64,000 nucleotides of DNA from Flavobacterium sp. NG2 (lineage in GTDB: Bacteria > Bacteroidota > Bacteroidia > Flavobacteriales > Flavobacteriaceae): contig NZ_CP139420.1 of the NCBI RefSeq assembly GCF_034119845.1, forward strand, positions 412,001 through 476,000. Reading direction: 5' to 3'. The first letter of the stretch is position 1. Each line of letters starts with the position of its first letter. The notes under the pieces are model-generated. The model saw only the letters and a program-made list of their open reading frames with translations, was not told the DNA's origin and made no database searches. Positions 1-64,000 of this stretch are shown piece by piece. A program made the translations under genes and the position numbers.

Positions 1-36
1 TTAAGGAATAATCCGCCATGGCGGATTGTTCCTTAA
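1..36. terminator. Inverted repeat, terminator-like hairpin
   Basis: The first 36 bases form a hairpin with 17-nt arms (1-17 and 20-36) around a 2-nt loop, with one G-T pair. It lies downstream of the convergent nifU-like gene and at the window edge, so it may end that transcript or one from outside. The bases GGGCACGCCCAAA just after it (40-52) match the tail of a dispersed repeat seen again at 38985-38998. Confidence 0.5.
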
Positions 37-58
37 AATGGGCACGCCCAAATTATTA

Positions 59-298
59 TTATGCTATATTGACAACGGTTTCGATTTGTGGTGCAAATTT
101 CTTGATAGTGGTTTCAACACCAGCTTTCAAGGTCATTTGGTTGACACTACAACTCGTGCAAGCACCTTCTAAACGTACTTTGACGTGCTTGTCATCCTCA
201 ATAGAAACTAAGGTGATATCACCACCATCAGAGTTCAAAAAAGGACGAATTTCTTCGAGTGCTAGCAATACGTTGCTTGTTAATTCTTCTGTTGTCAT
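59..298 (-). CDS. NifU-like C-terminal domain protein, Fe-S cluster carrier
   Basis: This 79-residue protein is a stand-alone NifU C-terminal domain (Nfu type), which binds a [4Fe-4S] cluster between two subunits and passes it to apo-proteins in the cytoplasm. The diagnostic CxxC is visible as Cys47 and Cys50 in the GACTSC context, after an N-terminal helix and the SDGGDI turn (23-28) typical of the family. It starts 4 bp after the mrp gene ends, so the two Fe-S assembly genes are surely co-transcribed from the promoter upstream of mrp. Length and motif fit the family well; only the client proteins are unknown. Confidence 0.9.
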   Translation of the reverse strand: MTTEELTSNVLLALEEIRPFLNSDGGDITLVSIEDDKHVKVRLEGACTSCSVNQMTLKAGVETTIKKFAPQIETVVNIA

Positions 299-302
299 AA
301 TT

Positions 303-1430
303 TTATTTTTTTACTGCTGAACAACCTGCCATAGTTGTAATTTTAATGGCTTCGGAAGCAGGTAAATTTTCATTTCTGTTAATCGTTTCTTCGACTACTT
401 TACGAGTGATGGTTTCAAAAACCGTTTCGATTACAGAACCTGTTTGCATGGCTGCAGGACGACCGTAATCACCCGCTTCACGAATCGATTGAACGATAGG
501 CACCTCACCAAGGAAAGGCACTTGTAAATCTTCGGCTAGGTTTTTAGCTCCTTCTTGACCAAAGATATAGTATTTATTATTAGGCAATTCTTCGGGTGTG
601 AAGTACGCCATGTTTTCGATAATTCCTAAAACCGGTACGTTGATTGCCTCAGACATGAACATCGAAACTCCTTTTTTAGCATCGGCCAAAGCAACTGCTT
701 GTGGTGTACTCACGACAACTGCACCTGTTACTGGTAAAGATTGCATGATAGAAAGATGGATATCTCCTGTTCCTGGAGGTAAATCGATTAATAAAAAGTC
801 TAATTCTCCCCAATCAGCGTCAAAAATCATTTGGTTCAAAGCTTTAGAAGCCATTGGACCTCTCCAGATTACCGCTTGACTTGGTGAGGTAAAAAACCCG
901 ATAGATAGCATTTTCACTTCGTAGCTTTCTACTGGTTTCATTTTTGACTTTCCGTCTACTAGAACTGAGATAGGTTTTTCATTCTCCACATCAAACATTA
1001 TTGGCATCGATGGACCATAAATATCTGCATCAAGAACTCCAACTGAAAACCCCATTTTTGCCAATGATACTGCCAAATTAGCCGTTACAGTAGATTTTCC
1101 TACACCTCCTTTTCCAGAGGCTACAGCGATGATATTTTTGATTCCAGGAATTGACTTCCCTTTTATTTCAGCCTTTTCAGGAACTTGTACTTTGGTATTG
1201 ATTTTAATTTTAGCTTCAGGCGAAACTAATTCCAAGATCACTTTCTTAATATCGTCTTCAGCACGTTTTTTAATATGCATGGCAGGCGTTGTTAAAACCA
1301 ACTCTACCACTACTTCGTCTCCAAAAGTAAGCACATTAGCAATAGCACCACTTTCCACCATATTCTTTCCTTCGCCAGCTATAGTTATCGTTTCTAAAGC
1401 TTTTAGAATTTCTTTTCTATCTAATTTCAT
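303..1430 (-). CDS. mrp: Mrp/NBP35/ApbC-family P-loop ATPase
   Basis: This 375-residue cytoplasmic ATPase belongs to the Mrp/ApbC family of Fe-S cluster carriers. An N-terminal MIP18 (DUF59)-like domain spans about residues 1-80 and is followed by the deviant Walker A motif GKGGVGKS at 106-113, with VLDADIYGPS and LLIDLPPGTGD further on. The segment where many family members have CPxC reads TPEELPNNKYY instead, so the usual bridging cysteines are absent; the only nearby thiol is in the C-terminal MAGCSA. This gap seems to be common in Bacteroidota Mrp proteins. The gene is first of a two-gene unit with the NifU-like carrier. Confidence 0.9.
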   Translation of the reverse strand: MKLDRKEILKALETITIAGEGKNMVESGAIANVLTFGDEVVVELVLTTPAMHIKKRAEDDIKKVILELVSPEAKIKINTKVQVPEKAEIKGKSIPGIKNIIAVASGKGGVGKSTVTANLAVSLAKMGFSVGVLDADIYGPSMPIMFDVENEKPISVLVDGKSKMKPVESYEVKMLSIGFFTSPSQAVIWRGPMASKALNQMIFDADWGELDFLLIDLPPGTGDIHLSIMQSLPVTGAVVVSTPQAVALADAKKGVSMFMSEAINVPVLGIIENMAYFTPEELPNNKYYIFGQEGAKNLAEDLQVPFLGEVPIVQSIREAGDYGRPAAMQTGSVIETVFETITRKVVEETINRNENLPASEAIKITTMAGCSAVKK

Positions 1431-1499
1431 TCTGTATCCTAATTTCTATTGGTAATTTCAGTCCAAAACATTGTGTTTATTTAAACTGATTTCAGATTG

Positions 1500-1507
1500 C
1501 AAAGATA
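1500..1507 (-). promoter_or_regulatory. Promoter -7 box for mrp-nifU
   Basis: On the minus strand the box reads TATCTTTG, a perfect match to the Bacteroidota -7 consensus TAnnTTTG, about 70 bp before the mrp start codon. Confidence 0.65.
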
Positions 1508-1561
1508 AGTGATTAAGTTCTTATTTTAAAGCATTTAAATTGGATTTATTGTTATGTAATT

Positions 1562-1802
1562 TAACCACAAAGTACACTACGTTTTCACTAAGAACACTAA
1601 GGTATTATTTCCTTTACCACAAACCTGTCTTCCAACAGGCAGGGACACTAAGTGTCAAATAAAATATAACTTTTGACTCGAAAATCTTTACAAAATAGTA
1701 CTCCTTTGGAAAGTAAAAAGAGTTATAACACAATAACAAGTATAGATTGGACAAGAAATTCTTCGTGAGCCTTGTAAAACCTTTGTGCCCTTTGTGTTTA
1801 AG
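1562..1802. repeat. Degraded copies of the CACTAAG/CAAAG dispersed repeat
   Basis: The stretch between mrp and the ATL gene carries fragments such as ACTAAGAACACTAAGG and CCTTTGTGCCCTTTGTG, in both orientations. The same word family fills gaps near 3700-4200, 24386-24600, 46510-46585 and 53690-54000. No credible gene lies here. Confidence 0.6.
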
Positions 1803-1805
1803 CAT

Positions 1806-2135
1806 TTACTCCATAAAAACAGGAGGTTCCCAAAAATGCTTTTCCATATCAACAATCTGATTATCCACGATTTTGACTCCTTCGCTTTCAAGTAGTTGCT
1901 GCATGAGGTTTGTGCCATCAAAATGATGTTTTCCAGTAAGTAGCCCTTTTCGATTTACTACGCGATGTGCTGGTATATCCTCTCGGCCGTGAGAAGCATT
2001 CATTGCCCAACCTACCATTCTGGCTGATCGAGCTGCTCCCAAAGCCTTGGCGATAGCGCCATAAGAAGTCACCTTGCCATAAGGAATTTGCCTTGCGATA
2101 GCATATACACGTTCGAAGAAATTAGTATTATCCAT
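1806..2135 (-). CDS. Alkyltransferase-like (ATL) protein, MGMT-family DNA-binding
   Basis: The 109-residue protein matches the C-terminal DNA-binding domain of O6-alkylguanine-DNA alkyltransferases. The active-site motif PCHR is replaced by PAHRVV (55-60), so Ala56 stands where the methyl-accepting Cys would be. That substitution is the hallmark of ATL proteins, which bind alkylated guanine and hand it to nucleotide excision repair without transferring the alkyl group. The helix-turn-helix region IPYGKVTSYGAIAKALG (18-34) is well conserved. It is the last gene of a probable trmB-lysE-ATL unit, 24 bp after the exporter gene. Confidence 0.88.
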   Translation of the reverse strand: MDNTNFFERVYAIARQIPYGKVTSYGAIAKALGAARSARMVGWAMNASHGREDIPAHRVVNRKGLLTGKHHFDGTNLMQQLLESEGVKIVDNQIVDMEKHFWEPPVFME

Positions 2136-2159
2136 ATAAAAACGGATTTTTGAAGAGGG

Positions 2160-2798
2160 TTAAAATCCCCAGTAGTACTTCACAATATTAAATAAGGTCA
2201 CAACTGAAATCAATCCCGTTATACTCCCTATAATTTTGTTCATGTTTTTCAATAGGTAATCGGCTTTAGATTCTATTTTTTGAAAAAAAGAAATATAGAA
2301 ATAAAACACCAAGGCCGAACCCAAAACAACGCCACTAACAAACACCAATACCGATGATGTTAGAAATGAAAAAAGTTGGTATGAAGACAAAGTCACACTT
2401 ACAAAGACATAATAAGGAATAGGAAAAAAATTAAGAGCCGAAAGCAACATCCCTAGAAAGAATCGTTTCTTTTGGCTCTTTTTCTTGATTTTTGTTTTCT
2501 TAATTTTAGGTTTTTTGGCGACAGCCAAAAAATAAATGGTCAGCAATGTGAAAAGTACAAACCCAATTTCACGAAGCAAAATAATAATATCAGGACGTGC
2601 ATTGATCACACGGGCAAAGAAAATAGCCAAATACACCTGAAAAAAAATAATCGTAACTGCTCCGAGAACAAACCAATAGGCATTTCTTTTCCCTTCTTTT
2701 AGATTCACTTTCGCCGCCGTCATATTGATTAATCCCGGCGGAATAATCCCTACAACTGCTGAAATGAAACCGAAAAATAAAGGAAGAATAAAATTCAT
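2160..2798 (-). CDS. LysE-family transporter
   Basis: The 212-residue protein is an integral inner-membrane protein with about six hydrophobic segments, starting with the family-typical FGFISAVVGIIPPGLINMTAA region (9-29), where the PPG turn marks LysE/RhtB-like amino-acid exporters. A strongly basic cytoplasmic loop (KKPKIKKTKIKKKSQKKR, about 95-112) divides it into two halves. The substrate cannot be read from sequence. It lies 41 bp after trmB and 24 bp before the ATL gene, so the three probably share a transcript. Confidence 0.75.
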   Translation of the reverse strand: MNFILPLFFGFISAVVGIIPPGLINMTAAKVNLKEGKRNAYWFVLGAVTIIFFQVYLAIFFARVINARPDIIILLREIGFVLFTLLTIYFLAVAKKPKIKKTKIKKKSQKKRFFLGMLLSALNFFPIPYYVFVSVTLSSYQLFSFLTSSVLVFVSGVVLGSALVFYFYISFFQKIESKADYLLKNMNKIIGSITGLISVVTLFNIVKYYWGF

Positions 2799-2839
2799 TA
2801 GGTTTTATCAATCGTTATAAAATCACAAAAACCTTTTTA

Positions 2840-3517
2840 CTAGTCCTTGATTTTGAATCTAATATACGTAATTGCTTTGTTTATTTCTAAATATTGTTTT
2901 TCGTAAAATGTCTGAAACGCCGTCACTTCCTCAGGACTTCCTTCGTTTACATACACATTATGGTTTGCATATAGTACTTCGTGGCCTTCCCCATGAAGCA
3001 ATCCTAAAGTGTATCCGTGCATGAATTCACTATCGGTTTTAAGGTTCATCACCCCGTCTTTTTTGAGGATTTTTTTATACAATTTCAAAAACTCCGAGTT
3101 GGTCATACGGTGTTTTGTTCTTTTGTATTTGATCTGTGGGTCTGGAAAAGTTATCCAGATTTCGTCCACTTCATTTTCAGCAAAAATATGATTGATTAAT
3201 TCGATTTGGGTACGAACGAAAGCTACATTATGTAACCCTGTATCTACAGCCGTTTTGGCACCACGCCAGAAACGAGCCCCTTTAATATCAATTCCAACAA
3301 AGTTTTTATTAGGATATCTTTCCGCAAGACCTACAGAGTACTCTCCTTTTCCACAACCTAATTCCAAAACGATTGGATTGTCATTCTTGAAGAATTCTGA
3401 ATTCCACTTCCCTCTTAAAGGAAACAAATTCCCTACTACTTCTTCTCTTGTTGGCTGAAAAACGTTATTGAAGGTTTCGTTTTCTTTGAATCTTTTTAAT
3501 TTATTTTTACTTCCCAC
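2840..3517 (-). CDS. trmB: tRNA (guanosine(46)-N7)-methyltransferase
   Basis: The 225-residue enzyme makes m7G46 in the variable loop of tRNA using S-adenosylmethionine. The SAM-binding motif LELGCGKGEYSVGLA lies near residues 51-65, and the family-specific FPDPQIKYKRTKHR follows at about 124-137. The start is a GTG (3515-3517) giving MGSKNKLKRF. No in-frame ATG precedes it, and a good promoter box lies only 20-27 bp upstream, which supports this start. It heads the probable unit with the LysE-type exporter and the ATL gene. Confidence 0.92.
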   Translation of the reverse strand: MGSKNKLKRFKENETFNNVFQPTREEVVGNLFPLRGKWNSEFFKNDNPIVLELGCGKGEYSVGLAERYPNKNFVGIDIKGARFWRGAKTAVDTGLHNVAFVRTQIELINHIFAENEVDEIWITFPDPQIKYKRTKHRMTNSEFLKLYKKILKKDGVMNLKTDSEFMHGYTLGLLHGEGHEVLYANHNVYVNEGSPEEVTAFQTFYEKQYLEINKAITYIRFKIKD

Positions 3518-3536
3518 GATTTTTTAAATATTTGCG

Positions 3537-3544
3537 CAAAATTA
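3537..3544 (-). promoter_or_regulatory. Promoter -7 box for trmB
   Basis: The minus strand reads TAATTTTG, matching TAnnTTTG, and its closeness to the GTG codon at 3517 implies a very short leader. Confidence 0.6.
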
Positions 3545-3660
3545 AGGAAATATATAAGACCGTGCGTTATGAGTACAAATTATTTACTTGCAAAGGTTTA
3601 GTGTGCAGAATATTTAGGCCACAGATTACATGAATTAATAGGATTTGCACTGATGGAGTT

Positions 3661-4118
3661 GGAACACCGATTTTAGAAATTAAAGAAATTTATATAAATC
3701 TCTTAGTGCCTTTACTTCATTGCGATGAAAAATGGGACACGGATGATACGGATTTTATTTGCTCTCTTTGTGCTTCGATTGTATCGAAAAAATCGCTGAT
3801 TTTCACGGATTCGTTTGCACTCTTGCGAATTACATTTTTCACATTAATTAAAAATCCTTTCTTTGCGACTTAGCGGTAAAAGTAAGGAACACAGATTTTA
3901 GAAATTAAAGAAATTTATATAAATCTCTTAGTGTCTTTACTTCATTGCGGTGAAAAATGGGACACGCATGATACGGATTTAATTCGCTCTCTTTGTGCTT
4001 AGATTGTGTTGAAAAAATCGCTGATTTTCACGGATTCGTTTGCGCTCTTGCGAATTACATTTTTCACATTAATTAAAAATCCTTTCTTTATGACTTAGCG
4101 CCTTTGCGGTAAAAGCAA
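3661..4118. repeat. Two direct repeats of about 225 bp, non-coding
   Basis: Two near-identical units begin at 3661 and 3886, each starting GGAACAC and containing the segments GGGACACG, AAAAAATCGCTGATTTTCACG and ATTCGTTTGC. A third partial unit begins near 4118. They contain the ACTTAGCGCCTTTGCGGTAAA words of the dispersed repeat. The unit differences are point changes and short indels. No open reading frame of note crosses the region (3545-4226). Confidence 0.8.
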
Positions 4119-4226
4119 GAAACACAGATCTTAGAAATTAAAAAAATTAAAAAAATCTCTTAGTATCTTTGCGGTAAAAACCTTGTGCTCTTCCTGCCTT
4201 CTTAGTGCACTTTATGTTTAAAACAA

Positions 4227-5591
4227 CTACTCCGAGCACTCGATAGGAAACAAGGTCTCATCATGTTGCGAAATATCCAACCCTATCACCTCTGACTCGT
4301 GAGAAACACGCATCGGGATTATCCTATTGGTTAATTTGAATAATAAAAATGCACCACAAAAAGTAAAGATAGAAACCAAAACTAGCGCTGTCATATGGTG
4401 TGCAAAAACACTCCAACCACCGTGAAGTAAACTTGCATCTTCACCATGAGCAAAAATAGCTGTTAGAATCATACCCATAATTCCACCTACACCATGACAA
4501 GCAAAGACATCAAGTGTATCATCAAATTTTCGCAACAAGCTAGAGTGCACTAAATAATTAGAAACCAAAGCCGTTATAAAACCAAAAAACATACTCTCAG
4601 GAACAGATACATACCCTGCCGCTGGCGTAATTGAAACCAATCCTACGACTGCTCCAATACAAGCTCCTAGAGCGGAAACTTTTCTTCCGTTTAGCCTATC
4701 AAAGAAAATCCAAGTCAACATAGCTGCTGCCGAAGCGGTAGTTGTTGTTGCAAAAGCCATTGCTGCTACTCCATTAGCTTCTAATGACGAACCCGCATTA
4801 AAACCAATCCATCCAAACCACAACATCCCTGTTCCTAATAAAACGAAAGGAATATTCGTCGGTACATGATTGCTATTATTTCTTTTTCCTAATACCATTA
4901 CTCCTGCCAAAGCAGCAAAACCAGCACTCATATGTACTACCGTTCCTCCAGCAAAATCTTTCACACCGAAGAATGAACCTATAATCCCTGTTGGATACCA
5001 AACCGAATGACACAGAGGTGCATAGATAAAAATGGTAAACAAGCAGATAAAAAGTAAATACGAAATAAAGCGCACACGTTCTGCAAACGAACCTGTAATA
5101 ATCGCTGGTGCAATCACCGCAAATTTCATTTGGAATAAAGCAAACAACATAAATGGAACCGTTGCTGCAATATCTTTATGAGGTAGAATATTAACATAAT
5201 CCATAAAGGCAAACGAACTAGGATCACCCACAAAACTGTAAAACCCATCTCCTATACGAACACCTATAGGCTCTCCAAAAGCCAAACTAAATCCAACAAC
5301 TACCCAAATCAAGGTTACCACTCCCATACAAATAAAACTTTGTAACATGGTCGAAATCACATTCTTCTTACCCACCATTCCACCGTAAAAAAACGAAAGC
5401 CCTGGAGTCATGATTAACACCAAGCAACAAGAAGTAAGCATCCAAGCCACATCGGCGGGTACGATTTGGTCTAAGGTACCAAATTGTGATAAAATTGCAT
5501 TGGTTTCAGATGCCGCAGGCCAGAAAACACCAGAAATACAAATCAAACTAATAATCATAAAGGAAATAACCCAACGTCTCTCTATTTTCAT
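4227..5591 (-). CDS. amt: Ammonium transporter, Amt family
   Basis: The 454-residue inner-membrane protein is a canonical Amt/MEP ammonium channel. An N-terminal hydrophobic segment (9-27) that could be a cleaved signal is followed by about 11 transmembrane helices. Family landmarks include DVAWMLTSCCLVLIMTPGL, FFYGGMVGKKN (68-78), FAGGTVVHMSAG with the first pore histidine, and FACHGVGGIMG with the second. No glnK (PII) gene lies beside it, which is unusual, since many amt genes are paired with one. It is preceded by a strong promoter and a short leader. Confidence 0.94.
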   Translation of the reverse strand: MKIERRWVISFMIISLICISGVFWPAASETNAILSQFGTLDQIVPADVAWMLTSCCLVLIMTPGLSFFYGGMVGKKNVISTMLQSFICMGVVTLIWVVVGFSLAFGEPIGVRIGDGFYSFVGDPSSFAFMDYVNILPHKDIAATVPFMLFALFQMKFAVIAPAIITGSFAERVRFISYLLFICLFTIFIYAPLCHSVWYPTGIIGSFFGVKDFAGGTVVHMSAGFAALAGVMVLGKRNNSNHVPTNIPFVLLGTGMLWFGWIGFNAGSSLEANGVAAMAFATTTTASAAAMLTWIFFDRLNGRKVSALGACIGAVVGLVSITPAAGYVSVPESMFFGFITALVSNYLVHSSLLRKFDDTLDVFACHGVGGIMGMILTAIFAHGEDASLLHGGWSVFAHHMTALVLVSIFTFCGAFLLFKLTNRIIPMRVSHESEVIGLDISQHDETLFPIECSE

Positions 5592-5622
5592 TTTATTTAT
5601 TTTACCCCATTAATTTAGGGGG

Positions 5623-5652
5623 CAAAGGTAAAAATAATTTATTTTTTTTCAA
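5623..5652 (-). promoter_or_regulatory. Promoter for amt
   Basis: The minus strand carries TACCTTTG (5623-5630) with TTG at 5650-5652, leaving 19 bp between them. This fits the Bacteroidota TTTG-N19-TAnnTTTG arrangement and puts transcription start about 25 bp before the amt ATG. Confidence 0.7.
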
Positions 5653-6046
5653 TTAAAGCTTGATTTTTTGACAACAAAAAACATTTCACCTCCAAATCAA
5701 CAACTCAAGCCGACTTAATCCAATTTAAAATGATTAAAAATCAAACATTTTGTTATTTTTTTGAGAATCCAATTATTTTAAAATTCGCACTTCCAAAACT
5801 GACTCATCTATTTTCTGAGAATAATCCGCCAAAAACCAGTGGATTAAATTCCATTTGACAAATTTTATGCTAATCCATCAAAATCAAAAAAGTCAAAATT
5901 CATTTTTTCAAAAAAGTGAAAGTAAATAATAAGGTATAATTCTTGTTACATATAAAAAACAACCTATTAATCCTGAAAAAGCAATATCGTAAATAGCTTT
6001 TTTTGATGTATTTTTACATGGTTTTGAAAGCAATAAATTTCAACTT
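5653..6046. other. AT-rich divergent intergenic region, nothing recognised
   Basis: This gap between the divergent amt and L,D-transpeptidase genes is very AT-rich. It must hold the promoter of the latter gene (TATTTTTACATGG at 6009-6021 is a weak candidate), but no repeat, hairpin or small gene could be supported. Confidence 0.5.
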
Positions 6047-7630
6047 ATGAGAAAGTTATCCCGTTTTATTTTTCTTTTAGTACTGCTAATATTGGTAGTT
6101 ACTATTTCTTGTAATAAATTCAAAGATAAAACAGGTGTAACTGAACTTGAAGAAATCCCTGTAGATACACGACCAGCATTCGACAGCACTGATTTAACCG
6201 CGTTTTTTAAGAAGCACCCTTTATTAGAAAAGTATCAAACTGAGGTTCGTGAACTATATAAAAAACACCAGTTTCATTATGTATGGTACGATAAAAATGG
6301 AGTAAATGAATTTGGTAGCTTACTCCATAACAAAATCATCAATGTTGAGGAAGAAGGCGTGCTTACTAGTATTCCTTACCGTCAAAAACTAGATTCGATT
6401 TACGAAATCGCCCCAAGCTCACACACTCCAAATCCTACAACTGAACTCCTTAACACTTCTCTATACTTCTTTTATGTAGACAAGGTTTATCAAGGACTAG
6501 ACACCGAAAAAACCAACCAAATGGAATGGTTCTTACCAAGAGAAAAACAATCTTACGGCAAATACCTTGACTCCCTTTTGGTAAACCCTTCACTGATTAA
6601 GAAAAACGAAAACGGATTATTTTCTCAATACTACCTGCTTAAAAATGTATTAAAAACCTATCGTGAAATCGAAAAAAAAGGAGGTTGGGAACCTATCGTC
6701 ATGGATTCAGCAGTCAAATCTCTTAATGTTGGCGACAGTTCGCGTACCATTGCCCAACTAAGAACCCGTTTGTTTTTAACAGGCGAATTAAAAAAAGATT
6801 CCAAAAGTGCCATTTACGATGAGGAATTATCGAAAGGTGTTTTGAAATTCAAAAAAGCCAACCGAAACGCCTCGAGCACTATCATCTTGCCTTCGCATCT
6901 CAAAGTTTTGAACATTCCCGTTGCTGAACGTATCAAAACCCTTATTGTAAATATGGAGCGTTGCCGCTGGATTGCTAAGGACATTACCAAATCCAAAGAG
7001 ATTATCGCCGTTAATATTCCAGCTTATGAACTCACTTATTTCAAAGACGGCAAACCCTATTTCCGCTCAAATGTTGTAGTAGGGAAAACGGTCAACAAAA
7101 CCGTAGTTTTCAGTGCTCCTATGCGCTATATAGTGTTTAGCCCCTACTGGAATGTACCTTACAGCATTCTCAAAAACGAAATAAAACCTGCTATAGCCAA
7201 AGACCCTAACTATCTCGCCAAGCACAATATGGAATGGAACGAAGGACATGTACGCCAGAAACCAGGGCCAAAAAACTCTTTGGGACTCATCAAGTTTTTG
7301 TTTCCGAATTCGAATTCCATTTATTTGCACGACACCCCTTCCAAACATTTGTTTAACCGTCGCGACCGCGCTTTCAGCCATGGCTGCATCCGTGTGGAAA
7401 AACCAAAAGAACTAGCCGAAGTCATCCTAAAAGATGACCCCAACTGGACACCTGAAAAAATCGAAGAAGCCATGAACAGAGGCAAAGAATCTTGGTACAC
7501 CCTCAAAAACAAAATTCCAGTTTATATCGGGTACTTTACCGCTTGGGTAGATACCGAAGGTGTCTTGCATTTTTATGACGATGTGTACGGACGCGATGAA
7601 CCACTAGCCGCTTTACTTTTCGAGAACTAA
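6047..7630 (+). CDS. L,D-transpeptidase lipoprotein (YcbB-like)
   Basis: The 527-residue protein carries a lipoprotein signal (hydrophobic 7-21, then SCNK with Cys22), so it should be anchored in the envelope. A large N-terminal scaffold, typical of YcbB-type enzymes, leads to a peptidoglycan-binding-like segment (around 230-290) and a YkuD catalytic domain. The active-site motif SHGCIRV is present near residues 444-450 with the nucleophilic Cys, and HDTPSKHLFNR precedes it with the conserved His. Such enzymes form 3-3 cross-links in peptidoglycan. It stands alone, with a transcription terminator about 300 bp downstream. Confidence 0.88.
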   Translation: MRKLSRFIFLLVLLILVVTISCNKFKDKTGVTELEEIPVDTRPAFDSTDLTAFFKKHPLLEKYQTEVRELYKKHQFHYVWYDKNGVNEFGSLLHNKIINVEEEGVLTSIPYRQKLDSIYEIAPSSHTPNPTTELLNTSLYFFYVDKVYQGLDTEKTNQMEWFLPREKQSYGKYLDSLLVNPSLIKKNENGLFSQYYLLKNVLKTYREIEKKGGWEPIVMDSAVKSLNVGDSSRTIAQLRTRLFLTGELKKDSKSAIYDEELSKGVLKFKKANRNASSTIILPSHLKVLNIPVAERIKTLIVNMERCRWIAKDITKSKEIIAVNIPAYELTYFKDGKPYFRSNVVVGKTVNKTVVFSAPMRYIVFSPYWNVPYSILKNEIKPAIAKDPNYLAKHNMEWNEGHVRQKPGPKNSLGLIKFLFPNSNSIYLHDTPSKHLFNRRDRAFSHGCIRVEKPKELAEVILKDDPNWTPEKIEEAMNRGKESWYTLKNKIPVYIGYFTAWVDTEGVLHFYDDVYGRDEPLAALLFEN

Positions 7631-7654
7631 TATTATTTTAAAAGCACTCTGAGT

Positions 7655-7905
7655 GACAGCCCTCGGATGGCACGGATTTGACCGATTTACACGTAAACAA
7701 CTAAAGTTTTTAATTAAATAACCTATCAGGTGTAATTTACATTAAAATCTGCGCGTCAATTATAGTGAAATGTCAGTCTGAGCTTGTCGAAGACCTTGCT
7801 TAAGTTACATTTCGACAGGTTCAATGTGACAATCAACCCAACAGTTCAATTTATAAAAATCAGTGTCAATCGGCTTAATCAGTGTCATCCGTCTGCCATT
7901 TTCAG
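7655..7905. repeat. Fragments of dispersed repeats
   Basis: The gap after the L,D-transpeptidase gene holds GTCAGTCTGAGCTTGTCGAA (near 7772) and, inverted, TTTCGACAGGTTCAATGTGAC (near 7808); matching words recur at 35584-35620 and 37299-37325. The segments GGCACGGATTTGACCG and CAGTGTCATCCGTCTGCC resemble parts of the units at 3661-4118. No gene is seen. Confidence 0.5.
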
Positions 7906-7933
7906 ACTCTAGATTCCCAATTTTTAAGCAAAA

Positions 7934-7970
7934 AAAAAGCAACCTAAAAATAAATTTTAGATTGCTTTTT
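7934..7970. terminator. Bidirectional terminator hairpin
   Basis: The arms AAAAAGCAACCTAAAA and TTTTAGATTGCTTTTT form a stem with one mismatch, with A- and T-runs on either side. It lies between the convergent L,D-transpeptidase and hibernation-factor genes and can serve both. Confidence 0.7.
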
Positions 7971-8061
7971 CCCGAATTAATAATTGCCTTTATTTTTTGC
8001 TACCGATTAAAAAGATTTTCACATATTTTTTCTAAACCCTTTTAATCTGTGGCTTTTATAT

Positions 8062-8376
8062 TTAATGTACTTTTTGTTTTTCAAAAACGGTTGTCAATGC
8101 TTTCTTGATTTTATCCGAAGCTAAGAAAAATGCTTTTTCGATACTATCTGAATGTGCTGTTACAGCAACTGGATTTAATCCTGCAGGACGGGCTTCAATC
8201 ATACAACGCTTATCATCAACACTATATTTTTCACTATTTTCATCTCCTAGATGCACTTCAAATCGAGTTACTTTGTCTTGAAAACGAACTAGGTTTTTTT
8301 CTAATTCTGTTGTAAAAAAGGCTTCTAATCTTTCGTGTCCTTCGATGTTTTTATCCGTATTGAATTGAATTTTCAT
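8062..8376 (-). CDS. Ribosome hibernation factor, HPF/RaiA (YfiA) family
   Basis: Read from the ATG at 8376 the protein has 104 residues and starts MKIQFNTDKN. It belongs to the HPF/RaiA family, which binds the 30S subunit in the decoding region of idle ribosomes. The alternating strand pattern, the FEVHLGDEN segment and the C-terminal DSIEKAFFLASDKIKKAL helix are typical of the short form without the dimerisation tail. A longer reading frame upstream is rejected because a promoter box (8404-8411) falls inside it. Confidence 0.85.
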   Translation of the reverse strand: MKIQFNTDKNIEGHERLEAFFTTELEKNLVRFQDKVTRFEVHLGDENSEKYSVDDKRCMIEARPAGLNPVAVTAHSDSIEKAFFLASDKIKKALTTVFEKQKVH

Positions 8377-8403
8377 ATATCTTTTTTTAAAATTGATTTC
8401 TCT

Positions 8404-8411
8404 CAAATTTA
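8404..8411 (-). promoter_or_regulatory. Promoter -7 box for the hibernation factor
   Basis: The minus strand reads TAAATTTG, a perfect -7 box 28 bp before the ATG at 8376. It decides the start codon, since a longer protein would have to begin inside or upstream of the promoter. Confidence 0.65.
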
Positions 8412-8540
8412 GCATTCTTTTTCTACAAAAAAGAAGGAATTAATAAAATATTATGATTCTTATTAGCGATATAAAATTTTAATTGCATGATAAACAACTA
8501 CCTTGAGAAAAAACTTGTCAATTCAAGTATAGAATAAAAG

Positions 8541-9134
8541 ATGCAAGACACTTTTGAATCCCTGATTTCAAGTTATATTGAAACCAAAGTAGGCATTGCC
8601 AACAATTTCCTGAGCACTGAATTGTGCCAAAACCTAGCCCAAAACATCTTAACGCTAGAAGCTAACGAACTCCTCCAAGAAGCAGGAATAGGCAACGATA
8701 ACAAACTACAACTGAATGCCAAGATTCGGCGTGATACGATTTACTGGTTAGACAAAAAACACAATGACGCTCACGAAAATAGTTTTTTTGAACAGATGGA
8801 CGCCTTTGTACTCTACCTCAACCAGAGTTGTTATGCAGGCATCACCGATTATGAATTTCATTATTCACTATACGAAGCCGGAGATTTCTACAAAAAACAC
8901 CTCGACCAGTTCAAAGACAATTCCAGCCGACAATTCTCGATGATTAGCTACCTCAACCCCAATTGGAAAATTCAAGACGGTGGCGAGCTTTACATCCACC
9001 AACTAGACAAGAACCAAAGTATCTCACCTACCGAAGGCAAAACCGTCTTCTTCAAAAGCAACGAACTCGAACACGAGGTACTAGTAACTAACGAAAGAAG
9101 AATGAGCGTTACGGGATGGTTGAGGAAGGGGTGA
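8541..9134 (+). CDS. 2-oxoglutarate/Fe(II)-dependent dioxygenase, prolyl-4-hydroxylase type
   Basis: The 197-residue protein has the double-stranded beta-helix signature of the P4Hc/SM-20 family. His120 and Asp122 (in KKHLDQF) with His178 (in ELEHEV) form the likely iron triad, and Arg187 is placed to bind 2-oxoglutarate. These enzymes hydroxylate proline or related residues in proteins. Bacterial relatives modify translation factors, but the substrate here cannot be read. It is followed 37 bp later by a GIY-YIG gene that is probably unrelated. Confidence 0.8.
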   Translation: MQDTFESLISSYIETKVGIANNFLSTELCQNLAQNILTLEANELLQEAGIGNDNKLQLNAKIRRDTIYWLDKKHNDAHENSFFEQMDAFVLYLNQSCYAGITDYEFHYSLYEAGDFYKKHLDQFKDNSSRQFSMISYLNPNWKIQDGGELYIHQLDKNQSISPTEGKTVFFKSNELEHEVLVTNERRMSVTGWLRKG

Positions 9135-9171
9135 AAGTTGTAGTTATTCTAAAATTCTGTATTTTAGTATC

Positions 9172-9486
9172 ATGCAACAACAAGAAGGATTTCACACCTA
9201 TTACATTTACATTCTCACCAATAAGGCGAAAACTGTTTTATACACTGGTGTGACCAATAATTTGAAGGTTCGACTACAACAGCACACTGAGAATATCGAA
9301 TACAACAATCCTAGTTTTACCTCACGTTATCAAGTACATTATTTGTTATACTTTGAAAAATTTACTTGGATTCAAGAAGCCATTGCCCGCGAAAAAGAAA
9401 TCAAAGGTTGGCGTAGAGAAAAGAAAATAAATTTGATTAAAACCATCAACCCCGATTTGAATTTCTTGAATGAACTATTTGAGTGA
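9172..9486 (+). CDS. GIY-YIG nuclease-domain protein, stand-alone
   Basis: The 104-residue protein is a single GIY-YIG domain of the small orphan type. The motif appears as YIYIL (11-15) and YTG (24-26), followed by a conserved Arg in VRLQQH, and the glutamate-rich IAREKEIKGWRREKK helix near 70-86. Its biological role is unknown; related small proteins are scattered widely in bacteria. It lies directly upstream of a large tandem array of palindrome-rich units (9573-10957), and the two may belong together. Confidence 0.85.
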   Translation: MQQQEGFHTYYIYILTNKAKTVLYTGVTNNLKVRLQQHTENIEYNNPSFTSRYQVHYLLYFEKFTWIQEAIAREKEIKGWRREKKINLIKTINPDLNFLNELFE

Positions 9487-9572
9487 GAAATGCAATGTTT
9501 TAATAAAGGTTTACAAAGTAATGCAATAACAAATAAACAAAAGTTAACTGTATAGAACCCCCTCACAGTAAA

Positions 9573-10957
9573 CACATAGTAACCCCAAACTTGTCATTCC
9601 GAGGAACGAGGACTCGAGCGATAGCGAACATGCGAAGCAAACTCCGTTAGTATTACTACAAAGAAACTAACACACAGTATGTCATTCCCTACACGTGACG
9701 TAGCTTGTGGAGATCCCTCCTACGTCGGGAAGACAAGTTTGCGGGTAGGGATTGCGGATAAAAAGTAAAATTGTACAAAAATTACAACAAAAAAGGTTGT
9801 AAAAAACTCAGCAAAGAATCCATCATAAAAATTGTGCCCCAAAGAAACTCCACACAGTAACCCCAGACTTGTCATTCCGAGGAACGAGGAAACTCCGCTA
9901 GAAACTCCACAAAGTAGGTAACACAACGTACTTGATTCTCGAAACATGATGCAGTTTGCGGAGATCTCCCCTACGTCGAGATGACAAGTTTGGGCGTAGG
10001 ATTGTGGATAAAAAGTAAAATCACAGAAATAACAAAGACACCAAAACTTCGCAATCAAAATCCACAAAGAATTTCCACACAGTAACCCCAGGCTTCTCAT
10101 CCTGACGTAGGAAGGAACTTCGCTAGTATCTCCACAAAGTATGTAAAACAAAATACCTTATTCTCAAAACGTGATGCAGTTTGTGGAGATCCCTCCTACG
10201 TCGGGAGGACAAGTTTGCGAGTAGGGATTGCGGATAAAAAGTAAAACCGCAGAAACAAAAAGAACACCAAAACTTCGCAATCAAACTCCACATAGAAACT
10301 CCACACAGTAATCCTAAACTTGTCATTCCGAGGAACGAGGAAACTCTGCTAGAAACTCCACAAAGTAGGTAACACAACGTACTTGATTCTCGAAACGTGA
10401 TGCAGTTTGCGGAGATCCCTCCTACGTCGGGAGGACAAGTTTGCGAGTAGGGATTGCGGATAAAAAGTAAAACCGCAGAAACAAAAAGAACACCAAAACT
10501 TCGCAATCTAAATCCACAAAGAAACTACACTAAGTAACCCCAGACTTGTCACCCTGACGTAGGAAGGAACTTCGCTAGTATTACCACAAAGTATATAAAA
10601 CACAGTACCTTATTCTCAAAACGTGATGCAGTTTGCGGAGATCCCTCCTACGTCGGGAGGACAAGTTTGCGGGTAGAGATTGCGGATAAAAAGTAAAATT
10701 ACACAAAAATTGCAACAAAAAAGATTGTAAAAAACTCAGTAAAGAATCCATCATGAAAATTGTGCCCCAAAGAAACTCCACAATCAAACTCCACACAGTA
10801 ACCCCAGACTTGTCATTCCGAGGAACGAGGAAACTCCGCTAGAAACTCCACAAAGTATGTAACACACAGAATGTCATTCCCTGCACGTGACGTAGCTTAC
10901 GGAGATCTCTCCTACGTCGAGATGACAAGATTGCGGGTAGATATTGCGGAAAAATAT
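9573..10957. repeat. Tandem array of six non-coding units of about 226-278 bp
   Basis: Units start near 9573, 9851, 10076, 10302, 10528 and 10792, each opening with a CACAxAGTAAxCCC-like word. Every unit has two inverted halves: one near the start of the type ACTTGTCATTCCGAGGAACG or ACTTGTCACCCTGACGTAGG, and one of the type CTACGTCGGGAGGACAAGTT about 100 bp later, so each can fold back. The tail GCGGATAAAAAGTAAAA ends most units. Spacing is 278, 225, 226, 226 and 264 bp, and the last unit is cut short. The minus-strand reading frames here share this periodicity and are artefacts. Confidence 0.85.
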
Positions 10958-10958
10958 A

Positions 10959-11171
10959 TTATAAATTAATATATCTTGATTTGAAAAAATGCTTATCCTG
11001 TATTGCTTCAACAGCTTTATAATGTTTCAGAAACAACTCATCGTCCAAAAAACTTTCTAAATGAGATTCTACAATATAAATCTTAATTGCTTCGATTTCG
11101 TCAAAGCCTTTTTGATTTCCTAAATATTCTCCATTTTTATAAATTGCGAATAATTTTTTCTTGTTTTTCAT
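10959..11171 (-). CDS. Small hypothetical protein, coupled to HNH nuclease
   Basis: This 70-residue protein is not recognised. It is charged, without a signal peptide or membrane segment, and begins MKNKKKLFAIYKNGEYLGNQKG, reminiscent of short domains that wrap a beta hairpin before helices. Its ATG overlaps the last 4 bases of the HNH gene, so translation is likely coupled. It is third in the zinc-ribbon, HNH, 70-aa operon, and its 3' end abuts the tandem repeat array. An immunity or accessory role for the nuclease is only a guess. Confidence 0.6.
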   Translation of the reverse strand: MKNKKKLFAIYKNGEYLGNQKGFDEIEAIKIYIVESHLESFLDDELFLKHYKAVEAIQDKHFFKSRYINL

Positions 11172-11938
11172 TTTTCAAAAATTGTATCTAAATGGAACTC
11201 TAAAAATTCTTTTCTCGGTAAATATTTAACTGGCTCAGTAATTTTTAAATTTTCAATACTTCCAAAATGAATTTGGTAAAAATCAGATTTAATTTTCTTT
11301 TTCAAACCAGTAGACAAAATGACTTGATAGTTTTGATTAATACCTATTAAACCTTTATCAAATGCTTTATCATACAAAGCCGAGAGACAGATACCATTTT
11401 CAGGATTTAATCTTTCCTTTTCATCTTTTGACCAAGGGACAATATGACTTGCTAATAATAATTCAGGAATATCGATTCCTGAAATAGCGCATTTTTTACT
11501 ATAATTAGCTAGAATCATTTGTCTAAAAACAGACTGATTAACTCTTGTTTTGACTTCTCGTATTTTTGTCTCCCCTTTTACATCTTTTAATCCTAAAAAG
11601 AGATCGTTGTACTTTTCCTCAATATCGATATTTTCTTTTTGGGCTAATATGATTTCACTTTGAAAGATTAATTCTTCTTGATTATGAAAATACTCATCCC
11701 AAATAGGCTGAACAATTTTCGTACCGCCACTCATGCCTTTAATTCCTCTTGCTTGCAAAGCAGGATCAACGCTCGCAAAATTCACTAAACGCAAAGCAAT
11801 AGAACTAGGGGTACGATCTATTAAACCAGCAAGATGAATGATCCCTTTATTTGTACTATGCATTTTTCCAAAGGGAATTTTTAAGTATAAATTAAAGGCA
11901 AGTATTAGTTCTTCTTTTGTCCACAGTCTTTTTGCCAT
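11168..11938 (-). CDS. HNH endonuclease family protein
   Basis: The 256-residue protein has a C-terminal HNH domain: Cys150, then ASHIVPWS with His165, NPENGICL with Asn181, and a DKAFDKGL segment near 190-197. The N-terminal half (1-60) looks like a small helical DNA-reading domain (WTKEELILAFNLYLKIPFGK) seen in restriction-like HNH proteins. It probably cuts DNA; whether it serves restriction or another role is not clear. It begins 6 bp after the end of a small zinc-ribbon gene and overlaps the next gene by 4 bp. No methyltransferase is nearby. Confidence 0.78.
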   Translation of the reverse strand: MAKRLWTKEELILAFNLYLKIPFGKMHSTNKGIIHLAGLIDRTPSSIALRLVNFASVDPALQARGIKGMSGGTKIVQPIWDEYFHNQEELIFQSEIILAQKENIDIEEKYNDLFLGLKDVKGETKIREVKTRVNQSVFRQMILANYSKKCAISGIDIPELLLASHIVPWSKDEKERLNPENGICLSALYDKAFDKGLIGINQNYQVILSTGLKKKIKSDFYQIHFGSIENLKITEPVKYLPRKEFLEFHLDTIFEK

Positions 11939-11944
11939 AATTTT

Positions 11945-12115
11945 TTATTCTATGTCGTTTTGACAAATAAACTCAAATCCACATGAAGTAGTAAGAAATA
12001 TATGATTCTGCGTATTTTTAGAATCTAAAGATTCAGACTTTATTTCAGTTCTATTACCACATACAGGACATGTTGTAGGTTGGTCTCCATAAACATATAC
12101 TTCCGAAAATTCCAT
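11945..12115 (-). CDS. Small four-cysteine (zinc-ribbon-like) protein, first gene of HNH operon
   Basis: Translation of the minus strand from the ATG at 12113-12115 gives a 56-residue protein ending at 11945. It has cysteines at 16 and 19 (TTCPVCG) and at 45 and 51 (SCGFEFIC), spaced like a small zinc ribbon. A good promoter box lies 47-54 bp upstream and the stop codon is only 6 bp from the HNH gene start, so it is very likely a real gene leading this operon. Function is unknown; it could be a DNA- or partner-binding subunit of the nuclease. Confidence 0.7.
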   Translation of the reverse strand: MEFSEVYVYGDQPTTCPVCGNRTEIKSESLDSKNTQNHIFLTTSCGFEFICQNDIE

Positions 12116-12161
12116 ATAGATTAATTTTAGTATTCAACTTTTGTTCACAATGCTATGTCTT

Positions 12162-12169
12162 CAAATTTA
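12162..12169 (-). promoter_or_regulatory. Promoter -7 box for the zinc-ribbon/HNH operon
   Basis: The minus strand reads TAAATTTG, matching TAnnTTTG. Its position upstream of 12115 indicates that the 56-aa gene is the first of the transcript. Confidence 0.6.
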
Positions 12170-12227
12170 TCAATAAAAATGATTCCTTTTAAAATTAAAA
12201 TTTTTTATTAAACCGCCAATCTCATCG

Positions 12228-12270
12228 ATTAACGGTTCTTCTATTATTATGAAAATAACTCATTCTAAAT
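12228..12270 (-). pseudogene. Possible remnant of an HNH-gene paralogue next to the IS110 copy
   Basis: The plus-strand text GATTAACGGTTCTTC...TATGAAAATAACTCATTC..AAATAG closely resembles 11670-11727 inside the HNH gene (GATTAATTCTTCTTG.ATTATGAAAATACTCATCCCAAATAG). About 40 bp are alike with small indels. It stops exactly at the IS110 right end, so it looks like a decayed duplicate cut off at this point. Confidence 0.4.
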
Positions 12271-12324
12271 AGGTACTATCTTTAAAACCTAATTTATTTT
12301 GATTAATTTTTCAATATATTTGTT

Positions 12325-13482
12325 TTAGCAGAGAGGAAGCATACTGCGATTTTTCGTTGAATGTTTACCTTGTTTAGCCTCAACTTGTTTGGGGCTAATT
12401 TTTTTATCCATTTTTGCGTTTGTGCCTTTTTCAAAGGCAAGCAGAGAAGAAAGCTCCTGTTCCTTTTCTTGAATATTTATTCGATAATTAGTATCGTATC
12501 GTTTATTTTTCTTCCACAAATGATAGACCATTACTAATAATTTTTTCTGTACCGCTACATAACTTTTCATTTTTATGGCGTGTTTTTCAAAAGTCCTATT
12601 ATACAAATCTAAAAACGGTTTTTCTTTACATGTTATAACTATTAAAGACGGCATATGAAGAGCTCTTCTTATTCTTGAATTCCCTTTTTTAGATATCTTA
12701 GTCTTTCCAACCCTAGTTCCTGATTGAGCTTCAACAACATCATAACCAGCATAAGAAACTAATTGCTTATAGTTTTTAAATAGCTCAAAACCATTAGTTT
12801 CTGCTATTAGAGTTGCTATAGTTAAGTATCCTATTCCTTTAATTGCCAAGATATTTAAGCATTTATTATAAACTACAGCATCAGATTTAAGATGTAATTT
12901 CATTTTTTTATCTAATTCTTTCAACTGAGCATCAAACAGAGTTATAGTGCTTTTAAGTTGATCAATCAATAAATCGGAACGATACATCGAGTGTTCTAAT
13001 GCATGGATTTGATTACTTATGACCGTTTTTAATTCTTGTATATTTTGATGCTGTCTGGTGTAGTGACGTAATTCATAATAGTAGCGTCCTAATGGCTCCC
13101 AAAGGCTTAAGCATTGTTCAGCTCCCATTTGTGCCAATCCTCTAGCGTCAATACTATCATTCTTAGATTTTAAACCCAAACATTCTAAGTATTTCTTTGC
13201 CTTATTAGGTAAAACTATAGATAGTTTATATCCTTTTTCAAATAAATATAACGCACAATTTTCATGATAGACACCTGTGGCTTCCATACAAACAACCAAA
13301 GGCAAATCCATCTCTTTATGCCATTTTGTTATCCAAGAGTCTAAACTTTCAAAACCAGAAACAGTGTTATTAAAGGTTATTTTAGACTTAAACTGAACTT
13401 GTTGGTTCTCATCAATGACACAAATTGATCCATCAATTTTGCTACTAGAAACATCTAATCCCACAGAATACTTTAAAATCAT
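12325..13482 (-). CDS. IS110-family transposase (DEDD serine recombinase)
   Basis: The 385-residue protein has the N-terminal RuvC-like DEDD domain with Asp10 (SVGLDVS), Glu67 (CMEATG), Asp109 and Asp112 (KNDSIDARG), and a C-terminal Transposase_20 domain (about 205-300) with IKGIGYLTIATLI, SYAGYDVVEAQSGTR and KISKKGNSRIRRAL. Ser254 in the SG motif is the likely nucleophile. A long helical linker (140-200) joins the two. IS110 enzymes excise a circular element and insert it at a site chosen by a bridge RNA encoded in the element. The protein is identical to that of copy 2 and appears intact. Confidence 0.95.
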   Translation of the reverse strand: MILKYSVGLDVSSSKIDGSICVIDENQQVQFKSKITFNNTVSGFESLDSWITKWHKEMDLPLVVCMEATGVYHENCALYLFEKGYKLSIVLPNKAKKYLECLGLKSKNDSIDARGLAQMGAEQCLSLWEPLGRYYYELRHYTRQHQNIQELKTVISNQIHALEHSMYRSDLLIDQLKSTITLFDAQLKELDKKMKLHLKSDAVVYNKCLNILAIKGIGYLTIATLIAETNGFELFKNYKQLVSYAGYDVVEAQSGTRVGKTKISKKGNSRIRRALHMPSLIVITCKEKPFLDLYNRTFEKHAIKMKSYVAVQKKLLVMVYHLWKKNKRYDTNYRINIQEKEQELSSLLAFEKGTNAKMDKKISPKQVEAKQGKHSTKNRSMLPLC

Positions 13483-13517
13483 AACTTTTTGATTTTTAGA
13501 TAAACAAAAAACTACAT

Positions 13518-13674
13518 GGGTCTTGGCTCATTAGTTATACTGCATCTAAATTAAAAACCTAGTGCTTAAGTACTATTGCGACTTGAAATGTAATTAAAAT
13601 GAAGTTGATTAACCTAGCTTACAATATCGTATTAAACGTATCTGGCCCCGATAGAATTTTGCAACTTCATTTTG
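13518..13674 (-). ncRNA. Predicted bridge RNA of IS110 copy 1
   Basis: This is the same non-coding left-end sequence as in copy 2 (22289-22445), read on the minus strand. The 10-mer CTATCGGGGC lies at 13645-13654 inside the loop of the 12-bp AAAATGAAGTTG stem. The flanking target of this copy reads CAATCGGGGCT, eight matching bases up to the core plus one mismatch. Confidence 0.6.
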
Positions 13675-13738
13675 TTTATCAATTATTACTATTTTAAAGA
13701 TACGTATTTTATCATTTTGTAACTATAACAAAGATATG

Positions 13739-13842
13739 AGCCCCGATTGCAGTGATATCCTCTTGTGGAGCTTGCGGAACAAGAGATATAACGGAAAGCG
13801 GGACGAGGCGTTCTTGTAAAACGAATTTATTCTGCTCCTAAT
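13739..13842 (+). repeat. Dispersed AGCCCCGAT...GCTCCTAA repeat, IS110 target
   Basis: The element starts AGCCCCGAT, has an internal palindrome around CTCTTGTGGAGCTTGCGGAA, a GGAAAGCGGGACGAGG segment, and ends CTGCTCCTAA. Relatives lie at 22143-22224 (inverted), 42731-42890 and 56050-56143. IS110 copy 1 joins its AG end precisely. It ends 2 bp before the stop codon of the peptidase gene. Confidence 0.75.
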
Positions 13843-13844
13843 TC

Positions 13845-15941
13845 TTATTTTGGTAATTGCGTGATTCCCATGTTATAGAGGGTAAAGGCTTGGATATCGA
13901 CGTTTTCTTGTATCGTGGCGGCTACTGATTTTCCGGCGCCGTGGCCTGCTTTGACATCGATGCGAATGAGGGTTGGATTGGTGCCTGTTTGTTTGGCTTG
14001 TAACTCGGCGGCAAACTTGAAACTGTGTGCGGGCACTACTCTATCGTCGTGGTCGCCGGTGGTAATCAGGGTGGCGGGATAGTGCGTGCCGGCCTTGACG
14101 TTGTGTACGGGCGAGTAGTTGCGGAGGTAGTCGAACATGGGTTTGCTGTCCTGTGCGGTTCCGTAATCGTATGCCCAGCCTGCGCCTGCGGTAAAGCTGT
14201 GGTAGCGCAACATATCGAGCACGCTAACTGCGGGCAGGGCCACTTGCATGAGGTCCGGACGCTGGGTCATGACAGCACCTACAAGCAAACCTCCGTTAGA
14301 CCCACCACGGATGGCGAGGTAGTTTTTGGAAGTGTATTTATTATTTATCAAATATTCGGCCGCGGCGATAAAATCATCAAAAACGTTTTGTTTTTGTTGC
14401 TGGGTTCCGGCATCGTGCCATTTTTTGCCGTATTCGCCACCTCCACGAAGGTTGGCTACAGCATAGATGCCGCCGTTTTCCATCCAAACGGCATTGGCGA
14501 TGCTAAAACTTGGCGTTAGGCTGATGTTAAAACCTCCGTAACCGTAAAGTATAGTTGGGTTTTGTCCGTTGAGGGTGATACCCTTTTTGTGGGTAATCAT
14601 CATCGGGATTTTGGTTCCATCTTTGGAGGTATAAAACACTTGGTGGGTTTCATAATTATCCGACTGGAAATCGGCTTTTGATTTTCGGTATAGGCTTGAT
14701 TTTCCTGTTTGGGTGTCTAAGGCATAGATATTCCCTGCGGTGGTGTAATTTGTAAAAGTATAATACAAAACCGTTTCCTTTTTCTTGTCACTAAAACCCG
14801 AAGCGGTTCCTAAATCAGGAAGCTGAATGGTTCTTAGCTTTTGTCCTTTGCCATTGTATTGCTCCACTACCGAAACGGCGTCTTGCATATAATGCGCAAA
14901 GAAAAAACCTCCAGCGGTGCCGATGTTTAATACGTTTTGCGTTTCTGGGATGAAATCTTTCCAGTTTTCGACCGTTGGGTTTTGGAAATCAACGGTGATG
15001 ATGCGTTTGTTGGGTGCATTCAGGTCGGTTTCTATAAAGAGTTGGCTGCCTTGATTGTCGATGACATTATTGTCACTCTCAAAATTATCCACTACAGTAA
15101 AGATTGGGCTGTTGGCCTTTGTAAGGTCTTTGATGTAGAGTTCGTTTCCGTAAGTGGTATTGGCCGCTGTGATGACTAAATAACGATCATCCTCGGTCAC
15201 TGAACCGCCTACATAACGGCGTTTTTGGCTTTCGCCAAAGATTACTATATCTGATTTTTGGCTAGTGCCAATGGCATGAAAATACAGTTTGTGTTGATCG
15301 GTTTTGGCTGAGTGATGGCTTCCTTGGGGTTTTTCATAACTGGAATAATAAAAGCCTTTGTTGCCCAACCATGACAAGCCACTGAATTTGACATCTATCA
15401 GCGTATCGCCAATTTGTTCTTTGGTAATGGCGTTTAAAACAATGACTTTGCGCCAGTCGCTTCCGCCCTCTGAAATGGAATATGCCAAGAGTGAACCGTC
15501 TTTGGAAAAACTAATTTCGCCCAATGAGGTTGTTCCATCTGCTGAAAAGCTATTCGGGTCTAGGAAGATTTCTTCTTTTCCGGATTTGTCTTTTCGGTAC
15601 AAAACGGATTGGTTTTGGAGTCCGTTGTTTTTATAGTAATAGCTGTAATTCCCTTCTTTGAAAGGGGCGCTTTGTTTTTCGTAATTCCATAATTGCTCCA
15701 TTCGGCTTTTGATTGCATCTCTAAACGGAATTTGGTCTAGATAGTCAAACGTCACTTTGTTTTGAGCTTTGACCCAAGCGGCAGTTTCGGGTGAGCGGTC
15801 GTCTTCGAGCCAACGGTATGGGTCGGGGATTTGGGTATCGAAATAGGTGTCGATTATAGGGCCTTTTTCGGTTTTTGGGTATTGGATGTTATTTTGTCCT
15901 AAGGCTGAAATTGTTGTCATTAAAAAGAATATTTTTTTCAT
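13845..15941 (-). CDS. Prolyl oligopeptidase, S9A family, exported
   Basis: The 698-residue serine peptidase cuts after proline in short peptides. It begins with a signal peptide (about 1-16, ending ISALGQ), so it is likely periplasmic. The seven-bladed propeller occupies the middle, and the alpha/beta hydrolase domain holds the nucleophile in GGSNGG near residue 549, the acid in TGDHDDRVVP and the histidine in KAGHGAGKS. The family length is about 700, so it is complete. Its base composition looks richer in G and C than its neighbours. It has its own promoter box and ends against a repeat adjoining IS110 copy 1. Confidence 0.93.
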   Translation of the reverse strand: MKKIFFLMTTISALGQNNIQYPKTEKGPIIDTYFDTQIPDPYRWLEDDRSPETAAWVKAQNKVTFDYLDQIPFRDAIKSRMEQLWNYEKQSAPFKEGNYSYYYKNNGLQNQSVLYRKDKSGKEEIFLDPNSFSADGTTSLGEISFSKDGSLLAYSISEGGSDWRKVIVLNAITKEQIGDTLIDVKFSGLSWLGNKGFYYSSYEKPQGSHHSAKTDQHKLYFHAIGTSQKSDIVIFGESQKRRYVGGSVTEDDRYLVITAANTTYGNELYIKDLTKANSPIFTVVDNFESDNNVIDNQGSQLFIETDLNAPNKRIITVDFQNPTVENWKDFIPETQNVLNIGTAGGFFFAHYMQDAVSVVEQYNGKGQKLRTIQLPDLGTASGFSDKKKETVLYYTFTNYTTAGNIYALDTQTGKSSLYRKSKADFQSDNYETHQVFYTSKDGTKIPMMITHKKGITLNGQNPTILYGYGGFNISLTPSFSIANAVWMENGGIYAVANLRGGGEYGKKWHDAGTQQQKQNVFDDFIAAAEYLINNKYTSKNYLAIRGGSNGGLLVGAVMTQRPDLMQVALPAVSVLDMLRYHSFTAGAGWAYDYGTAQDSKPMFDYLRNYSPVHNVKAGTHYPATLITTGDHDDRVVPAHSFKFAAELQAKQTGTNPTLIRIDVKAGHGAGKSVAATIQENVDIQAFTLYNMGITQLPK

Positions 15942-15961
15942 GAGTTAGATTGAAGGCTTAG

Positions 15962-15969
15962 CAAAAATA
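15962..15969 (-). promoter_or_regulatory. Promoter -7 box for the prolyl oligopeptidase
   Basis: The minus strand reads TATTTTTG, matching TAnnTTTG, about 20 bp before the ATG. Confidence 0.55.
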
Positions 15970-15984
15970 GGGATAAAACGGTTG

Positions 15985-16370
15985 AAACATATAAGTCATA
16001 TAAGTTTTATAACATTTCAGACTTAAAAAATTTTCACCATTAAGAAGTTAAGAAAAATTAAGTTTAACTAATGATGAAAAAGGCTAACCATATAAGAAAT
16101 CTAAGAGCATTTAAGAATTGCACTGTGTAACCATTAACACTTAAAAATAAAACCATTAAGAGATTAAGAAAAATTAAGTGTAAAAAAAAATAACCATATA
16201 AGACATATAAGAAAATATAAGAATCATCTAAAAAGAAAAAACCATTAAAGCTATAAGAAATAAGTTCAAAAACTTAATATCCTTAATGCCTTAATGGTTC
16301 AAAAAATATGTTCAACGCTTAAATGCTCCTACTTTTCTTAAATGGTTTAAAAACAAAAAAACTTATATGT
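15985..16370. repeat. AT-rich repeat field of CATATAAG and CCATTAAG words
   Basis: The gap is filled with short related words: ACATATAAGTCATATAAG, AACCATTAAGAGATTAAG, AACCATATAAGACATATAAG, and inverted forms CTTAATGCCTTAATGGTTC and ACTTATATGTTTAAA at its far end. The outer words are complementary, so the field can fold back on itself. The same words form the inverted repeat at 19180-19332 on the other side of the TonB receptor pair. Confidence 0.65.
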
Positions 16371-18578
16371 TTAAAAAATATCGAAGTTGACTCCTAAAAC
16401 AATGTTCCTTCCAATATTTGGAATTCCATCCGTTTTTAATCTAGAAAGGTGAGCGATATAGCTTTTGTTCAACAAATTGTTTCCGTTTAAGTTTAAGTTG
16501 AAAACGGTTTTACCCACAGTTAGTTTTCCGCCTAAACCAAGATTTAATAGTGTATAGCCATTTGAACTTGTTTCAAAACCGCTGACATTATTTTGATTGA
16601 AAAAAGTATTCAAATTCAAAGTCGCGAATCCTTCTTTTAACCAGTTTTTGATTGAGAATTCGGTGCGAATGGTGTTGTTCCAGTTGTTGGCAGGAATTAA
16701 AGGCAGGTAATCGCCGTTTTGTTTTTTACCTGTTACGGTTTCAAAACTGGTTTCAAAATGCAACCAATCCAACGGATGTGGATGCAAATGCAAACCTACT
16801 TCTCCACCGAACAATTTAGCATCATCTTGAATGTATTCAAAAACCACATTATCATCCAAAACCGCTCCTGTAGGCGAGGTGAAAATGTAATTATTGATGT
16901 GGTTGTAAAACCCATTAACAAAAAACTCAAAATGGGTGTTTTTGTACTCTAGGTTCAAGTCGGTTTGAATGTTTTGCTCGTTTTTTAAGTTTGCATTTCC
17001 TATTTCGTAACGGTTGGTTCCTTCGTGAACACCGTTGGAGGATAATTCAGCCAAATTAGGTGCTCTAAATCCTGAGGCAAGATTAAGACGCAAGGTTAAC
17101 TCTTGGGTTAGATTGGTTTTGTATCCCAATGCGGCATTGAAACTATCAAAGGATTTGTCGATAGCTTGAAAATAACCTTCTTCACCCGATTCGCCATGCT
17201 CCAAACTGCTTAATTTTCGATTATCAAAACGAATTCCACCCTGAATCACATTGGATTTCCACTCGTAATTGGCTGTTCCAAAAACTCCTAAATCATTGGT
17301 AGTTGCATCCGGAATTAAATATTCTTCTCCAAAATTGGTATTGGTTTGATGCATTCCTTGCACACCAACGATAGATTCCATCTTTCCTACTTTTGGCAAA
17401 TGATACTTCGCATTGTAATTAAAGGTTTTTAGTTTCATTTGCAAAATAGCAGTTGGACTGTCTTCAAATTCTTGACGGTCATTGGCAATATAGCCCAAAT
17501 CCAAATCTAGTTTGGAATTTTTAAAATACACCACAGAGTTCAAACTCAACAAATGGTTGTCCACTCCTTGACGAGGATAATCGGTAGTTTTTGTAGTTGT
17601 TTGCTCTCCCATTTCCTCTGGCAATCCTAAATCAAGACGGTTGAAGTTGTATCTAAAAACCGTTGAAAAACTCGAATTGCTATAGCCTAATCCTGTTTTG
17701 AAATCCGTTTCATTGTAACGGGAATTCGTTACTCTGTCTCCATCTGGAATGGTGTAATCCGAATGCGTAACATAATTTCCTCTTACTAAGAATTTCCAGT
17801 TTTCGGTAGAAGTTTTTAGACCAAGTGATGTATTCGAACCTAAGGTATTCGAAAATAGCTTTTGACTAAAATTAGTTTTGAACGTATGGGCATCCGCAAA
17901 TTTTTCCGGGTTGAAATACAACACTCCTCCCAAAGCGTCTGAGCCATATAATAATGAAGCAGGCCCTTTGATAACCTCAACACTTTCGACACCTGAATCG
18001 TTTAGTCCCAACCCATGCTCGTCCCCAAACTGTTGGTTTTCGATGCGTACACCTTGTGAATACACCAAAACGCGATTCCCACTCAAACCACGAATCACGG
18101 GTTTCCCAATCGAGGTTCCCGTAGAAACTTGAGAAACCCCTGGAATAGTAGCCAATCCTTCGATTAGAGTTGAAGTCCCTTTTTGCTGCAATTCTTTGAT
18201 GGAAGCATGTTCGACTTTCATCACGTTTTGCGATTGGATTTTGTTAAAAGCGGTGGACACAATTACCTCATCCATTTCGAATAAGGTTTCTTCCATCGTT
18301 ACATCAAAAAGGGTCTCTTTTTCTTGAAGATTGATGGTTTTATTTTGAGTGGTAAAACCTATAAAAATAAAACTCAGTTTTATATTTCCGTTAGGCAAAT
18401 TCGCAAAACTGTAAACTCCTTGCTCATTAGTCGTTGTTCCTTTGTGCAATTCTGCGATATAAACCGAGACTCCTTTGAGCGGTTGATTGTCATTGGTTGT
18501 AACCGTTCCTGATAATTTGTTTTGTGCTTGTAACAAAGCCGTGAACCCTAAGACTAGGGCTATGATATAGTTTTTCAT
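16371..18578 (-). CDS. TonB-dependent outer-membrane receptor, possibly for metal
   Basis: Read from the ATG at 18578 the receptor has 735 residues: signal peptide (MKNYIIALVLGFTALLQAQ), a carboxypeptidase-D-like regulatory domain (about 20-105), a plug with KPVIRGLSGNRVLVYSQGVR and VEVIKGPASLLYGSDALGG, and a beta barrel ending in aromatic VNFDIF. The plug wording recalls ZnuD-type zinc receptors, and a loop HLHPHPLDWLHFE is rich in histidine. A longer start upstream would add a tail before the signal peptide and is rejected. A His/Cys-rich small protein is encoded upstream on the same strand, which supports a metal substrate, though this is inference. Confidence 0.88.
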   Translation of the reverse strand: MKNYIIALVLGFTALLQAQNKLSGTVTTNDNQPLKGVSVYIAELHKGTTTNEQGVYSFANLPNGNIKLSFIFIGFTTQNKTINLQEKETLFDVTMEETLFEMDEVIVSTAFNKIQSQNVMKVEHASIKELQQKGTSTLIEGLATIPGVSQVSTGTSIGKPVIRGLSGNRVLVYSQGVRIENQQFGDEHGLGLNDSGVESVEVIKGPASLLYGSDALGGVLYFNPEKFADAHTFKTNFSQKLFSNTLGSNTSLGLKTSTENWKFLVRGNYVTHSDYTIPDGDRVTNSRYNETDFKTGLGYSNSSFSTVFRYNFNRLDLGLPEEMGEQTTTKTTDYPRQGVDNHLLSLNSVVYFKNSKLDLDLGYIANDRQEFEDSPTAILQMKLKTFNYNAKYHLPKVGKMESIVGVQGMHQTNTNFGEEYLIPDATTNDLGVFGTANYEWKSNVIQGGIRFDNRKLSSLEHGESGEEGYFQAIDKSFDSFNAALGYKTNLTQELTLRLNLASGFRAPNLAELSSNGVHEGTNRYEIGNANLKNEQNIQTDLNLEYKNTHFEFFVNGFYNHINNYIFTSPTGAVLDDNVVFEYIQDDAKLFGGEVGLHLHPHPLDWLHFETSFETVTGKKQNGDYLPLIPANNWNNTIRTEFSIKNWLKEGFATLNLNTFFNQNNVSGFETSSNGYTLLNLGLGGKLTVGKTVFNLNLNGNNLLNKSYIAHLSRLKTDGIPNIGRNIVLGVNFDIF

Positions 18579-18616
18579 TGATGATGTGTATAAATTGAAA
18601 CTGAAAGACAATATAG

Positions 18617-18760
18617 TAGAGACGCACTGCAGTGCGTCTTTACGAATGTTAATTAGACGCACTACAGTGCGTCTCTACAAATCGAATAATCGTAAATTGG
18701 AATTATTAGGTATATATCACAGATAACTCATAGTAAAGATGCACTGCGGTGCATCTCTAC
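18617..18760. repeat. Three palindromic AGACGCACTGCAGTGCGTCT repeats
   Basis: Near-perfect palindromes lie at about 18617-18643, 18655-18678 and 18731-18760, each of the form TAGAGACGCACTxCAGTGCGTCTCTAC; the third has transitions (GATGCACTGCGGTGCATC). They lie between the His-rich gene and the TonB receptor gene and resemble short palindromic repeats that recur in many genomes. Confidence 0.8.
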
Positions 18761-18791
18761 CATCGGTAATTAATGGTAAACCTAATATTCT

Positions 18792-19136
18792 TTACAATAC
18801 TGGCGGTCCTCTTAAAGAATATAAACTACCTGAAAAAGAAATGATTTTCTTGGCAGTTACCGAGAAATAAGGAATTAATTTGTAGTCAGTGTAAAACTGA
18901 TAGTGAAAAATTTCTGGGGTGATATAACTCCCAAAAGCAAAATGACAAACTTTACACGCCTCCGCTTTGTAATGCTGATGTGTGAATTGAGATTTATTGC
19001 CTTGGCTTTCATGATGGCATTTAGGCTGTGCTAATTGCTCCAAATGATGTTCATGAGCATGAAAAGATTGCAACACTATTGAGAACAATATGGTTACAAC
19101 TAAAGAGAGCGCTATGACAATCTGATTCTTTTTCAT
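18792..19136 (-). CDS. Small His/Cys-rich membrane-anchored protein
   Basis: The 114-residue protein starts at the ATG (19136) and has one N-terminal hydrophobic segment (about 6-22), as a signal or anchor, followed by HAHEHHLEQ, KCHHES, THQHYKAEACKVCHF. The CxxC and the histidine clusters point to metal binding in the periplasm. The remainder (SYITPEIFHYQFY...) is not recognised. It lies just upstream of the TonB receptor on the same strand, separated by three palindromes, so the pair may handle the same metal. A TTG 9 bp upstream is rejected because the promoter box overlaps it. Confidence 0.7.
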   Translation of the reverse strand: MKKNQIVIALSLVVTILFSIVLQSFHAHEHHLEQLAQPKCHHESQGNKSQFTHQHYKAEACKVCHFAFGSYITPEIFHYQFYTDYKLIPYFSVTAKKIISFSGSLYSLRGPPVL

Positions 19137-19142
19137 GCGGGG

Positions 19143-19150
19143 CAAAGGTA
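19143..19150 (-). promoter_or_regulatory. Promoter -7 box for the His-rich protein
   Basis: The minus strand reads TACCTTTG, a perfect -7 box starting only 14 bp before the ATG at 19136; the transcript would be almost leaderless. Confidence 0.6.
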
Positions 19151-19179
19151 GGAAAACAAAAAAGAATTTCTTTGAGGAA

Positions 19180-19332
19180 AATGATTAAACATATAAGTCA
19201 TATAAGTTTTTTAAAATAAAAAACCATTAAGATATTAAGTTTCATTAAGCGCTACACTTAACTTTTCTTAATCCCTTAATGGTTCAAAATTTCTGTTTCT
19301 AAAACTTATATGACTTATATGTTTTAAAAATT
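19180..19332. repeat. Nested inverted repeat between asd and the His-rich gene
   Basis: Outer arms AAACATATAAGTCATATAAG and CTTATATGACTTATATGTTT are perfectly complementary, and inner words AACCATTAAG and CTTAATGGTTC pair inside them. The result is a long hairpin downstream of asd, built of the same words as the field at 15985-16370. Confidence 0.8.
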
Positions 19333-19335
19333 AGC

Positions 19336-20325
19336 TTATACTAGTTTTGCTTTAATCAAGTATTCAGCGATTTGAATCGTGTTTGTAGCAGCTCCTTTTC
19401 TCAAGTTGTCAGCAACAATCCACATGTTCAATGTATTGTCTTGGCTTTCGTCACGACGAATACGACCTACGAATACATCGTTCTTCCCTTCAGCGTATTT
19501 TGGCATTGGGTAAGTGAAGGTATCCAAATTATCTTGAACAGTAACTCCGTCAGTCTGGCTTAAGATAGTGCGTACTTCATTTACGTCGAAGTCATTGCTA
19601 AACTCAATGTTTACCGCCTCACTATGTCCACCTACAACTGGCACACGTACTGCAGTGGCCGTTACTTTTACGCTGTCATCACCTAAGATTTTTTTAGTTT
19701 CTTTAACCAATTTCATCTCTTCTTTAGTGTATCCGTTTGCTTCAAAAACATCACATTGTGGAATACAGTTACGGTTGATTTCGTATTTGTACACCATATC
19801 CCCTTTAACACCAGCCACTTCATTTTCGAATTGTTGTACTGCTTTTACTCCCGTTCCAGTAATCGATTGGTAAGTAGAAACAATCACACGCTCGATGTTG
19901 TATTTTTTATGCAAAGGAGCCAAAGCCAATACCATTTGGATAGTCGAACAGTTTGGGTTTGCAATAATTTTATCTTCTTTTGTTAATTCAGATGCGTTGA
20001 TTTCAGGAACTACTAATTTTTTAGTAGGATCCATTCTCCAAGCTGATGAGTTGTCAATTACAGTAGTTCCTGCTTCAGCAAATTTTGGTGCCCAAGTCAA
20101 AGAAGTTTCTCCTCCTGCAGAAAATAAAGCGATATCCGCTTTCATATCTACAGCAGTTTGTAATCCTACTACTTTGTATTTTGCTCCTTTGAATTCAATT
20201 TCTTTTCCTACTGATTTCTCAGAAGCTACTGGAATTAATTCGGTTACTGGAAAATTTCGTTCTGCTAAAACTTTTAACATAATCTCACCTACCATACCGG
20301 TAGCTCCTACTACTGCTATTCTCAT
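19336..20325 (-). CDS. asd: Aspartate-semialdehyde dehydrogenase
   Basis: The 329-residue enzyme reduces aspartyl phosphate to aspartate semialdehyde with NADPH, at the branch to lysine, threonine and methionine. It has the nucleotide-binding GATGMVG (7-13), the active-site NPNCST with Cys126, and GGHSEAVNIEF with the conserved histidine. Length and motifs are normal. It has its own promoter box and is bounded downstream by a large inverted repeat. Confidence 0.95.
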   Translation of the reverse strand: MRIAVVGATGMVGEIMLKVLAERNFPVTELIPVASEKSVGKEIEFKGAKYKVVGLQTAVDMKADIALFSAGGETSLTWAPKFAEAGTTVIDNSSAWRMDPTKKLVVPEINASELTKEDKIIANPNCSTIQMVLALAPLHKKYNIERVIVSTYQSITGTGVKAVQQFENEVAGVKGDMVYKYEINRNCIPQCDVFEANGYTKEEMKLVKETKKILGDDSVKVTATAVRVPVVGGHSEAVNIEFSNDFDVNEVRTILSQTDGVTVQDNLDTFTYPMPKYAEGKNDVFVGRIRRDESQDNTLNMWIVADNLRKGAATNTIQIAEYLIKAKLV

Positions 20326-20363
20326 CGTATATTTTTATTATTGTTGTCTTAATTATTGAGATG

Positions 20364-20371
20364 CAAAAGTA
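20364..20371 (-). promoter_or_regulatory. Promoter -7 box for asd
   Basis: The minus strand reads TACTTTTG, matching TAnnTTTG, about 40 bp before the asd ATG. Confidence 0.6.
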
Positions 20372-20466
20372 AGTAATATTGAGTTTAAAACAAGGGTGTT
20401 AACAAAAAATAACAAAATGTTTGAAATATAACATTTTGTAGTTTTGCATACCAAAAAGGAATGACT

Positions 20467-20588
20467 GCAAACTGCCGCGTGAGGGATAATAGTGGAAAGC
20501 CCACAGCCTTATGAAGCGATAGCGGAATAATGCGAGGAGAGCAACGGATAGCCCGACCCGAAGTTTTTACGGAGGGTCACGCCCAAAA
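20467..20588 (+). repeat. Dispersed GCGTGAGGGATA...CACGCCC repeat, copy A
   Basis: The element runs from GCGTGAGGGATA through GTGGAAAGCCC and GGATAGCCCGACCCG to GGGTCACGCCC and shares this order with 38885-38998, where the segments read GTGAAAATCC, GAATAGCCCGACCCG and GGGCACGCCC. It is non-coding and lies between ahcY and asd. Confidence 0.7.
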
Positions 20589-20591
20589 ACA

Positions 20592-20662
20592 AAAAGCCCT
20601 CACATAAATGCAAGGGTTTTTAAAATATGAAACCCGACAGGTTTTAAAAACCTGTCGGGTTT
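20592..20662 (-). terminator. Double hairpin terminator downstream of ahcY
   Basis: In the direction of ahcY transcription the 16-nt arms AAACCCGACAGGTTTT and AAAACCTGTCGGGTTT pair perfectly (20630-20645 with 20647-20662), followed by a second hairpin, AACCCTTGCATTTATGTGAGGG, and a T-run TTTTTGTTTTT. Confidence 0.75.
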
Positions 20663-20682
20663 GAAATATTAAAAGATTTAAA

Positions 20683-21999
20683 CTAGTATCTGTAATATTC
20701 TGGTTTGAATGGACCTTCAACACCAACACCAATGTAAGCCGCTTGCTCTTCAGTTAAAGTCTCTAGTTCAACTCCTAATTTAGCCAAGTGAAGCATTGCT
20801 ACTTTTTCATCTAAATGTTTAGGTAACATATAAACATCATTGTTATAAGCGGCGCTGTTTTTCCATAATTCGATTTGAGCCAAAGTTTGGTTTGTAAATG
20901 AGTTACTCATTACAAAACTTGGGTGACCTGTAGCACAACCAAGGTTTACCAAACGACCTTCAGCCAAGATGATGATATCCTTTCCAGCGATAGTATATTT
21001 ATCAACTTGTGGTTTGATTTCGATTTTTGATGCGCCGTGGTTTTTGTTCAACCAAGCCATATCGATTTCGTTATCAAAGTGTCCAATGTTACAAACAATC
21101 GTTTTATCTTTCATTTGCTCAAAGTGACTTCCTTGGATAATATCTTTATTTCCAGTTGTAGTGATGATGATATCAGCATTCCCCACAACAGTATTTAATT
21201 TTTTCACTTCAAATCCGTCCATAGCTGCTTGTAAAGCACAAATTGGGTCGATTTCAGTTACGGTTACAATAGAACCAGCACCTCTAAAAGAAGCAGCAGT
21301 ACCTTTACCTACGTCACCGTATCCACATACAATTACTCTCTTACCAGCAAGCATGATATCTGTTGCACGACGCACTGCATCAACTGCTGATTCTTTACAA
21401 CCGTATTTGTTATCAAATTTTGATTTAGTAACTGAGTCATTAACGTTAATGGCTGGCATTGGCAATGTTCCAGCTTTTACTCTTTCGTACAATCTGTGAA
21501 CTCCAGTAGTTGTTTCTTCAGACAATCCTTTGATTCCAGGAACTAATTCTGGGTATTTATCAATAACCATATTAGTTAAATCTCCACCGTCATCAAGAAT
21601 CATGTTCAATGGTTTTCTGTCTTCACCAAAGAATAATGTTTGCTCAATACACCAGTCAAAATCAACATCGTTCAAACCTTTCCAAGCATACACTTGAATT
21701 CCAGCAGCAGCAATAGCAGCAGCAGCTTGATCTTGAGTTGAGAAAATGTTACAAGAAGACCAAGTCACCTCAGCACCAAGTGCAATCAACGTCTCAATTA
21801 AAACTGCAGTTTGGATCGTCATGTGTAAACATCCTGCAATACGAGCACCTTTAAGTGGTTGCTCATCTTTATATTCAGCACGAAGCGCCATTAAACCTGG
21901 CATTTCAGCTTCAGCTAATTCAATTTCTTTTCTTCCCCAAGCCGCAAGAGAAATGTCTTTTACTTTGAAAGCCACGTAAGGCATAGTTGATGTACTCAT
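20683..21999 (-). CDS. ahcY: Adenosylhomocysteinase
   Basis: The 438-residue enzyme splits S-adenosylhomocysteine into adenosine and homocysteine and so keeps methylation reactions going. It shows the NAD-binding GYGDVGKG, the [14 protein letters not shown] segment, [16 protein letters not shown] wording ([13 protein letters not shown]) and the C-terminal KPEYYRY that reaches into the neighbouring subunit. It is single-standing, with a clear promoter upstream and a double hairpin downstream. Confidence 0.96.
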
Positions 22000-22030
22000 T
22001 TATAGTATATTTGTAATTATAAATTTTTTG

Positions 22031-22038
22031 CAAATTTA
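22031..22038 (-). promoter_or_regulatory. Promoter -7 box for ahcY
   Basis: The minus strand reads TAAATTTG, a perfect -7 box about 35 bp before the ahcY ATG. Confidence 0.6.
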
Positions 22039-22142
22039 CATAATAACTTACGATTTAAAAAGGATTCACATATATTTATGAATTGTTTACGATCATAAAG
22101 TTTTCTAAACCAGCAAAATATAAAAACATAAGCGCTTCATTT

Positions 22143-22224
22143 GGAGCTGTTTCCCGCTATACGCTACAATCTTGTGGCGGCATAAATGCCCGCCGCCACA
22201 AGGATTTCCGCTGCTATCGGGGCT
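22143..22224 (-). repeat. Dispersed AGCCCCGAT repeat, target of IS110 copy 2
   Basis: On the minus strand it reads AGCCCCGATAGCAGCGGAAA, then CCTTGTGGCGGCGGGC paired with GCCGCCACAAG, then AGCGGGAAACAGCTCC. The IS110 element begins directly after its CTATCGGGGCT end (22214-22224 on the plus strand). The stem of about 18 bp in the middle makes it a strong palindrome. Confidence 0.8.
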
Positions 22225-22288
22225 CATATCTTTGTTATAGTTACAAAATGATAAAATACGTATCTTTAAAATAGTAATAATTGATAAA

Positions 22289-22445
22289 CAAAATGAAGTT
22301 GCAAAATTCTATCGGGGCCAGATACGTTTAATACGATATTGTAAGCTAGGTTAATCAACTTCATTTTAATTACATTTCAAGTCGCAATAGTACTTAAGCA
22401 CTAGGTTTTTAATTTAGATGCAGTATAACTAATGAGCCAAGACCC
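22289..22445 (+). ncRNA. Predicted bridge RNA of IS110 copy 2
   Basis: The non-coding left end holds a perfect 12-bp stem, AAAATGAAGTTG (22290-22301) with CAACTTCATTTT (22356-22367). Its 5' loop side holds CTATCGGGGC (22309-22318), identical to the target at 22214-22223; the 3' side holds TAG (22347-22349), complementary to the CTA across the core. A second hairpin (TACTTAAGCACTA with TAGATGCAGTA, 22391-22425) is preceded by ATAGTAC (22387-22393), matching the seven bases before the core at the right end (23684-23690). It is followed by ATGAG (22432-22436), complementary to CTCAT at the left junction. This matches the two-loop bridge RNA plan described for IS621; the exact ends are guessed. 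Confidence 0.65.
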
Positions 22446-22480
22446 ATGTAGTTTTTTGTTTATCTAAAAATCAAAAAGTT

Positions 22481-23638
22481 ATGATTTTAAAGTATTCTGT
22501 GGGATTAGATGTTTCTAGTAGCAAAATTGATGGATCAATTTGTGTCATTGATGAGAACCAACAAGTTCAGTTTAAGTCTAAAATAACCTTTAACAACACT
22601 GTTTCTGGTTTTGAAAGTTTAGACTCTTGGATAACAAAATGGCATAAAGAGATGGATTTGCCTTTGGTTGTTTGTATGGAAGCCACAGGTGTCTATCATG
22701 AAAATTGTGCGTTATATTTATTTGAAAAAGGATATAAACTATCTATAGTTTTACCTAATAAGGCAAAGAAATACTTAGAATGTTTGGGTTTAAAATCTAA
22801 GAATGATAGTATTGACGCTAGAGGATTGGCACAAATGGGAGCTGAACAATGCTTAAGCCTTTGGGAGCCATTAGGACGCTACTATTATGAATTACGTCAC
22901 TACACCAGACAGCATCAAAATATACAAGAATTAAAAACGGTCATAAGTAATCAAATCCATGCATTAGAACACTCGATGTATCGTTCCGATTTATTGATTG
23001 ATCAACTTAAAAGCACTATAACTCTGTTTGATGCTCAGTTGAAAGAATTAGATAAAAAAATGAAATTACATCTTAAATCTGATGCTGTAGTTTATAATAA
23101 ATGCTTAAATATCTTGGCAATTAAAGGAATAGGATACTTAACTATAGCAACTCTAATAGCAGAAACTAATGGTTTTGAGCTATTTAAAAACTATAAGCAA
23201 TTAGTTTCTTATGCTGGTTATGATGTTGTTGAAGCTCAATCAGGAACTAGGGTTGGAAAGACTAAGATATCTAAAAAAGGGAATTCAAGAATAAGAAGAG
23301 CTCTTCATATGCCGTCTTTAATAGTTATAACATGTAAAGAAAAACCGTTTTTAGATTTGTATAATAGGACTTTTGAAAAACACGCCATAAAAATGAAAAG
23401 TTATGTAGCGGTACAGAAAAAATTATTAGTAATGGTCTATCATTTGTGGAAGAAAAATAAACGATACGATACTAATTATCGAATAAATATTCAAGAAAAG
23501 GAACAGGAGCTTTCTTCTCTGCTTGCCTTTGAAAAAGGCACAAACGCAAAAATGGATAAAAAAATTAGCCCCAAACAAGTTGAGGCTAAACAAGGTAAAC
23601 ATTCAACGAAAAATCGCAGTATGCTTCCTCTCTGCTAA
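22481..23638 (+). CDS. IS110-family transposase (DEDD serine recombinase)
   Basis: This copy of the 385-residue transposase is identical in protein sequence to that at 12325-13482, with Asp10, Glu67, Asp109 and Asp112 forming the RuvC-like site and Ser254 the probable nucleophile in the C-terminal domain. It starts at the ATG 256 bp into the element, behind the predicted bridge RNA, as in the IS110 subgroup with a long left end. It ends 54 bp before the element's right end. No frameshift or stop is seen, so it should be active. Confidence 0.95.
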   Translation: MILKYSVGLDVSSSKIDGSICVIDENQQVQFKSKITFNNTVSGFESLDSWITKWHKEMDLPLVVCMEATGVYHENCALYLFEKGYKLSIVLPNKAKKYLECLGLKSKNDSIDARGLAQMGAEQCLSLWEPLGRYYYELRHYTRQHQNIQELKTVISNQIHALEHSMYRSDLLIDQLKSTITLFDAQLKELDKKMKLHLKSDAVVYNKCLNILAIKGIGYLTIATLIAETNGFELFKNYKQLVSYAGYDVVEAQSGTRVGKTKISKKGNSRIRRALHMPSLIVITCKEKPFLDLYNRTFEKHAIKMKSYVAVQKKLLVMVYHLWKKNKRYDTNYRINIQEKEQELSSLLAFEKGTNAKMDKKISPKQVEAKQGKHSTKNRSMLPLC

Positions 23639-23715
23639 AACAAATATATTGAAAAATTAATCAAAATAAATTAGGTTTTAAAGATAGTACCTAGAAAACC
23701 TGCAATAACACAATA

Positions 23716-24363
23716 ATGCCGTTATACAAAAGCCATTTTTTCGATTCCCACACCCAAATCTTAGTTTGGGAAATAACTGAAACTTTTGACGAACTCCGTT
23801 CTGAAGTAGTACTCAATATGCAAAACCGCACCCGATTAGAAGGCATGAAATCTCAAATGCACCAACGTGGTTTTCTAAGTGTTCGCAAATTATTGCAAGA
23901 AGCAGGATATAATGATTTGGACTTATACTATGACGAATTCGGAAAACCGCATTTAAAAGACAACAACTATATTTCCATCACCCATTCGCATCATTTCTCC
24001 GCCATTATCATCAGCGACAAAACCGTGGGAATCGACATCGAACTACACCGCGAAAAAATCATCCGTATCGCCGATAAGTTTGCCGTAAAAGAATTTGAAT
24101 ACCTCGACAAAAATAACCCCTTCGAATACGTTCAAAAACTCACCGTTATTTGGGGAGCCAAAGAAGCCATCTTCAAAATCCAAAACGAAAAAGGAATCAG
24201 TTTCAAAGACCATATCAACGTCCAATCTTTCGACCTAGAAAACAACACCACCACAGCCGATTTGATATTTGGAAACATCGACAAAAAATTCAATATCTAT
24301 TACGAATCTTTTGAGGGTTTTGGATTGGTGTATGCATTGGAATTTAAACACGAAGGGCACTAA
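23716..24363 (+). CDS. 4'-phosphopantetheinyl transferase family protein
   Basis: The 215-residue enzyme has the two hallmark motifs: VGIDIE (104-109), whose acidic residues hold magnesium, and WGAKEA (146-151), followed by a basic residue. Such enzymes move phosphopantetheine from CoA to carrier proteins. Length near 215 indicates the Sfp-like class rather than AcpS. Its ATG is only 23 bp from the right end of IS110 copy 2, so its native promoter has been separated from it. Transcription must now start inside the element or in the 23 bp left. Confidence 0.88.
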   Translation: MPLYKSHFFDSHTQILVWEITETFDELRSEVVLNMQNRTRLEGMKSQMHQRGFLSVRKLLQEAGYNDLDLYYDEFGKPHLKDNNYISITHSHHFSAIIISDKTVGIDIELHREKIIRIADKFAVKEFEYLDKNNPFEYVQKLTVIWGAKEAIFKIQNEKGISFKDHINVQSFDLENNTTTADLIFGNIDKKFNIYYESFEGFGLVYALEFKHEGH

Positions 24364-24385
24364 GGAGGCACTAAGGTCACAAAGA

Positions 24386-24600
24386 TTTTTTCACCGCTAA
24401 GGCGCTAAGAGATTTCTATACATTAATTTAATTTCTCAAATCTGTGTTCCTTACTTTTTACCGCTAAGTCGCAAAGACACTAAGAGATTTCTACAAATAT
24501 CTTTAATTTCTCAAATCTGTGTTCCTTACTTTTACCGCTAAGGCGCAAAGGTGCTAAGCTATTTCTATAAATTTCTTTAATCCCCCCAATCTATGTTCAA
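24386..24600. repeat. Three tandem units of about 70-75 bp
   Basis: Units start near 24388, 24460 and 24534 with ACCGCTAAGxCGC, pass through CTAAGAGATTTCTA and TTTAATTTCTCAAATCTGTG, and end TTCCTTACTTTT. They belong to the same family as 3661-4118 and 53664-54060. The third is the most diverged. Confidence 0.75.
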
Positions 24601-24609
24601 AAAAAATCT

Positions 24610-25005
24610 CTACTTATTTTTAGCACGATTTTCATAAATGCTCACCATCAAGAAAGTCCCCATTTTACGTGCTCTACGTTTTAATATTTCCACATTTTCG
24701 CCTTCAAAATGCTCCTCCAAAGTTTCAAACCATAAATTCAACCAAATCCCAAATTCATTCGAACTGATGGTATTCCCAAAATGGTCGTCTACTTTATTAT
24801 GCGCTTCCAGCGGATTGCCTTTGTATAGTTTTCCTCCAAAAAGATTAATTTCCCAAAAGTCCGTCAACTTCTCCAAATGAGGCACCCAGTCGGTAATCAT
24901 TTCGTTAAAAAACGGACCAATTTCCTTATCGGCTCTTATTTTATCATAAAAACTACGGACTAAAAGGGAGATGTCTTCTCGGTTTTCGATATTTTTTTTT
25001 GGCAT
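24610..25005 (-). CDS. Group III truncated haemoglobin
   Basis: The 131-residue protein fits group III (trHbP) haemoglobins, small haem proteins linked to oxygen, peroxide or nitric-oxide chemistry in microaerobic cells. Tyr20 (B10) lies in VRSFYDKI, FWEINLFGG is a typical segment, and the proximal histidine is probably His69 in EAHNKVDDHF. Its start codon shares one base with the stop of a membrane-protein gene upstream, so the two are coupled. A divergent-type symmetrical site overlies the promoter, and a Crp/Fnr gene is adjacent. Confidence 0.85.
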   Translation of the reverse strand: MPKKNIENREDISLLVRSFYDKIRADKEIGPFFNEMITDWVPHLEKLTDFWEINLFGGKLYKGNPLEAHNKVDDHFGNTISSNEFGIWLNLWFETLEEHFEGENVEILKRRARKMGTFLMVSIYENRAKNK

Positions 25006-25286
25006 TAGATAGCATTTATGATAATCAGCAATGTATTCACGACAAGGCTTGCTAAGGTAAGATTAAAAATGGTTTTGTGTTTCATTTGTGCCAAGATAGA
25101 AGTATTCGTCAAAATACTAATTAGTACCACAATGGTTAATTGTATCATTTGCCCAATTGAAGTTCCGTTTGCCAGTACACTCATGGCGGCAACACCTCCG
25201 AGGCAGCTTTGCGCCAAAACTACCATAGTAGCAAATCCTATAAAATTATCATCAAACGTTCTGAAAAGGTTGTTGTAAGTTGTCAT
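25005..25286 (-). CDS. Small three-helix membrane protein, coupled to haemoglobin
   Basis: The 93-residue protein is not recognised. It has three hydrophobic helices (about 15-37, 48-68 and 72-92) and little else; Cys28 lies in the first helix. Its stop codon overlaps the haemoglobin ATG (TAATG), so the two proteins are made together and may act together at the inner membrane. It is the first gene after the promoter with the symmetrical Crp/Fnr-like site. Confidence 0.65.
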   Translation of the reverse strand: MTTYNNLFRTFDDNFIGFATMVVLAQSCLGGVAAMSVLANGTSIGQMIQLTIVVLISILTNTSILAQMKHKTIFNLTLASLVVNTLLIIINAI

Positions 25287-25308
25287 AATATCTTGATTTT
25301 TATTACAA

Positions 25309-25316
25309 CAAAGATA
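25309..25316 (-). promoter_or_regulatory. Promoter -7 box for the haemoglobin operon
   Basis: The minus strand reads TATCTTTG, a perfect -7 box about 25 bp before the first ATG of the operon. Confidence 0.65.
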
Positions 25317-25337
25317 AAACCCAACCTCCTGCTCTAT

Positions 25338-25355
25338 TTATGACTCAAATCATAA
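25338..25355. promoter_or_regulatory. Crp/Fnr-like operator upstream of the haemoglobin operon
   Basis: TTATGACTCAAATCATAA is an inverted repeat of TTATGA and TCATAA with 6 bp between, which has the TGA-N6-TCA spacing of FNR and CRP sites. Its centre is about 43 bp upstream of the predicted start of transcription, the usual place for an activator of class II type. It overlaps the stop codon of the adjacent Crp/Fnr gene. Confidence 0.55.
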
Positions 25356-25961
25356 GAACGGCATTTTTCGATATACTTTTCTATTGATGATTTGGAGTTC
25401 CCCTTTTTTCTCCAATGCTTTGATGGTGCGTATCACGGTTTCCACACGCAATCCTGTTAAATCTCCTATTTGTTGTCGAGTAAATTGGATGAGGTATCCA
25501 TTTTCATCCTTTTTAAAATCAAAATGAGCAATGGCATATTCTATCAATCGCAACACTCGATGTTCGGGTTCATGAGTCGAAATCTCTGCAGCCATAACCG
25601 CTTTATAATACAATCGTTGTGCAAGGTTCTCAATAATAGCAAGACTATTGGTAGGATTTTCAGCTAATAATTCAAAAAAACGAGCCTTGGTTATACAAAT
25701 CAATTGAGTGGTTTCAACAGCAATAGCATTGGCAGGATAGACTTGATTGATAAACAAAGGCGGTTCACCAAAACATTGATTTTTATAAAAAATCCCTTGT
25801 GTAAACTCACGACCTTCATCATTATAATTATTCATTTTTACCTCACCCGATAGGATTTGGTAATAATGTGTAGGCATTTGCCCTTCCTCAAAAATAATTT
25901 CTGATTTATTGTATTCCTTGACAATTCCGCCATACGCTTCCAATAAGTCAATCGCAATCAT
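25350..25961 (-). CDS. Crp/Fnr-family transcription regulator
   Basis: The 203-residue protein has an N-terminal cyclic-nucleotide-binding-like fold (about 15-125) and a C-terminal winged helix of Crp type. The recognition region is FTRQQIGDLTGLRVETVIRTIK (about 161-182). No cysteine cluster for an Fe-S centre is evident at the N-terminus, so it is not a classical FNR; the signal is unknown. It sits just upstream of the haemoglobin operon on the same strand and probably controls it through the symmetrical site next to its stop codon. It has its own promoter box. Confidence 0.85.
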   Translation of the reverse strand: MIAIDLLEAYGGIVKEYNKSEIIFEEGQMPTHYYQILSGEVKMNNYNDEGREFTQGIFYKNQCFGEPPLFINQVYPANAIAVETTQLICITKARFFELLAENPTNSLAIIENLAQRLYYKAVMAAEISTHEPEHRVLRLIEYAIAHFDFKKDENGYLIQFTRQQIGDLTGLRVETVIRTIKALEKKGELQIINRKVYRKMPFL

Positions 25962-25989
25962 AAATTTGAATTTAATAATTTTGGTTTTA

Positions 25990-25997
25990 CAAATATA
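25990..25997 (-). promoter_or_regulatory. Promoter -7 box for the Crp/Fnr gene
   Basis: The minus strand reads TATATTTG, matching TAnnTTTG, about 30 bp before the ATG. Confidence 0.6.
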
Positions 25998-26038
25998 GTC
26001 CTTGCTCTTCTAAAAAAAGCTTTTACTTTTACAACCTG

Positions 26039-26770
26039 ATGCAAAATAACAACAACCTATATCAAGAAATAGTAAATGCTAAAGCCAACAAAAAAAAGCT
26101 TCTAGCCATTTTATTAGACCCCGATAAAATCATTTGGGAACAACTAGAACTATTAATTGGTAACATTATTCAATCGCCTGCTACCCATATTTTTATTGGC
26201 GGAAGCCTAGTTAAAAGCGACAGAATTGACGAATTAATTATCCGTTTAAAACAAAAAATAAAGTTACCTATCGTACTTTTTCCTGGACATCCTTCACAAA
26301 TTTCAAAAGAAGCAGATGGAATTTTATTTCTTTCGTTGCTATCAGGTCGCAATCCAGATTTTTTAATAGAACATCAAGTGAAAGCTGCACCAATTTTAAA
26401 ACAAAGCCAACTCGAAATCATGCCAACTGCCTACCTTTTGATTGAAAGCGGCACCATTACAGCGGTTGAAAAGGTAAGCCAAACTAAACCTATAGAACGA
26501 AACAATCTAAATCTAGCTTTAGCAACAGCCCAGGCCGCCGAAATGATGGGAAACAAACTCATTTACCTAGAAGCAGGCAGTGGAGCACAAAAAGTAGTAC
26601 CAACAGAAATGGTTGAACTAATTTCTGAAAACCTTACTATTCCAGTAATCGTTGGCGGCGGCATTATCACTTTTGAACAAATAAATAATATATACAAATC
26701 AGGAGCCGACCTAGTCGTCATTGGCACCGCTTTCGAAAAAGACTTGAATTTTTTTAAATCTAAACTTTGA
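26039..26770 (+). CDS. Geranylgeranylglyceryl phosphate synthase family protein
   Basis: The 243-residue TIM-barrel prenyltransferase belongs to the GGGPS/PcrB family, which joins a polyprenyl group to glycerol-1-phosphate. The early LLDPDK (25-30) binds metal and substrate, LIYLEAGSGA and IPVIVGGGI form the phosphate pocket. In archaea this makes membrane lipids. Bacteroidota members form a separate class whose end product in the cell is unclear. It is divergent from the Crp/Fnr gene, and a strong hairpin repeat follows it. Confidence 0.9.
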   Translation: MQNNNNLYQEIVNAKANKKKLLAILLDPDKIIWEQLELLIGNIIQSPATHIFIGGSLVKSDRIDELIIRLKQKIKLPIVLFPGHPSQISKEADGILFLSLLSGRNPDFLIEHQVKAAPILKQSQLEIMPTAYLLIESGTITAVEKVSQTKPIERNNLNLALATAQAAEMMGNKLIYLEAGSGAQKVVPTEMVELISENLTIPVIVGGGIITFEQINNIYKSGADLVVIGTAFEKDLNFFKSKL

Positions 26771-26792
26771 CGCAAATACATATTGAAAACAA

Positions 26793-26944
26793 CCGCAGAT
26801 TGCTTCGCCCGTTCGTGGTCACTCGGGTTGCAAATTTATTTTGTAGTTACGGTTACATTAATTAGCGCTATTTCCGCTTTAAGCGGCGTGTAAATAATTA
26901 AAATTGCGACCCGAGTGACCACGAACGGGCGAAGCAATCTGCGG
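26793..26944. repeat. Long inverted repeat, MITE-like
   Basis: Arms of 41 nt (26793-26833 and 26904-26944) pair with a single mismatch; the outermost part reads CCGCAGATTGCTTCGCCCG. The 70-bp centre holds a smaller GCCGCTT/AAGCGG-like fold (CCGCTTTAAGCGG). The element is GC-rich at its arms and unlike its surroundings. It lies between GGGPS and pnuC and codes for nothing. Confidence 0.85.
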
Positions 26945-27001
26945 TAAAAAACGCAATGTAATTGCTCTATCAAAAATCGTTAATCCTCAATCATAAATCA
27001 A

Positions 27002-27631
27002 ATGCTAGATTTCTTCTTAAGCGCTTACCAAAACACCCCTATGAATCAAATCATTTTAGAATTCATAGCTTTTGTCTGTGGTATTTGGAGCGTAGTATTA
27101 GCTAAAAAACAAAACATTTTAGTATATCCCATTGGGTTAATTGCCACAGTAATTACGGTTTACTTACTCTTTTTAGCAGGTTATTTAGGCGATATGTTAA
27201 TTAACGGTTATTTTTCCATCATGAGTATTTACGGCTGGTACCGATGGGCAAAAAAGGATAAAAACGACAAGCATATTCCAATTTCAAGAACAACTTTGAA
27301 GGAAAAACTAATTGGATTGATACTCTTTATTCTAACCATTTTTGTTGTTTATGCCGTTTACATCACGTTTGATTACCCAATAAACTGGGATAATTATGTT
27401 GATATTTTCACTTCTGGATTATTTTTTACAGGAATGTGGTTTATGGCTAATAAGAAAATTGAGAACTGGACATTGTGGATCATTGCCGATGCTATTGCTA
27501 CTCCTTTATATGCTTATAGAGGTCTCGGAATGTTATCATTACAATACTTAATTTTTACATTTTTGGCTATTGCAGCCTATCAAGAATGGCGAAAAATATT
27601 AAAATATGAAAAGGAGGCAATAATTGTTTAG
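27002..27631 (+). CDS. pnuC: PnuC-family vitamin-precursor transporter
   Basis: The 209-residue inner-membrane protein has about seven hydrophobic helices and PnuC features: a first helix with ending GIWSVVLAKKQN, the SIYGWYRWAKK motif near 78-88, and a late WTLWIIADAIATPLYAYRG region. PnuC proteins let nicotinamide riboside, or in Bacteroidota sometimes thiamine (PnuT), pass down its gradient. No riboswitch is seen here, but a TPP riboswitch with a receptor lies 5 kb downstream, so thiamine cannot be excluded. The next gene is DUF4301, 80 bp away. Confidence 0.85.
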   Translation: MLDFFLSAYQNTPMNQIILEFIAFVCGIWSVVLAKKQNILVYPIGLIATVITVYLLFLAGYLGDMLINGYFSIMSIYGWYRWAKKDKNDKHIPISRTTLKEKLIGLILFILTIFVVYAVYITFDYPINWDNYVDIFTSGLFFTGMWFMANKKIENWTLWIIADAIATPLYAYRGLGMLSLQYLIFTFLAIAAYQEWRKILKYEKEAIIV

Positions 27632-27711
27632 GCAACTAATTTAAAAATGTTAAATTTACCGCCCAAGTTGGAAAAAGAATTTAACAATTGTTTTTCAAAA
27701 AATAAGTAGGT

Positions 27712-29310
27712 ATGAATAATACAGTAAAATCGCAAGTATTGGAGTTAGACGGAGTTGATTTAGGGTTTTCGGAAGCTGATTATAAACAAATCGCTGAACA
27801 AGGTATTCCATTAGAAAACGTAAAAAGACAATTGGGATTCTTGAAAAACGGAATTGCGAAGACTAATTTATATGCACATGCTAGCTTAGGCAACGGCATT
27901 ATCAATTTGTCAGAAAGTGATTTTCATACACGCGCTTTATTTTTTGACGCCAATAAATCCAAACTAAAACTATTAAAGTTTGTTCCTGCTTCGGGTGCAG
28001 CAACTAGAATGTTTAAGTTTTTGAACGCTTTCTTGAATGATTTTGACATTGAAAACGAAACTATAAATGCCTATATCAACAGAAAAAAGGCCAACGATTT
28101 AGCTGTTTTTATTGTCGGGATGGATAAATTTCCATTCTTTGAAGAAGTTTACACAAAACTCAAAGAAGTCTATCCTAACTTTGATTCTTTAAGTAGAGAT
28201 TATAAAAATTACTATTTCATAAAAATATTACTCTCACCCGATTACTTTGATTTTGCCAATAAACCAAAAGGGATTTTACCTTTTCATGTTTATTTAAATA
28301 ACATTGCCACTCCAATAGAAGAACATTTATATGAATGTGGTTATTATTCTAGTGTGAATGGAATATCGAATCTTCATTTCACTGTATCCGAATCTCATTT
28401 GTCACAATTTGAATCTATATTAAGCTCCGTAAAACATTTAGTTGAAAAAGAAACACAAACTAAAGTTACGGTAAATTATTCTTTCCAGGATAAATCGACC
28501 GATACTATTGCAGTCGATATGATGAATAATCCTTTTAGAGATGAAAAAGGAAAATTAGTATTTAGACCAGGGGGTCACGGTGCTTTGATACAAAATTTAA
28601 ATTCCTTAGATGCTGACATAATTTTTGTAAAAAATATCGACAATGTAATTTTACACAATAATGAAAATATCGCCTTATACAAAAAAGCATTGGCTGGAAT
28701 TTTACTTGATATTCAGCACCAAGTATTTGACTATTTAAATCTAATTGAAAAAGGAACATTTACTGAGGATAAAATTGCCGAAATAACACAATTCTTTAAA
28801 GCAAAATTAAATCGAGAGATCTCATCTGACTTTGAAAAAAACACATTTGAAGACAAAGTTGAATTTATTAAAAATGCACTAAACAGACCCATCCGTGTTT
28901 GTGGAATGGTAAAAAACGAGGGCGAGCCGGGAGGTGGACCTTTTTGGGTTTTGAACGACAAAAATGAAGCATCTTTACAAATAGTAGAATCAAATCAAAT
29001 AGATATATCAGATAAAAACCAAGCCAAGATACTCAATGAATCGACACATTTCAATCCAGTTGATTTAGTTTGTGGAATCAAAAACCACAAAGGAGAAAAG
29101 TTCGATTTGACTCAGTTTATTGACCATAATAGTGGCTTTGTGGTAGACAAAAATGTGGGCGGAGTAGCCATAAAAGGTTATGAACTACCGGGCTTATGGA
29201 ATGGTGCTATGGCTCAATGGCTTACTATTTTTGCACAAGTTCCATTGCTGACTTTTAATCCCGTAAAAACGGTCAATGATTTGCTGAAACCAGCACATCA
29301 AAGAGATTAG
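27712..29310 (+). CDS. DUF4301 family protein
   Basis: The 532-residue cytoplasmic protein matches the DUF4301 family known from Bacteroidota. Visible landmarks are KFVPASGAATRMFK (about 85-98), resembling a nucleotide-sugar-transferase-like loop, FRPGGHGALIQNLN and a GEPGGGPFWV segment near 402-411. These look like substrate-binding loops of a nucleotidyltransferase, but this is inference. It follows pnuC and precedes the ArfB-like gene by 14 bp, so the three may share a transcript. Function unknown. Confidence 0.75.
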   Translation: MNNTVKSQVLELDGVDLGFSEADYKQIAEQGIPLENVKRQLGFLKNGIAKTNLYAHASLGNGIINLSESDFHTRALFFDANKSKLKLLKFVPASGAATRMFKFLNAFLNDFDIENETINAYINRKKANDLAVFIVGMDKFPFFEEVYTKLKEVYPNFDSLSRDYKNYYFIKILLSPDYFDFANKPKGILPFHVYLNNIATPIEEHLYECGYYSSVNGISNLHFTVSESHLSQFESILSSVKHLVEKETQTKVTVNYSFQDKSTDTIAVDMMNNPFRDEKGKLVFRPGGHGALIQNLNSLDADIIFVKNIDNVILHNNENIALYKKALAGILLDIQHQVFDYLNLIEKGTFTEDKIAEITQFFKAKLNREISSDFEKNTFEDKVEFIKNALNRPIRVCGMVKNEGEPGGGPFWVLNDKNEASLQIVESNQIDISDKNQAKILNESTHFNPVDLVCGIKNHKGEKFDLTQFIDHNSGFVVDKNVGGVAIKGYELPGLWNGAMAQWLTIFAQVPLLTFNPVKTVNDLLKPAHQRD

Positions 29311-29324
29311 TTTTCCAATCAAGC

Positions 29325-29729
29325 ATGAACATTGAGAAACTCATAAAGGAATTAGATTTTAAAGCCGTTCGTAGCAGTGGTGCTGGCGGTCAAAATGTAA
29401 ATAAAGTATCTTCTAAAGTTATTTTGTCATTTGACTTGAATAAATCTGAAGGACTCACTAGTGAGGAAAAAATACTATTAGAAACTAAGCTAAGCTCCAG
29501 ATTAACAAACGATAACATTATGACTCTTCAATGTGACGAAGACCGAAGTCAATTGAAAAACAAGAGCATCGTTGTTAAGCGATTTTTAGCTATAATCGAA
29601 CAAGGGTTAGTAATTCCGAAGATTAGAAAATCAACAAAAATCCCAAAATCTGCCATTAAAAAAAGATTAAAAAACAAGAAAAATACCGCCAAAATTAAGG
29701 ATTTCAGAAAAAAACCTAATTTAGACTAA
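29325..29729 (+). CDS. arfB: ArfB-like peptidyl-tRNA hydrolase (RF-1 domain)
   Basis: The 134-residue protein has the class I release-factor core with GGQ at 21-23 (SSGAGGQNVNKVSSKV) and a basic C-terminal tail (KSAIKKRLKNKKNTAKIKDFRKK) that enters the empty mRNA channel. ArfB/YaeJ proteins rescue ribosomes stalled on broken messages. The lack of a codon-recognition domain separates it from RF1 and RF2. It lies 14 bp after the DUF4301 gene. Confidence 0.88.
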   Translation: MNIEKLIKELDFKAVRSSGAGGQNVNKVSSKVILSFDLNKSEGLTSEEKILLETKLSSRLTNDNIMTLQCDEDRSQLKNKSIVVKRFLAIIEQGLVIPKIRKSTKIPKSAIKKRLKNKKNTAKIKDFRKKPNLD

Positions 29730-29800
29730 ATTTCCACCCTACATATCAGCATAATTAATAAGATTAATTGTATATTGAACATTGTAAAACAGGGTGTGAA

Positions 29801-31570
29801 ATGAAAGAAAAGGTAAAATCACTTATTCAAAAAATAACTCGCTCTACGAGGTTAAAAAAATCGATTTTTATTCCTTTTTTCGTGTTTATATTTTTGTTCA
29901 TAGTTATTACCATAATAAGTCTATATCAATTACAGAAAATAGCTATTGAAAAAGATGTTAGCTATGAATACGAAAACATCGATACGATGTTTAAGGATAA
30001 AATACAATCCGAAGCGATTAGTCTGCGGTTGTTTATGGACGGACTTAGCGCCAGTGATGTTGTTATAAACGCCTTAAAACAAAATGATAGAAAGACATTA
30101 CAGAAAATTTCAAGCCCCTATTTTAAAAAATTAAAAAAAGATTTAGATTCCGATTTATTAACCTTTATTTCAACTGAGGGTGAAGTTCTTCTACGAGCAA
30201 ACTTAATCGATAAGTTTGGAGATTACTGGAATGAACGTGTTTTATTTCAAAAATCGTCTGCAACAGGCTTAAGTTATTTCTACATTGAATCTGGAACTTA
30301 TTCTGATGTGAATTTAAGAGTGATATTACCTGTTCGAGACAAAACTAATTCCATAGTTGGCTACATTACTGTTGGCAAGAACTTCAACAAGATTTTACAA
30401 CAAACAGCAAATCAAACTCATATGGATTACCTTTTTTTGGTAAAGAAAAAAAAGTTAAATCCTAAAAGAAGAAAAGATAGTATTCAAAAAAATGGTTTGT
30501 TTCAAAAAGGAAATGACAGCTTAGTTATTGGTTGGTCGACATTTCCAGAAAAAATTAAGTACCCAAAAGAAATAATAGAGGAAAAATTAACATCTGATTC
30601 AATATCAAACCTAAAGTTAAACGATAACAATTATTTATCAAAATCATTCACTTTGATGAATTTTGATAAAACAGAATTTGGCTATGTCTTTATTCTACAT
30701 GACAGCTCACTACATTTTGATGACTTAAAGAGAATTATCATTTTTATTACTTTAATTTCCTTTTTAATGATTTTTGTCTTGTGTATTTTATTTAATAAAA
30801 TTTTAGATCGAGTAGAAAAAAACATTTACGAACAAAATCTAAAACTAAAATTAGAATTAAAAAAAAGAATCGAAGTTGACAAGAAATTGATCATCAACAA
30901 TAACGAATTGAAACAGTTGACACTTATTGCCTCTCATGACCTAAGAAGCCCCTTAACATGTCTCGAAGGCTTACTTGAACTCCTAAAAGAGGAAGGCATA
31001 GATTCAGAAATAAGTATAGAAATAATTAACAATGCAGGTTCTAGTATTCAATTGATGAAAGAAACAATCGATAGCTTGACAACAATTGTCAGACAAAAGG
31101 AAAGTTTTGTAGAAAATGTTGATAGCAGACAAGATATTCAGCAAATATTTGATCAAGTCATTTTACAAATGAAATATCTTATTGATGAAAAACAAATTGA
31201 GGTAAAATCAGATTTCTCATCATGCCCATCACTTGTGATAAAAGATATACATTTAAAGAGTATATTACAAAACATTCTAAGCAACTCGATAAAATATGCC
31301 ACTGAGGATACTGAAAAAAAGCGAATTATCGAAGTTTCAACCAAAAAATCAAACGAGAATTGCTTAATTATTATCAAAGATAATGGGATAGGATTTGATT
31401 CTGAATTTCAAAAAGACAATCTTTTCAAACCTTTTAAACGTTTTCATCACGAAAAAACAGGAAGTGGAATTGGGTTGTATTTAACAAAATTAATTGTAGA
31501 AAACTACAATGGAACTATTCAAATTTACAGTAAAACTGGGGTTGGTACAACCGTTACAATAAAAATATAA
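29801..31570 (+). CDS. Membrane sensor histidine kinase
   Basis: From the ATG at 29801 the protein has 589 residues. Two membrane helices (about 14-40 and 313-335) enclose a large extracytoplasmic sensor domain with a dCache-like pattern (LLTFISTEGEVLLRAN, IVGYITVGK). The kinase core has the H-box SHDLRSP and an ATP-binding region with NILSNSIKYA, DNGIGFD and GSGIGLYLTK. A TTG 33 bp upstream is a weaker start. It is followed after 2 bp by its response regulator. The signal it senses is unknown. Confidence 0.88.
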   Translation: MKEKVKSLIQKITRSTRLKKSIFIPFFVFIFLFIVITIISLYQLQKIAIEKDVSYEYENIDTMFKDKIQSEAISLRLFMDGLSASDVVINALKQNDRKTLQKISSPYFKKLKKDLDSDLLTFISTEGEVLLRANLIDKFGDYWNERVLFQKSSATGLSYFYIESGTYSDVNLRVILPVRDKTNSIVGYITVGKNFNKILQQTANQTHMDYLFLVKKKKLNPKRRKDSIQKNGLFQKGNDSLVIGWSTFPEKIKYPKEIIEEKLTSDSISNLKLNDNNYLSKSFTLMNFDKTEFGYVFILHDSSLHFDDLKRIIIFITLISFLMIFVLCILFNKILDRVEKNIYEQNLKLKLELKKRIEVDKKLIINNNELKQLTLIASHDLRSPLTCLEGLLELLKEEGIDSEISIEIINNAGSSIQLMKETIDSLTTIVRQKESFVENVDSRQDIQQIFDQVILQMKYLIDEKQIEVKSDFSSCPSLVIKDIHLKSILQNILSNSIKYATEDTEKKRIIEVSTKKSNENCLIIIKDNGIGFDSEFQKDNLFKPFKRFHHEKTGSGIGLYLTKLIVENYNGTIQIYSKTGVGTTVTIKI

Positions 31571-31572
31571 AA

Positions 31573-31962
31573 ATGAAAACACCTGATTTCATATTAATTG
31601 ATGATGACAAAATAATGTTGTTTTTAATTGAATTAGAGATAAAAAAACACTTTAAAAACTGCATATCCCTTAGCTTTACCAAAGCTGATGATGCTGTTAG
31701 ATATATCCAAGAAAATAAAAGTGAATTAACTCATTCCATAATTTTACTGGATTTAAACATGCCAGTTATGAATGGTTTTCAAGTATTAGAAATTTTAAAT
31801 CTAAATTCTACGGAATTGAAAGTGATCATTGTTACAAGCTCTATCTCAGAAGACGACAAAGCAAAAACGATGGGCTATTCTTTTGTTTTGGATTATATGA
31901 ATAAACCAATTAAAGGCTTGGATTTACAATCGCTATTAATGTCAAATATGAATTGCACTTAA
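31573..31962 (+). CDS. Single-domain response regulator (receiver)
   Basis: The 129-residue protein is only a receiver domain: DDDK at 10-13, LLDLNMPVMNGF with the phosphoryl-accepting Asp near 57, Thr/Ser at VTSS and Lys in NKPI. There is no DNA-binding domain, so it must act by protein contact or relay phosphate further, as CheY- or Rcp1-like proteins do. It is co-transcribed with the preceding kinase, 2 bp apart. Confidence 0.88.
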   Translation: MKTPDFILIDDDKIMLFLIELEIKKHFKNCISLSFTKADDAVRYIQENKSELTHSIILLDLNMPVMNGFQVLEILNLNSTELKVIIVTSSISEDDKAKTMGYSFVLDYMNKPIKGLDLQSLLMSNMNCT

Positions 31963-32037
31963 AAGAAAACTTCCATATAACAAACTTAATAGTTCCGAAC
32001 TAAATTTTAAAAGCAGCGTTTTAAACAAAATCTTTTG

Positions 32038-32045
32038 TAATTTTG
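32038..32045 (+). promoter_or_regulatory. Promoter -7 box ahead of the TPP riboswitch
   Basis: TAATTTTG matches TAnnTTTG and lies just before the riboswitch, so transcription should start almost at its first helix. Confidence 0.6.
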
Positions 32046-32051
32046 CGCCGT

Positions 32052-32158
32052 CTCAAAGGGGTGCTTATATCTGAATACATTTTAAAAACTGAAATACATT
32101 CAAATTAAGGCTGAGATCATACCCAACGAACCTGGACGAGTAATGTTGTCAAGGGAAA
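32052..32158 (+). promoter_or_regulatory. TPP riboswitch (THI element)
   Basis: All conserved parts are in order: GGGGTGC near 32058, CTGAGA (32111-32116), ACCC (32121-32124), GAACCTG (32128-32134), GTAAT, and the closing AGGGA (32152-32156) that pairs with the opening strand. It lies about 95 bp upstream of the TonB receptor gene and should lower its expression when thiamine pyrophosphate is plentiful. Confidence 0.93.
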
Positions 32159-32253
32159 AATGATAAAACAGAATATCGGTTGTTTTTATCAAACCAAAAT
32201 ATCAATTAACAAAAAGAATAATTCCCCCTTTTATTCGTAATATCTATTTACGG

Positions 32254-34464
32254 ATGAACACTATTTTAGTTTCAAAGACGCAAAGTCGCAAGCTTGCCAA
32301 CTCATTAATTTTAAGAGTAAGCTTCAGTTTTCTATTTTCTATTTTCTCTCTTTTCTCTTTTGCACAAGTAAAAGATACAACCAAAGTGAACCAACTAGAC
32401 GAAGTATTAATTTCAGCGGTTCGTGCTACTTCAAAAACGCCAGTAAGCTTTAGCAACATGGACAAAAAGGAAATTGCTCCTCGTAATTTAGGGCAAGATA
32501 TTCCAACATTGATGAATTATATGCCTTCGGTTGTAAGCACTTCCTATGCAGGAAATGGAATTGGTTATTCTGGAATTCGAGTTCGTGGTAGTGATGCTAC
32601 TCGTGTCAATGTCACCATCAACGGAATCTCATACAATGACTCTGAGAGCCAAGGCACATTCTGGGTAAATTTACCTGATTTTGCGTCTTCTGTTCAAAGT
32701 TTACAATTGCAGCGAGGAGTAGGAACTTCGACCAATGGGGCAGGTGCTTTTGGCGCAAGCTTAAATATGCTGACAGATAATTATGCCAAACAAAGTAACG
32801 GCGAAATATCCAATTCATATGGTAGTTTTAACACTCATAAACATACTGTAAAATTTAGTACAGGACTCATGAACGAACATTTTGAATTGGCGGGACGATT
32901 GTCTACGTTAAAATCAGATGGATATATTGATAGAGCCTCATCAGATTTAAAATCATATTTCTTACAAGGGACTTATGTAGGTAAAACTACTTTAATCAAG
33001 GCCTTAGTTTTTGGTGGTTTTGAACGTACTTATCAATCATGGAATGGTGTCGATGCTACGACTATGGCATCACAAAGAACGTATAATTCTGTGGGCGAAA
33101 AATATAGTGACACAGGAGATTTTGAAGGTTTTTATGAAAACCAAGTAGACAACTACAATCAGGATCACGCACAATTGCATTGGAATGAAAAAATATCAGA
33201 TCACTGGAGCACAAATCTTGCTTTTCATTACACCAAAGGAAAAGGATACTATGAAGAGTTTGTTGACGATTGGTTATTCACAAATGTATATTACGCTCCT
33301 GACTCCCAATTTTCATTTCTAGGATTAAACCCAATCACTGTTAACGGAAACACAATAACATCAACAGATTACACTAGACGAAAGTGGCTAGACAATGATT
33401 TTTACGGTACAACATTTTCAGGAAATTATAAAAACGGAAAATTGGATCTAGTTTTAGGAGGTAGTTATAACAAATATGAAGGAGCGCATTTTGACCAAAT
33501 TCTTTGGGCACAATATCCTTCAAATAGTCAAACAGGGGACATCTATGATTCCAGTGATGCGGTTAAAACGGACGGAAACTTTTTTGCGAAAGCAAATTAT
33601 GAATTAACGCCTCAATTAAGCTTGTACGGAGATTTGCAATTGAGAAATATTAATTACAAAACCAATAGTATTGAAACTGGAAATATAAACGATACTTTTA
33701 ATTTCTTTAATCCAAAAGCAGGTTTAACCTATGCAGTTGACTCACAAAACAACTTGTATTTTTCATATGCTAGAGCTAACCGCGAGCCTAACAGAAGCGA
33801 TTACAAAAACGGAAGTCCAAGACCTGAGAAGTTAAATGATTTTGAATTAGGTTGGAAATTAGCCAACAAACAAGTGCGATTTAATGCCAATGTATATTAT
33901 ATGGCATACAAAGACCAACTAGTATTAACTGGACAACTGGATAATGTAGGGAATCCTATTCGTAAAAACAGTGGAGACAGTTACCGATTAGGAATAGAAT
34001 TAGATGCTACAATTTCAGTTTTGAAAAATTTGTTCATCAGTCCAAATATCACAGTTAGTTCCAATAAAAACCGTAACTATATTGAGGAAAATGGAACTGA
34101 TTTAATCAATTTAGGAGATACTAATATTGCTTATTCACCAAATTTAATATTTGGAAACAATATCACTTTTTCACCCATTAAGAACTTGCAATTTTCCTTA
34201 CTTACCAAAGGTGTAGGTGAACAGTATTTATCAAATAATGACATCGCTGCATCAAAATTGAAATCTTATTTTATAAATGATTTTAATCTATCTTATGAAA
34301 TAAAACCAAAATCAATTTTCAAATCGATTGTATTTTCTGGACTTTTGAATAATATATTTGATGTGGACTATATTTCAGATGGTGCGGATTATGGAGGTGG
34401 ATATGTTGTTTACTACCCTCAAGCGGGAATAAACTTCTTAACAGGTCTTACCTTAAAATTCTAA
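32254..34464 (+). CDS. TonB-dependent receptor under TPP riboswitch, probable thiamine uptake
   Basis: The 736-residue receptor has a signal sequence (about 20-38, FSFLFSIFSLFSFAQ), a plug domain with YSGIRVRGSDATRVNVTING and LQRGVGTSTNGAGAFG, and a 22-strand-type barrel ending LTGLTLKF. Riboswitch control is the reason for assigning thiamine; related receptors in Bacteroides (OMthi) are under the same switch. It lacks the carboxypeptidase-like N-terminal domain of the receptor at 16371. Its first codons (32264-32295) lie in a dispersed-repeat word CAAAGACGCAAAGTCGCAAG, giving an unusual extended n-region to the signal. Confidence 0.88.
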   Translation: MNTILVSKTQSRKLANSLILRVSFSFLFSIFSLFSFAQVKDTTKVNQLDEVLISAVRATSKTPVSFSNMDKKEIAPRNLGQDIPTLMNYMPSVVSTSYAGNGIGYSGIRVRGSDATRVNVTINGISYNDSESQGTFWVNLPDFASSVQSLQLQRGVGTSTNGAGAFGASLNMLTDNYAKQSNGEISNSYGSFNTHKHTVKFSTGLMNEHFELAGRLSTLKSDGYIDRASSDLKSYFLQGTYVGKTTLIKALVFGGFERTYQSWNGVDATTMASQRTYNSVGEKYSDTGDFEGFYENQVDNYNQDHAQLHWNEKISDHWSTNLAFHYTKGKGYYEEFVDDWLFTNVYYAPDSQFSFLGLNPITVNGNTITSTDYTRRKWLDNDFYGTTFSGNYKNGKLDLVLGGSYNKYEGAHFDQILWAQYPSNSQTGDIYDSSDAVKTDGNFFAKANYELTPQLSLYGDLQLRNINYKTNSIETGNINDTFNFFNPKAGLTYAVDSQNNLYFSYARANREPNRSDYKNGSPRPEKLNDFELGWKLANKQVRFNANVYYMAYKDQLVLTGQLDNVGNPIRKNSGDSYRLGIELDATISVLKNLFISPNITVSSNKNRNYIEENGTDLINLGDTNIAYSPNLIFGNNITFSPIKNLQFSLLTKGVGEQYLSNNDIAASKLKSYFINDFNLSYEIKPKSIFKSIVFSGLLNNIFDVDYISDGADYGGGYVVYYPQAGINFLTGLTLKF

Positions 34465-34483
34465 AGAGATTTCCCTTTAAAAC

Positions 34484-34518
34484 AAAAAAGCCTGAAAAGA
34501 AATTTTCAGGATTTTTTG
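34484..34518. terminator. Bidirectional terminator
   Basis: CCTGAAAA and TTTTCAGG pair around a 4-nt loop with A- and T-runs on the sides, between convergent genes. Confidence 0.75.
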
Positions 34519-34932
34519 TTAGTTGTATATTCTTAAAATACTCCCATTGACTTCTACTCGATACTGCTTCAATGGATACCTCAAACTACTTAAGCCCGTA
34601 AACAAGCTATATTCTTCATTATCACATGCACAAACAACATTAATCCCTTTGATTGTCATTGTTGAGCAACTACTTAAAACCTGATTAGGACAAGCCGCAT
34701 CAAAGGCGTTATAACCACTACCTGTATTAAACACAAAAATACCTTTGACACCTGCACCTGAATAATAAATGGCATTACTAGCAAATTTTAAATTGTTATA
34801 CGCAGGCAAATCCATATTAATCGTTAAATTGACAGTATAGTTAGGAATATAAGGATTTTGATTGCTAATATTATTGTTGCTACAACTCAGTAACAAGACG
34901 AATAAAATGGATAAAAAAAATATTTTTTTCAT
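34519..34932 (-). CDS. Rieske-like lipoprotein without canonical ligands
   Basis: The 137-residue protein begins with a lipoprotein signal (LLLSC, Cys17). The rest resembles Rieske [2Fe-2S] domains in wording: YNAFDAACPNQ, then VVCACDNEEYSLFTG, ending PLKQYRVEVNGS. In a true Rieske centre the two motifs are CxH and CxxH. Here the histidines are missing (CPN, CACD), and another Cys lies in SSCS, so the protein may no longer bind a cluster or may hold another cofactor. It is single-standing on the minus strand. Confidence 0.6.
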   Translation of the reverse strand: MKKIFFLSILFVLLLSCSNNNISNQNPYIPNYTVNLTINMDLPAYNNLKFASNAIYYSGAGVKGIFVFNTGSGYNAFDAACPNQVLSSCSTMTIKGINVVCACDNEEYSLFTGLSSLRYPLKQYRVEVNGSILRIYN

Positions 34933-35033
34933 TGATTTAAAATAAATTGAAACTATTAGTGAAACAAATTTAATTTATTTAACTTTGAATTTGATATGAT
35001 TAACATATAATTATAGACTAATAAAAATAATAG

Positions 35034-35073
35034 TATCTTTGTGGAAAGGAATCCCGTTTTGATGGGATTTTTT
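35034..35073 (+). promoter_or_regulatory. Promoter and leader hairpin of greA
   Basis: TATCTTTG (35034-35041) is a perfect -7 box. Right behind it the leader holds AATCCC and GGGATT (stem of six) followed by TTTTTC, which resembles a small terminator at the very start of the transcript. Confidence 0.55.
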
Positions 35074-35096
35074 CTATTTATATAAACGACATAACT

Positions 35097-35573
35097 ATGA
35101 GTGCAATATCTTATTATACAGCAGAAGGATTAAAAAAATTAAGAGAAGAACTGGATTATTTAAAGACCGTAATGCGTCCTAAAGCTTCTGCAGATATAGC
35201 CGAAGCCAGAGATAAAGGGGATTTATCTGAAAATGCAGAATACGATGCAGCCAAAGAAGCCCAAGGAATGTTAGAAATGAGAATCGCCAAATTGGAAGAA
35301 ATTCATGCTAACGCAAGATTGATTGATGAAAGCAATTTAGACCTTTCAAAAGTTTTGGTTTTATCGAAAGTAAAAATAAAAAACCAAGCCAATGGAATGG
35401 AAATGAACTATACATTGGTAGCAGAAAGTGAAGCTGATTTAAAAACGGGTAAAATTTCCGTTACCTCTCCAATTGGAAAAGGTTTATTAGGAAAATCAGT
35501 AGGCGAAGTTGCCGAAATCACCGTTCCAAATGGTGTACTAAAATTTGAGATTTTAGAAATCACAAGAGAGTAA
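35097..35573 (+). CDS. greA: Transcription elongation factor GreA
   Basis: The 158-residue protein has the N-terminal coiled coil (about 8-75) with its acidic tip (DKGDLSENAEYDAAKEAQG, 40-58) and a C-terminal FKBP-like globular domain ending GVLKFEILEI. GreA enters the secondary channel of RNA polymerase and makes it cut backtracked RNA. Length and motifs are normal. A promoter with a possible attenuating hairpin precedes it; the HIT gene follows. Confidence 0.95.
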   Translation: MSAISYYTAEGLKKLREELDYLKTVMRPKASADIAEARDKGDLSENAEYDAAKEAQGMLEMRIAKLEEIHANARLIDESNLDLSKVLVLSKVKIKNQANGMEMNYTLVAESEADLKTGKISVTSPIGKGLLGKSVGEVAEITVPNGVLKFEILEITRE

Positions 35574-35646
35574 ATTATTGTCATACAAAGCTGAGCTTGT
35601 CCTGAGCTTGCTGAAGGACAGAAGTACTTTTTAATCCAATTGAAAG

Positions 35647-36036
35647 ATGAGTTCTATTTTTACCAAAATTGTAAACGGAGAAATTCCATGTTATAAAATA
35701 GCCGAAGACGATGACTTTTTAGCTTTTTTAGATGTCAATCCAAACGCTAAAGGGCATACACTTTGCATCCCTAAAGCCGAAATTGACAAGCTTTTTGACA
35801 TGGATGAAGCCCATTATTTAGGATTGATGCAGTTCGCTCGAAAAGTAGCTTTAGCGATTGAAAAAACAGTCCCATGCAATAGAGTTGGAATCTCCGTAAT
35901 TGGTCTTGAAGTACCTCATGCTCATGTACACCTCATCCCTATTAATCGTATGGATGATATGCGATTTTTATCGAAAGAATCCTTGACTAAAGCAGAATTT
36001 GAAACTTTAGCAAAAGAAATACAAGCAAACTTATAG
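35647..36036 (+). CDS. HIT family protein
   Basis: The 129-residue protein carries the histidine triad HAHVHLIPI (91-99) of nucleotide hydrolases and transferases of the HINT branch, and the N-terminal CFTKIVNGEIP-like stretch (SIFTKIVNGEIP). The zinc cysteines seen in some HINT proteins are absent. It probably hydrolyses adenosine phosphoramidates or similar. It lies between greA and a transglutaminase gene 13 bp downstream, so probably in one transcript with the latter. Confidence 0.9.
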   Translation: MSSIFTKIVNGEIPCYKIAEDDDFLAFLDVNPNAKGHTLCIPKAEIDKLFDMDEAHYLGLMQFARKVALAIEKTVPCNRVGISVIGLEVPHAHVHLIPINRMDDMRFLSKESLTKAEFETLAKEIQANL

Positions 36037-36049
36037 TTCTGTTTCCAAG

Positions 36050-37222
36050 ATGAAACAGCTACTACTACTCTTTACTTTATTTCCTGCCTTAGTTTGCTTT
36101 GGTCAAACCAATTCAAATTACGAATTGGTCGATAAAAAAATGAGGGAAATACCCGCTGATTTTACCAATTCTACGGAACATATTGCCAATTATATCAAGG
36201 CCTATTTTAAAACGGACGAAGAAAAAATTCGAGCCGTTTTTTATTGGACTGCATCGAACATCAGCTATGATGTAAAAAATATGTTTGCACAAAATGGCAG
36301 CATCTCGGCTCAAGAAAAAATAACCAAAGCCTTAAAATCAAGAAAAGGTGTTTGTATTGATTATGCTGAAGTATTCAAATCCATCGCAAATCAAGTGGGT
36401 ATACAAACACATATCATTGAAGGCTATACCAAACAAAATGGGAAAGTCAGTAATCTGGCTCACGCTTGGTGTGCTTCCAAAATAGATAATAAATGGTATT
36501 TATTTGACCCTACTTGGGGAGCTGGCGGCGTACAAAATGGTGTTTTTATCAAAAAATTAAACCCTCATTGGTTTAAAGTTGAACCAAGTAAAATGGCTCT
36601 ATCGCATCTTCCCTTTGATTATATGTGGCAGTTTATGGCTGAGCCTATTACAAATGACGAGTTTATTTCAGCTAAAATTCAAGCAAATAAGCCTAAGAAA
36701 AATTTTGATTTTGAAGCTGAAATCATCCGATACCAATTATTACCTGAAAGTGACCAACTATTTGAATCTACTGCCAGAATCGAGTCTAACGGACGTAAAT
36801 CGCCTGTAATAACCGAATATTTAGCCATTACCAAAAAGAACTTAACAGGCTCGATACAAAATCAAGGCGTTGAAAGAATGAATGCCATCGTGGCCGAATA
36901 CAATCAGGCTATCGTTTTGTTTAATGATTTTATCTTTTATCGAAATAACAAATTCAAACCTAGCTACCCTGACGAGCAAATTGAAAAAATGGTTTCGGTA
37001 CCCAAAGAAATGCTACAAAAATGCCAAGAAGGGATTTACAGTACAGGGCCAGTAGGAACTGAAAACTCAGCCAGTTTAGCCAACACTAAAAGACTGATTG
37101 CCGAGGCGCTGAAAGCCTGTGAAGAACAACACCAATTCCTTCAGGAATACTTACAAAAATCGAAGATAGGACGCAAACTAATGCTTGCTCAACTATCTTG
37201 GTATGGAATTCCACTTCATTAA
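36050..37222 (+). CDS. Exported transglutaminase-like protein
   Basis: The 390-residue protein has a signal peptide (1-19, ending CFGQ) and a transglutaminase-like cysteine-peptidase domain with Cys102 (KGVCIDYAEVF), His138 (LAHAWC) and Asp153 (LFDPTWGAG), a complete catalytic triad. The C-terminal 200 residues are not recognised. Such proteins may cut or cross-link envelope peptides. It follows the HIT gene by 13 bp. Confidence 0.82.
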   Translation: MKQLLLLFTLFPALVCFGQTNSNYELVDKKMREIPADFTNSTEHIANYIKAYFKTDEEKIRAVFYWTASNISYDVKNMFAQNGSISAQEKITKALKSRKGVCIDYAEVFKSIANQVGIQTHIIEGYTKQNGKVSNLAHAWCASKIDNKWYLFDPTWGAGGVQNGVFIKKLNPHWFKVEPSKMALSHLPFDYMWQFMAEPITNDEFISAKIQANKPKKNFDFEAEIIRYQLLPESDQLFESTARIESNGRKSPVITEYLAITKKNLTGSIQNQGVERMNAIVAEYNQAIVLFNDFIFYRNNKFKPSYPDEQIEKMVSVPKEMLQKCQEGIYSTGPVGTENSASLANTKRLIAEALKACEEQHQFLQEYLQKSKIGRKLMLAQLSWYGIPLH

Positions 37223-37448
37223 CAACCTAGAATAATTCTATTTCATCATTTACCCTACACTTAATGCATATTGAGTTTGTAAAACTGCATTTATAGAAGG
37301 TCTTCGACAGGCTCAGACTGACATTACAAGTCCAATTCGGTCCTTAGTTGATTTCAAAATTATGGAAATAAAAAAGGTGCCAATTTGCATCGACACCCTT
37401 TTCGCTTCAACCAAAACCTTTTACTAATTCAAACTTCAATCAAAGCAT

Positions 37449-38201
37449 TTATTGTGTAAATGTACCTTTAGCACCATAATAAGCACCTGCTTTTAAAATA
37501 TAATAACCCGTGTTTAAGTAATTAACATTACTCGCATGGTAGTGATATATGGCTTCTGAAAAATCAGCGGTAACACCTGTATGGCCTCCATAAGCATCTA
37601 AATTAGACGGATAGCTTCCGTCTTTGTCTTTGCGACCATAAATAGGGAACCCATCCCTCAAGAAACCAACTAAATTAGCATCATCTGTTGTTGTATAACG
37701 ACCGGTAGTGTGATAATGATAATCTTTTCCTGGCCCTGGATGTGCTCCAGAATAGTCAAATGTAGTAATCGTTAACGCATCAAGTGCTACATTTCCTCCT
37801 TCTCGGTCATTGTAAATAGGCACCCCATTTAGCGCTAAACCAATTGCTCCCAAAGTAGTTTCTTCATGAGTGGTAGAAATACTAGGTTTCGCTGTAATTG
37901 TCATCGTGTAATTTTGCGCAGACATACTAGTGTTGACATTTGCATGATATCCCGTTGGAAAATCTTCGTATAAAGCATTGCCCTCGCCCCAATACGGTGT
38001 TTTGTGTTCCGGCAAACCATTACTTTTAATCACAATACTACTACCACTTGTAGACACCACAGCGCTATTAAAATATTTAGACTTAACAACAGCTGTAATA
38101 TCTACCGTTCCTGTTGAAGATACTGTTTCACTAGAGTCGGTCTTACTACAGCTTATATGCATTGCAATAAGAAACAGCATACTTAGTTTTTTCATTTTCA
38201 T
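37449..38201 (-). CDS. YHYH-domain lipoprotein 1
   Basis: The 250-residue lipoprotein (Cys18 in HISCSK) has a YHYH domain: GLALNGVPIYNDREGG, DYHYHTTGRY, DGFPIYGRKDKDGSYPSNLDAYGGHTG and AIYHYHASN. The clustered histidines and acidic residues suggest metal binding, but the role of the family is not established. It is about 45-50 per cent alike by eye to the paralogue at 39631-40416. It lies 11 bp after the SCO gene, so the two are co-transcribed. Confidence 0.82.
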   Translation of the reverse strand: MKMKKLSMLFLIAMHISCSKTDSSETVSSTGTVDITAVVKSKYFNSAVVSTSGSSIVIKSNGLPEHKTPYWGEGNALYEDFPTGYHANVNTSMSAQNYTMTITAKPSISTTHEETTLGAIGLALNGVPIYNDREGGNVALDALTITTFDYSGAHPGPGKDYHYHTTGRYTTTDDANLVGFLRDGFPIYGRKDKDGSYPSNLDAYGGHTGVTADFSEAIYHYHASNVNYLNTGYYILKAGAYYGAKGTFTQ

Positions 38202-38212
38202 ATTGATTATAA

Positions 38213-38848
38213 TTATTCTTCTTTTAGTACTTTAATGTCGTCTGACAACGCAGCCATACTTGTGGGATCTAGGCTATTATAAATCCCTCTAATGATTCGG
38301 TTTTTGTCGATTAAAACAAAATTTTCAGTGTGTAAAAAAATAGAACTGTCTTTATTTTCACCTAAGTCTTCTTCTACAAAATAGAACTTGCGTCCTAGGT
38401 TGTAAATCTCCTCTTTGGAACCTGTGAGCAGTTTCCATTTGTTGTAAATGATTTTTTTCTCTTCAGCATATTCTGCTAAAACAGGCACACTATCTTTCTC
38501 AGGGGTTACCGAATGGGATAACAACAGTATATCATCATCATTTAAAAACTCTTTTTGTATGACTGACATGCTATTTGTCATTTTGGGACAAATACCTGGG
38601 CAGGAAGTAAAAAAGAAATCTACTACACAAATCTTACCGTCTAAGTCTTTTTCTGAAAATGATTTCCCTTCTTGGTCTGTTAGTGTAAAGGGACGGATTT
38701 TATGAAAACTTTCCTCCGATGGCATTTCCCACACTGGTGTAAAATCAGCGGTATTGTAATAGGGTAGTTTCCTAGTATTGTCTTGACAAGAAAACAAAAC
38801 AAGTCCAAGGAACAACAATAGGATTTTAGATTGGAGTGTGTTTTTCAT
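38213..38848 (-). CDS. SCO1/SenC-family copper chaperone-like lipoprotein
   Basis: The 211-residue protein has a lipoprotein signal (LFSC, Cys21) and a thioredoxin-like fold with CPGIC (Cys83 and Cys87) and a distal His173 (FLHTENF). These three are the copper ligands of SCO proteins, which deliver copper to cytochrome oxidase or keep its cysteines reduced. No oxidase gene is in this window; the neighbours are YHYH proteins instead, so it may serve another copper or redox process. It heads a probable pair with YHYH protein 1. Confidence 0.9.
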   Translation of the reverse strand: MKNTLQSKILLLFLGLVLFSCQDNTRKLPYYNTADFTPVWEMPSEESFHKIRPFTLTDQEGKSFSEKDLDGKICVVDFFFTSCPGICPKMTNSMSVIQKEFLNDDDILLLSHSVTPEKDSVPVLAEYAEEKKIIYNKWKLLTGSKEEIYNLGRKFYFVEEDLGENKDSSIFLHTENFVLIDKNRIIRGIYNSLDPTSMAALSDDIKVLKEE

Positions 38849-38876
38849 GGTAACTCAATTTATACTTTTATTGCAC

Positions 38877-38884
38877 AAAGGTGT
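38877..38884 (-). promoter_or_regulatory. Weak promoter -7 box for SCO-YHYH1
   Basis: The minus strand reads CACCTTTG, one base off TAnnTTTG, about 30 bp before the SCO start. Confidence 0.4.
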
Positions 38885-38998
38885 TTGCGTGAGGGATAGA
38901 AGTGAAAATCCTTTTTATTATGGAGCTTTTGCAGAATAATAAAAAGATTGTAACGAATAGCCCGACCCGTAGTTTTTCACGAAGGGGCACGCCCAAAT
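38885..38998 (+). repeat. Dispersed GCGTGAGGGATA...CACGCCC repeat, copy B
   Basis: GCGTGAGGGATAGAAGTGAA starts the unit, followed by TTTTTATTATGGAGC paired loosely with AATAATAAAAAG, then GAATAGCCCGACCCG and GGGGCACGCCC. It matches 20467-20588 in order and wording and separates the MORN-like and SCO genes. Confidence 0.75.
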
Positions 38999-39008
38999 CA
39001 TGCTTGAT

Positions 39009-39659
39009 TTATTTATTAAATTCTAATGTGGATTGTAACTTTTCATCTCTTAAGGTGTAACACAAATTTGATTTTTGTAAACCATAACGATGCCCATCTT
39101 TTACTTCGTAATTGATATAAGGCTTTCCGTTTTGGCGCCATGCTTTTTGCATTCCGTCTTCTTTATCATCTTTGAACATTAAAAAACAATAAGGGCTTCC
39201 GCTTTCATACCATTGTTTTTGCAGGCCTTCTCGTTTGTCATTGTGGTAAATAAAATCAAATTTTTGATGTCCATTTTCCCAAAATCCATAATGTCTTCCG
39301 TAGGCTTTACCCTCTTTATAGGAACGGGAATCTTTAAGATTACCGTCCATGTAATAACTTTTTGTGATGCCGTGTTGGTGTCCGTTCAAAAAGCAATAAA
39401 CCGCCTTGACTTGATTAAGACCGTACATCTCCTTCACATATCCAGAAAAAATTTTATTTTTATAAGATACAATTCCGTTTTCTAGCATGATGTTGCTATC
39501 ATCAGACGAAAGAGTATCGTTAGGTATTTTTGAAGTCACAACAACCAAAGAAGAGGCTTGTACCACCTCCTCCTCTGTCGTTTTTTTGCAACCTAAAACA
39601 ACGGTTGCAAAAAGTAACCAACCAAAAATCTTAAAAAGTAAATGTTCCTTTAGTACCAT
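39009..39659 (-). CDS. MORN/YwqK-repeat lipoprotein
   Basis: The 216-residue protein has a lipoprotein signal (VLGC, Cys24) and about six repeats of the form G-x-x-x-x-W/Y-x-x-G-x-x-x (HGITKSYYMDGNLKD, YGRHYGFWENGHQKF, EGLQKQWYESGSPY, DGMQKAWRQNGKPY). These are the toxin-antitoxin YwqK / MORN type repeats, which build a beta scaffold; the label antitoxin is only a name. Its start overlaps the end of the YHYH 2 gene by 29 bp, so the two are made together. Function unknown, probably periplasmic. Confidence 0.75.
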   Translation of the reverse strand: MVLKEHLLFKIFGWLLFATVVLGCKKTTEEEVVQASSLVVVTSKIPNDTLSSDDSNIMLENGIVSYKNKIFSGYVKEMYGLNQVKAVYCFLNGHQHGITKSYYMDGNLKDSRSYKEGKAYGRHYGFWENGHQKFDFIYHNDKREGLQKQWYESGSPYCFLMFKDDKEDGMQKAWRQNGKPYINYEVKDGHRYGLQKSNLCYTLRDEKLQSTLEFNK

Positions 39660-40416
39660 GATAACTTCCTGCTTTTAGCACGTAAAAACCTGAATCCATA
39701 TAATTCACATTCGAACAGTGGTAGTGATAAATTCCATTTGGATAGTCTGTAGTTGCGCCCGTGTGACCTCCATTAGAATCTAAATTAGAAGGATAGGTTC
39801 CGTCTTTGTCTTTACGACCATAGATAGGGAAACCATCACGCAGCCAGCCAATTAATTTAGCATCATCATCAGAAGTAAAATCCCCATTAAAATGATAATG
39901 ATATAAGCCTCCAGGACCACTGTGCGCCCCTCCTCTGTCAAAGGATTTTAATGTTCCAGAATCTACCGGTACGTTTCCTCCTTCACGGTCGTTATAAATA
40001 GCAACACCATTCAATGCCATACCAATTGGCCCTAGTGATGTTTCTTCCTTTGTAGTTGCAGCAACGGGGTTTAACGGAATTGTCATTACAAAAACTTGTT
40101 CTTGTAAGGTACCCGGATTTACGGTTTGACCCGTTGTTTGTGCTTCGTAGAGCGCATTACCTGAACCCCAATAAGGGGTTACGTGGTCTGGTACTCCTTT
40201 TGACTTTAAGGTTAACGACGTACAATTTGCAGACAAGGTAACGGCTGATTTATAATTACTACTAAAAACCGAAGGAATTTCAGTACAAGTTGTTGTAGTT
40301 GTAGTAGTTGTTGATGAACTATCAGTGGTATTAGAATCATCTTTACTGCAAGCAATAATACTTAAAGCAATACAGGCTGATAGTGCCCAATTTTTGTTGG
40401 TTTTTATCATTTTCAT
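39631..40416 (-). CDS. YHYH-domain lipoprotein 2
   Basis: The 261-residue lipoprotein (Cys23 in IIACSK) is a paralogue of the protein at 37449-38201 with GMALNGVAIYNDREGG, LYHYHFNGD, DGFPIYGRKDKDGTYP and GIYHYHCSN. A Ser/Thr-rich linker follows the lipid anchor (about 28-45, including TTTTTTTT). An extra cysteine pair (TCTEIP and ANCTS) is present that its paralogue lacks. It lies 18 bp after the EF-hand gene. Role unknown; metal binding is suspected from the histidines. Confidence 0.82.
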   Translation of the reverse strand: MKMIKTNKNWALSACIALSIIACSKDDSNTTDSSSTTTTTTTTCTEIPSVFSSNYKSAVTLSANCTSLTLKSKGVPDHVTPYWGSGNALYEAQTTGQTVNPGTLQEQVFVMTIPLNPVAATTKEETSLGPIGMALNGVAIYNDREGGNVPVDSGTLKSFDRGGAHSGPGGLYHYHFNGDFTSDDDAKLIGWLRDGFPIYGRKDKDGTYPSNLDSNGGHTGATTDYPNGIYHYHCSNVNYMDSGFYVLKAGSYHGTKGTFTF

Positions 40417-40434
40417 AATACTAGTTTGTTTAGA

Positions 40435-40731
40435 TTAGTTTTTATTTTCCGGCCTTCTCCCTTCAGGTTTAGGAGCTTTTTTAAGTTCTTCTTTGGTAAG
40501 AAAACCATCTTTATTGGTGTCTATTTTTGCAAAGTCATCCTTCAATGGTCCTTTGATTTCTTCTTTTGAAAGTTTTCCATCTTTATTAGCATCCATTTGC
40601 TTGAAAAGCTCTTCTATTGTCGGTGGTTTACGGTCTTTTGGCTTGTCATCATTTTGACCAAAACTAACAACTGTCCCAATCAATAAGAATAAGGCACTAA
40701 AAAGGATTGTTTTTAAATTATTTATTTTCAT
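40435..40731 (-). CDS. Exported EF-hand protein
   Basis: The 98-residue protein has a signal peptide (about 1-26, ending SFGQ) and two EF-hand loops: DANKDGKLSKEE (47-58) and DTNKDGFLTKEE (71-82), both with all calcium-binding positions. A basic, proline-rich tail follows. It is the first gene of the run EF-hand, YHYH 2, MORN-like on the minus strand and lies opposite the LytS/LytTR genes. Confidence 0.88.
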   Translation of the reverse strand: MKINNLKTILFSALFLLIGTVVSFGQNDDKPKDRKPPTIEELFKQMDANKDGKLSKEEIKGPLKDDFAKIDTNKDGFLTKEELKKAPKPEGRRPENKN

Positions 40732-40998
40732 AATTCTATAGAGTTTACTATTGCTATCGAGAACAAAGTTGGCGATTTATTTACAACCTATTATAAATAT
40801 TCAGTAAATGAACCTATCTTTTCAGTGAACACCAATAATCTGAACACAAACCCCTGTTTTTAAGCCTTTAAAATAGCCGTTTTCAAAAATGAATTGATTT
40901 TTATTTTCTTTATTTGCAGTATCAAATAGTCATACAATGTTGTTTTTCTTTATAAACAATGACATAGATGAAATCTGACTTTCAAAAAAAACACCATT

Positions 40999-42021
40999 AT
41001 GGACAAAATTACTAGAGCGCTTTTTCAGATTTCCTTTTGGGCTGTTATATGGATTGTTATGGGTTTATCCCAAGAGGAATTCATCCATTTTTTTCATGAA
41101 AACTGGTTGGCTTATGTATTTCAAGCACTCTTGATATTATGTTTAACTTATGTTTTAGCTCCATCCCTTCTATTTAAGAAAAGACATATTGAATTTGCCA
41201 TACTTTCTATAGGATTGATTGTGCTTTTTGCTTTTATTTCATCTCAGTTTGTAGCCCCCCCAGAAAGGCATCACGGGGGACCACCACCTCCTCACGAGTT
41301 AAGAAAACATAATACTCCTAGCCCCTTTTTTATCAATTCCTTGATTATTACAGTCTCTTATATTTTGACGATTTTTGTGGAGACTTTTTCGTTTGCACAA
41401 AAGAAAGAAGAAGACTTAATTTTGAGTAAATCTGAGACAATGGAAACCGAATTAAAGTTCTTAAAATCACAGATTAATCCGCATTTTTTGTTCAACTCTT
41501 TGAATAATATTTATGCGCTGTCTGCTATTGACCCACAAAAAACACAAGACAGTATTTTATACCTCTCAGATATGCTAAGGTATGTGTTGTACGAATGCGA
41601 AAAACCAATGGTCGCCATTGAAAAAGAGGTAACTTATATCGAGGATTTTATTAAATTATTTGAATTAAAAAGCAGCAAAAGCTATCCTATTACAACTCAA
41701 TTTTCAATAGAGAATCCTCAGTTGCAAATCGTTCCTATGTTGTTAATTCCTTTTGTCGAAAACGCTTTTAAACACAGTAATATTCACAATACACAGGAAT
41801 CCTTTATTGAAATCAAAATTGAAACAACAGGCGAAATGATTTTGTTTGAAATCGAAAACAGTCTTAACAAAGCCCCAATTAGCAAAGATAAAGTAGGCGG
41901 AATAGGGATTCGCAATGTACAAAAAAGATTATCTTTACTTTATCCTGAAAAGCACGAATTAGTGATTCGTGAAAATCAAGATACATATAAAGTCGTACTA
42001 AAAATCAACACCCATGCATAA
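40999..42021 (+). CDS. LytS-type sensor histidine kinase with His/Pro-rich loop
   Basis: The 340-residue protein has four membrane helices (about 10-24, 36-58, 65-83, 112-132) and the His_kinase domain of LytS type with QINPHFLFNSLNN (His162) and a C-terminal ATPase (GGIGIRNVQKRL). The loop between helices 3 and 4 faces the periplasm and reads ERHHGGPPPPHELRKHN, a likely metal-binding stretch. The response-regulator gene overlaps it by 8 bp. It is divergent from the EF-hand/YHYH/SCO genes, so it probably senses a metal and controls them. Confidence 0.87.
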   Translation: MDKITRALFQISFWAVIWIVMGLSQEEFIHFFHENWLAYVFQALLILCLTYVLAPSLLFKKRHIEFAILSIGLIVLFAFISSQFVAPPERHHGGPPPPHELRKHNTPSPFFINSLIITVSYILTIFVETFSFAQKKEEDLILSKSETMETELKFLKSQINPHFLFNSLNNIYALSAIDPQKTQDSILYLSDMLRYVLYECEKPMVAIEKEVTYIEDFIKLFELKSSKSYPITTQFSIENPQLQIVPMLLIPFVENAFKHSNIHNTQESFIEIKIETTGEMILFEIENSLNKAPISKDKVGGIGIRNVQKRLSLLYPEKHELVIRENQDTYKVVLKINTHA

Positions 42022-42688
42022 ATGCATTATTATTGATGACGAAGAGTTAGCAAGAGGATTGCTCCAAAGTTATGTGGCCAAATTAGACTTCCTTGAGTTG
42101 GCTGGTTCTTTTGAAAATCCATTAGATGCTTTAGAATGTTTGAAAAAAGGAGGCATCAAACTTGTTTTTCTAGACATTCAAATGCCCGAAATAAAAGGGA
42201 CCGACTTTGCAAAACTTATTCCGGCATCAACAAAAATCATTTTTACCACGGCTTATTCTGAATATGCTTTAGAAGGTTTTGAACTGAGTGCCATTGATTA
42301 CTTACTCAAGCCTATTACTTTTCAGCGGTTTTTAAAGGCAGTTCAAAAAATCCAAACTGAAGAAGTCACCCCATCTGCAGAAAAAACAATAACTGTAAAA
42401 TCAGGTTATGACTTATTTAAACTTAAAGTAGACGAAATATCGCATATAGAAAGTGACAGCGAGTATGCAATTTTCCATACTCCTACCCGAAAAGTAATGA
42501 GTTTACAGTCCTTAAAATCATTAGAAAAAACATTGGACTCGGGTATTTTTATTCGGGTGCACCGTTCTTATATTGTCAACAGGAATAAGGTTACGGGACT
42601 TAAAGGAAGAGACCTTTCGTTAGGAACAATCCAAATTCCGGTGAGTGATAGTTATTATGAATTGGTAAAAAAGGAGTTGTTTTCTTGA
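42014..42688 (+). CDS. LytTR-type response regulator
   Basis: The 224-residue protein has a receiver domain (1-120) with DDEE (8-11) and Asp54 (VFLDIQMPE), and a C-terminal LytTR DNA-binding domain (about 125-222) with FIRVHRSYIVN. LytTR regulators bind pairs of short direct repeats. The gene starts inside the kinase gene end (8-bp overlap), which shows coupling. Its natural targets are the divergent YHYH/SCO genes, though no pair of sites could be pointed out. Confidence 0.9.
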   Translation: MHKCIIIDDEELARGLLQSYVAKLDFLELAGSFENPLDALECLKKGGIKLVFLDIQMPEIKGTDFAKLIPASTKIIFTTAYSEYALEGFELSAIDYLLKPITFQRFLKAVQKIQTEEVTPSAEKTITVKSGYDLFKLKVDEISHIESDSEYAIFHTPTRKVMSLQSLKSLEKTLDSGIFIRVHRSYIVNRNKVTGLKGRDLSLGTIQIPVSDSYYELVKKELFS

Positions 42689-42730
42689 AAAAAACATTCA
42701 AAAATATAATAGAAGCACAGTCATAAATCA

Positions 42731-42890
42731 TAGCCCCGATAGAAACGGAAATCCTTGTGGTGGCTGGCGTTTTGCCACCACAAGATTACTTCACTTAACA
42801 TTTATTTACATCGGAATTCAGTGAACTTCGTTTGTAGTGGATAGCGGGAACTGCCATTGTTGATAGCACAATCATTCTGCTCCTAATAAA
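42731..42890 (+). repeat. Dispersed TAGCCCCGAT repeat, empty IS110 target
   Basis: It starts TAGCCCCGATAGAAACGG, holds CCTTGTGGTGGC paired with GCCACCACAAG, continues with GGATAGCGGGAAC and ends CTGCTCCTAA. On the minus strand its end reads CTATCGGGGCTA, identical to the site occupied by IS110 copy 2. Confidence 0.8.
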
Positions 42891-42892
42891 AC

Positions 42893-42926
42893 AAAAAAAG
42901 CTGTCAACCTTACGATTGACAGCTTT
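42893..42926 (-). terminator. Terminator of the leu operon
   Basis: AAAGCTGTCAA and TTGACAGCTTT form an 11-bp stem (42897-42907 with 42916-42926), followed in the leuB direction by TTTTTTTG. Confidence 0.8.
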
Positions 42927-42984
42927 CCTATAGCTATTATTACTTCAAGTTAATCAACTTGAAACTTTAAACCTGAAACAATTA

Positions 42985-44040
42985 TTAGATGTTAGCAGCC
43001 AACCAGTCACCAACTTCTTTAGTACCGTAAGCTTTTCCACCATCGGCTAAGTCTTCTGTAACGATTCCAGCTTCTAAAGCTTTGTTTACTGAAGCTCTCA
43101 TTGCTTTTCCTTCTTCCATTAATCCGAAGTTTTCAAACATCATAGCCGCTGATAAAACAGTTGCCATAGGGTTTGCAATATTTAAACCTGTAGCTTGTGG
43201 GTATGAACCGTGGATAGGCTCAAACAAAGATACCTCAGCTCCCATAGAAGCAGATGGCATTAATCCCATAGAACCAGAGATTACAGAAGCTTCATCAGTT
43301 AAGATGTCTCCAAATAAGTTTTCAGTGATTAATACGTCATAAGAGTTTGGCCATTGTACCAAACGCATGGCTACAGCATCCACAAATTCATAAGAAACTG
43401 TTACTTCAGGATAATCTTTTTCCATTGCTTGTACAGTTTCTCTCCATAAACGAGATGTTTCCAATACGTTAGCTTTGTCAACACAACACAATCTTTTTGA
43501 ACGTGTCATTGCTAATTCAAAACCTTTTTTAGCCAAACGTTGTACTTCTTCACGTGTGTACACACAGTTGTCATAAGCTGTTTCTCCACCGTCTCTTCTT
43601 CCTTTTTCTCCAAAGTAGATTCCACCAGTTAACTCTCTTAAGAATACTAGGTCAGTTCCTTCGATACGTTCTCTTTTTAATGGAGATTTGTCTAATAAAG
43701 ATGGAAAAGTAAAAGTAGGTCTTACGTTAGCAAACAAACCTAATGCTTTACGCATTTTTAACAAACCTTGCTCTGGACGTACTGGTGCAGATGGATCGTT
43801 ATCGTATTTTGGGTGACCAATAGCACCAAACAAAACAGCGTCAGAATTTTTACAAATTTCATGCGTTGCATCTGGATAAGGCTCACCAACTGCATCAATC
43901 GCTGCAGCACCAGTTAAAGCTGGTTTCCAAGTGATTTCATGTCCAAATTTTTGTGCAACTGCATCTGATACTTTTACTGCTTGTTCAATTACTTCTGGTC
44001 CGATTCCGTCCCCTGCTAAAAGCGCGATATTTAATTTCAT
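42985..44040 (-). CDS. leuB: 3-isopropylmalate dehydrogenase
   Basis: The 351-residue enzyme oxidises and decarboxylates 3-isopropylmalate with NAD in leucine synthesis. It shows LLAGDGIGPEV, the RELTGGIYFGEKGR motif, and the metal-binding SYEFVDAVAMRLV and NLFGDILTDEASVISG. It is the last gene of the operon leuC-GxxExxY-leuD-leuA-leuB and is followed by a clear terminator. Confidence 0.96.
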   Translation of the reverse strand: MKLNIALLAGDGIGPEVIEQAVKVSDAVAQKFGHEITWKPALTGAAAIDAVGEPYPDATHEICKNSDAVLFGAIGHPKYDNDPSAPVRPEQGLLKMRKALGLFANVRPTFTFPSLLDKSPLKRERIEGTDLVFLRELTGGIYFGEKGRRDGGETAYDNCVYTREEVQRLAKKGFELAMTRSKRLCCVDKANVLETSRLWRETVQAMEKDYPEVTVSYEFVDAVAMRLVQWPNSYDVLITENLFGDILTDEASVISGSMGLMPSASMGAEVSLFEPIHGSYPQATGLNIANPMATVLSAAMMFENFGLMEEGKAMRASVNKALEAGIVTEDLADGGKAYGTKEVGDWLAANI

Positions 44041-44065
44041 ATTGATTGTTTTTTCCTCCCCCCGG

Positions 44066-44242
44066 CCCCCTCCTAAGGAGGGGGTGACTAGATGGGTATT
44101 GGATTGGGTTATACTTTACTTGTTTGTTATTTAATAATCTCTTTCAAGTTTATCATTTCTTCTTTCGAATAAATGATAAACAATAATGATAATATGTTCT
44201 TTTTTTATTGACATTGTCTCCCTCCCCGCCGCGGCGGGAGGG
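44066..44242. repeat. Two GC-rich palindromes between leuA and leuB
   Basis: CCCCCTCCTAAGGAGGGGG (44066-44084) and CCTCCCCGCCGCGGCGGGAG (44221-44240) are strong palindromes of the kind scattered in Flavobacterium genomes. They bracket about 140 bp of AT-rich sequence and could stall or process the leu transcript. Confidence 0.75.
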
Positions 44243-44254
44243 CTGGGGTGGGGA

Positions 44255-45772
44255 TTATACCACGTTCAACATTTTCTGCGTTGCAATAATCGCTGCAACC
44301 GTTTGATCTGAATCTAATCCTCTTGTTTTGAATTCTTTTCCTTCGCTTGTCCAAGTGATGATGGTTTCGCATAAGGCATCAGAGCTACTTCCTGGAGGGA
44401 TTCTCACCGCATAGTCAATCAATTTAGGCAAGCTCATTTTTTTGGTTTTATAAATTTTCGCCAAAGCATTCATAAAAGCATCAAATTGACCATCCCCTTG
44501 AGCGTGCTCTTCGATGATTTCTCCGTCAATTTTTAGACAAAGAGTTGTTGAAGGACGCATTCCCTTTGCATGAGATAATAAATACGATTCCACGGTAATT
44601 TTTTCCTCATAAGTCTGACTGTCTAATACATCCGAAATGATATAAGGCAAATCTTCCTTGGTAACCGTTTCTTTTTTATCGCCTAATTCAATGATTCTTT
44701 GAGTGACTAATTTTAAGTCTTCGTCATTGAGTTGTAATCCTAACTCTTGAAGATTTTTTTCAATATTAGCTTTCCCAGAGGTTTTCCCTAAAGCGTATTT
44801 TCTCTTTCTTCCAAAACGCTCTGGAAGCAAGTCATTAAAATACAAATTCTTTTTGTTGTCACCATCCGCATGAATACCAGCTGTCTGAGTAAACACATTA
44901 TCTCCTACAATAGGTTTATTAGCGGGAATTCTGTATCCTGTAAAGGTTTCTACCAATTTACTCACCGAGTATAAAGAAGATTCTTTTACTCCAATTTCGA
45001 TTTCAGGCATAAAGTCATTAATCACAGCAACGGTACTTGCTAGAGGAGCATTACCTGCTCTTTCTCCCATTCCGTTAACCGTAACATGTAAACCATGCAC
45101 GCCCGCTTTTATAGCTTGCATTACATTGGCAACACTTAAATCATAATCATTATGGGCATGAAAATCAAAGTGAATCGAAGGATATTTTTTGGTAATGGTC
45201 GAAATAAAATCGAATGTATCCGAAGGAATTAACACCCCTAAAGTATCTGGAAGTAAAATTCTTTTAACAGGCTGCGTACTGATAAAATCTAAATACTGGA
45301 ACACATATTCAGGAGAATAACGCATTCCGTTACTCCAATCTTCTAGATAAACATTGGTAGCAATTCCGTTCTCAGTAGCTAAGGCAATACTTTCAGCAAT
45401 TGCTGAAAAATGTTCCTCAGGAGTCTTTTTTAATTGATGGGTTAGGTGATTCAAAGAGCCTTTGGTCAAAAGATTTTGAACTTTGGCACCCGACTTTTTC
45501 ATCCATTCGATAGAAAGTCCTTTATCCACAAAAGTTAAAACTTCTATTTTATCTTCATACCCTTTGGATTGTGCCCAAGTCATAATCCCTTTAACCCCTT
45601 CAAATTCTCCTTCACTCACACGAGCCGAAGCAATTTCGATACGATCAACATGTAATTCTTCTAACAATAATTGGGCAATGGTTAATTTTTCTGCGGCAGA
45701 AAAAGACACTCCTGAGGTTTGTTCCCCGTCACGAAGTGTGGTATCCATTATTTCAATCTTTCTTTTTTCCAT
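44255..45772 (-). CDS. leuA: 2-isopropylmalate synthase (LeuA-type, with regulatory domain)
   Basis: The 505-residue enzyme has the HMGL-like barrel with DTTLRDGEQTSGVSF (10-24), HAHNDYDLSVANV (metal histidines) and NGMGERAGNAPLA, and a C-terminal LeuA allosteric domain (about 390-505). It condenses acetyl-CoA with an oxo-acid; the operon points to 2-oxoisovalerate, but LeuA, citramalate and homocitrate synthases are hard to tell apart, and its N-terminal region differs from the classical LeuA. It lies between leuD and leuB on the same strand; a hairpin separates it from leuD. Confidence 0.85.
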   Translation of the reverse strand: MEKRKIEIMDTTLRDGEQTSGVSFSAAEKLTIAQLLLEELHVDRIEIASARVSEGEFEGVKGIMTWAQSKGYEDKIEVLTFVDKGLSIEWMKKSGAKVQNLLTKGSLNHLTHQLKKTPEEHFSAIAESIALATENGIATNVYLEDWSNGMRYSPEYVFQYLDFISTQPVKRILLPDTLGVLIPSDTFDFISTITKKYPSIHFDFHAHNDYDLSVANVMQAIKAGVHGLHVTVNGMGERAGNAPLASTVAVINDFMPEIEIGVKESSLYSVSKLVETFTGYRIPANKPIVGDNVFTQTAGIHADGDNKKNLYFNDLLPERFGRKRKYALGKTSGKANIEKNLQELGLQLNDEDLKLVTQRIIELGDKKETVTKEDLPYIISDVLDSQTYEEKITVESYLLSHAKGMRPSTTLCLKIDGEIIEEHAQGDGQFDAFMNALAKIYKTKKMSLPKLIDYAVRIPPGSSSDALCETIITWTSEGKEFKTRGLDSDQTVAAIIATQKMLNVV

Positions 45773-45840
45773 TATCTATTAGATACTAATGCGGTTTTAT
45801 TTTATCTATCCTAACGAATAGCAGTATAAAATCGTAAAAG

Positions 45841-45880
45841 CAGTTACCAAACTTGATTGTAAAATCAAGTTTAGTAACTG
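45841..45880 (-). terminator. Strong hairpin between leuD and leuA
   Basis: The 18-nt arms CAGTTACCAAACTTGATT and AATCAAGTTTAGTAACTG pair with one mismatch around a short loop. Only a short T-run follows in the leu direction, so it may be a partial terminator or an RNA-stability element inside the operon. Confidence 0.55.
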
Positions 45881-45904
45881 CGTATTTATTAATTGTTTTT
45901 TTAT

Positions 45905-46501
45905 TTAGTAAGGCAATTTGTCTGCAAAAGCAACAATGTCTTCTTTGATATTTGTTAAATAATCAATATCATCAAAACCATTCAACATATTGTTCTTTTT
46001 GTATCCGTTGATATCAAAAGATTCTTTTTCACCTGTCGCTTTCAAAGTAATTGTTTGCTCAGGCAAATTGATTTCCAATTCTGTTTTTGGGTCTGCTTCA
46101 ATAGCAGCGAAGATTTTAGCTGAAAACTCAGGGCTTACTTGAACTGGCAAAACACCAATGTTCAAACAGTTTCCTTTGAAGATATCAGCAAAGAAAGAAG
46201 AAACTACCGCACGGAATCCGTAATCGTATACAGCCCAAGCAGCATGCTCACGAGAAGAACCAGAACCAAAGTTTTTTCCTCCAACCAAGATTTTCCCTGA
46301 ATAAGTTGCATCGTTTAATACGAAATCAGCTTTTGGAGTACCGTCTCCGTTGTATCTCCAGTCTCTAAAAAGGTTGTCTCCAAAACCTTCACGTTTTGTA
46401 GCTTTCAAGAAACGAGCAGGGATGATTTGATCTGTATCTACATTTTCAATAGGTAGTGGCACTGCACTACTGGTAAGGATATTAAATTTATCGTATGCCA
46501 T
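45905..46501 (-). CDS. leuD: 3-isopropylmalate dehydratase small subunit
   Basis: The 198-residue protein is the swivel-domain subunit of isopropylmalate isomerase, which works with LeuC. Motifs [13 protein letters not shown] (22-34) and [16 protein letters not shown] (75-90) are diagnostic. In most operons it directly follows leuC; here a GxxExxY gene and dispersed repeat words separate the two. Confidence 0.96.
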
Positions 46502-46509
46502 TTGATTTA

Positions 46510-46585
46510 TTTTACCGCAAAGACGCTAAGGCGCAATGCTTTATTAATTTATTTTTCTGCAAAGGCGCAAAGGCACAATGCTTGT
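46510..46585. repeat. CGCAAAGACGCTAAGG-type repeat downstream of GxxExxY
   Basis: ACCGCAAAGACGCTAAGGCG and, 50 bp later, AAAGGCGCAAAGGCACAATGC are words of the dispersed repeat. An inverted copy (CTTGCGTCTTTGCGCCCTCG) lies upstream of the GxxExxY start at about 46999-47022, so the gene is bracketed by inverted copies. Confidence 0.7.
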
Positions 46586-46606
46586 TTTTTTTTAAATCTT
46601 TGAAGA

Positions 46607-46993
46607 TTAATATTTATTTACAAATCTCCTAAAACCACTTTTTATTAATGGAACATTAAAATTAATTAAAAACCCCATTCTTTTGTCTGCTAATTTCAAA
46701 TATGAAATCAGCTGTGCTTCGTGTACTGGTAAAATCGCATCAACCGATTTTAACTCAATAATTATATGTTCTTCAACTAGAATATCGATTTTATATTCCT
46801 TTGACAAATTAAATCCTTTGTACTGTAGAGGAATAATAACTTGACATTCTGCTGAAATATTTCTCAACTGCAATTCTCTCAAAAGACACATTTCATAAAC
46901 GGATTCTAATAAACCGGGCCCCATTAATTTATGAACCTCAAGACTAGCAGAAAATATTTCTTTTGCTAAGTCTTCGTAACGATTTATTTCCAT
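46607..46993 (-). CDS. GxxExxY protein (PD-(D/E)XK nuclease-like)
   Basis: The 128-residue protein is of the GxxExxY family, named for GPGLLESVYE (26-35). KIDILVEEHIIIELKS (about 68-83) gives the D-x(n)-ExK pattern of PD-(D/E)XK nucleases, the fold assigned to the family. Its function is unknown. It interrupts the leu operon between leuC and leuD, on the same strand, with inverted copies of a dispersed repeat on each side, so it looks like a mobile passenger that tolerates and perhaps uses the operon's transcription. Confidence 0.85.
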   Translation of the reverse strand: MEINRYEDLAKEIFSASLEVHKLMGPGLLESVYEMCLLRELQLRNISAECQVIIPLQYKGFNLSKEYKIDILVEEHIIIELKSVDAILPVHEAQLISYLKLADKRMGFLINFNVPLIKSGFRRFVNKY

Positions 46994-46998
46994 AGTTC

Positions 46999-47022
46999 CT
47001 TGCGTCTTTGCGCCCTCGCGGT
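46999..47022. repeat. Inverted CGCAAAGACGC repeat upstream of GxxExxY
   Basis: CTTGCGTCTTTGCGCCCTCGCGGT is the reverse complement of the repeat words at 46512-46530 (ACCGC..GCGCAAAGACGCAAG). It lies between the leuC stop and the GxxExxY start, and its AAGGAACT edge is adjacent to the ATG. Confidence 0.65.
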
Positions 47023-47030
47023 GAAAAATT

Positions 47031-48425
47031 TTACAACAAATCTCTAGGGTCAGTTAATTTTCCAGTAACTGCTGCTGCTGCTGCCATAATTGGAGAAGCT
47101 AACAATGTTCTTGAACCTGGACCTTGACGACCTTCAAAGTTTCTGTTTGAAGTACTTACTGCATATTTCCCAGCTGGCACTTTGTCATCGTTCATTGCTA
47201 AACAAGCTGAACAACCTGGCTGACGCAATACGAAACCAGCTTCAGTCAAGATATCTAAGATACCCTCTTCTTTGATTTGCGCTTCCACAACGTGTGAACC
47301 TGGAACCAACCATGCTGTCACATTATCGGCTTTTTTACGACCTTTTACAATTTCAGCAAAAGCTCTAAAATCTTCGATACGTCCGTTAGTACAACTTCCT
47401 AAGAAAACGTAATCGATTTGTTTTCCAATCATTACATCATCCTCATGGAATCCCATGTATGCCAACGATTTTTTGTAAGTTTCCTCACCACCTTCAACTT
47501 GATTAGCAGCAGGAATATGTTTAGTGATACCAATTCCCATACCTGGATTAGTTCCATAAGTAATCATTGGCTCAATATCTTCAGCATTGATGTTTAATTC
47601 AGCATCAAATTTAGCACCTTCGTCAGTTTTCAACGTTTTCCAGTAAGCTACAGCTTTAGTCCAAGCTTCTCCTTTAGGAGCGTGTAATCTACCTTCTAAA
47701 TAATCAAATGTTTTTTGGTCTGGAGCAATCATACCACCACGAGCACCCATTTCGATAGAAAGGTTACAAACAGTCATACGTCCTTCCATTGACATTTCTT
47801 CGAATACATTTCCTGCGTACTCAACAAAATATCCAGTACCTCCTGAAGTTGTTAATTTTGAAATGATATACAAAGCAACATCTTTAGGAGTAACTCCTTT
47901 GCTCAAAGTACCATTTACGTTGATACGCATTTTCTTTGGCTTAGGCTGCATGATACATTGTGTAGAAAGTACCATCTCTACTTCAGAAGTTCCGATTCCA
48001 AAAGCAATCGCTCCAAAAGCACCATGGGTTGATGTATGTGAATCCCCACAAACAATCGTTACTCCTGGTAATGTAATTCCGTTTTCAGGACCTACAACGT
48101 GTACAATTCCATTTTTTTGATGCCCCAATCCCCAGTGAGAAATACCGTATTCTGCTGAGTTATCTTCCAATGCTTTCAATTGATTAGCAGAAAGTGCATC
48201 TTCAACTGGTAAGTGTTGGTTTATAGTTGGTGTATTGTGATCTGCAGTAGCAAAAGTACGCTCAGGGTATAAAACCGAAACGCCTCTAGATTTTAAACCT
48301 AAAAAAGCTACAGGACTAGTTACTTCATGGATGAAATGACGGTCAATAAAAAACACGTCTGGTCCATCTTCAATTTTGCGCACCACGTGCGAATCCCATA
48401 CTTTGTCAAATAATGTAGTACTCAT
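47031..48425 (-). CDS. leuC: 3-isopropylmalate dehydratase large subunit
   Basis: The 464-residue aconitase-like subunit binds a [4Fe-4S] cluster through Cys in [15 protein letters not shown] and the pair in GCSACLAMN, and has the substrate loop [13 protein letters not shown]. With LeuD it isomerises 2- and 3-isopropylmalate. It is the first gene of the leu operon, with a promoter about 75 bp upstream. Confidence 0.96.
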
Positions 48426-48497
48426 TTTTAATATTTTTTTAAGTGTAATTGGCTATACAACAACAGTTAACTAACTGTATTTGTATTAACAAGGACG

Positions 48498-48505
48498 CAA
48501 ATTTA
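48498..48505 (-). promoter_or_regulatory. Promoter -7 box for the leu operon
   Basis: The minus strand reads TAAATTTG, a perfect -7 box about 75 bp before the leuC ATG. The leader contains the near-palindrome ACAGTTAGTTAACTGT, but no clear leader peptide or terminator was seen. Confidence 0.65.
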
Positions 48506-49127
48506 AGAAAAAGAAAACGTGTTGTCAATTTCGATTATACATTATATACGATACCCAAAAGTTTTTTAGGGTGATTTACAGCTTATTTTAATCGAATTCT
48601 AAATTTGAGACTCCATTTTATTCTTGTTTTCCAAAAAGTAGAATAGTGAAACTTTATCTTAAAATTAAAATTAAAATTTTATCGATTTCACAATGAATTC
48701 AGTTAAACAATTGCATTATCAAACATGATTAAATCAAAACGTTGAAAAAAAATCAAGAGAAAAGCGATTTAATCAATTCTGAGATCAATTTATAATGCAC
48801 ACAAAAACAAGAGTAAAAATGAAAATTAAGTGTTTTGCTTCTCTTAAAAAAACATTTATTAAGCATTAAATACTACGACATCCAAAAAAAAGATTTTAGC
48901 TTAATTTGTTTTTTTTCAAACAAAAAAGGATGATTTTTTTAGATTTCCACACAAGATTCATTAAAAACTATTGTTGATAAATTATACTGGTTATTCCTTT
49001 AAAAAAAACTAAATTTGAAGTTCCTCTATTTTAAGTTTAAAGGCTTTTTATTACTCAAAAAATCAGCCCTTTAAGATTACAAAAAACTTAGAATTTGGAT
49101 TTTATTTAATTTGGATTTTACAAAAGT
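48506..49127. other. AT-rich divergent region between leuC and dnaE
   Basis: More than 600 bp without a gene, extremely AT-rich with A- and T-runs. The dnaE promoter must lie near its right end (TTTAATTTGG at 49104-49113 is a weak candidate). No repeat family, hairpin or RNA motif was recognised. Confidence 0.5.
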
Positions 49128-52100
49128 ATGTACTTAATATTCGATACCGAAACTACTGGATTACCTAAAAACTGGAATGCACCTATCACGGATTCTGACA
49201 ACTGGCCTCGCTGTATCCAGATTGCTTGGCAGTTACACGATGAGATGGGAAAACTTATCGAGCATCAAGATTACTTAGTACAACCTGATGGATTTAACAT
49301 CCCGTATGATGCTGAACGTATTCACGGAATTTCGACCGAATTAGCCCAAGCCGATGGTATCTCGCTTGCGGAAGTACTAGAAAAATTCAATATTGCTTTA
49401 AGCAAATCCAAATTTATTGTGGGTCAAAATTTAGGTTTTGATATCAACATAATGGGAGCCGAATTCCACCGAATGGGCGTTGAAAGTCCGATGGCGACCA
49501 TGCCAGTTTTAGATACGTGTACCGAGGTTACTGCATCTTTATTACAATTACCCGGAGGTCGTGGAGGAAAATTCAAATTACCAACACTGACCGAATTACA
49601 TAGTTACTTATTTAACGTTCCTTTTGCTGAAGCGCATAATGCCACTGCCGATGTGGAAGCAACGACCCGTTGTTTCTTGGAGTTAATTCGTAGAGACGTT
49701 TTCACAAAAGAAGAACTCGATGTCCCTGCCGATTATTTCAAGAATTTCAAGGAAAATAATCCAAGAGAAATCCAACTTATTGGATTAAAACACATCAACC
49801 TCAAAGCGGCCTCGGATAAAATCCGTGAGCAACTGAGAGCTACAGAAACCCAAACAGTCTCCAAAGAAGATCTTTCAGACAACAAAGCCATTCTTATCGA
49901 TGTGCCTTTTGCCCATTTGCACAACCATACGCAGTTTTCGGTTTTGCAATCGACCATTGGGGTAAATGATATTGTGAAAGCTACTGCCAAATTCAAAATG
50001 CCGGCCGTTGCGATGACGGATACAGCCAATATGATGGGTGCTTTTCACTTTGTGAGTGCGGTCATGAATCACACCAAAGCGGCAGCAGCCAAAAATAAGG
50101 AGCTCATTGAAAACGGTGAAGAACCAACAGAAACCGAAATCAAACCTATTGTAGGTTGCGAATTTAATATTTGTGAAGACCACAAAGACAAAACCAAAAA
50201 AGACAATGGTTACCAAGTAGTACTCTTGGCAAAAAACAAAAAAGGGTATCATAATCTAGCCAAAATGGCATCCATCGCCAATGTAGATGGTTTTTATTAT
50301 GTACCAAGAATTGACAAAAAAATTGTCGAACAGTACAAGGAAGACGTCATGGTACTTTCTGGAAACTTATACGGTGAAATCCCGAGTAAGATTCTAAACA
50401 TTGGTGAAAACCAAGCCGAAGAAGCCTTGATATGGTGGAAAGAGCAATTTGGTCCTGATTTTTATCTGGAACTCATGCGTCACAACCAAGAAGATGAAAA
50501 TCGTGTTAACAAAACCCTTTTGGCTTTCGCCAAAAAACATGACGTTAAAATAATCGCGACTAACAATACCTATTATGTAAACAAACAAGACGCGAATGCG
50601 CACGACATTTTGCTCTGTGTAAAAGATGGTGAAAAGCAGGCTACTCCTATTGGTCGTGGTCGCGGTTACCGCTACGGTTTACCCAACCAAGAATACTATT
50701 ATAAGTCGGGTGAGGAAATGAAGCAGCTTTTTGCTGATTTACCCGAAGCGATTATCAACATTCAAGAAATCATTGACAAAGTTGAACCGTATTCATTATA
50801 TAGAGACGTTTTACTTCCTAAATATGATATTCCCGAAGAATTTGTTGTCGATGAAGATGAAGAAGACGGTGGTGTTCGTGGAGAAAACAAATACCTACGC
50901 CATTTGACAATGGAAGGGGCAAAAAGACGTTATGGCGAAATCACCGAATCGATTCAAGAACGTTTGGATTTTGAGCTACTGACTATTTCCAATTCCGGAT
51001 ATCCTGGATATTTCTTGATTGTACAGGATTTCATTGCCAAGGCAAGAGAAATGGATGTATCTGTAGGACCAGGAAGGGGTTCTGCAGCGGGATCGGCTGT
51101 CGCCTATTGTTTGGGAATTACTAATATTGACCCTATTAAGTACGATTTGCTTTTTGAGCGTTTCTTGAATCCTGACCGTGTGTCCATGCCCGATATTGAT
51201 ATCGACTTTGATGACGAGGGTCGTGGTCGCGTCATGGATTATGTAATCAATAAATACGGTGCCAATCAAGTGGCTCAGATTATCACTTACGGTAAAATGG
51301 CCACTAAATCTGCTATTCGTGATACGGCTCGTGTATTGGATTTACCACTTTTTGAAGCCGATAGAATTGCCAAGTTAATCCCTGCTATGATGCCGGGGAA
51401 ATGGAATCTAGCCCGTTTTCTTTCAGAACCAGAGGAAGAAGTTAAGAAAGCTTTAAAAGGAGCTGATGAATTTGAACTCGTAAAAGAATTAATTGGTATT
51501 GCCAACGAAGACAGCTTGGCCGGAGAAACTATTCAGCAAGCGAAGATCCTAGAAGGCTCGATGCGTAACACAGGGATTCACGCCTGCGGGGTGATTATCA
51601 CGCCGTCGGATATTACGAATTTTGTTCCCGTAACCACCGCCAAAGATTCGGATTTATATGTTACCCAGTTTGACAACTCCGTGGCTGAAAGTGCTGGATT
51701 GTTGAAGATGGACTTCTTGGGTCTGAAGACCCTTACTTTGATCAAAGACACCGTTAAACTAGTGAAATACCGTAACGGAATCACACTGGATCCCGACACC
51801 TTCCCTATTGACGATGTCAAAACATACGAATTATTCCAGCGTGGAGAAACGGTCGGGATTTTCCAATACGAGTCACCCGGAATGCAAAAATACATGAAGG
51901 AGTTGAAGCCTACCGTATTTGGGGATTTGATTGCGATGAATGCCTTGTACCGACCAGGTCCTTTGGAATATATTCCTTCTTTCGTTCGACGAAAAAATGG
52001 CGAAGAGGAAATCAAATACGATTTGGATGCCTGCGAGGAATACCTTGGTGAAACTTATGGAATTACCGTTTACCAAGAGCAGGTGATGCTTTTGTCTCAA

Positions 52101-53663
52101 TCTTTGGCAGGATTTACCAAAGGTGAGGCCGACGTCTTGCGTAAGGCGATGGGTAAGAAGCAAAAGGAAGTCCTTGACAAAATGAAGCCTAAGTTTGTGG
52201 AACAAGCTTCTGCCAAAGGACATGATGCTGTAGTTTTAGAAAAAATCTGGAAAGACTGGGAAGCCTTTGCGAGTTACGCCTTCAACAAGTCGCACTCCAC
52301 TTGTTATGCTTGGATTGCATACCAAACAGCCTATTTGAAAGCGCATTATCCAGCCGAATATATGGCAGCGGTACTTTCGAATAATATGAATGATATCAAA
52401 CAGGTATCTTTTTTCATGGAAGAATGTAAGCGTATGGGCTTACAAGTATTAGGTCCTGATGTAAATGAATCCTATTACAAATTTACCGTAAACGAAAATT
52501 ATGCCGTTCGTTTTGGAATGGGAGCTATCAAAGGAGTAGGTGCTGGAGCAGTAGCCACGATTGTAGAAAACCGAAAAGACGGCCCATACAAATCCATTTT
52601 CGACCTTGCCAAACGTATCGATTTGCGTGCTGCAAATAAAAAAGCATTTGAAAACCTTGCACTAGCAGGTGGTTTTGATTGTTTTAGTGATACGCACCGT
52701 GCACAATATTTCCATACCGAAGGGGATAATATCACCTTTTATGAAAAAGCCATTCGCTACGGTTCTAAATTTCAAGAAAACGAAAACTCCTCTCAAGTAA
52801 GTTTGTTTGGTGAAGCTAGTGATGTTCAAATCGCTGAGCCCGTGGTACCTCCTTGCGAAGATTGGAGTACAATGGAAAAATTAGCCAAGGAAAAAGAAGT
52901 CGTGGGGATTTACATCTCAGGGCATCCTTTGGACGACTATAAATTTGAGATGAAATATTTTTGTAATGCCAAATTAGAACACCTCAAAAACCTAGAGTAT
53001 TTTGTAGGTAAACCTTTAACAGTGGGCGGAATTGTCAATAATGTGCAACACAAAGTCGCTAAAAATGGAAAAGGTTGGGGAATTTTCACCCTAGAAGGTT
53101 ATGACGAAAGTTATGAGTTTAAAATCTTTGGTGAAGATTATTTAAAATTCCGTCATTTCTTTCTCCAAAACAACTTTGTGTATATCAAATTGATGGTAAA
53201 AGAGGGTTGGGTAAACCAAGAAACAGGTAAAAAAGCAGATCCCCGAATTGTATTTACTGAGGTAAAGCAATTACAAGATGTATTGGCGAGTTTTTCTAAA
53301 AAATTAACATTGATACTTAATATTACTGATCTAAAGACGGAGTTTATTCATCATTTAAATAGGGTGTTTCAAGATAATAAAGGAGATCATCAGGTCACCT
53401 TTGAAATCATGGAATTGGAGAAAATCAAAAGAATGGTTGAAGTTGCGCCTGTCACCATTGATGCTGATGAAGATTTCATTGAAGAAATGGACGATGACGA
53501 CAACAGCGACATTAGCATTGCCAAAACACCTGAAGTTACCGAAGTAGAAGAAATTAGTGTGGTTACTAAATTAAGCATGCCAAGCCGAAGATTGAAAATC
53601 AATATCTCTCATGAATTATTAATCGAATTGGAAAAAATGCAGATTAATTTCAAATTGAATTAA
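49128..53663 (+). CDS. dnaE: DNA polymerase III alpha subunit with N-terminal exonuclease domain
   Basis: The 1511-residue replicative polymerase begins with a DEDDh 3'-5' exonuclease (about 1-195: FDTETTGLP, VGQNLGFDINIM, EAHNATADVEAT), then the PHP domain (HLHNHTQFSVLQS, about 262-274), the palm with PDIDIDFDD, fingers, and a C-terminal OB fold (LTVGGIVNNVQHKVAKNGKG). Classical DnaE has about 1160 residues and no exonuclease; the fusion of the proofreading domain is a feature of Bacteroidota DnaE. The C-terminal end is acidic. It stands alone, divergent from leuC. Confidence 0.95.
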   Translation: MYLIFDTETTGLPKNWNAPITDSDNWPRCIQIAWQLHDEMGKLIEHQDYLVQPDGFNIPYDAERIHGISTELAQADGISLAEVLEKFNIALSKSKFIVGQNLGFDINIMGAEFHRMGVESPMATMPVLDTCTEVTASLLQLPGGRGGKFKLPTLTELHSYLFNVPFAEAHNATADVEATTRCFLELIRRDVFTKEELDVPADYFKNFKENNPREIQLIGLKHINLKAASDKIREQLRATETQTVSKEDLSDNKAILIDVPFAHLHNHTQFSVLQSTIGVNDIVKATAKFKMPAVAMTDTANMMGAFHFVSAVMNHTKAAAAKNKELIENGEEPTETEIKPIVGCEFNICEDHKDKTKKDNGYQVVLLAKNKKGYHNLAKMASIANVDGFYYVPRIDKKIVEQYKEDVMVLSGNLYGEIPSKILNIGENQAEEALIWWKEQFGPDFYLELMRHNQEDENRVNKTLLAFAKKHDVKIIATNNTYYVNKQDANAHDILLCVKDGEKQATPIGRGRGYRYGLPNQEYYYKSGEEMKQLFADLPEAIINIQEIIDKVEPYSLYRDVLLPKYDIPEEFVVDEDEEDGGVRGENKYLRHLTMEGAKRRYGEITESIQERLDFELLTISNSGYPGYFLIVQDFIAKAREMDVSVGPGRGSAAGSAVAYCLGITNIDPIKYDLLFERFLNPDRVSMPDIDIDFDDEGRGRVMDYVINKYGANQVAQIITYGKMATKSAIRDTARVLDLPLFEADRIAKLIPAMMPGKWNLARFLSEPEEEVKKALKGADEFELVKELIGIANEDSLAGETIQQAKILEGSMRNTGIHACGVIITPSDITNFVPVTTAKDSDLYVTQFDNSVAESAGLLKMDFLGLKTLTLIKDTVKLVKYRNGITLDPDTFPIDDVKTYELFQRGETVGIFQYESPGMQKYMKELKPTVFGDLIAMNALYRPGPLEYIPSFVRRKNGEEEIKYDLDACEEYLGETYGITVYQEQVMLLSQSLAGFTKGEADVLRKAMGKKQKEVLDKMKPKFVEQASAKGHDAVVLEKIWKDWEAFASYAFNKSHSTCYAWIAYQTAYLKAHYPAEYMAAVLSNNMNDIKQVSFFMEECKRMGLQVLGPDVNESYYKFTVNENYAVRFGMGAIKGVGAGAVATIVENRKDGPYKSIFDLAKRIDLRAANKKAFENLALAGGFDCFSDTHRAQYFHTEGDNITFYEKAIRYGSKFQENENSSQVSLFGEASDVQIAEPVVPPCEDWSTMEKLAKEKEVVGIYISGHPLDDYKFEMKYFCNAKLEHLKNLEYFVGKPLTVGGIVNNVQHKVAKNGKGWGIFTLEGYDESYEFKIFGEDYLKFRHFFLQNNFVYIKLMVKEGWVNQETGKKADPRIVFTEVKQLQDVLASFSKKLTLILNITDLKTEFIHHLNRVFQDNKGDHQVTFEIMELEKIKRMVEVAPVTIDADEDFIEEMDDDDNSDISIAKTPEVTEVEEISVVTKLSMPSRRLKINISHELLIELEKMQINFKLN

Positions 53664-53689
53664 GTTTTTTTTTACCGCAAAGACGCAAA

Positions 53690-54055
53690 GGCGCTAGGAA
53701 TTTAAACACAAAGGGCACTAAGGAATCACTAAGAACACTAAGATTTGATACTGTTGCGTGTTTTACCGCTAAGTCGCCAAGGCGCACAAAGCTTTTCGTA
53801 GAGTTAAACACAAAGGGCACTAAGGAATCACTAAGAACACTAAGATTTGATACTGATGCGTGTTTTACCGCTAAGTCGCCAAGGCACAAAGCTTTTCATA
53901 GAGTTAAACACAAAGGGCACTAAGGAATCACTAAGAACACTAAGATTTTTTTAACCGCTAAAGCACAAAGAAGCAAAGAAAGAGAAGAGATTTACAAATT
54001 TCATTAATTTCTAAAATCTGTGTTCCAAGAAAAATCCGTACCCATCAGTTTAATC
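53690..54055. repeat. Three tandem units of about 100 bp plus fragments
   Basis: Units begin near 53701, 53804 and 53904 with TTAAACACAAAGGGCACTAAGG, continue TCACTAAGAACACTAAGATTT and TTTTACCGCTAAGTCGCCAAGG, and differ at few positions. The last one turns into TTAACCGCTAAAGCACAAAG and CTGTGTTCCAAG words. It is the largest block of the CTAAG/CAAAG repeat family here. Confidence 0.85.
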
Positions 54056-54078
54056 CGTAACATCCGTGGGCCATTAAC

Positions 54079-56031
54079 CTAAAACTTCCATATTCCATAA
54101 AACTGGAAGTAATTGAAATCTTCCTTGAAGTTCATCACATAGCGCGCCCCTAAACTCGGACCGATTCTGGCAGCTCCTAGAGTTAAATCAAACAATACTC
54201 CTGTTTTAAGATTGGTAAACGAATTATTATTTACCACCGATTCTTCTTTGGTGCCAATAAGAAAAGTCCCCTTCTCCGATTCATACAATTCGGTTTTGGA
54301 ATTCTCTTCTTGCTTTTCGGAGGCGTTGACATTGGCTTGAATTCCGGCTCCAATGCCTATAAAATTATTGATATTATAACGAATAAGCACTGGGATTTCG
54401 TTGTTAAAATTGGTATTACTTGTTGTTTTCGTGGTACGTTGAAATTGACGAACACCATTTGAATTCTGAACAATCTCTTCGGTTACACTAGTGGAGGAAT
54501 CGTAGTTATGTAAACTGTTCACCAACTCGGCTTGCCAATAAAAGCGATACGATTTGAATGGAGAAACAGTAGCTCCAAGGAAATAACTTTTAGAATTCTC
54601 CAAACTTGGGTAATAATTATACCCTGATTTTACCCCAATAGAAATTCCGGGAAGAAATCTTGTCGTCGCGTAATTAGTGATAATAGGTTCATTTTTATCA
54701 AAAATAATCGCAGTTCTACTTTTTGTACTGACTTTGTGGAAATCCTTGTTGAACTTCATCGAGTATTTGACAAAACCTTTGGTGCTATCTTTTTCTTTTA
54801 CATTTTTTTGTTCGCTTCCAGGTAAATAGATGTTCTTGAAAGTGAAGAAAATCTGTTTTTGCTTGATGATGGTGTCGAGACAACTCGTTGTAGGCACTTC
54901 GTCCTTTGGACAGATGGGACATTTGGGATACATATCCTCTACCTTGAATGTCTTTTTATCAAACATATCAGGAATATCAGTCTCTAATCGAATCATTCTA
55001 GCTGGACCTTCGCCGTTATTTTGGAAACGGGTTTTGAAATTCACGCGTTTAAAACGAACCAAACGGTAATTCATAAAACTACCGTTTGAACCCATTTTGT
55101 TAGGGTCGTGCGAGGTTACAATTTCCATTTCGAGGTTTTTTACTTTGTGATTTTTATAACTTCTATTTGGGACATAAATACCACGCATGGTAACGGTGGC
55201 ACTGGTATCCTTAATCATTTCGGGCGTGGTTTTGAAAGTGTAAAAAACGTTGTGGGTATCATTAGGATTTGTATCGTCAAATTCTAAGATAGAAACGTTA
55301 CGGTATTCTTTTTTGGCTTCCGCCAAAGTGAATTCTAAATCCTCTTCATTGGTAGTGTTCTCGTATTTTTTTATGGGTTTGTAGGCTTCGGCTGAAGCTA
55401 AATAAGAGTGTGTATCATTTAGTTCATTTGCTACGGCATACGCATTTTCTTTGACTTCTCTTTCGCCTGCGTGTGTGCGGAAATCAACCAACTCGAAGTT
55501 GTTGTTTTTAAATTGTTTTTCGTTGTAGAAAAGATAGAGTTTCCCATTAGTAACATAATTCTCTAGGTTTTGATAACTCAGAATCACGACCATTTCTTGT
55601 TCAGGAATGGGATCGCAGTTTTTTTGAAGAGTAAAACCGTTTTGATCAGCTATGGAAGCGATGTTGTTATTGACTGGAGTAGTAATATCATTGACCACGA
55701 CTTTTTTAGGTCGGGTGGCGGGTGGTTTTCCGTTGTCGTAATTGTTGGTTACCGCTAAGCGGGCGTTGTATGTCCCTTTGTTTTTATAGGTATGTTTGGG
55801 TTCGGCTTCTTTGCTGTAGGTACCATCACCCATTTCCCATAAATAGGAATAGGAAGGTTTTGGTGCGCCCGCAATGGGAATCAAAGGCGGTGTTTCGGGT
55901 TTGAAATTAACTTGATTTCCGTTTTGAATATAGCCAATAATAGCCCGACGGACAACCGTATCTTTGACTTTGGTTTGTGCCAAAACTGTTATGGATGAAA
56001 GTCCTATAATAAAGAGCAAAAGTTGTTTCAT
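54079..56031 (-). CDS. PKD-domain outer-membrane-associated protein
   Basis: The 650-residue protein has a signal peptide (MKQLLLFIIGLSSITVLAQ), a PKD domain with SYLWEMGDGTYSKEAEPKHTY (about 60-110), a middle part of unclear fold with KCPICPKDEVPTTSC (a cysteine cluster near 367-382), and a C-terminal beta-barrel-like region (about 470-650) ending in aromatic FYGIWKF. The last part has alternating strands typical of outer-membrane proteins. No T9SS sorting domain is seen. Role unknown, perhaps surface-related. Confidence 0.75.
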   Translation of the reverse strand: MKQLLLFIIGLSSITVLAQTKVKDTVVRRAIIGYIQNGNQVNFKPETPPLIPIAGAPKPSYSYLWEMGDGTYSKEAEPKHTYKNKGTYNARLAVTNNYDNGKPPATRPKKVVVNDITTPVNNNIASIADQNGFTLQKNCDPIPEQEMVVILSYQNLENYVTNGKLYLFYNEKQFKNNNFELVDFRTHAGEREVKENAYAVANELNDTHSYLASAEAYKPIKKYENTTNEEDLEFTLAEAKKEYRNVSILEFDDTNPNDTHNVFYTFKTTPEMIKDTSATVTMRGIYVPNRSYKNHKVKNLEMEIVTSHDPNKMGSNGSFMNYRLVRFKRVNFKTRFQNNGEGPARMIRLETDIPDMFDKKTFKVEDMYPKCPICPKDEVPTTSCLDTIIKQKQIFFTFKNIYLPGSEQKNVKEKDSTKGFVKYSMKFNKDFHKVSTKSRTAIIFDKNEPIITNYATTRFLPGISIGVKSGYNYYPSLENSKSYFLGATVSPFKSYRFYWQAELVNSLHNYDSSTSVTEEIVQNSNGVRQFQRTTKTTSNTNFNNEIPVLIRYNINNFIGIGAGIQANVNASEKQEENSKTELYESEKGTFLIGTKEESVVNNNSFTNLKTGVLFDLTLGAARIGPSLGARYVMNFKEDFNYFQFYGIWKF

Positions 56032-56049
56032 GACCTAAGACGTTTTTAG

Positions 56050-56143
56050 CCCTGATGGAAGCGGCATCCTTGTGGCGGCGGGCATTTATGCCGACACAAG
56101 ATAGAGCGGACAGCAGGATTAGCTCCTGAAAACCATCAAAGTA
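56050..56143 (+). repeat. Dispersed TAGCCCTGAT repeat, diverged copy
   Basis: TTAGCCCTGATGGAAGCGGC, then CCTTGTGGCGGCGGGC with GCCGACACAAG, then AGCGGACAGCAGG and TTAGCTCCTGAA follow the layout of the repeats at 13739 and 42731. The IS110 site reads ATCAGGGCTA here, so one base of the guide would not match. Confidence 0.7.
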
Positions 56144-56221
56144 CCTATTGTTATTTTTTTTAAAAGTAAAAAAAAGCGGTGAGCAAATCACCACTTTTTC
56201 TTAAAAATCGATTATCTGTAT

Positions 56222-57196
56222 TTATTGTATCGCATTGATAGCGGCTACTAATTGTGCTTCGGTACCTACAGTGGTTTCGCCCATTGTGAAGGTATAAACA
56301 TCATTTGCCTGAACGGTTACGGCTTTAATAGCATATCTCCATTGTCCGTTGTCCTCAGTGGCAAAAATCACGTGACAAGCTAAACCAATTGGGATTTGAC
56401 CGTAGTGTTCGCTAAACAAACCAGCGGCAGTGTAGGTATCTAGCTTAGCTAAAGCATTGGTTCCTTCGCCATCATAAGATAAGTAAATCGCACTATTTGT
56501 GTTGTCATAACCAGCTGGTGCAGCGGCAAGAATGGTTGTTCTAGGTCTAGGGTCGCTGTAGAATTTATCCACATTTGTCCATCCGAAGTTTCCAAATGAC
56601 ACATAGTAATTGTTTTGCCCTGCTTCTACCCCACCTTTTCCACCGTTTGCGCCTGCAGTGTCACGAGCATCAGCCCAAGCTAGGTTTCCTTTTTCGTCAA
56701 TGATTCCGTTCCATAGTGTCATGGCATTGTCTACACCGTCTGTCAAGGCAGCTGGAACATTCAAATTAATATTACAAGTAGGTACTAAATTTACACCACC
56801 TTGAGTAGCGTTGATAAAGAACTCACCACCTGAGATTAGCAAGGCACGGTCACCGTTTGGCATGATTCCCATGGTAGGTTTGTTTGTTACTAACATGGTT
56901 CCTTTGTCAAAAAGCTCGACAAATTCGATGTCTATCGCTCCAGTTACTGGGAGTCCGTTTTTGATCAAACAGTTTCCATTTAGTGTAATGGTTACTCCTT
57001 TGGCAGAGGTAAGTGTGATAACTCCTGCTCCTGCGGTTGCTGTAAATTTTTGTGTTTGCGCTTCTAAAGCAGCTTCTCTAACGGCAGCAAATTGTGCTGG
57101 TGTTGCAGCTGGTGCTGGGTGGTCATTGTTATCACAACTAATGAATGAAAAAGCAGCTAAGAATAAAAGTCCGATGTTTTTAAGATTTGTCTTCAT
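56222..57196 (-). CDS. Lipoprotein of unknown function
   Basis: The 324-residue protein has a lipoprotein signal (AAFSFISC, Cys21) and an acidic linker with proline and alanine. The remainder has beta-rich wording (VITLTSAKGVTITLNGNCL, ISGGEFFINATQGG, NLNVPAAL) and a later WTNVDKFYSDPRP segment, but no domain is recognised. It has three regularly spaced AAGGGTAACAA-N13-TTGATAT motifs upstream, with an ECF sigma gene on the far side of them, which suggests that the sigma factor controls it. Confidence 0.7.
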   Translation of the reverse strand: MKTNLKNIGLLFLAAFSFISCDNNDHPAPAATPAQFAAVREAALEAQTQKFTATAGAGVITLTSAKGVTITLNGNCLIKNGLPVTGAIDIEFVELFDKGTMLVTNKPTMGIMPNGDRALLISGGEFFINATQGGVNLVPTCNINLNVPAALTDGVDNAMTLWNGIIDEKGNLAWADARDTAGANGGKGGVEAGQNNYYVSFGNFGWTNVDKFYSDPRPRTTILAAAPAGYDNTNSAIYLSYDGEGTNALAKLDTYTAAGLFSEHYGQIPIGLACHVIFATEDNGQWRYAIKAVTVQANDVYTFTMGETTVGTEAQLVAAINAIQ

Positions 57197-57240
57197 GGTT
57201 TCTAATTTTTAAAATTATTATTTGATTCTTTTTTAGTTAT

Positions 57241-57594
57241 ATCAATTCGGGTTTGATATTGTTACCCTTTAATTTGAATTATTTTTAAAATTTTATTTTT
57301 TGTTGTTTTTAAATAGATACTTTGTTGTTTCAAATTGTTACCCCTTATTTTTATTTTTTTTTAATTATTTTTAAAAATGTTTTAAAGAGCGTTTATAGTA
57401 TCATATCAACTTGCTTTTCTATTTGTTACCCTTGAATCTGAATTATTTTTAAAATTTTATTTTATCGTGTAATAATCTTCCAAAGTGTATAAGAGAAAAA
57501 GCGTCTTATTTTTTTAAAATATCTTTTCATCTTTCCGCATTTTAAATGAACGTTTATAGGGTTATATCAATTGGAGTTTTAAATTGTTACCCTT
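57241..57594 (-). promoter_or_regulatory. Tandem GGGTAACAA-N13-TTGATAT motifs, candidate ECF promoters
   Basis: On the minus strand GGGTAACAA and TTGATAT occur with exactly 13 bp between them at 57269-57241, 57431-57403 and 57592-57564, a period of about 161 bp. A fourth GGGTAACAA (57335-57343) lacks a good second box. The unit nearest the gene lies about 45 bp before the lipoprotein ATG. The pattern looks like a repeated two-part promoter. Confidence 0.55.
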
Positions 57595-57649
57595 ACATCT
57601 GAAGAATTTTAAAATTATTTTGAAATCATCTCTAGTGCATTGATAGCAG

Positions 57650-57800
57650 CAATTGTTAAAACCTAGATTACACATTGGCATTCAGACGATAAAGAATAAG
57701 CGGATTTACACGGATTTTTTCATGGCTATTAAGTATAAAATCTCTGTAAATCTGCATGCCAATTTTCACGCAGATTTACACAGATTTCTGCAGATACTAG
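57650..57800. repeat. CGGATTTACACGGATT-type words
   Basis: Related words GCGGATTTACACGGATTTTT, AAATCTGCATGCC, CGCAGATTTACACAGATTTC and TCTGCAGAT fill part of the gap between the motif array and the ECF gene. They resemble words at 3730-3850 and 54040-54060. No gene is seen. Confidence 0.45.
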
Positions 57801-57900
57801 TCTGAAAAAGAGTCAACTTGGTTTTAAAAGCGAATATTCTGACCCATCCTTGAATTTTTATAAAATTCTTTTTTTTACATTAGCAGTTAAAATATTTTTT

Positions 57901-58479
57901 ATGGCTCAAGCAATAACTCATCCTGACCAAATGTATATTGAAGGACTGGCCCAAAACAATTCGGCTATCATTCAATCTATTTACAAAAAGTTTGTCCCTA
58001 AGGTGATTCATTATATAAAGAACAACTCAGGAGATGAAGATCAGGCACAGGATGTAGTGCAGGAAGTATTGATTGTGTTGTTTGACCAGGCTAAAGCCAA
58101 AAAACTCCATTTGACCTGTCCGTTTGACGCCTACTTTTTTCTATTATGCAAAAGAAAATGGCTGAACGAATTAAAAAAAACTTCAAATAAAGGGGTAACA
58201 TTAGACGATAATTTCACATCTAATAGAGAAGCCACTGATGAACTGGCTGCCGAAACCGAATTGTTTGAGTCTCAACAACAACTTTTTGACGCGATGTTTC
58301 AAAAGCTTGGCGAAAAATGCCAAGAAGTATTGAAGTTAAGTTTTGCTCTCAAATCAATGGAAGAAGTAGCCCAAAAACTCAATGTTACTTATGGTTATGT
58401 TCGCAAGAAAAAATCATTATGCACGGGACAATTGACACAATGGATTCAAGAATCAAGTCATTTTACAACATTAAAATAA
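57901..58479 (+). CDS. ECF-type RNA polymerase sigma factor
   Basis: From the ATG at 57901 the protein has 192 residues. Region 2 (about 20-90) shows DEDQAQDVVQEVLIVLFDQA and FLLCKRKWLNELKK; region 4 (about 130-185) shows KLGEKCQEVLKLSFALKSMEEVAQKLNVTYGYVRKKKSLC, a helix-turn-helix for the -35 element. A TTG 51 bp upstream could start a longer form with a hydrophobic N-terminus but is not convincing. It is followed after 7 bp by a membrane TPR protein that probably acts as anti-sigma factor. Confidence 0.87.
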   Translation: MAQAITHPDQMYIEGLAQNNSAIIQSIYKKFVPKVIHYIKNNSGDEDQAQDVVQEVLIVLFDQAKAKKLHLTCPFDAYFFLLCKRKWLNELKKTSNKGVTLDDNFTSNREATDELAAETELFESQQQLFDAMFQKLGEKCQEVLKLSFALKSMEEVAQKLNVTYGYVRKKKSLCTGQLTQWIQESSHFTTLK

Positions 58480-58486
58480 TAGAGCC

Positions 58487-59212
58487 ATGAACGAGGAACG
58501 CTATATATTATTCGACCAATACTTGCAAGGTGAACTTTCAGGTACTGAAAAAGAGGCCTTCGAAAGACAATTAGATACTGATTCAGAATTGGCCGCCTCT
58601 TTTGAAACTTTTAAGGAAGTAAACTTGCAATTACACCTGAAATTTGGCATTGAAACCGAAAGAAATGCTTTCAAAGAAAACCTTTCCAAAATTGCTTCAA
58701 AACCAAAGAGAACCAAAAAATCCAAACTGAGAACTTTACAGCCTTGGTACTATTCTGTTGCTGCTTCAATTGTTATTGTATTGGGAGCTTGGGTACTTTT
58801 ACATAGTTCAAAACCCATTTTTACTGATTATAACCAACATGAGAACGCCTATTTTACAGAAAGAGGTGATGTCAATGCTAATTTGAAATTAGCGCAAGAT
58901 GCTTTTAATGCTAAAAACTATAAAGAAGCAATTACACAGTTTGAAATTATTTTAAAGGAAAAACCGTCTCCTGAAATCGAGTTGTACTACGGAATTTCGT
59001 TGCTTGAAACAAATAAATTAAAAGAAGCTGAGGTTGTCTTTAATGAATTGCAATCAGGAACTTCCATCTATAAAGACAAAGCGACATGGAATCTAGCGTT
59101 GTTGAAGTTAAAACTAAAAGACTACGATGCATGTGAAGCCTTGTTAAAAACAATTCCAGCTGATTATGAAGGTTATGATAAGGTGAAAGAGTTGCTGGAT
59201 AAATTGGATTGA
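58487..59212 (+). CDS. Membrane protein with TPR repeats, probable anti-sigma partner
   Basis: The 241-residue protein has an N-terminal cytoplasmic part with YLQGELSGTEKEAFERQL (12-29), typical of anti-sigma zinc-less domains, a single membrane helix (about 87-106) and periplasmic TPR-like repeats (LAQDAFNAKNYKEAITQFEIIL, LYYGISLLETNKLKEAEVVF). Such proteins hold the ECF sigma at the membrane until a signal arrives. It is co-transcribed with the sigma gene and ends at a terminator. Confidence 0.8.
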   Translation: MNEERYILFDQYLQGELSGTEKEAFERQLDTDSELAASFETFKEVNLQLHLKFGIETERNAFKENLSKIASKPKRTKKSKLRTLQPWYYSVAASIVIVLGAWVLLHSSKPIFTDYNQHENAYFTERGDVNANLKLAQDAFNAKNYKEAITQFEIILKEKPSPEIELYYGISLLETNKLKEAEVVFNELQSGTSIYKDKATWNLALLKLKLKDYDACEALLKTIPADYEGYDKVKELLDKLD

Positions 59213-59240
59213 TAAGAGCATCATTTATTCATTTAGAGAC

Positions 59241-59278
59241 AAAAAAGCCTAGACCAAAATCATTTGATCTAGGCTTTA
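59241..59278. terminator. Bidirectional terminator
   Basis: AAGCCTAGACCAAA and TTTGATCTAGGCTT pair with one mismatch between the convergent TPR and T9SS genes; A- and T-rich runs lie outside. Confidence 0.75.
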
Positions 59279-59296
59279 TGATGAATTTTAATATAA

Positions 59297-60928
59297 TTAT
59301 TTTACAATAAAACCTTTGTTTTGAGATTCTCCTTTATTATTAGTTATTTTTAAATAATAGACTCCAGGTTCCCAGTTTGAAGTTGTTATTTTATTTGTTT
59401 TTGATTTTAGATTTTCTTTATGGTATTTTACGTTTCCTGAAATATCACCTATTTGAATCGTATAGCTGTCCTCAATGTCGGTATCAACTGTGTTTTTAGT
59501 GGTTTTATCTTTTTTCTTTGAAGACTCATCAATTGTAACTTCTATTTGTTCAGAAGTAGGGTTTGATATTACTCTAAAACTATACCCACTATAATAAGGG
59601 TCATAGCCATTTAAGAAGTAGGTAAAATTTTGCCATTCACCCCATCCACAATCATTTTTCATTCGTGCATTAAAACTTAAGTTAAGATAAGGAGAGCTTA
59701 TTGCTGTATTCAATACTAAGGCATTGCCATAAACGCCTTCAAAATAAAAATCAGAATAGGAGTCAAAATCTACTTCAAAATTGGAAGAATCTAATGTTAA
59801 AAGGTTTCCTGAATCTTTAAAATAAACAACACAAGGATCATATTGTGCATAAATTTTTGAAGGCGATGGATCTTGTCCAAATGTCACAGGTATAGGTAAG
59901 CTATTAGTAATAGATATCGTTTTTTGTACTGATTTAGTTTGACCACAACCATTGGTAATATCTGCTTTCAAAATAAAACTGCCTGATGTTACATTAATAG
60001 TGACCGTAGCACTTGTTGTAGATTGTGAACTTATACTGGCTACACTAGGATTTGAAGAACTCCATACCACGCTAGAGTTGGCAGGTACATCAGCAAGCGT
60101 ATAAGTAGCTGTGCTATTGCTGGCACACAAACCATTACTACCTGTGATGGTAGCATAAGGATTAAATGCAGCCAATGAAACCGTTATTGTTTTTGAAGGG
60201 TACGTAACACCATTAACAATTGGGGTAACTGTTACATTAGATGGCAAACTGGTATTAGGTGTTAATGAAATAGAACTGGCAGTAGTACTAAATGTTCCTA
60301 CGGGATTCCCATTGTATTTCCAACCACTAGTACTCCACTGATAGGTAGTATTTGGCGAATTATACACATTAGTAATGGCAAACGTTTGTGGCGTTGTCGC
60401 TCCGCAAACAATAGTTTTTGTGGCTACTGGTAGAGTAAATGTAGGAACTTGGGTTTTAGTAATTGTATAAATGCAAGATGAAGTAGATTTGAAATTACTT
60501 GAAGTTACAAACTCTAAATACAACGTCCCTCCAGAAACATTAAATTCTGATGAATTTATAGAAAAACTTACTGACGTTGTATATTGTTCTTCTGTGGGGC
60601 TTTCATATCCCCAAAAACCTGATTGAACTTGTATTAACCCCCTTTGTACCTGATAATCTGAATTTGATTTTTTAGTGTACACATAAAGTGTGCTATTACC
60701 CACTGCTTGGGCTGTAGGTTTTGTTAATTTGACCCCTATATTAATCGAAGTACTAGTACTTGTTCCTAAGTCAATATTACCACAATTATTCAATGTTATT
60801 GAGGGAGAACCACTATTAGTATATTGCAAATTCTGAGGACTCACAGTCTTTATACTGACTTGAGAATAAATGCTTGTATAAAAAAAGCAGAAAATAATAA
60901 TTTTTGATATTTTTAAAATTAATTTCAT
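59297..60928 (-). CDS. T9SS-secreted Ig/Big2-type surface protein
   Basis: The 543-residue protein has a signal peptide (MKLILKISKIIIFCFFYTSIYSQ) and a C-terminal T9SS type A sorting domain (about 455-543): ISGNVKYHKENLKSK, WEPGVYYLKITNNKGESQNKGFIVK. Between lie immunoglobulin-like blocks with Ser/Thr-rich strands (VVWSSSNPSVASISSQSTTSATVTINV is Big_2 type). It will be exported by the type IX system and may be attached to the cell surface. The next gene, an outer-membrane protein, is 22 bp upstream in the same transcript. Confidence 0.85.
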   Translation of the reverse strand: MKLILKISKIIIFCFFYTSIYSQVSIKTVSPQNLQYTNSGSPSITLNNCGNIDLGTSTSTSINIGVKLTKPTAQAVGNSTLYVYTKKSNSDYQVQRGLIQVQSGFWGYESPTEEQYTTSVSFSINSSEFNVSGGTLYLEFVTSSNFKSTSSCIYTITKTQVPTFTLPVATKTIVCGATTPQTFAITNVYNSPNTTYQWSTSGWKYNGNPVGTFSTTASSISLTPNTSLPSNVTVTPIVNGVTYPSKTITVSLAAFNPYATITGSNGLCASNSTATYTLADVPANSSVVWSSSNPSVASISSQSTTSATVTINVTSGSFILKADITNGCGQTKSVQKTISITNSLPIPVTFGQDPSPSKIYAQYDPCVVYFKDSGNLLTLDSSNFEVDFDSYSDFYFEGVYGNALVLNTAISSPYLNLSFNARMKNDCGWGEWQNFTYFLNGYDPYYSGYSFRVISNPTSEQIEVTIDESSKKKDKTTKNTVDTDIEDSYTIQIGDISGNVKYHKENLKSKTNKITTSNWEPGVYYLKITNNKGESQNKGFIVK

Positions 60929-60950
60929 ATGTAAAGATTTATTTGATTAA

Positions 60951-61520
60951 TTATTTTTTTTCAAGATGTATTTGAAATCCTATTCCTATTGTAAATGTGT
61001 TGTTAGTAGTTTTTTGATTACCACCAGCTCCATCAAGTTTATCAATATTATAGTTAAGAGATAATTCTAGAGCTACACTACTATTAAAAAAAATGGCAGT
61101 TCCTGCTTTAAAAGGATAACTATAACTTGGACCAAATGTACCCGATGAATTTTTTGCCCCTCTTATTATAACTCCCGCTTGCGTAAAAACATTAATTACT
61201 TTTTCAGGTTTTAAAATGTAATACCTTACAAAAGGCCCTGCTCCATAGTTATGACTTGCCTTAAAGTCTCCTTTAGGATAATTCCCATAATAATTTAATG
61301 CTGCCCCTGCCACAATATTATCATGAAAGAAGTAACCTATATCAGAATTAACAGTAGCATAATTTAATTCACTACTGTATTCAACACCTTCATATTCATA
61401 TGTGCTTTTGTAATTATTAAAACTACCACTACCCCCCACCATCCAATTTCCTTTGGTGATTTGGGCATTCGTAAAACTGTAAAAAAACAGCAGTAACACT
61501 GTTAAAATTATTTTTTCCAT
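60951..61520 (-). CDS. Outer-membrane beta-barrel protein
   Basis: The 189-residue protein has a signal peptide (ending FTNAQ near 20) and about eight amphipathic strands (GNWMVGGSGSFNNYKST, FFHDNIVAGAALNYYG, YGAGPFVRYYIL, NTFTIGIGFQIHL), as in small OmpA-like barrels. The family function is unknown. It is first of a two-gene unit with the T9SS protein. No T9SS domain is present. Confidence 0.8.
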   Translation of the reverse strand: MEKIILTVLLLFFYSFTNAQITKGNWMVGGSGSFNNYKSTYEYEGVEYSSELNYATVNSDIGYFFHDNIVAGAALNYYGNYPKGDFKASHNYGAGPFVRYYILKPEKVINVFTQAGVIIRGAKNSSGTFGPSYSYPFKAGTAIFFNSSVALELSLNYNIDKLDGAGGNQKTTNNTFTIGIGFQIHLEKK

Positions 61521-61852
61521 TTTATTAAATTTTTAATTGTTTTTTTAACTTTTATTAATGATTCAAACAACATTTGCCTAGCAAACTTATTTGTGCTTTT
61601 CCTTATCATAGCATAGGCGTCAATTTAATTGTCATCAGTTTTTATTTACAGATATTTCAAGTAAAAATAGTTGTTCCAACATTTCTTTTTTATAACAAAT
61701 TGGTTTAAAACTATAACATATGAGTTACCTTGTGTGTAATTAATTACATTTAACAAAATGAGGTTGGTTCTAAAACTCTTGTATAAAGGAGTTTTATAAA
61801 TGCAAACAAATCTTCAACGTCTTACTATTAAGTATATTCACCTAAGTATGCA
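61521..61852. other. AT-rich intergenic, nothing recognised
   Basis: This stretch upstream of the outer-membrane protein gene must hold its promoter. No repeat, small gene or clear motif could be supported. Confidence 0.4.
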
Positions 61853-61947
61853 GTCAAAATAAAAACGATGAAGACAAAAGAATCCTTACTGAAACTCATA
61901 CTCATTTGTATTAAGTAGGGTTCGAAGAAGATAGTAATGAAATGATT
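61853..61947 (+). pseudogene. Decayed duplicate of the tatD 5' end
   Basis: About 95 bp, from GTCAAAATAAAAACGATG to GAAATGATT, match 62143-62238 at roughly three bases in four: AATCCTTACTGAAACTCATAC against AATCCTTACCGACACTCATAC. One base is missing near the start (frameshift), and the frame soon meets TAG, so it is not translated. A terminator follows at once (61955-61994), as though the middle of a gene had been lost. Confidence 0.65.
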
Positions 61948-61954
61948 AAATAAT

Positions 61955-61994
61955 AAATCGCAAAGACTTCAATTTAAGGCTTTGCGATTTTTTG
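61955..61994 (+). terminator. Terminator hairpin after the tatD remnant
   Basis: AAATCGCAAAGACTT and AAGGCTTTGCGATTT form a stem with one mismatch followed by TTTTG. No intact gene ends here, so it is orphaned. Confidence 0.65.
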
Positions 61995-62132
61995 TATCTA
62001 TTGAAATAGGTAAATAAATTTTCGCCACGAATTCACGAATTAAGAAAATCAAAAATTCGTGAATTTGTGGCTTTTTAAAAATTGGTAGGTGCGTCTTGAT
62101 TGTTTCTATTTTTTTGACCCATATAATTCTCG

Positions 62133-62140
62133 TAATTTTG
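62133..62140 (+). promoter_or_regulatory. Promoter -7 box for tatD
   Basis: TAATTTTG matches TAnnTTTG and lies 18 bp before the TTG at 62158. It supports that TTG as the start and excludes a GTG at 62089. Confidence 0.6.
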
Positions 62141-62157
62141 CAATCAAAATAAACACC

Positions 62158-62937
62158 TTGGAAACAAAAACAATCCTTACCGACACTCATACGCATTTGT
62201 ATTCAGAAGAATTCAATGAAGATCGAAACGAAATGATTCAAAGAGCTATTGACGCGGGAGTTTCTCGTTTTTTTATTCCTGCGATTGATGCTGCTTCTAC
62301 TCCATCCATGTACGCTTTGGAAAAAGATTTCCCTGAGAATGTCTTTTTGATGATGGGCTTGCACCCCACTTATGTCAAAGACAATTATCAAGAAGAACTG
62401 CAACATGTAAAAGAGGAATTAGCCAAAAGAAAATTCTACGCCATAGGCGAAATCGGGATTGATTTGTATTGGGACAAAACCCACTTAAAAGAGCAGCAAA
62501 TCGCTTTTAGAACCCAAATTCAATGGGCAAAACAGTACAAATTACCAATTGTAATCCATTGCCGAGATTCTTTTGACGAAATTTTCGAAATTCTGGAAGA
62601 AGAAAAATCGGATGATTTATTTGGGATTTTTCATTGTTTTACAGGAACCTACGAACAAGCCTTACAAGCCATATCCTATAATATGAAATTAGGCATTGGA
62701 GGTGTTGTTACCTTTAAGAACGGAAAAATCGACCAGTTTTTACATCAAATCGATTTGCAACACATTGTCCTTGAGACAGATTCCCCATATTTGGCTCCCA
62801 AGCCTTTTAGAGGCAAACGAAACGAAAGTAGCTATATCGTCAATGTAGCACAAAAATTAGCCGAAATATACGGTCTTACCTTTGAGGAAATTGCTCAAAA
62901 AACAACCGAAAATTCTAAAGCTATTTTCGGTATTTAA
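62158..62937 (+). CDS. tatD: TatD-family hydrolase
   Basis: Starting at TTG (62158) the protein has 259 residues. It is a TIM-barrel metal hydrolase with DTHTHLYSEEF (metal ligands), GEIGIDLYWD, VIHCRDSFDE, FHCFTG and LETDSPYLAP. TatD proteins are DNases or related phosphodiesterases. A GTG at 62089 would give a longer form, but a promoter box lies between the two. A decayed copy of its first 90 bp lies 290 bp upstream. Confidence 0.9.
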   Translation: METKTILTDTHTHLYSEEFNEDRNEMIQRAIDAGVSRFFIPAIDAASTPSMYALEKDFPENVFLMMGLHPTYVKDNYQEELQHVKEELAKRKFYAIGEIGIDLYWDKTHLKEQQIAFRTQIQWAKQYKLPIVIHCRDSFDEIFEILEEEKSDDLFGIFHCFTGTYEQALQAISYNMKLGIGGVVTFKNGKIDQFLHQIDLQHIVLETDSPYLAPKPFRGKRNESSYIVNVAQKLAEIYGLTFEEIAQKTTENSKAIFGI

Positions 62938-63001
62938 TTCGGATATTGCCTTAGTTTGACTTTTTTTTTGTTCTTTTGCTTTGGACTAAAACATAACTAT
63001 A

Positions 63002-64000
63002 ATGCAAAAATTTGATGCGATTCGGCCGTTTTACGACTCCGAGGTAAATGAAACACTCAAGAAATTAATTCATCACCCGATGATGAAATCATTAATGAAT
63101 TTTTCTTTTCCCGAAGTAGCTGATGAACTTTGGCAAGGGCAACTCTCAAAAACGCATTCTATTCGTGATTTTCAATGCAACTTTATATACCAATCGGTAC
63201 AAAAAGTATTAGAAAAAAGTTCTGATGGACTTTCGACTTCAGGTTTTGAAAAATTAGAAAAAGGAGAAGCTTATCTTTTTATTTCAAATCATAGAGATAT
63301 TTTATTAGATACCACCTTATTGAACGCTTCATTATTTGAACATGGATTAGTAATGACCGCTTCAGCCATTGGTGATAATTTGGTCAAAAAACCATTCTTA
63401 ATGGATCTAGCCAAATTGAATCGTAATTTCTTAGTTCAAAGAGGTTTGTCTCCTCGTGAAATGTTACAAAGCTCAAAAACGTTATCGGAATACATCGGTC
63501 ACCTGTTGACACATGAAAGTCGTTCGGTTTGGATTGCTCAACGTGAAGGAAGGACCAAAGACGGAAATGATGCCACAAACCCTGGAATTTTGAAAATGCT
63601 TGCTATGGGATCAGACGAAGAAAATTTGATGGACTATTTCAAGAAAATCAAAATCGTTCCTGTGTCTATTTCGTATGAATACGACCCAACTGATGCTTTG
63701 AAAATGCCCCAAATATTAGCAGAAGCTAATAATGAGGTGTATGTTAAGCAAGAGAATGAAGATTTTATGACTATTTTGAGTGGTGCGCTAGGGCCTAAGA
63801 AACACATCCATATCCATATTGGTGATGTGTTGAACGATGCCATTGATATTATCGCCGCTGAAAACGATAATGCCAACAAACAAATCCAAGCGATTGCTCA
63901 AGCGATTGATGATTCAATCTTGCCTAATTATAAATTATGGCCTACAAATTATATCGCTTACGATATCATCAACAACAGCAAGACTTTTGCAGAATATTAC
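63002..64000 (+). CDS. Glycerol-3-phosphate/1-acyl-glycerol acyltransferase-like, partial
   Basis: The frame is open from the ATG at 63002 to the window edge, giving 333 residues of a longer protein. It is a PlsC-type acyltransferase with SNHRDILLD (about 97-105, the NHxxxD catalytic motif) and a second block VWIAQREGRTKDG with the substrate-binding glutamate and glycine. It probably transfers acyl groups in phospholipid synthesis. The gene is cut by the end of the window, so the C-terminus is not seen. It lies 64 bp after tatD. Confidence 0.8.
   Translation, partial: MQKFDAIRPFYDSEVNETLKKLIHHPMMKSLMNFSFPEVADELWQGQLSKTHSIRDFQCNFIYQSVQKVLEKSSDGLSTSGFEKLEKGEAYLFISNHRDILLDTTLLNASLFEHGLVMTASAIGDNLVKKPFLMDLAKLNRNFLVQRGLSPREMLQSSKTLSEYIGHLLTHESRSVWIAQREGRTKDGNDATNPGILKMLAMGSDEENLMDYFKKIKIVPVSISYEYDPTDALKMPQILAEANNEVYVKQENEDFMTILSGALGPKKHIHIHIGDVLNDAIDIIAAENDNANKQIQAIAQAIDDSILPNYKLWPTNYIAYDIINNSKTFAEYY

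Follow-up and report, generated by a model that had tools for sequence, protein, structure and literature searches.

The window analysed here, a stretch of 64,000 nucleotides from Flavobacterium sp. NG2 (contig NZ_CP139420.1, positions 412,001 to 476,000), contains a mobile IS110-group element that very probably (about 94%) works like IS621, with the edge of the dispersed repeat Flavo-1 as its RNA-guided target. The element ends, the guides, a conserved RNA fold, the covariation of guides with insertion sites and one handshake base can all be read directly in the sequences compared. The initial annotation had proposed an IS110 element with a putative IS621-type bridge RNA, and both the conserved fold and the guide-site covariation support that proposal. 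Below, individual loci (elements or Flavo-1 copies) carry L-numbers; G000 is the window's own genome and other G-numbers are other genomes.

The element occupies positions 22225-23692 on the forward strand (1468 bp counting one CT core), and its ends are common to the five full copies in the genome. Compared with the window copy, two of the others are identical, one has 1 difference and one has 6. The copy with 1 difference also lies in the window, inverted at 12271-13739, with its predicted bridge RNA at 13497-13683, and it is likewise inserted at an ATCGGGG edge of Flavo-1 (the repeat at G000:C1:425735-425809). This second copy was absent from the initial annotation, as were the right target guide and the outer stem of the RNA. 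The CT cores of the first copy are at 22223-22224 and 23691-23692. Three paralogous sites without an insertion (L079, L080 and L168) agree with the joined flanks of the copy L005 at 35 of 40 bases and have a single CT; they therefore fix the ends of the element and leave no room for a longer target duplication. Scarless insertion at a short core, as characterises the IS110 group, is thus seen from paralogous unoccupied sites. The Flavo-1 copies L079 and L080 and the L005 site have about 40 bases of flank beyond the repeat in common, and L168 matches this shared flank as far as compared; some Flavo-1 copies seem, from these flanks, to have spread as longer units.

The noncoding left end is 256 nt long (22225-22480) and the right end 54 nt (23639-23692), an asymmetry typical of the IS110 group, and the predicted RNA region (22280-22466) lies in the longer, left end, as that group requires. 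Three left-end remnants of the element or a relative were found in the genome, at G000:C1:319249 (L007), 2831504 (L141) and 4109162 (L006). L007 and L141 lie directly at edge motifs of the Flavo-1 type (CATCAGGGC/T and ATCGGGGC/A, respectively), and L141 adjoins a Flavo-1 match among those listed. A search of plasmids for relatives returned only 10 records, under 60% identity.

The one ORF of the element (22481-23638, forward strand) encodes a recombinase of 385 aa with both IS110 domains (PF01548 and PF02371), which scores 192.7 bits against the NCBIfam model of IS110 RNA-guided transposases, NF033542 (cut-off 140). The only solved relatives found were ISCro4 (PDB 9t56, E 3.5e-31) and IS621 (8wt6, E 4.3e-28). 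Residues D10, E67, D109, D112 and S264 fall opposite D, E, D, D and S in the alignment with ISCro4, and are the predicted equivalents of the IS621 catalytic residues named in the available text of PMC11208158. The protein has the DEDD RuvC-like domain and the Transposase_20 domain with its conserved serine that are diagnostic of the IS110 group. In L027, L037 and L044 the recombinase frame contains stops or frame breaks, yet in the alignment these elements retain the bridge RNA fold.

The predicted bridge RNA core is 187 nt long (22280-22466, forward strand). Absence of a conserved fold among homologues had been named in the initial annotation as an outcome that would speak against a bridge RNA; the fold proved to be conserved, with compensatory changes, over 20 elements. 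These elements, the window included, make up alignment A1, which was built without structure and from which L012 was omitted as a near-duplicate of L046. Five helices are supported. The outer stem pairs 22283-22289 with 22458-22464. Inside it the target-loop stem pairs 22290-22301 with 22356-22367, a 12-bp perfect inverted repeat that had been noted earlier and is confirmed on reading the window, with changes on both sides in 7 of its 12 pairs. A hairpin with a bulged A at 22336 stands between the two target guides (22321-22340; 99.3% of cells paired). The donor loop (22381-22443) has a stem at 22381-22383/22441-22443 and an inner hairpin at 22398-22421 with a bulged A at 22418, in which 3/3 and 9/9 pairs, respectively, changed on both sides. 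Each of the two loops thus has the order expected of a bridge RNA, namely stem, left guide, stem-loop and right guide.

Overall, 94.7% of 756 cells in A1 are paired, and both sides have changed in 27 of the 38 pairs. When the partners are shifted by 1-3 columns as a control on A1, pairing falls to 40-53%. Among the 14 closer sequences 96.4% of cells are paired, and four of five fold measures were above all shuffles; the fifth, further pair types, was not (299/500). The window sequence served for drawing the structure, which therefore leans towards the window. A covariance model, R1, built from the 14 closer sequences gives 198 bits for the window, which is itself in the model, and recovers 7/7 held-out relatives of more than 50% identity (L012, L046, L026, L034, L035, L036 and L039) at 75-122 bits and 4/8 relatives of 37-40% identity (L017, L018, L021 and L023) at 52-53 bits; L013-L016 and L038 were missed. 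Elsewhere in the window, the second copy aside, the best R1 score is 16 bits, and on the elements' own reverse strand it is 19.7 bits. Folding of the RNA region as a single sequence is modest (z -1.77).

The guides of the window element can be assigned to both target and donor. The left target guide, CTATCGGGGC at 22309-22318, is identical to the ten bases at 22214-22223, as was noticed earlier; its last C reads the core, and the left target CTATCGGGG with the core CT occupies 22214-22224. The right target guide, CTAG at 22346-22349, is complementary to the core CT and right target AG at 23691-23694. The left donor guide ATAGTAC (22387-22393) equals 23684-23690, just before the right-end CT core, and the right donor guide ATGAG (22432-22436) is complementary to CTCAT at the left junction (22223-22227). 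The initial annotation held that guides could be assigned directly; it had the left target guide and both donor guides right and overlooked the right target guide. In mononucleotide shuffles, no left end (256 nt) matched the target flank over 10 bases (0/2000), and a perfect stem of at least 12 was seen in 9/500; a match of at least 8 to the right-end tip arose in 313/2000, and ATGAG was present in 366/2000 shuffles of 22300-22480. On the single sequence, therefore, only the target guide, and to a fair degree the stem, stand out; matches such as those of the donor guides are common in shuffles, and the donor guides rest on comparison with relatives. They are nearly invariant there, with one matched change, T to C in both guide and end of L012 and L046 (one lineage), so that comparison tests them weakly.

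Target guides were compared with insertion sites in the relatives, reading the guides from alignment columns and counting one row per element. For these and the handshake counts the own copies L001, L002, L004 and L005 and the duplicate L045 were dropped; left and right guide counts with these rows restored were likewise not reached by shuffles. L011, L020 and L041 are the same loci as L032, L033 and L028 and were omitted, L031 is without a left flank, L026, L029, L030 and L039 are without a right end, and the relatives of about 40% identity (L013-L018, L021 and L023) and L038 are in no guide count. The left guide matched the left target at 130/180 positions in 20 elements (shuffled pairings: mean 65.9, maximum 103), and the right guide matched the right target beyond the core at 50/85 positions in 17 elements (mean 23.2, maximum 40), each against 20,000 shuffles that ignore relatedness, with several of the rows grouped by the protein tree. 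In 15 elements chosen for different left guides, among which L034 and L035 still share a guide, 84/120 positions matched and the shuffle maximum was 66.

Target guides thus covary with the target, as expected of bridge RNAs, with L029, L034 and L042 (left) and L035 (right) as exceptions. The window's left guide is found at 10 sites (the five own copies, and L027, L030, L043, L044 and L045 elsewhere), nine of which read ATCGGGG and the remaining one, an own copy, ATCAGGG. Other guides go with other sites. In L028 left guide and flank are both GCTACGG, and the right guide reads CTGTTA, the site being CTGTTA; in L036 left guide and flank are both TTGCAAA, and right guide and site both CTACAC. In L034 right guide and site are both CTTGAAC, with 5/5 right-flank bases beyond the core fitting. 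Weak matches on the left are those of L034 (2/9), L029 and L042 (4/9 each) and L032, L033, L035 and L039 (5/9), and on the right those of L035 (0/5) and L043 (1/5). The initial annotation had suggested comparing relatives that carry other loops with their own insertion sites, and had taken an unchanged loop at other sequences as evidence against guiding; most relatives lie at matching sites, and the one case noticed of the latter kind is L034 and L035, which have the last 8 left-guide bases in common and different left flanks. The right flanks of L035 and L037 begin CTCATAT, like the element's own left tip, and do not fit the right target guide. Joined copies were considered as the source of this flank in both, and dropped for L037 because CA follows the core in 6/82 unoccupied Flavo-1 edges.

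The donor loop would also take part in target matching. Its handshake base, C at 22437, pairs with the last base, G, of the left target, as described for IS621 in section 11 of PMC11208158, where a donor-loop base pairs with target position 7. This base complements the last left-target base in 19/20 elements (shuffle maximum 17), the exception being L037, in which the site departs from its own guide at that position. A second handshake position (target position 6) pairs in just 6/20 elements. The target-loop handshake base, G at 22350, pairs with the last base C of the left donor; it is G in 20/20 elements and, being invariant, gives no covariation.

The element is inserted at the edge of Flavo-1. 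The initial annotation described the target as a dispersed palindromic repeat, which is Rfam RF01705, Flavo-1; the match covers 22146-22228 on the reverse strand (74.2 bits, gathering 42), its last 4 bases being the element's own. At least 112 matches are present in the genome, at least 103 of them over the cut-off, from 150 of 1180 first-look candidates scored. Four of the 112 are occupied, nine under the cut-off were left out, and the other 99 were fetched. The right edge of these 99 unoccupied copies reads ATCAGGG in 41, ATCGGGG in 16, ATCTGGG in 9, GTCAGGG in 8 and otherwise in 25; in 14 of the 99 no edge could be recognised (fewer than 7/9 bases). All five own copies of the element have ATC(G/A)GGG directly 5' of the CT core. 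The minority edge ATCGGGG, which the window's loop spells, is used by 4/5 own copies against 16/99 unoccupied repeats (Fisher p = 0.0046); leaving out L001, beside which no Flavo-1 lies among the scored matches, the proportion is 3/4 (about p 0.02, by hand), and leaving out the 14 edgeless copies it is 4/5 against 16/85 (about p 0.008, by hand). AG after CT, found in 3/5 own copies and 37/82 unoccupied edges, is not distinguishable between the two. A genome count of ATCGGGGCTA (11 sites, 9 inside listed Flavo-1 matches) was set aside; the sequence reads the same backwards, which makes its built-in reversed control useless. By eye, the ends of Flavo-1 covary in the copies L059-L098 (CCTG/CAGG, CCAG/CTGG, CCCG/CGGG), and the central hairpin varies widely between them.

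Both edges of Flavo-1 appear to be used by relatives. Guides reading the right edge were found in 7 of 21 elements (window, L027, L030, L037, L043, L044 and L010). Rfam places Flavo-1 above the cut-off at the insertions of the window, L027 and L043, and below the cut-off of 42 at those of L030 and L010 (38.9 and 37.3 bits); L037 and L044 were assigned by the edge motif alone. Guides of 4 of 21 elements (L031, L032, L033 and L040) were assigned to the left edge. Their right-guide heptamers are present at the left edge of the 99 Flavo-1 copies of the window's genome in 22 (L031), 21 (L032) and 3 (L033) cases; the other fourteen guides gave 0 for thirteen, L040 included, and 1 for L026, and the guide of L042, taken at 6 bases, matched 14/99 left-edge zones, so that this test is not free of chance matches. 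At L040 the joined flanks form, by eye, a whole Flavo-1 interrupted at its left edge, where Rfam did not report the repeat. L032 has a Flavo-1 match at the right junction (48.3 bits); in L031 the left flank is missing and the right flank fits the guide at 2/5 bases. The ideal site of L032 and L033, GTCRGGCTATAC, occurs six times in their genome and four times in the window's (reversed control 0), and two of these four lie where listed Flavo-1 matches start.

This pattern bears on whether the recombinase itself, and not an RNA, recognises the edge of Flavo-1, the loop sequence being incidental, which we judge to be very unlikely. Related proteins do share targets, in that the right-edge elements come together on the protein tree (one change; weak support, 61/14), and the shared left guide of L034 and L035 at different flanks would also fit such recognition. 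Yet L030 and L037 are sisters on the tree (100/100), and their loops and sites differ together (CTATCGGGG in the former; in the latter, left guide and flank are both CTATCGCG). The left-edge label needs two changes on the tree, and L040 is placed among the right-edge rows but has left-edge guides and a left-edge site. Moreover, two separated loop segments and the donor-loop handshake base all track the site.

Two relatives read a different repeated target. L012 and L046 (51% identical) are inserted at the 3' end of an apparent group II intron, of which domains V and VI score just under the Rfam cut-off of 40 (35.8 and 39.7 bits, respectively). Their target, GCCGTCTA/CT/CGATTA, lies inside domain VI, and their right guide, CTCGATTAC, which reads the intron 3' end, agrees with the site over 8 bases in L012 and 9 bases in L046. 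The uninterrupted 16-mer of this intron site is present in 35 of 299 genomes (reversed control 0), and five times in the window's own genome. Eight such loci were examined; the intron model recognises two of them at E <0.001, each with a score below the model's cut-off, and the remaining ones have the domain VI tail in common, by eye.

Both targets, Flavo-1 and the end of the group II intron, are structured repeats, as would be expected if hairpin-forming repeats as such were targeted and the loop match were a by-product. Such targeting by structure is less likely still: within Flavo-1 it is the minority edge ATCGGGG that is preferred, and relatives lie at loop-matching sites such as GCTACGG/CTGTTA or TTGCAAA/CTACAC. 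That the loop is a copy of the target captured by recombination, and not a guide, would agree with the identity of left guide and site over 10 bases, but can practically be dismissed: the right guide complements the right target instead of copying it (over 8 bases in L012 and 9 in L046), and it lies across a conserved hairpin from the left guide.

We favour, then, an element that works like IS621, and we infer transcription, RNA binding, catalysis and a promoter for it as follows. The recombinase would bind the bridge RNA from the left end. The target loop would pair with both strands of the target, CTATCGGGG/CT/AG at the right edge of Flavo-1, and the donor loop with the element's own joined ends, ATAGTAC/CT/CAT. 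The excised circle would be inserted by strand exchange at the CT core; it would then have a CT at each end, and the Flavo-1 repeat would stay almost intact. In the circle, a -33-like box from the right end and a -7 box from the left end would be brought together, so that the guide RNA would be made mainly after excision.

The candidate -33-like box of this junction promoter is TTAG at 23671-23674, which joining of the ends would place 20 nt upstream of the -7 box. The -33 consensus is TTTG. Among 16 elements with both ends, the joined right end has TTTG in 4, TTAG in 9 and CTTG in 3 at this distance, counted without a shuffle control, so that just 4/16 match the consensus. The putative -7 box is TATCTTTG at 22227-22234 (forward strand), a match to the TAnnTTTG consensus given in PMC9723704. 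All 16 elements carry TATCTTTG (11) or TATCTTTA (5), i.e. TATCTTT(G/A), in the left end. These boxes would fit a promoter of Bacteroidota type that excision creates. Within the left end there is also a second TATCTTTA, at 22261-22268, from which transcription could proceed without excision.

Flavo-1 itself is widespread, being found in at least 92 of the 101 genomes of the genus sample with at most 41 candidates scored per genome. A RAYT (Y1 transposase) was considered as its mobiliser and rejected, as neither adjacency nor strict co-occurrence, as in RAYT-mobilised REPs, was seen: Y1_Tnp is present in 61/101 genomes, G003, G004, G019 and G030, for example, have at least 41 scored Flavo-1 matches and no Y1_Tnp, and none of the four Y1_Tnp genes of the window's genome has a Flavo-1 within 1.9 kb among the matches listed. 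In the literature, Flavo-1 was reported as a computed motif in PMC2864571, matches in sense or antisense in transcribed regions with unclear function were described in PMC9723704, and PMC9029176 listed it among abundant small RNAs; no function is given in the available text of these three papers, and the association with IS110 elements is the first concrete biological one found for Flavo-1 in the literature searched.

Comparison with IS621 (available text of PMC11208160 and PMC11208158) shows a common DEDD recombinase with C-terminal serine, a predicted bridge RNA in the longer left end, the same order of stem, left guide, stem-loop and right guide in both loops and a bulged A in each inner hairpin (the last two from PMC11208158 section 7). 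The CT core, the handshake base, a promoter joined in the circle (putative here) and a palindromic repeat as target are also shared. The two differ in that their proteins are only distantly alike (E 4.3e-28 to 8wt6), the target here is Flavo-1 whereas that of IS621 is a REP, the promoter boxes here look Bacteroidota-type and not sigma-70, and the donor here is ATAGTAC/CT/CAT. ISCro4 (9t56) is the closest solved recombinase by sequence (E 3.5e-31) and was compared by its structure entry only. Insertion of IS110 elements into REP repeats was already described in 2003-2006 (PMC1525189). According to the sections of that paper available, the copies of ISPpu9, ISPpu10 and ISPa11 all lie in dispersed repeats (7/7, 7/7 and 6/6), as here; theirs are proteobacterial REPs, and guides were then unrecognised. 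With the seekRNA elements (IS1111/IS110, PMC11187229, as far as available) the element shares selection of the site by an RNA from the noncoding region, but the IS1111-type ones have subterminal inverted repeats and their RNA in the right end (PMC11208160 section 12).

The mechanism is therefore known IS621 biology, published in 2024 with repeats as targets included (PMC11208160 and PMC11208158, available text), and the element is a well-supported further member. What seems to be new is Flavo-1 as a shared landing pad together with a series of naturally retargeted guides for a single repeat. Our literature search found no report of an IS110 element in Flavobacterium repeats, including in the available text of PMC5395568, nor of Flavo-1 as an IS110 landing pad in the literature searchable here.

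We consider it somewhat more probable than otherwise that Flavo-1 serves, if only in part, as a landing pad in DNA for a Bacteroidota clade of elements with bridge RNAs. Its edges appear to be read by the guides of 11 of the 21 elements examined (7 right, 4 left), so that the repeat would record natural reprogramming of bridge RNAs; two further relatives appear to have guides for the group II intron 3' end, in domain VI. The rules of bridge RNAs derived from IS621, including the handshake base, can be tested independently on these elements, which come from another phylum. The naturally retargeted guide sets on one repeat, for its right edge, its left edge and edge variants, are the material needed to ask in what way natural bridge RNAs acquire new targets, and whether the target loop and the donor-loop handshake base must change together.
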